From assembly GCA_002683355.1 (NCBI GenBank), contig NYTF01000092.1:1-12064 (forward strand): a stretch of 12,064 nucleotides of DNA, given 5' to 3'. Positions 1 through 12,064 of the stretch are shown in pieces. The number at the start of each line of letters is the position of its first letter. The stretch's first letter is position 1. The translations under genes and the position numbers were made by a program. Below the pieces are notes generated by a model. That model searched no databases. It was not told the DNA's origin and was given only the letters and a program-made list of their open reading frames with translations. The stretch comes from Paracoccaceae bacterium (GTDB lineage Bacteria > Pseudomonadota > Alphaproteobacteria > Rhodobacterales > Rhodobacteraceae).

Positions 1-1
1 A

Positions 2-1000
2 TGGGAACCCCAAGAAGCAATATGGATGCAATGGCCAGGCTATTGGGAAAAAGACTATGAAATAACATTTGCAAAAATGGCTGATATTATTTCTCGTTAC
101 GAAAAACTTCATATTCTATATAAGACAGATAAAATTTACGCTAATGCACAAAAAGCCATAAGCGACATCGGGGGAAATCCAAAAAATACAAATATTTTCT
201 GGCATAAAGTGCCTTATAATAATGCCTGGATGAGAGATAATGGCCCTGTTTATGTGTTAAATTATAATGAACTAAGGATCCAAAATTGGGATTTTAATGC
301 TTGGGGCGGTGCATTTGGTTCAGATATTCCTTTTACTTTAGACAATAAAATTCCAGACAAAGTTGGCACGATACTTAATTTGCCTGTCGATTATGTGAAT
401 ATAGTACATGAACGAGGAAACCTAGAGTTCAATGGGTTAGACACTGTAATACTAAATTGGAGTACCATTGGTGATCCAAGTAGAAATTTGCATTATAATA
501 AACAGAGGGCAGAACATGATCTAAAAACGCTATTTGGTGTAACAAATGTTATTTTTATTGAAGGCATTCCAAGTGGAGATCGTACAAAAGGGCACGTAGA
601 TGGTATCGCCCGGTTTATTGGAACAAGCACCGTAGTTGTCGTTCAATGCACATCTAGGTCATTATGTCAGACCGATAGTAAAGATGCTGACATCTATGAC
701 AAAGCTGCAAAGATAATACAGGAGGCAGGACTAAATGTGATCAGGGAGCCTATTGAAGGTTTTGTTAAATATAATAATCAAATGTTTGATACTAATTACA
801 TGAACTGGTTAGTTGGAAACGGATTTGTAATAGCTCCAGGTTTTGGAAAATTAGAAACAGATTTAGCAGCAAAATCTCGCATAGAGAGCTATTTTCCAAA
901 TCGTGAAGTACATATAATCGAAATGTTAAGTTCTTGGGCAGCCGGTGGTGGGGTACACTGTCATACGAATGACCAACCCGCCTTCTCATTGTCCAAATAA
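2..1000 (+). CDS. Agmatine deiminase family protein (5' end cut by window)
   Basis: Family role: agmatine deiminases hydrolyse agmatine to N-carbamoylputrescine and ammonia in the cytoplasm, on the route from arginine to putrescine. The reading frame is open from base 2 and begins WEPQEAIW, the usual N-terminal family motif, so the ATG at base 26 is internal and the true start lies outside the window; 332 residues are visible. Counting from the internal Met, the core motifs are AWMRDNGP (67-74), NAWGGAFG (91-98), GHVDGIARF (189-197) and GGGVHCHT (307-314), with Cys312 the presumed thiol nucleophile and His190/Asp192 its partners. Odd points: the usual EGG(S/N) motif reads ERGN (129-132), and the region normally containing NRNP is diverged (DPSRN). 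The fold and chemistry are well supported. Agmatine as substrate is only likely; another guanidino compound is possible. It is followed by a 116-base gap before the next gene. Confidence 0.85.
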   Translation, partial: WEPQEAIWMQWPGYWEKDYEITFAKMADIISRYEKLHILYKTDKIYANAQKAISDIGGNPKNTNIFWHKVPYNNAWMRDNGPVYVLNYNELRIQNWDFNAWGGAFGSDIPFTLDNKIPDKVGTILNLPVDYVNIVHERGNLEFNGLDTVILNWSTIGDPSRNLHYNKQRAEHDLKTLFGVTNVIFIEGIPSGDRTKGHVDGIARFIGTSTVVVVQCTSRSLCQTDSKDADIYDKAAKIIQEAGLNVIREPIEGFVKYNNQMFDTNYMNWLVGNGFVIAPGFGKLETDLAAKSRIESYFPNREVHIIEMLSSWAAGGGVHCHTNDQPAFSLSK

Positions 1001-1030
1001 ACCTTTATAATGAAATTTAGTTAGTCGAGC

Positions 1031-1069
1031 TCTCAAACGAACAAATTTGAGAACTTTGCAAAAGTTTTT
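1031..1069 (+). terminator. Possible weak terminator hairpins after the deiminase gene
   Basis: Two AT-rich hairpins lie in tandem in the gap after the deiminase stop. The first pairs TCTCAAA (1031-1037) with TTTGAGA (1046-1052) around an 8-base loop. The second pairs AACTTT (1052-1057) with AAAGTT (1061-1066) around a 3-base loop and runs into a short T tract (1065-1069). The G+C content of the stems is low, so intrinsic termination would be weak. The pairing is seen directly; the function is inferred. The two stems share base 1052, so they could be alternatives. Confidence 0.25.
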
Positions 1070-1084
1070 AATAGTAAATATGGT
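1056..1084 (+). promoter_or_regulatory. Candidate sigma-70-like promoter for the DUF1330 gene
   Basis: TTGCAA (1056-1061) and TATGGT (1079-1084) are separated by 17 bases, each matching four of six consensus positions. A transcript would start near 1091 and give a leader of about 25 bases before the ATG at 1117. Such matches are common in AT-rich DNA, and this one overlaps the second hairpin, so it is only a candidate. Confidence 0.25.
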
Positions 1085-1116
1085 CGTGCTTAAATTAAAT
1101 ATTTGAAAGGGTCAAA

Positions 1117-1434
1117 ATGTCAAAAGGAATAATAATTGGGTTAATCAAATTCACTGATAGAGCAGCCTTCATAAAAGATTTTGCATCAAAAGTTCCAGAA
1201 GTAATTACTAAGTATGGCGGTAAATTTATCCTAAGACAGCCTGAAACTCATTATTCTGAAGGCCAAACATTTGATTTACATGTTGTATCAGAATTTGAAG
1301 ATATAGAAGATGCAAAAGCAATGCTAAATAGTGTGGAATGGAAAAATTTAAACGAACATCGTTATAAGAATTCTGATATCAAAACCGGCAGTTTTATGCT
1401 GTTGGAAGGTGGAGATGCACTGATTAAAAATTAA
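1117..1434 (+). CDS. DUF1330-type small dimeric alpha-beta barrel protein
   Basis: A 105-residue cytoplasmic protein of the DUF1330 type, a ferredoxin-like alpha-beta barrel family whose members usually dimerise and whose biochemical role is generally unknown. The pattern is typical: an N-terminal strand (KGIIIGLIKFTD), a helix ending in KYGGKFILR (about residues 33-41), a central strand LHVVSEFEDIEDAKAM (54-69), a helix starting SVEWKNL, and a C-terminal strand SFMLLEGG (92-99). No catalytic residue can be named. AAAGGG (1106-1111), five bases before the ATG, is a good ribosome binding site and fixes the start. The PhzF-family gene follows after 35 bases, so the two are probably co-transcribed. 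Family assignment is by recognition of the fold pattern; no substrate is proposed. Confidence 0.75.
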   Translation: MSKGIIIGLIKFTDRAAFIKDFASKVPEVITKYGGKFILRQPETHYSEGQTFDLHVVSEFEDIEDAKAMLNSVEWKNLNEHRYKNSDIKTGSFMLLEGGDALIKN

Positions 1435-1469
1435 TAGTAATATCGGATATACCAAATAAAAAGTGATTA

Positions 1470-2261
1470 ATGATGAAAGAAATAAGAATTTATCAAATTG
1501 ATGCCTTTGCGGAAAAAATATTCTCTGGAAATCCCGCCGCTGTTTGCCCGTTAGAAAACTGGTTGCCAGATGAACAAATGCAATTGATTGCAATGGAGAA
1601 TAATCTTGCTGAAACAGCATTCATAAATCTCAACAGTGATCCTTACGAGTTGAGGTGGTTTACTCCTAAAACTGAAGTAGATCTATGTGGGCATGCAACC
1701 CTCGCAACATCAAGAGTTCTTTTTGATGAATATTTAAAAAAGGATGTCAATGAAATTGTATTCAGTACAAAAAGTGGAATTCTAAAAACATTTAAACAAA
1801 AGGATAAGATATTTCTTGATTTTCCACGAGATTTTCCAAATCCAGTCAAAGTGTCCACATTTATTAATGAAGCATTATCAAAAAAACCCAAATATCTTTT
1901 TAGAGGGAAAGATGATTATCTCGCCATCTTTGAAAATGAAGCCGTTGTCAAATCTATCACACCTGATTTTATAAAGCTCGCAAGCTTAAACTGTAGAGGA
2001 GTAATAATAAGTGCAATTGGAGACAAATTTGACTTTGTTTCTCGTTTTTTTGCTCCACAAACGGGTATAAATGAAGATCCAGTAACTGGATCAGCTCACA
2101 CATTACTAACACCCTACTGGGCTAAGATTTTAAATAAAAATATTTTAACAGCATTTCAGTGCTCAGAACGTGGTGGAGCACTTTCGTGTGAGCTACTACC
2201 TAAAAGAGTACTTATCGGCGGAAAATCAAAATTTTATCTGAAAGGGACAATTTCGTTGTGA
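1470..2261 (+). CDS. PhzF family isomerase/epimerase-like protein
   Basis: A 263-residue member of the PhzF (phenazine biosynthesis-like) family. Characterised members share a diaminopimelate-epimerase-like two-domain fold and act as isomerases, but most homologues, this one included, have no known substrate. Visible signatures: YQIDAFAEKIFSGNPAAV (8-25), NLAETAFI with the conserved acidic Glu48 (45-52), the DLCGHATLA loop (71-79), and in the second half EDPVTGSAH (202-210), which mirrors the first-domain loop. Length is close to the family's usual 260-300. Two ATG codons in a row (1470 and 1473) can start it and there is no strong ribosome binding site; the difference is one residue. No phenazine genes are nearby, so phenazine synthesis is not implied. 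The stop codon overlaps the next gene's GTG start. Confidence 0.9.
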   Translation: MMKEIRIYQIDAFAEKIFSGNPAAVCPLENWLPDEQMQLIAMENNLAETAFINLNSDPYELRWFTPKTEVDLCGHATLATSRVLFDEYLKKDVNEIVFSTKSGILKTFKQKDKIFLDFPRDFPNPVKVSTFINEALSKKPKYLFRGKDDYLAIFENEAVVKSITPDFIKLASLNCRGVIISAIGDKFDFVSRFFAPQTGINEDPVTGSAHTLLTPYWAKILNKNILTAFQCSERGGALSCELLPKRVLIGGKSKFYLKGTISL

Positions 2262-2755
2262 ATATTGAAAAAAAGACTGAGCAAAAAACAATATCAATCT
2301 TTGTAGATGTTCAGAACGTTTACTATACGTCTAGACAAGCTTTTAAAAGAAACTTCAACTATAATAAGTTTTGGTCAATGGTTACCAAGGATAGAAAAAT
2401 TCTCAATGCAATTGCTTACGCCACTCATCGCAATGACAAAAAACAAATAGAGTTTCAAAATATTTTAAGAGCTATCGGATTCAAAGTTAAATTAAAACCA
2501 TACATTACCAGAGCAGATGGAACGGCCAAAGCCGACTGGGATGTTGGAATTGCAATAGATGTCATGGAACTGGCTGAAACCTCTGATATTATTATCTTGG
2601 TTTCAGGAGACGGCGACTTTGACCAATTATTAAACAGAATTAAAGATAAGTATAATGTCGAATGCGAAGTTTATAGCGTGAAATCCCTCACATCAAAGTC
2701 CTTAATAGATGAAGCCACGAGATATTATCCTATTGAAGATCCTTTGTTATTATAA
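2258..2755 (+). CDS. NYN domain (LabA-like) putative ribonuclease
   Basis: A 165-residue protein consisting almost entirely of a NYN/LabA (DUF88) domain, a PIN-like fold found in RNases. The acidic metal-binding set is present: Asp17 in IFVDVQN (14-20), Asp93 and Asp95 in KADWDVGIAIDVM (91-103), Asp101, and SGDGDF (116-121) with Asp118 and Asp120. Metal-dependent RNA cleavage is therefore plausible, but target and role are unknown. The start is GTG at 2258, which shares GTGA with the TGA of the PhzF gene (four-base overlap), with AAAGGGA about ten bases upstream (2241-2247), so translational coupling is likely. No extra RNA-binding domain (OST-HTH/LOTUS) follows; the protein ends about 45 residues after the last acidic motif. 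The next gene runs toward it on the other strand, 43 bases away, without a clear terminator between. Confidence 0.85.
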   Translation: MNIEKKTEQKTISIFVDVQNVYYTSRQAFKRNFNYNKFWSMVTKDRKILNAIAYATHRNDKKQIEFQNILRAIGFKVKLKPYITRADGTAKADWDVGIAIDVMELAETSDIIILVSGDGDFDQLLNRIKDKYNVECEVYSVKSLTSKSLIDEATRYYPIEDPLLL

Positions 2756-2798
2756 CTAACAAAAATGATAATTAATCCTGAATAATTTTCCAACTACA

Positions 2799-3956
2799 TT
2801 ACTTGGAAGCCTCAAGAATTGAGCAGTAATTAGCTACCCCAGATCCACCCATGTTAAAAATACATCCAATATTTGCATTCTTTTTCTGCATCGCTCCAGC
2901 CTGACCAGTGAGTTGAGCTGAAGTTAGCGCATGCATAGAAACACCAGTAGCTCCTACTGGATGCCCCTTGGCTTTTAATCCTCCAGACAAATTTACAGGC
3001 AAAATTCCATCTGAGTAAACAGTTCCATCCAATATGGCTCGATCTCCCTGCCCTAGTTTAGTTAAACCCATCGCCTCGTAAACCAAGAGTTCAGCGATTG
3101 TAAAACAATCATGAACTTCGGCAAAATCAACATCATCAAGAGTGATACCAGCTTCTTTATATGCATCAGAAAATGCCTTAGCCGGCCCTTCGAATTTTAA
3201 AATGTCCCTGCTCGACATGGGTAAAAAATCATTAACTTGCACAGCTGAGCGAAATTTTACACTATTTCCAAAGTTTTCCTCTAATTCATCAGATACCATT
3301 ACTAGTGCCGCTGCCCCGTCAGAAACTAAAGAACAGTCTGTAAGTCTTAAGGGCGAAGCCACTAATGGATTTTTATCACTAATTGTATTGCAAAACTCAA
3401 ACCCAACATCTTTTTGCATTTGTGCTAAAGGATTATGAACTGAATTTTTATGATTTTTTGCTGCAATTCTTGCCAAAATTTCAGATTTATTACCATATTT
3501 TTGGAAATATGTGTGAGCAAACCGACTAAAAACCTGAGGGAAGGAAACTTCGCTTTCTTCTGCTTGATAAGAAGCAGTCATCAAAGATTCAGTAACCCCT
3601 TTTGTATCTTTGCCTGTCATTTTTTCTACGCCAATAACGAGAGCAATTTTTGTATTTCCAGAATTTATAGCATTACGAGCGCCATGAATAGCTGCCGATC
3701 CTGATGCACAAGCATTCTCAAGCCGAGTAGAGGGTGTAAAGCGTAACTTGGGATCAATTTGTAAAGCTAGAGAAGAAGGAAAACCATCATTAACTAAACC
3801 ACCGTTATAATGGCCCATCCAAATTCCATCAATCTCTGTGGGATCTACTCCTGCATGCTCAATTGCTTCTCTCGCTGATCTTACTATTAACTGTTCAAGA
3901 TCATCTTTTAAGCGGCCAAATTCAGTATGACCCCAACCTACAATCCGTGCCCCCAT
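2799..3956 (-). CDS. SCP2-type thiolase (acetyl-CoA acetyltransferase family)
   Basis: A 385-residue thiolase of the SCP2/SCP-x type. Thiolases cleave 3-ketoacyl-CoA with CoA, or condense acyl-CoAs in reverse. Motifs in order: ENACASGSAA with nucleophile Cys83 (80-89); HDCF (282-285), the SCP2-type motif whose Cys284 is the likely second catalytic cysteine; GLKAKGHPVGATG (327-338) with His332; and GGSG (370-373) in place of the CxG motif of degradative thiolases. All expected catalytic residues are there. GAGGAG (3963-3968 on the top strand, complementary), six bases before the ATG, fixes the start. It is the last gene of a three-gene minus-strand block, 44 bases after the small membrane protein. 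No DUF35 zinc-ribbon/OB partner, often seen beside related thiolase-like proteins, is in the window. Direction and substrate are unknown; a catabolic role is inferred from the aldehyde dehydrogenase upstream. Confidence 0.9.
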   Translation of the reverse strand: MGARIVGWGHTEFGRLKDDLEQLIVRSAREAIEHAGVDPTEIDGIWMGHYNGGLVNDGFPSSLALQIDPKLRFTPSTRLENACASGSAAIHGARNAINSGNTKIALVIGVEKMTGKDTKGVTESLMTASYQAEESEVSFPQVFSRFAHTYFQKYGNKSEILARIAAKNHKNSVHNPLAQMQKDVGFEFCNTISDKNPLVASPLRLTDCSLVSDGAAALVMVSDELEENFGNSVKFRSAVQVNDFLPMSSRDILKFEGPAKAFSDAYKEAGITLDDVDFAEVHDCFTIAELLVYEAMGLTKLGQGDRAILDGTVYSDGILPVNLSGGLKAKGHPVGATGVSMHALTSAQLTGQAGAMQKKNANIGCIFNMGGSGVANYCSILEASK

Positions 3957-4000
3957 AATTAGCTCCTCACTTTAGTTAATTATAATTTAAACTTTGGAAA

Positions 4001-4165
4001 TTATTCATTTTTTTTAAAGAATGGTATTAAAAATATTATACATGCTAATAGAAAGAAAATGCTCCCAAACATGCTCCAAAAACTACCTATACTTGCAATA
4101 CAAAATCCCAATGCAGATACAACAAAGAGTAACCAACCAATCAACTCTATTCTTCTATTTTTCAT
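4001..4165 (-). CDS. Small two-helix membrane protein (54 aa)
   Basis: A 54-residue hydrophobic protein with two predicted membrane segments: about residues 7-27 (from IELIGWLLFVVSALGF) and about 30-51 (from FWSMFGSIFFLLACII), with a basic start MKNRR and end KK, consistent with a helical hairpin in the inner membrane. The ATG at 4165 is chosen because GAGGAG lies ten bases upstream (4176-4181, complementary); an in-frame ATG as far back as 4231 is possible but has no such support and would bury the gene deep inside the dehydrogenase. The start overlaps the end of the aldehyde dehydrogenase gene by 11 bases, and the thiolase starts 44 bases after its stop. I recognise no functional domain. 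The setting between two soluble enzymes suggests a conserved operon member, perhaps helping membrane association, but that is a guess. Confidence 0.7.
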   Translation of the reverse strand: MKNRRIELIGWLLFVVSALGFCIASIGSFWSMFGSIFFLLACIIFLIPFFKKNE

Positions 4166-5669
4166 TACTATACATCTCCTCATCGGCATACGGAAACCAC
4201 CAAAAATCCTGTGAGCTACTTTCAGGATCAATCATTATCATTTTAGTTTCTCTAAAAGTATCAATGCCCTCTGGCCCCAATTGCCGACCAATTCCACTCA
4301 TTTTTGATCCTCCAAAAGGACCAGCGTCATTATCAAGCAAAGGTGCATTTACCCAAACCATTCCACCATCTAATTCCTCTGTTGCTCGAATACTTTCTTT
4401 TAAATCTCTTGTGTAAATATTTGCTCCCAAAGCATACTTAGAATTATTTGCTAATGTTAATGCTTCATCAAAATCTGAAACCTTACATATTGGTGCAACT
4501 GGGCCGAAACTTTCATTATTAAAGATATCCATTTCTGAATTACAATCAATCAAGACAGTAGCTTCAACAAACCAACCTTGATTAAATTCAGCCGGCCTTC
4601 CACCTCCAACTATAGCATTAGCTCCCTGGTTTGATGCGTTTGACAATAGGCTTTCATAACGGTCTCGCTCCTTTGACGAAACGAGAGGGCCCATATCTAC
4701 CTTATCTAAGCCATTACCAATTCTAATTTTTTTTGTTTCTTCAACCAGAAGTTCAACAAATTGATCATGAATTTTTTCATGCACAAAAAATCTCTCAGCA
4801 GAAACACAAATTTGCCCACAATTCATGTAAGCAGAAAATGCTGCTGCCCTAGCCGCAATATCTAATGTAGCAGATGGCATAATGAGAAATGGATCATTGC
4901 CTGATGTTTCGATCAATGCTGGCTTCATTAAATCCCCACAAGAACGCGACACGGCACGACCAACTGGAATTGATCCTGTAAAAGCAACTCCATGTGTATC
5001 TGTGTGCTTCACCAAATAGTCTCCAACCGAGCCACTACCAGGCGCAACTTGAAACAATCCTTTTGGTAGATGATCAAAGGCTTGCGCAAATAACAAAGTT
5101 GTTAAGGTTGTGTATTCTGACGGCTTAACAATGCAAGCGTTACCACCTGCTAAAGCAGCTCCAGCTTCCCAGGCAAGTAATACTAAAGGAAAATTAAAGG
5201 GCATTATAAATGCAACTGTCCCAACGGGTTGCTTTATTGTGTAATGAAATTGTCCTGAAACAGCAGGGCCCATAACACGACCCATATCAGAACGACCAAT
5301 CTCAGCTGAATATCTCAAAGAATGCACACACCAATCAACCTCATCTAGAGATTCTTTATAAGGTTTACCCATTTCGCGCGTGAGAGACTCCGCCAGTAAA
5401 TGCTTCATAGTTTCAATTTTTGACGCAACTTCATGCATTTTGTGTGCACGATCTACTGCAGAATGGTCTTTCCACCAAATTTTTTGAACGGTATTACTGC
5501 GATCAATCATCATATCTATTTCAGAATTAGTAGTCTCTAAAACGCTTCCTAAGACAACTTCAGTAGCTGGATCGATTACCTTAAAACCTTCAATACTTTC
5601 ACTTTTATGAAAATCACCATCAAAATAAAATCGATCACTCATATTTTTAAACTCTTTTAAAGTCTGCAT
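4155..5669 (-). CDS. NAD(P)-dependent aldehyde dehydrogenase
   Basis: A 504-residue member of the aldehyde dehydrogenase superfamily, oxidising an aldehyde to the acid in the cytoplasm. Visible landmarks: PFNFP (157-161) with the oxyanion-hole Asn159; VKPSE (181-185) with cofactor-binding Lys182; TGSIPVGR (231-238) in the Rossmann region; general base Glu254 in ETSGNDP (254-260); nucleophile Cys288 in NCGQICVS (283-290); ESFGP (386-390); and GPFGGSKMSGIGRQLG near the C-terminus. The second half of the base motif is unusual, since most relatives have ELGGKxP. The protein ends with an aromatic tail containing FWWFPY (489-494). Start choice is uncertain: the ATG at 5669 has GAGGA 13 bases upstream, while Met10 (ATG at 5642) has only a weak AGAG site. 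It is the first gene of a block with a small membrane protein (11-base overlap) and a thiolase. The substrate cannot be told from the sequence. Confidence 0.93.
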   Translation of the reverse strand: MQTLKEFKNMSDRFYFDGDFHKSESIEGFKVIDPATEVVLGSVLETTNSEIDMMIDRSNTVQKIWWKDHSAVDRAHKMHEVASKIETMKHLLAESLTREMGKPYKESLDEVDWCVHSLRYSAEIGRSDMGRVMGPAVSGQFHYTIKQPVGTVAFIMPFNFPLVLLAWEAGAALAGGNACIVKPSEYTTLTTLLFAQAFDHLPKGLFQVAPGSGSVGDYLVKHTDTHGVAFTGSIPVGRAVSRSCGDLMKPALIETSGNDPFLIMPSATLDIAARAAAFSAYMNCGQICVSAERFFVHEKIHDQFVELLVEETKKIRIGNGLDKVDMGPLVSSKERDRYESLLSNASNQGANAIVGGGRPAEFNQGWFVEATVLIDCNSEMDIFNNESFGPVAPICKVSDFDEALTLANNSKYALGANIYTRDLKESIRATEELDGGMVWVNAPLLDNDAGPFGGSKMSGIGRQLGPEGIDTFRETKMIMIDPESSSQDFWWFPYADEEMYSNEK

Positions 5670-5696
5670 TATCCTACCACTATCCTCTACAATATC

Positions 5697-5744
5697 TTTT
5701 GAAATTATTTAAATCTTTCAAAATACATAATGTTCAAATACATA
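5697..5744. promoter_or_regulatory. Dyad plus near-direct repeat in a divergent promoter region
   Basis: The 130 bases between the divergently transcribed aldehyde dehydrogenase and methyltransferase genes contain a perfect 8-base inverted repeat, TTTTGAAA (5697-5704) and TTTCAAAA (5716-5723), separated by 11 bases. Overlapping its right arm is a near-direct repeat, TTCAAAATACATA (5717-5729) and TTCAAATACATA (5733-5744), about one and a half helical turns apart. The size and position suit a binding site for a dimeric repressor, but no regulator gene is in the window and AT-rich DNA yields such patterns by chance. I could not place a convincing -35/-10 pair in either direction. Confidence 0.25.
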
Positions 5745-5799
5745 TCGTTTGCAATACAGGTTTTGTATTATTTGTTATAAATTATGAGAAGCAGTTAAC

Positions 5800-6255
5800 A
5801 TGAGTAAATTTGAAACAAAAATTCCACCCCCAATAGTCGCTTTAATAAGTGGATTAGTAATAAGCTCATCTTCGGCGTTCATAACACCTTTTGGTTTTTT
5901 TGGTCATAAATTCTTTGCGCTGATATTTTTAATTCTGTGCTTTACCCTACTAATTATGTCTATTAAAAAATTTCACCGCGAAGAAACTACTATTAATCCC
6001 TTGAAGCCAGAACAAGCGAGCAAACTACTTACCACTGGCACTTATGCATTTTCCCGAAATCCGATGTACCTAGGATTAACTGGTATATTAATTGGAATAT
6101 TTTTGTTTTTAGGTTCCTGGTTTGGAATTGTAATAATACCAATCTTTGTCATTTACATAACCAAGTATCAAATAAAACCAGAAGAATACGCAATGAATAA
6201 AAAATTTGGTGGCCAATATCAATCTTATTGCAACAAAGTAAGAAGATGGATTTAA
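5800..6255 (+). CDS. Isoprenylcysteine carboxyl methyltransferase-like membrane protein
   Basis: A 151-residue integral membrane protein of the ICMT/PEMT-like methyltransferase superfamily. Four hydrophobic segments are visible (about 9-26, 36-54, 90-106 and 107-122). The signature follows: a basic loop with INPLKPEQASKLLTTGTYAF (65-84), then SRNPMYLG (85-92), then PEEYAMNKKFG..Y..Y (127-143) and the terminal VRRW. In the family this C-terminal part binds S-adenosylmethionine and the acceptor. Bacteria lack prenylated CaaX proteins, so the real acceptor is probably a lipid or small hydrophobic molecule; it is unknown here. GAGAAG (5786-5791), eight bases before the ATG, supports the start. 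Length matches the many 145-200-residue bacterial homologues. The DMT exporter follows after 38 bases on the same strand. Confidence 0.85.
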   Translation: MSKFETKIPPPIVALISGLVISSSSAFITPFGFFGHKFFALIFLILCFTLLIMSIKKFHREETTINPLKPEQASKLLTTGTYAFSRNPMYLGLTGILIGIFLFLGSWFGIVIIPIFVIYITKYQIKPEEYAMNKKFGGQYQSYCNKVRRWI

Positions 6256-6293
6256 TTTAAATATGTAAAGTACTTTTAGCCGAAAGAATTCAC

Positions 6294-7178
6294 TTGGAAC
6301 AATCTCGCCCTATAATTGCTGCGCTATACATGTGTGGCGTAATTTTTGCTTTCACAATTATGGCAATTTCTGGTCGCGCTATCAGCTTCCAATTGGATAC
6401 TTTTGAAATAATGGCATATCGATCTCTTGTTGGCGTGCTTATCGTAGTAATAATTGGCTCAATTACTGGGCAAATGAAAAAACTTCGTTTTAAAAAAATG
6501 AAACTACATTTTTTTCGAAATTTAGGACACTTTATAGGCCAAAATTTATGGTTTTTTGCCTTAAGCTTAATACCTTTTGCTCAATTATTTGCATTTGAAT
6601 TCTCTGTTCCAATCTGGGTTGCAATTTGTGCACCATTTTTTCTTTCTGAAAAACTAACCCCAGTAAGAATTGGGTCTGCTTTAGTTGGCTTTTGTGGTAT
6701 CTTATTAGTAGCCAGGCCAGGAATGGAACCAATCTCTATTGGAATATTAGCTGCTGCCGGATGTTCAATAATGTTTGCATTCACGTCAATAACAACTAAA
6801 TTATTAACTCGGACAGAAGGTATAATAGATATTTTGTTTTGGTTAACATTGATGCAACTAGTTTTTGGAATAATTTGTGCCGGATATGACAATAACTTTA
6901 AACTTCCAAACAGCTCAACTTTGCCATGGCTTGTTATCATCGGATGCTGTGGATTATTAGCGCATTACTGCTTAACAAAAGCGTTAACTTATGCACCAGC
7001 CACTATTGTAACACCAATGGATTTTGCTCGATTACCAATAATAGCTACCATAGGTATGCTCTTTTATAATGAACCCTTAAGTTTTCTTATAATTTTGGGA
7101 GCAATAATAATATTTCTAGCGAACTACATAAATATTAGAGCAGAAGCAAAACGAAAAACTAACGCCACCACTCACTAG
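6294..7178 (+). CDS. EamA-type DMT superfamily transporter
   Basis: A 294-residue drug/metabolite transporter with two EamA repeats (about 9-139 and 147-279) and roughly ten membrane helices. Family members mostly export amino acids, metabolites or drugs across the inner membrane; the substrate here cannot be inferred. Repeat hallmarks include AYRSLVGVLIV (41-51), the FEFSVPIWVAICAPFFLSEK helix pair ending in an acidic residue (101-120), GILLVARPG (135-143), and in the second half ALTYAPATIVTPMDFARLPI (230-249) with FYNEPLS (257-263). The start is TTG at 6294: no ATG or GTG lies between it and the in-frame stop at 6258, GAAAG (6282-6286) precedes it by seven bases, and the first Met downstream (residue 13) would cut into helix one. 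The final 20 bases overlap the end of the opposing reductive dehalogenase homologue. Confidence 0.88.
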   Translation: MEQSRPIIAALYMCGVIFAFTIMAISGRAISFQLDTFEIMAYRSLVGVLIVVIIGSITGQMKKLRFKKMKLHFFRNLGHFIGQNLWFFALSLIPFAQLFAFEFSVPIWVAICAPFFLSEKLTPVRIGSALVGFCGILLVARPGMEPISIGILAAAGCSIMFAFTSITTKLLTRTEGIIDILFWLTLMQLVFGIICAGYDNNFKLPNSSTLPWLVIIGCCGLLAHYCLTKALTYAPATIVTPMDFARLPIIATIGMLFYNEPLSFLIILGAIIIFLANYINIRAEAKRKTNATTH

Positions 7179-8304
7179 GCTTAAGTCTTTTTCTTGGCTT
7201 ATAAAAGTCTTCCCATAGGATGGCCAACTTTCGAAAGGATGAGGTTGCTAACCTCCTCCATAATTTATCAGTAAAAGTTAAGTATTCACGGTTAAAAGGA
7301 CAAACCCTCATGCAAATTGCACAATCTGTTCTAATCTTTGCCCAGTAGCCAAAACACTTCTCACAATTAGCTGACCACTTTTTTACGCCCTTTATTGTGG
7401 AACTACTATCTTTTTTTAAATCAGGCTCCCCAAAAGGAAGAGCTTTTGGAGGGCAAGCAGATGCACACTTAGTGCAACTGTGGCAATATTCCTTGATGCC
7501 TAAGGCTTTTGGAATATCAATTTCCATTGGCAAAGAGGTGAAAATTTTGGAAAATCGTACTCTGGGACCAAATTCTGGTGTAATTACCATCTGATTTCGT
7601 CCGTACTCTCCTAATCCTGCCTTTATGGCATAGGGGATTACTAACGCTGTATCATTCATTGAAGCAATTGCTTCGTATCCAAGCCCCCTAATGTAAGCTG
7701 CCAATTGCATGCAGATTGCAGCTTCATGACTATATTCTCTACCTGAAGAGGCTCCTGCTAGGGCAGAAGGATATGTTTCCACTAAATCATAATCCATCGA
7801 ATGAGCCATGACTATTACTTTATCACAACTCTTTGGCAAACTATTTTCGACAGCCTCAAATCTATTTGTATCAACCCGATGACTGTAGTGCCACCGAACA
7901 TCAGTAGAAGTGATACCAACTAAATCAGCACCAAATAGCTTAGCAACATGTTTTATTTCTTTGGACTGCTCATTCAAATCTTCCACAATGATTTTATTTT
8001 TTGAAATTTCTGTATCGTTTTTTATATAAGACTGAAATCCTTCCCGAAGCCCTGACTTGGCACCTCTATTGGAAATTAAGTCAGACACCAACCAAGATGC
8101 ATTTCGAAGCGCAAAATCTTTTTGGGTAAAACCATCAGCCCGTTTTGCAACAAAATCTGAACGATAACTGTTAAAAAATGCTTCTGTATCTTTTGACATA
8201 ATACTTTCATCCCAAAAAGCACGGGTAAATATATCATTCATTTGATTAAACTGCTCAAATTCTTTTGTAATTTCAAAGCCTACAAGTTTGTCAGTTTCTG
8301 TCAA
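7159..8304 (-). CDS. Reductive dehalogenase homologue (corrinoid/iron-sulfur protein)
   Basis: A 381-residue protein with the reductive dehalogenase (RdhA) layout; the family removes halogen from organohalides using a cobamide and two [4Fe-4S] clusters. The N-terminus FEITKEFEQF..F.RAFWDE (10-33) matches the start of mature RdhA proteins. Next come KLFGADLVGI (122-131), PSALAGASSGREYSHEA (179-195), NDTALVIPYAIKAGLGEYGR (217-236) and FGPRVRFSKIFTSLP (245-259). Cluster motifs are C274-x2-C277-x2-C280-x3-C284-P and C317-x10-C328-x2-C331-x3-C335-P. Tyr191, Asn217 and Arg250 are spaced as I recall for PceA Tyr246, Asn272 and Arg305. There is no Tat signal, no RdhB-like anchor gene and no fused reductase domain, so it should be cytosolic with an unknown electron donor. 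The start is TTG at 8304 with AAAAGG eight bases upstream; the next Met (22) would remove conserved sequence. It is 35 bases after the HNH gene. Dehalogenation itself is inferred. Confidence 0.85.
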   Translation of the reverse strand: MTETDKLVGFEITKEFEQFNQMNDIFTRAFWDESIMSKDTEAFFNSYRSDFVAKRADGFTQKDFALRNASWLVSDLISNRGAKSGLREGFQSYIKNDTEISKNKIIVEDLNEQSKEIKHVAKLFGADLVGITSTDVRWHYSHRVDTNRFEAVENSLPKSCDKVIVMAHSMDYDLVETYPSALAGASSGREYSHEAAICMQLAAYIRGLGYEAIASMNDTALVIPYAIKAGLGEYGRNQMVITPEFGPRVRFSKIFTSLPMEIDIPKALGIKEYCHSCTKCASACPPKALPFGEPDLKKDSSSTIKGVKKWSANCEKCFGYWAKIRTDCAICMRVCPFNREYLTFTDKLWRRLATSSFRKLAILWEDFYKPRKRLKPSEWWR

Positions 8305-8339
8305 AATTAATACCTTTTAAATCTTTTTATTAATGTTCT

Positions 8340-8924
8340 TTATGCCTTAAGTTCTGCATCCCAATAAAGATAATCCATCCAACTATCGTGAAGATAATTA
8401 GGTGGAAACTTTCGACCTTGATTTCTTAAATATTCTGGATCAGGCTTTTTGGGTTGCTGTTTTAGGTTTAAACCAGCTTTTTTAAGACTTCTTGATCCTT
8501 TTTTCAGATTACATTTCTGGCATGATGCAACAACATTTTCCCAAGTGGTTTTTCCACCTTTAGATCTTGGAATTATATGATCGAAAGTCATTTCACCTTT
8601 CAAACCACAATATTGACATTTAAATTCGTCCCTCAAAAACAAATTAAATCTTGTGAATGCACTAGCACTATTTGGTTTGATATAATCCTTTAGCACTACT
8701 ACTGAAGGTATTTTAATTTCGACAGACGGTGACCTCACAACATCTTCATATTCTGCTAAAATGGTCACACGGTTCGAAATACTGGCTTTTATCGAATCTT
8801 GCCAAGTCCAAAGTGATAGAGGGAAGTATGACAACGGCCTATAATCTGCATTTAAAACTAAAGCTGAATTTTTTACGATTGATCCATGAGCATTCGAAAG
8901 TATTTCGACATATCGTTCTGTCAT
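8340..8924 (-). CDS. HNH endonuclease family protein
   Basis: A 194-residue protein with an HNH nuclease domain at about residues 98-146. Two zinc-binding pairs, C103QYC106 and C135QKC138, bracket the core: DHIIPRSKGG (115-124, with Asp115-His116 as the first metal/catalytic pair) and TWENVVASCQKCN (127-139, with Asn130). The conserved N-terminal part (ALVLNADYRPLSYFPLSLW, 21-39) is shared with a chromosomal HNH family that I know mainly from alphaproteobacteria and cyanobacteria, which argues against a homing or phage enzyme. Its cellular job is not established. AAGGAG (8930-8935, complementary), five bases before the ATG, fixes the start, and a promoter candidate lies upstream. The dehalogenase homologue follows 35 bases after the stop, so they are probably co-transcribed, although no functional link is evident. 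Confidence 0.9.
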   Translation of the reverse strand: MTERYVEILSNAHGSIVKNSALVLNADYRPLSYFPLSLWTWQDSIKASISNRVTILAEYEDVVRSPSVEIKIPSVVVLKDYIKPNSASAFTRFNLFLRDEFKCQYCGLKGEMTFDHIIPRSKGGKTTWENVVASCQKCNLKKGSRSLKKAGLNLKQQPKKPDPEYLRNQGRKFPPNYLHDSWMDYLYWDAELKA

Positions 8925-8985
8925 GGAAACTCCTTAACCCCTGTCACATACAATCTATAAAAGCTCATAAAAAGATTTAACCCAT

Positions 8986-9013
8986 ATTATATATCGAAGA
9001 AAAGATGCATCAA
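8986..9013 (-). promoter_or_regulatory. Sigma-70-like promoter for the HNH/dehalogenase-homologue pair
   Basis: On the minus strand TTGATG (complement of 9008-9013) and a perfect TATAAT (complement of 8986-8991) are 16 bases apart, in the 109-base gap between the hydrolase and HNH genes. Transcription would begin near 8979, leaving a leader of about 55 bases. This is the best promoter match I found in the window and suggests that HNH and the dehalogenase homologue can be expressed independently of the upstream cobalamin genes. No operator or riboswitch structure is evident in the leader. Confidence 0.45.
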
Positions 9014-9033
9014 GCGTAATATATATGATTGAA

Positions 9034-9705
9034 TTATTCACTTGTTGAAATTCCCAACATATTATTCATAAATTGCAAAGCTGTACCTAGACCATCGGGT
9101 GAAATACCGTGCCCAACTCCCTTGGCAATATGTGTGTAAACAGTAAAACCATTCATGGTTAAATTATTAGCAGCATCAGCCATAGATTCAAATGGTACAA
9201 CATCATCACCATCACCATGTGCAAGCAAAATTGGCATCTTTACTTTTAACTCATCCTCCAAGCTTTCAGGTTCTAACAATCGACCAGAAAAGCCAACAAC
9301 ACCTGCAAAAGGAAGTGCTCTTCTTGGAGCTAAGTGCAAACTCAACATCGTACCCTGGCTAAATCCTAGCAAAATTGTGTTTTGCTCATTGATACCTTCA
9401 ATTTTCATAATTTCATCAATAAAAATATTCACAGTATCAATTGACTGTTCCATGATTAAACGAGAATCCACTTCACTAGAACCGTCAATCCAAGGGATAG
9501 GGAACCACTCAAAGCCTGAAGGATTCATTTGACACCTATGAGGAGCATCTGGGGCAACAAACATTGTGCTAGGCATATGTGGACCTAACGAGTCAGCAAG
9601 ACCCAACAAATCCCCCCCATCGGCTCCATATCCATGAATTAAAATAACCAAAGAGTCACATTTTCCCGAAATTGGCATTTTCTTTCCATATTTTAAAACA
9701 GTCAT
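9034..9705 (-). CDS. Carboxylesterase/phospholipase-type alpha/beta hydrolase
   Basis: A 223-residue alpha/beta hydrolase of the carboxylesterase/lysophospholipase (Abhydrolase_2) type, about the family's normal length. The catalytic triad is clear: Ser116 in the elbow GFSQG (114-118), Asp167 in HGDGDDVVP (163-171) and His199 in GVGHG (196-200). The oxyanion region HGYGADGGDLLGL (24-36) and APDAP (51-55) are also typical. No signal peptide is seen, so it should hydrolyse short acyl esters in the cytoplasm; the natural substrate is unknown. Its ATG overlaps the TGA of the glycosylase gene by four bases (ATGA), and AAGGA (9711-9715, complementary) precedes it by five bases. Translational coupling to the glycosylase is likely. 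It ends the four-gene overlapping run that begins with cbiD. Confidence 0.9.
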   Translation of the reverse strand: MTVLKYGKKMPISGKCDSLVILIHGYGADGGDLLGLADSLGPHMPSTMFVAPDAPHRCQMNPSGFEWFPIPWIDGSSEVDSRLIMEQSIDTVNIFIDEIMKIEGINEQNTILLGFSQGTMLSLHLAPRRALPFAGVVGFSGRLLEPESLEDELKVKMPILLAHGDGDDVVPFESMADAANNLTMNGFTVYTHIAKGVGHGISPDGLGTALQFMNNMLGISTSE

Positions 9706-10331
9706 CTTATTCCTTCACGCTCTTTAATGTAGCTATAATAAGACCATAGACCCCTTGCGGCGACCGACTTCCAAGGTGACCACTTAATAGCTATTTCTCT
9801 CATTTGTTTTTCGTTTGGTCGCTCTGGTAGATCATATAAGATTTTACAAGCTTCCTGAAGAGCCAAATCACCTGCTGGAAAGATATCCGCTCTCCCTAAA
9901 GAAAACATAAGATAAATCTCTGCAGTCCATCTTCCAATCCCCAGAACACAAGTTAATTTCTTTATTACCGTCTCAGAATCTACCTTTTCCAACCCTTTAT
10001 AATCAATCTTGGCAGTAGCTAGAGCTTTTACATATTTAATCTTTTGCCTAGACAAGCCCATTTTTTTAAGATCTTCATCAGAACTTTCCATAATTAATTC
10101 TTCAGAACTAATCATTTTTTGCCCCATTCTTTTCAGTATCGCTTCTGCTGCTGCAACCGAGATTTGTTGGGACACTATAACCGAAACAAGATTCGAAAAC
10201 CCAGGTTCGCGCAATCGCAATTTTAGAGGTCCTAAAGTCTTAAGTGCTTTCTTAAAAATCATATCATTTTGTGATATAGCTTCAACACCTTCTTCCAGAC
10301 ATAAATTAGATGAAATTATTCGTTCATGCAT
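9702..10331 (-). CDS. DNA-3-methyladenine glycosylase II-like protein (short AlkA type)
   Basis: A 209-residue HhH-GPD base-excision glycosylase of the AlkA/Mag type, which removes alkylated purines from DNA. Visible elements: SVIVSQQISVAAAEAI (50-65), the helix-hairpin-helix at LTCVLGIGRWTAEIYLMFSLGR (126-147), and the catalytic Asp155 in FPAGDLALQ (151-159). No cysteine cluster follows, unlike MutY/Nth relatives, and the protein lacks the roughly 70-residue N-terminal domain of E. coli AlkA, as many short bacterial forms do. The ATG at 10331 has GAGGA eight bases upstream (10340-10344, complementary) and overlaps the cobK stop by eight bases. Its stop overlaps the hydrolase start. A repair enzyme placed between cobalamin and esterase genes looks like a packing arrangement; no shared pathway is apparent. 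Confidence 0.9.
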   Translation of the reverse strand: MHERIISSNLCLEEGVEAISQNDMIFKKALKTLGPLKLRLREPGFSNLVSVIVSQQISVAAAEAILKRMGQKMISSEELIMESSDEDLKKMGLSRQKIKYVKALATAKIDYKGLEKVDSETVIKKLTCVLGIGRWTAEIYLMFSLGRADIFPAGDLALQEACKILYDLPERPNEKQMREIAIKWSPWKSVAARGLWSYYSYIKEREGIR

Positions 10332-11064
10332 TCAGCAATTCCTCTAAACAATTTATGACTTCTTTTGTATTAGTATAAATTTGTCTTTCCATTCTATATG
10401 GCCTTTTTATCATAGCGACTTTAATACCAAGTGCTCGTGCAGCAATTAACTTTGCTTCACTTTGACTGCCACCTGAGTTCTTTACCAGCAACCAATCAAC
10501 ACCCAATTGCTTAAATAATTTTATCTCACTCTCTACTGAAAAAGGTGGGCGGCCAATGAGGTAGGTACCATTAGCAAAAGGAAATGCATGCCCTGGATCA
10601 TCAATTTGCCTACATATTAATTTAATATTTTGACACGCTTTGAAATGCTTGGCACTTTCACGACCCGAAGCAACAAAAATAGTATCACCATCAGATAAAT
10701 GTGATTTCAATTCATTTTCATCATTAATTTCAATCCAATTATCTGAAGCTAATTTTACCCATTCCGGTCTTTCAAATAAAAAGTATGGAATATTAAGTTT
10801 GCTACAAGCATTTTTAGCATTTTTACTAATAATTCTTGCAAATGGATGAGTAACATCGATAACGACTTCAATATTACTTTCACGAATAAACTTTTTTAAT
10901 CCTTCGACTCCACCAAAACCACCAAATCGCATATTCCTAGATATCTTAACTGGTTCTTTAGTAACACCCGCTAGAGAAGAAATTAGAAAATATTCAGGGA
11001 TATTATCAATAATCTGAGCTAATACTCTTGCTTCATGCGTTCCTGCTAACAACAAAATATTCAA
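10324..11064 (-). CDS. cobK: Precorrin-6A reductase
   Basis: A 246-residue CobK/CbiJ protein, which reduces precorrin-6A to precorrin-6B with NADPH during corrin-ring synthesis in the cytoplasm. Family motifs occur in order: ILLLAGTHEA (3-12), SSLAGVT (29-35), RFGGFGGVEGL (46-56), the strongly conserved DVTHPFARIISKNA (70-83), FERPEW (97-102), FVASGRES (129-136) and KNSGGSQSEAKLIAARALGI (195-214). The start is TTG at 11064, sharing TTGA with the cbiD stop (four-base overlap), with AGGTAGGG just upstream; the motif ILLLAG begins immediately after, so no later start is possible. Length matches the family. It follows CbiD both in the gene order and in the pathway. Whether the metal-free or cobalt-bound intermediate is used cannot be told from this gene. 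Confidence 0.93.
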   Translation of the reverse strand: MNILLLAGTHEARVLAQIIDNIPEYFLISSLAGVTKEPVKISRNMRFGGFGGVEGLKKFIRESNIEVVIDVTHPFARIISKNAKNACSKLNIPYFLFERPEWVKLASDNWIEINDENELKSHLSDGDTIFVASGRESAKHFKACQNIKLICRQIDDPGHAFPFANGTYLIGRPPFSVESEIKLFKQLGVDWLLVKNSGGSQSEAKLIAARALGIKVAMIKRPYRMERQIYTNTKEVINCLEELLNA

Positions 11065-12064
11065 AATGCCCTACCTACTATCTTACCTGCCCTGTCAATT
11101 ATAACAACATCACAGATGATATTAGAATTCAAAAGTTGCTCATTAATTCTCGCTAAAGCTTTTTTGGCCACAATTTCAGCTAACTTTGGTCCACAAATCT
11201 CTAGCGCTTCTAGAGCAGTATTAACATTTTCAATCTCACCTAAGTTAAATTTTGCAGACCATTTATGTAAAATTTTGAAATCAACTTGAGACCTTTTTGA
11301 ATGCAGATCTTTTGCTCCCTGAGCAAGCTTGGTAATCTTACCAATGCCGCCGCCTATGGTCAGCTTTTGAATGGGATGACGCCGCAAATATTTTAAAAGG
11401 CCACCTGAAAAATCACCCATATCTAACATAGCGTGATCAGGCAGTTTATATAATGACTGGACAACAGACTCAGATGTAGATCCCGTACATCCGGCAACAT
11501 GAGAGGTTTTTGTTGCAACCGCCACGTCGATGCCTCGATGTATTGAAGCAATCCAAGCTGCACAACTAAATGGACGAACAATGCCTGTTGTCCCTAAAAT
11601 TGATAGGCCATTCTCTATACCAAGCCTTGGATTCCAAGTTTTTTTCGCAATATTCTCTCCATCAGGAATTGATATAGTTACTTTTATATTTGGTAATTTA
11701 TTAAAAAATTTTGCAGTCTCATTAATAATTTCGCTAATAAACTTTCTTGGCATCGGGTTGATCGCTGGATCACCAACAGGAATTGGTAATCCTGGCTTAG
11801 TAACAATTCCAACCCCGGGACCAGCACAAAACTTAATACCATTATCAGTTTCCTGAACTTTAACTTTTATCATTGATCCATGCGTTACATCAGGATCATC
11901 TCCAGCGTCTTTTATAATACCCACCTCAACACTATCTATTTTTTGCTCAAAAAAAGAGATACGAAACAATGGTTGTTCACCCTTTGGAAGAGTTATTGAT
12001 ACCACGTCAAGCTTTTCGCCTGACCATAGTGCATAAAGGCCTGCTTTTGTAGCAGCGGTAGCAC
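11061..12064 (-). CDS. cbiD: Precorrin-5B/cobalt-precorrin-5B C1-methyltransferase (5' end cut)
   Basis: CbiD methylates C1 of the precorrin-5 macrocycle with S-adenosylmethionine and is associated with loss of the C20 fragment, giving (cobalt-)precorrin-6A, the substrate of the next gene's product. The frame stays open to the window edge and reads ATAATKAGLYALWSG..LD before the GTG at 12005, the normal CbiD N-terminus, so that GTG is internal and the gene begins outside; 333 residues are visible and only about 10-15 are missing. Motifs (numbered from the internal GTG): GPGVGIVTKPGLPIPVGDPAINP (62-84), NPRLGIENGLSILGTTGIVRPFS (124-146), AGCTGSTSE (171-179), and MGDFSGGLLKYLRRH followed by GIGKITKLAQG and a HSKRSQVDF segment. 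CbiD and CobK as neighbours suggest that this organism uses CbiD where the classical aerobic pathway uses CobF. Upstream cobalamin genes probably continue beyond the window. Confidence 0.93.
   Translation of the reverse strand, partial: ATAATKAGLYALWSGEKLDVVSITLPKGEQPLFRISFFEQKIDSVEVGIIKDAGDDPDVTHGSMIKVKVQETDNGIKFCAGPGVGIVTKPGLPIPVGDPAINPMPRKFISEIINETAKFFNKLPNIKVTISIPDGENIAKKTWNPRLGIENGLSILGTTGIVRPFSCAAWIASIHRGIDVAVATKTSHVAGCTGSTSESVVQSLYKLPDHAMLDMGDFSGGLLKYLRRHPIQKLTIGGGIGKITKLAQGAKDLHSKRSQVDFKILHKWSAKFNLGEIENVNTALEALEICGPKLAEIVAKKALARINEQLLNSNIICDVVIIDRAGKIVGRAF

Follow-up and report, generated by a model that had tools for sequence, protein, structure and literature searches.

Described relatives of the enzyme

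PceA of Sulfurospirillum multivorans (4uqu) is an exported, respiratory reductive dehalogenase (RdhA). As described in PMC5500849, PceA Tyr246 is positioned beside the phenol hydroxyl and may protonate the ortho carbons, and Arg305, Trp376, Asn272, Phe38 and cofactor side chains form a ring that limits access to the cobalt. The catabolic enzymes NpRdhA (4ras), BhbA and JtRdhA are found in aerobic or marine hosts and have a vestigial duplicated domain, often together with a reductase, and a catalytic set of Y426, K488 and R552 (PMC10463259).

A further relative, Ros_A3X954 from Roseobacter sp. MED193, converts 2,6-dibromophenol to 2-bromophenol with a kcat/KM of 1.5e4 per M per s (PMC13101508, April 2026). 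It lacks a twin-arginine (TAT) signal and presents PF13486 at 174-269, CDICTKCADACP at 283-294 and CAICMRVCP at 337-345; it contains two clusters and 0.11 cobalt per protein, and its activity was lost after exposure to oxygen (PMC13101508). That source also reports triiodophenol deiodination for A0A2T7UTL8 of Pararhodobacter aggregans, which is 72.2% identical to Ros_A3X954.

Gene identity, predicted fold and cluster motifs

The window, that is, the whole 12,064-nucleotide stretch of DNA analysed, encodes an RdhA homologue on its minus strand:

7159..8304, minus strand: compact reductive dehalogenase of the RdhA family, 381 aa, TTG start, no TAT signal (open reading frame list, profiles and model fold)
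8313..8318, minus strand: AAAAGG, Shine-Dalgarno-like, 8 bases before the TTG start (read from the sequence)

The window protein matched the reductive dehalogenase profile TIGR02486 (NCBIfam) at 164.5 bits against a cut-off of 160.35 (E 5.3e-48), PF13486 (Pfam) at 30.1 bits against 24.3 and Fer4_16 (Pfam) at 35.8 bits against 30. The margin above the TIGR02486 cut-off is only 4 bits, which was counted against the dehalogenase reading. None of the 14 control genomes exceeded this cut-off, and 11 of them gave weak matches below it. The QueG profile TIGR00276 scored 54.5 bits, below its cut-off of 200. Comparison with solved relatives gave E values of 3.7e-45 for PceA of S. multivorans, 5.8e-45 for 8q4h PceA, 1.9e-27 for NpRdhA and 8e-11 for QueG. 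Given the values for PceA and TIGR02486, chance similarity is excluded. The twin arginine of the respiratory enzymes was absent from the N-terminus MTETDKLVGFEITKEF.

The initial annotation had described RdhA-type N-terminal, central and double-cluster motifs. These are real, as profiles, gapless alignment, fold and conservation agree, and the terminal and cluster elements were located as follows:

7981..8304, minus strand: residues 1-108 at the N-terminus, covered by alignments to RdhA structures; alignments to QueG start at residue 109
7450..7485, minus strand: first [4Fe-4S] motif CHSCTKCASACP, residues 274-285 (Fer4_16 profile and alignment)
7354..7356, minus strand: Cys317, additional conserved cluster cysteine (alignment)
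7297..7323, minus strand: second [4Fe-4S] motif CAICMRVCP, residues 328-336 (alignment)

Cysteines 274, 277, 280, 284, 317, 328, 331 and 335 were present and invariant across 48 aligned sequences (the window protein, 39 of the 120 listed proteins and 8 loci), which together with the Fer4_16 match identifies the two [4Fe-4S] motifs of an RdhA. The predicted model displayed the corrinoid-binding RdhA fold along its whole length. Model residues 3-381 aligned only with residues 268-615 of NpRdhA, and both the sequence and the model fold were closer to PceA than to NpRdhA. Residues 181-186, which immediately precede Tyr191 in the sequence, had pLDDT values below 50, and this was also counted against the dehalogenase reading. 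The fold and the cluster cysteines imply that the protein would carry one cobamide and two [4Fe-4S] clusters.

Conservation of the active-site residues

The residues aligned with the PceA pocket, and the aspartate beside Asn217, were mapped onto the window:

7732..7734, minus strand: Tyr191, equivalent to PceA Tyr246, proposed proton donor (alignment; role from PMC5500849)
7654..7656, minus strand: Asn217, equivalent to PceA Asn272 (alignment; PMC5500849)
7651..7653, minus strand: Asp218, aligned with the Asp of QueG V-D-T and shared by every compact sequence compared (alignment)
7555..7557, minus strand: Arg250, equivalent to PceA Arg305 and NpRdhA Lys488 (alignment)
7342..7344, minus strand: Trp321, equivalent to PceA Trp376; Arg in NpRdhA, 552 by count on the alignment (alignment)

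Residues 155-346 of the window protein aligned with PceA 210-401 without a gap, so the offset to PceA numbering is 55. Tyr191, Asn217 and Arg250 lie at the positions initially proposed, and their spacings of 26 and 59 residues are exactly those of PceA 246, 272 and 305. In the sequence alignment the triad columns match PceA, and NpRdhA has Lys in place of Arg250. The triad was invariant both in the 48-sequence alignment and in a second set of 80 sequences (the window protein plus 79 of the 120 listed proteins), each set drawn from the nearest relatives, and Tyr191 and Arg250, the catalytic Tyr with its basic partner, aligned with PceA 246 and 305 as in an RdhA. Because the protein aligns without gaps to a PceA of known structure, the three residues are unlikely to fail to meet at the cobalt.

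Residue columns were compared across the compact, respiratory, fused (NpRdhA/BhbA-type), short, QueG and other rows. The Arg250 column held R in all compact (26/26), respiratory (4/4) and short (12/12) rows, K in all fused (12/12) and other (2/2) rows, and Y or F in the four QueG rows. The Trp321 column was W throughout the compact (26/26) and respiratory (4/4) rows and R throughout the fused (12/12) and other (2/2) rows; the 12 short rows carried F or S there, and the 4 QueG rows Q or L. The Asn217 column held N in 26/26 compact and 3/4 respiratory rows and V in 4/4 QueG rows, and was mixed in the remaining classes; the 12 short rows kept Tyr and Arg and had T, A, V or N at the Asn position. 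Given these Arg, Trp and Asn patterns, the pocket is PceA-like (Y/N/R/W) and not NpRdhA/BhbA-like (Y/K/R), and simple rather than carboxylated halophenols would therefore be predicted as substrates. Asp218 was D in 26/26 compact, 4/4 QueG and 1/4 respiratory rows, and in no fused (0/12), other (0/2) or short (0/12) row; N-D-T is also present in 8q4h PceA. PceA Tyr382 is replaced by Asp327, a difference counted against the dehalogenase reading. Together, profile, gapless alignment, fold and conservation support identification as an RdhA homologue whose PceA-type set of active-site residues is intact.

Phylogeny and distribution of the compact clade

The compact clade comprises unfused proteins of about 380-455 aa, includes the window protein and is common in marine Alphaproteobacteria. 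The compact open reading frame was recovered in 89/89 loci used, and 26 of these 89 were chosen as tree rows. In the 60-row tree all 26 formed one group with support 100/97, apart from the 4 QueG and 12 fused rows; the group persisted at 99/97 when five long or doubtful rows were removed, and the QueG rows also formed one group in both trees. CAICMRVCP was found in 83/89 compact open reading frames vs 0/31 others.

The deeper position of the clade, including its join to PceA, is unsettled. In the first tree the compact clade and the 4 respiratory rows were joined with unstarred support of 94/87; the second, with the five rows removed, contained no such split, and the respiratory rows no longer formed one group. 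The AU test did not reject a clade of compact and fused rows (p 0.297), nor a branch with the compact and QueG rows together on one side (p 0.51). With QueG as the outgroup, the latter result says no more than that the compact clade could be the earliest RdhA branch.

In a genome scan, a relative was encoded in 312 stretches, of which the 80 listed came mostly from Alphaproteobacteria of Rhodobacteraceae and Rhizobiaceae type, with a few gammaproteobacterial MAGs. Compact members also occurred in MAGs or genomes labelled as delta- or gammaproteobacteria, namely L095 (Deltaproteobacteria MAG CPC53), L057, L072, L105 and L113, labels that may reflect either transfer or mis-binning. Within the sample of the window's family, 35/248 genomes, the window's own included, had a match at E <=1e-60 (31/214 in the good-quality subset), and both same-genus genomes sampled carried the compact gene. 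Across 61 genomes, 11 (the window's own included) had a compact match above 300 bits and 46 had any RdhA- or QueG-type match. Among 72,556 plasmid records, 21 had a match, all below 60% identity, so that none was recognised as a compact member; this negative result is countered by P0166, whose source name includes 'plasmid'.

Genomic context and host

The gene upstream of rdhA belongs to the HNH endonuclease family:

8340..8924, minus strand: HNH endonuclease-family gene, 35 bases upstream of rdhA on the same strand, present in most of the genomes searched whether or not they carry rdhA

As this gene lies only 35 bases upstream and a convergent EamA open reading frame overlaps the rdhA 3' end, there is no space for an adjacent RdhB. 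CbiJ/CobK- and CbiD-family genes (Pfam) are also located nearby; the window at 8340-12005 holds the block HNH-esterase-HhH-cobK-cbiD, with EamA in place of zwf. The profile match of the CbiD open reading frame (11061-12005) begins only at position 31; as the frame is close to the end of the contig, it may be cut or have its start further upstream. At 26-1000, an agmatine deiminase-like protein scored 138.3 vs 381.8 bits, well below curated cut-offs.

The order cobB/cbiA-sumt-cbiD-cobK-HhH-esterase-HNH-(rdhA)-zwf-pgl-pgi was seen with rdhA in, e.g., L033, L065 and L069 and without it in L160. Within 4 kb of rdhA, a same-strand HNH gene was found in 30/89 stretches and zwf in 22/89, with rdhA between the two in 22/89; no HNH gene was found at this distance in the other 59/89, some of which end too close to tell. 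HNH was present in 49/61 genomes. Nine HNH stretches from genomes without compact rdhA had HNH followed by zwf in 3 (L157, L160, L161) and cbiD with cobK in only 1 (L160). Both cobalamin genes occurred in 16/89 rdhA stretches, all 16 of them HNH-adjacent. The resulting comparison, 16/30 HNH-adjacent rdhA stretches vs 1/9 rdhA-less stretches with kinship and stretch length uncontrolled, leans towards an association of rdhA with cobalamin genes, and was set aside for lack of those controls. In the core gene block close to the cobalamin genes, rdhA is a guest: the block also occurs without it, so the adjacency is weak evidence, and a functional link was not relied on. Neither a redox partner nor a gene for aromatic catabolism was recognised when the 45 most widely shared neighbour clusters were inspected by eye, from first residues only.

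The host genome also contains a separate QueG (415.4 bits) and a gene of the CobN/Mg-chelatase family. The same genome encodes another RdhA-like protein, about 320-331 aa long (G000 contig C28:18007-18678; L040:8764-9726), which falls in the separate short group; the open reading frame just downstream of it has a MaoC/hydratase-type look by eye. The host had been proposed to be probably aerobic. COX1 was absent from the window's own 76.5%-complete genome (0/1), and support for the proposal is only indirect, from a full COX1 in 2/2 same-genus genomes. The named relatives suggest a seawater origin.

Proposed function and alternative explanations

We consider the window protein to be a real and probably functional compact reductive dehalogenase. 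With a probability of about 0.85, it is a soluble, cytosolic, TAT-less member of the RdhA clade that would dehalogenate halophenols by means of a cobamide and [4Fe-4S] clusters, in detoxification or catabolism. A cytosolic donor, presumably ferredoxin or flavodoxin, would supply electrons, which would pass through the two [4Fe-4S] clusters to give Co(I). The halophenol would sit above the corrin, its hydroxyl group close to Tyr191 and within the ring of Asn217, Arg250 and Trp321, and would lose bromide or iodide, with Tyr191 as the putative proton donor at the ortho position. A bromophenol is a plausible substrate, and the cell might use the reaction to detoxify natural bromophenols or to supply phenol catabolism.

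An improbable alternative is a corrinoid iron-sulphur reductase that has the RdhA fold but naturally acts on something other than an organohalide (e.g., an epoxide or other small molecule), so that dehalogenation would be a side reaction. The Asp218 pattern, shared by every compact and QueG row and rarer elsewhere, points this way, as do a PDB title naming the QueG 'Asp134 catalytic loop' and the fact that no halogen-related neighbourhood was recognised. However, the PceA-type pocket residues are conserved, 8q4h PceA has the identical N-D-T, and Ros_A3X954, probably of the same clade, acts on 2,6-dibromophenol at the rate given above (PMC13101508). The oxygen sensitivity of Ros_A3X954 is awkward for an aerobic host and counts against the dehalogenase reading.

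The protein could also be a catabolic RdhA related to NpRdhA and BhbA in kind, having lost the duplicated and reductase domains and being specific for carboxylated ortho-bromophenols. The missing TAT signal, the marine Rhodobacteraceae setting and the AU result for compact and fused rows would fit, but the consistent Arg250/Trp321 of the compact rows vs Lys/Arg in the fused rows, and the closer agreement of both sequence and fold with PceA, make this very improbable. A mislabelled tRNA epoxyqueuosine reductase (QueG) has almost no probability: some source names read 'epoxyqueuosine reductase QueG' and a fold core is common to both, but the TIGR00276 score is far below its cut-off, the genome has its own QueG, compact and QueG rows group separately in both trees, and the QueG rows have V and Y or F at the Asn and Arg positions. 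The check for QueG membership proposed at the outset thus places the protein outside QueG, and this identity was rejected.

Comparison with known systems

The halophenol dehalogenase proposed here differs from PceA in having no TAT signal and in carrying Asp327 for Tyr382, and the respiratory pattern of a TAT signal with an RdhB membrane anchor is not seen at this locus. QueG has no match to residues 1-108 and lacks the Asn and Arg. Like NpRdhA, BhbA and JtRdhA (PMC10463259), the window protein has no TAT signal, a cobamide and two [4Fe-4S] clusters, the cofactors being predicted here, and resembles them in its type of host. Nevertheless, it consists of one core of 381 aa with no duplicated corrinoid domain, and has Y191/R250/W321 in place of the catabolic set. 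NpRdhA and BhbA, initially named as related proteins, are not its nearest counterparts: they are larger and domain-duplicated, and carry Lys and Arg where the compact clade has Arg250 and Trp321.

It is possible, although we hold this only tentatively, that the compact clade constitutes a third free-standing dehalogenase lineage in aerobic marine bacteria, apart from the exported respiratory and duplicated catabolic RdhAs, with an oxygen-protected, cytosolic PceA-type pocket for simple bromophenols, to which the clade-wide Asp beside Asn might contribute a second proton donor in the manner of QueG. If the clade debrominates phenols in cells, natural organobromine turnover would be patchy but common in Alphaproteobacteria of oxic waters, and no longer a speciality of anoxic sediments. 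The clade also provides single-core enzymes of small size to study, and with them a sharp way to test how the pocket residues (Arg/Trp vs Lys/Arg) set halophenol preference.

Ros_A3X954 shares the clade signature: no TAT signal, PF13486, and CxxCTKCxxACP followed by CAICMRVCP 54 residues apart. In the window protein the two motifs, CHSCTKCASACP and CAICMRVCP, stand at 274 and 328, compared with 283 and 337 in Ros_A3X954; clade members L102 and L118 carry the Ros_A3X954 cluster strings at exactly its positions, and their subclade is sister to that of the window protein in the 60-row tree. Ros_A3X954 did not appear by name among the best 120 of 2376 or the best 120 of 2317 protein matches, few of which are named; based on motif strings and positions, it very likely belongs to the compact clade. 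Since this debrominase has been published (PMC13101508), the compact form is not new: the initial observation was right and its chemistry plausible, and its claim of novelty is weak. The window protein belongs to a widespread group that appears to include a phenol debrominase demonstrated in the laboratory.
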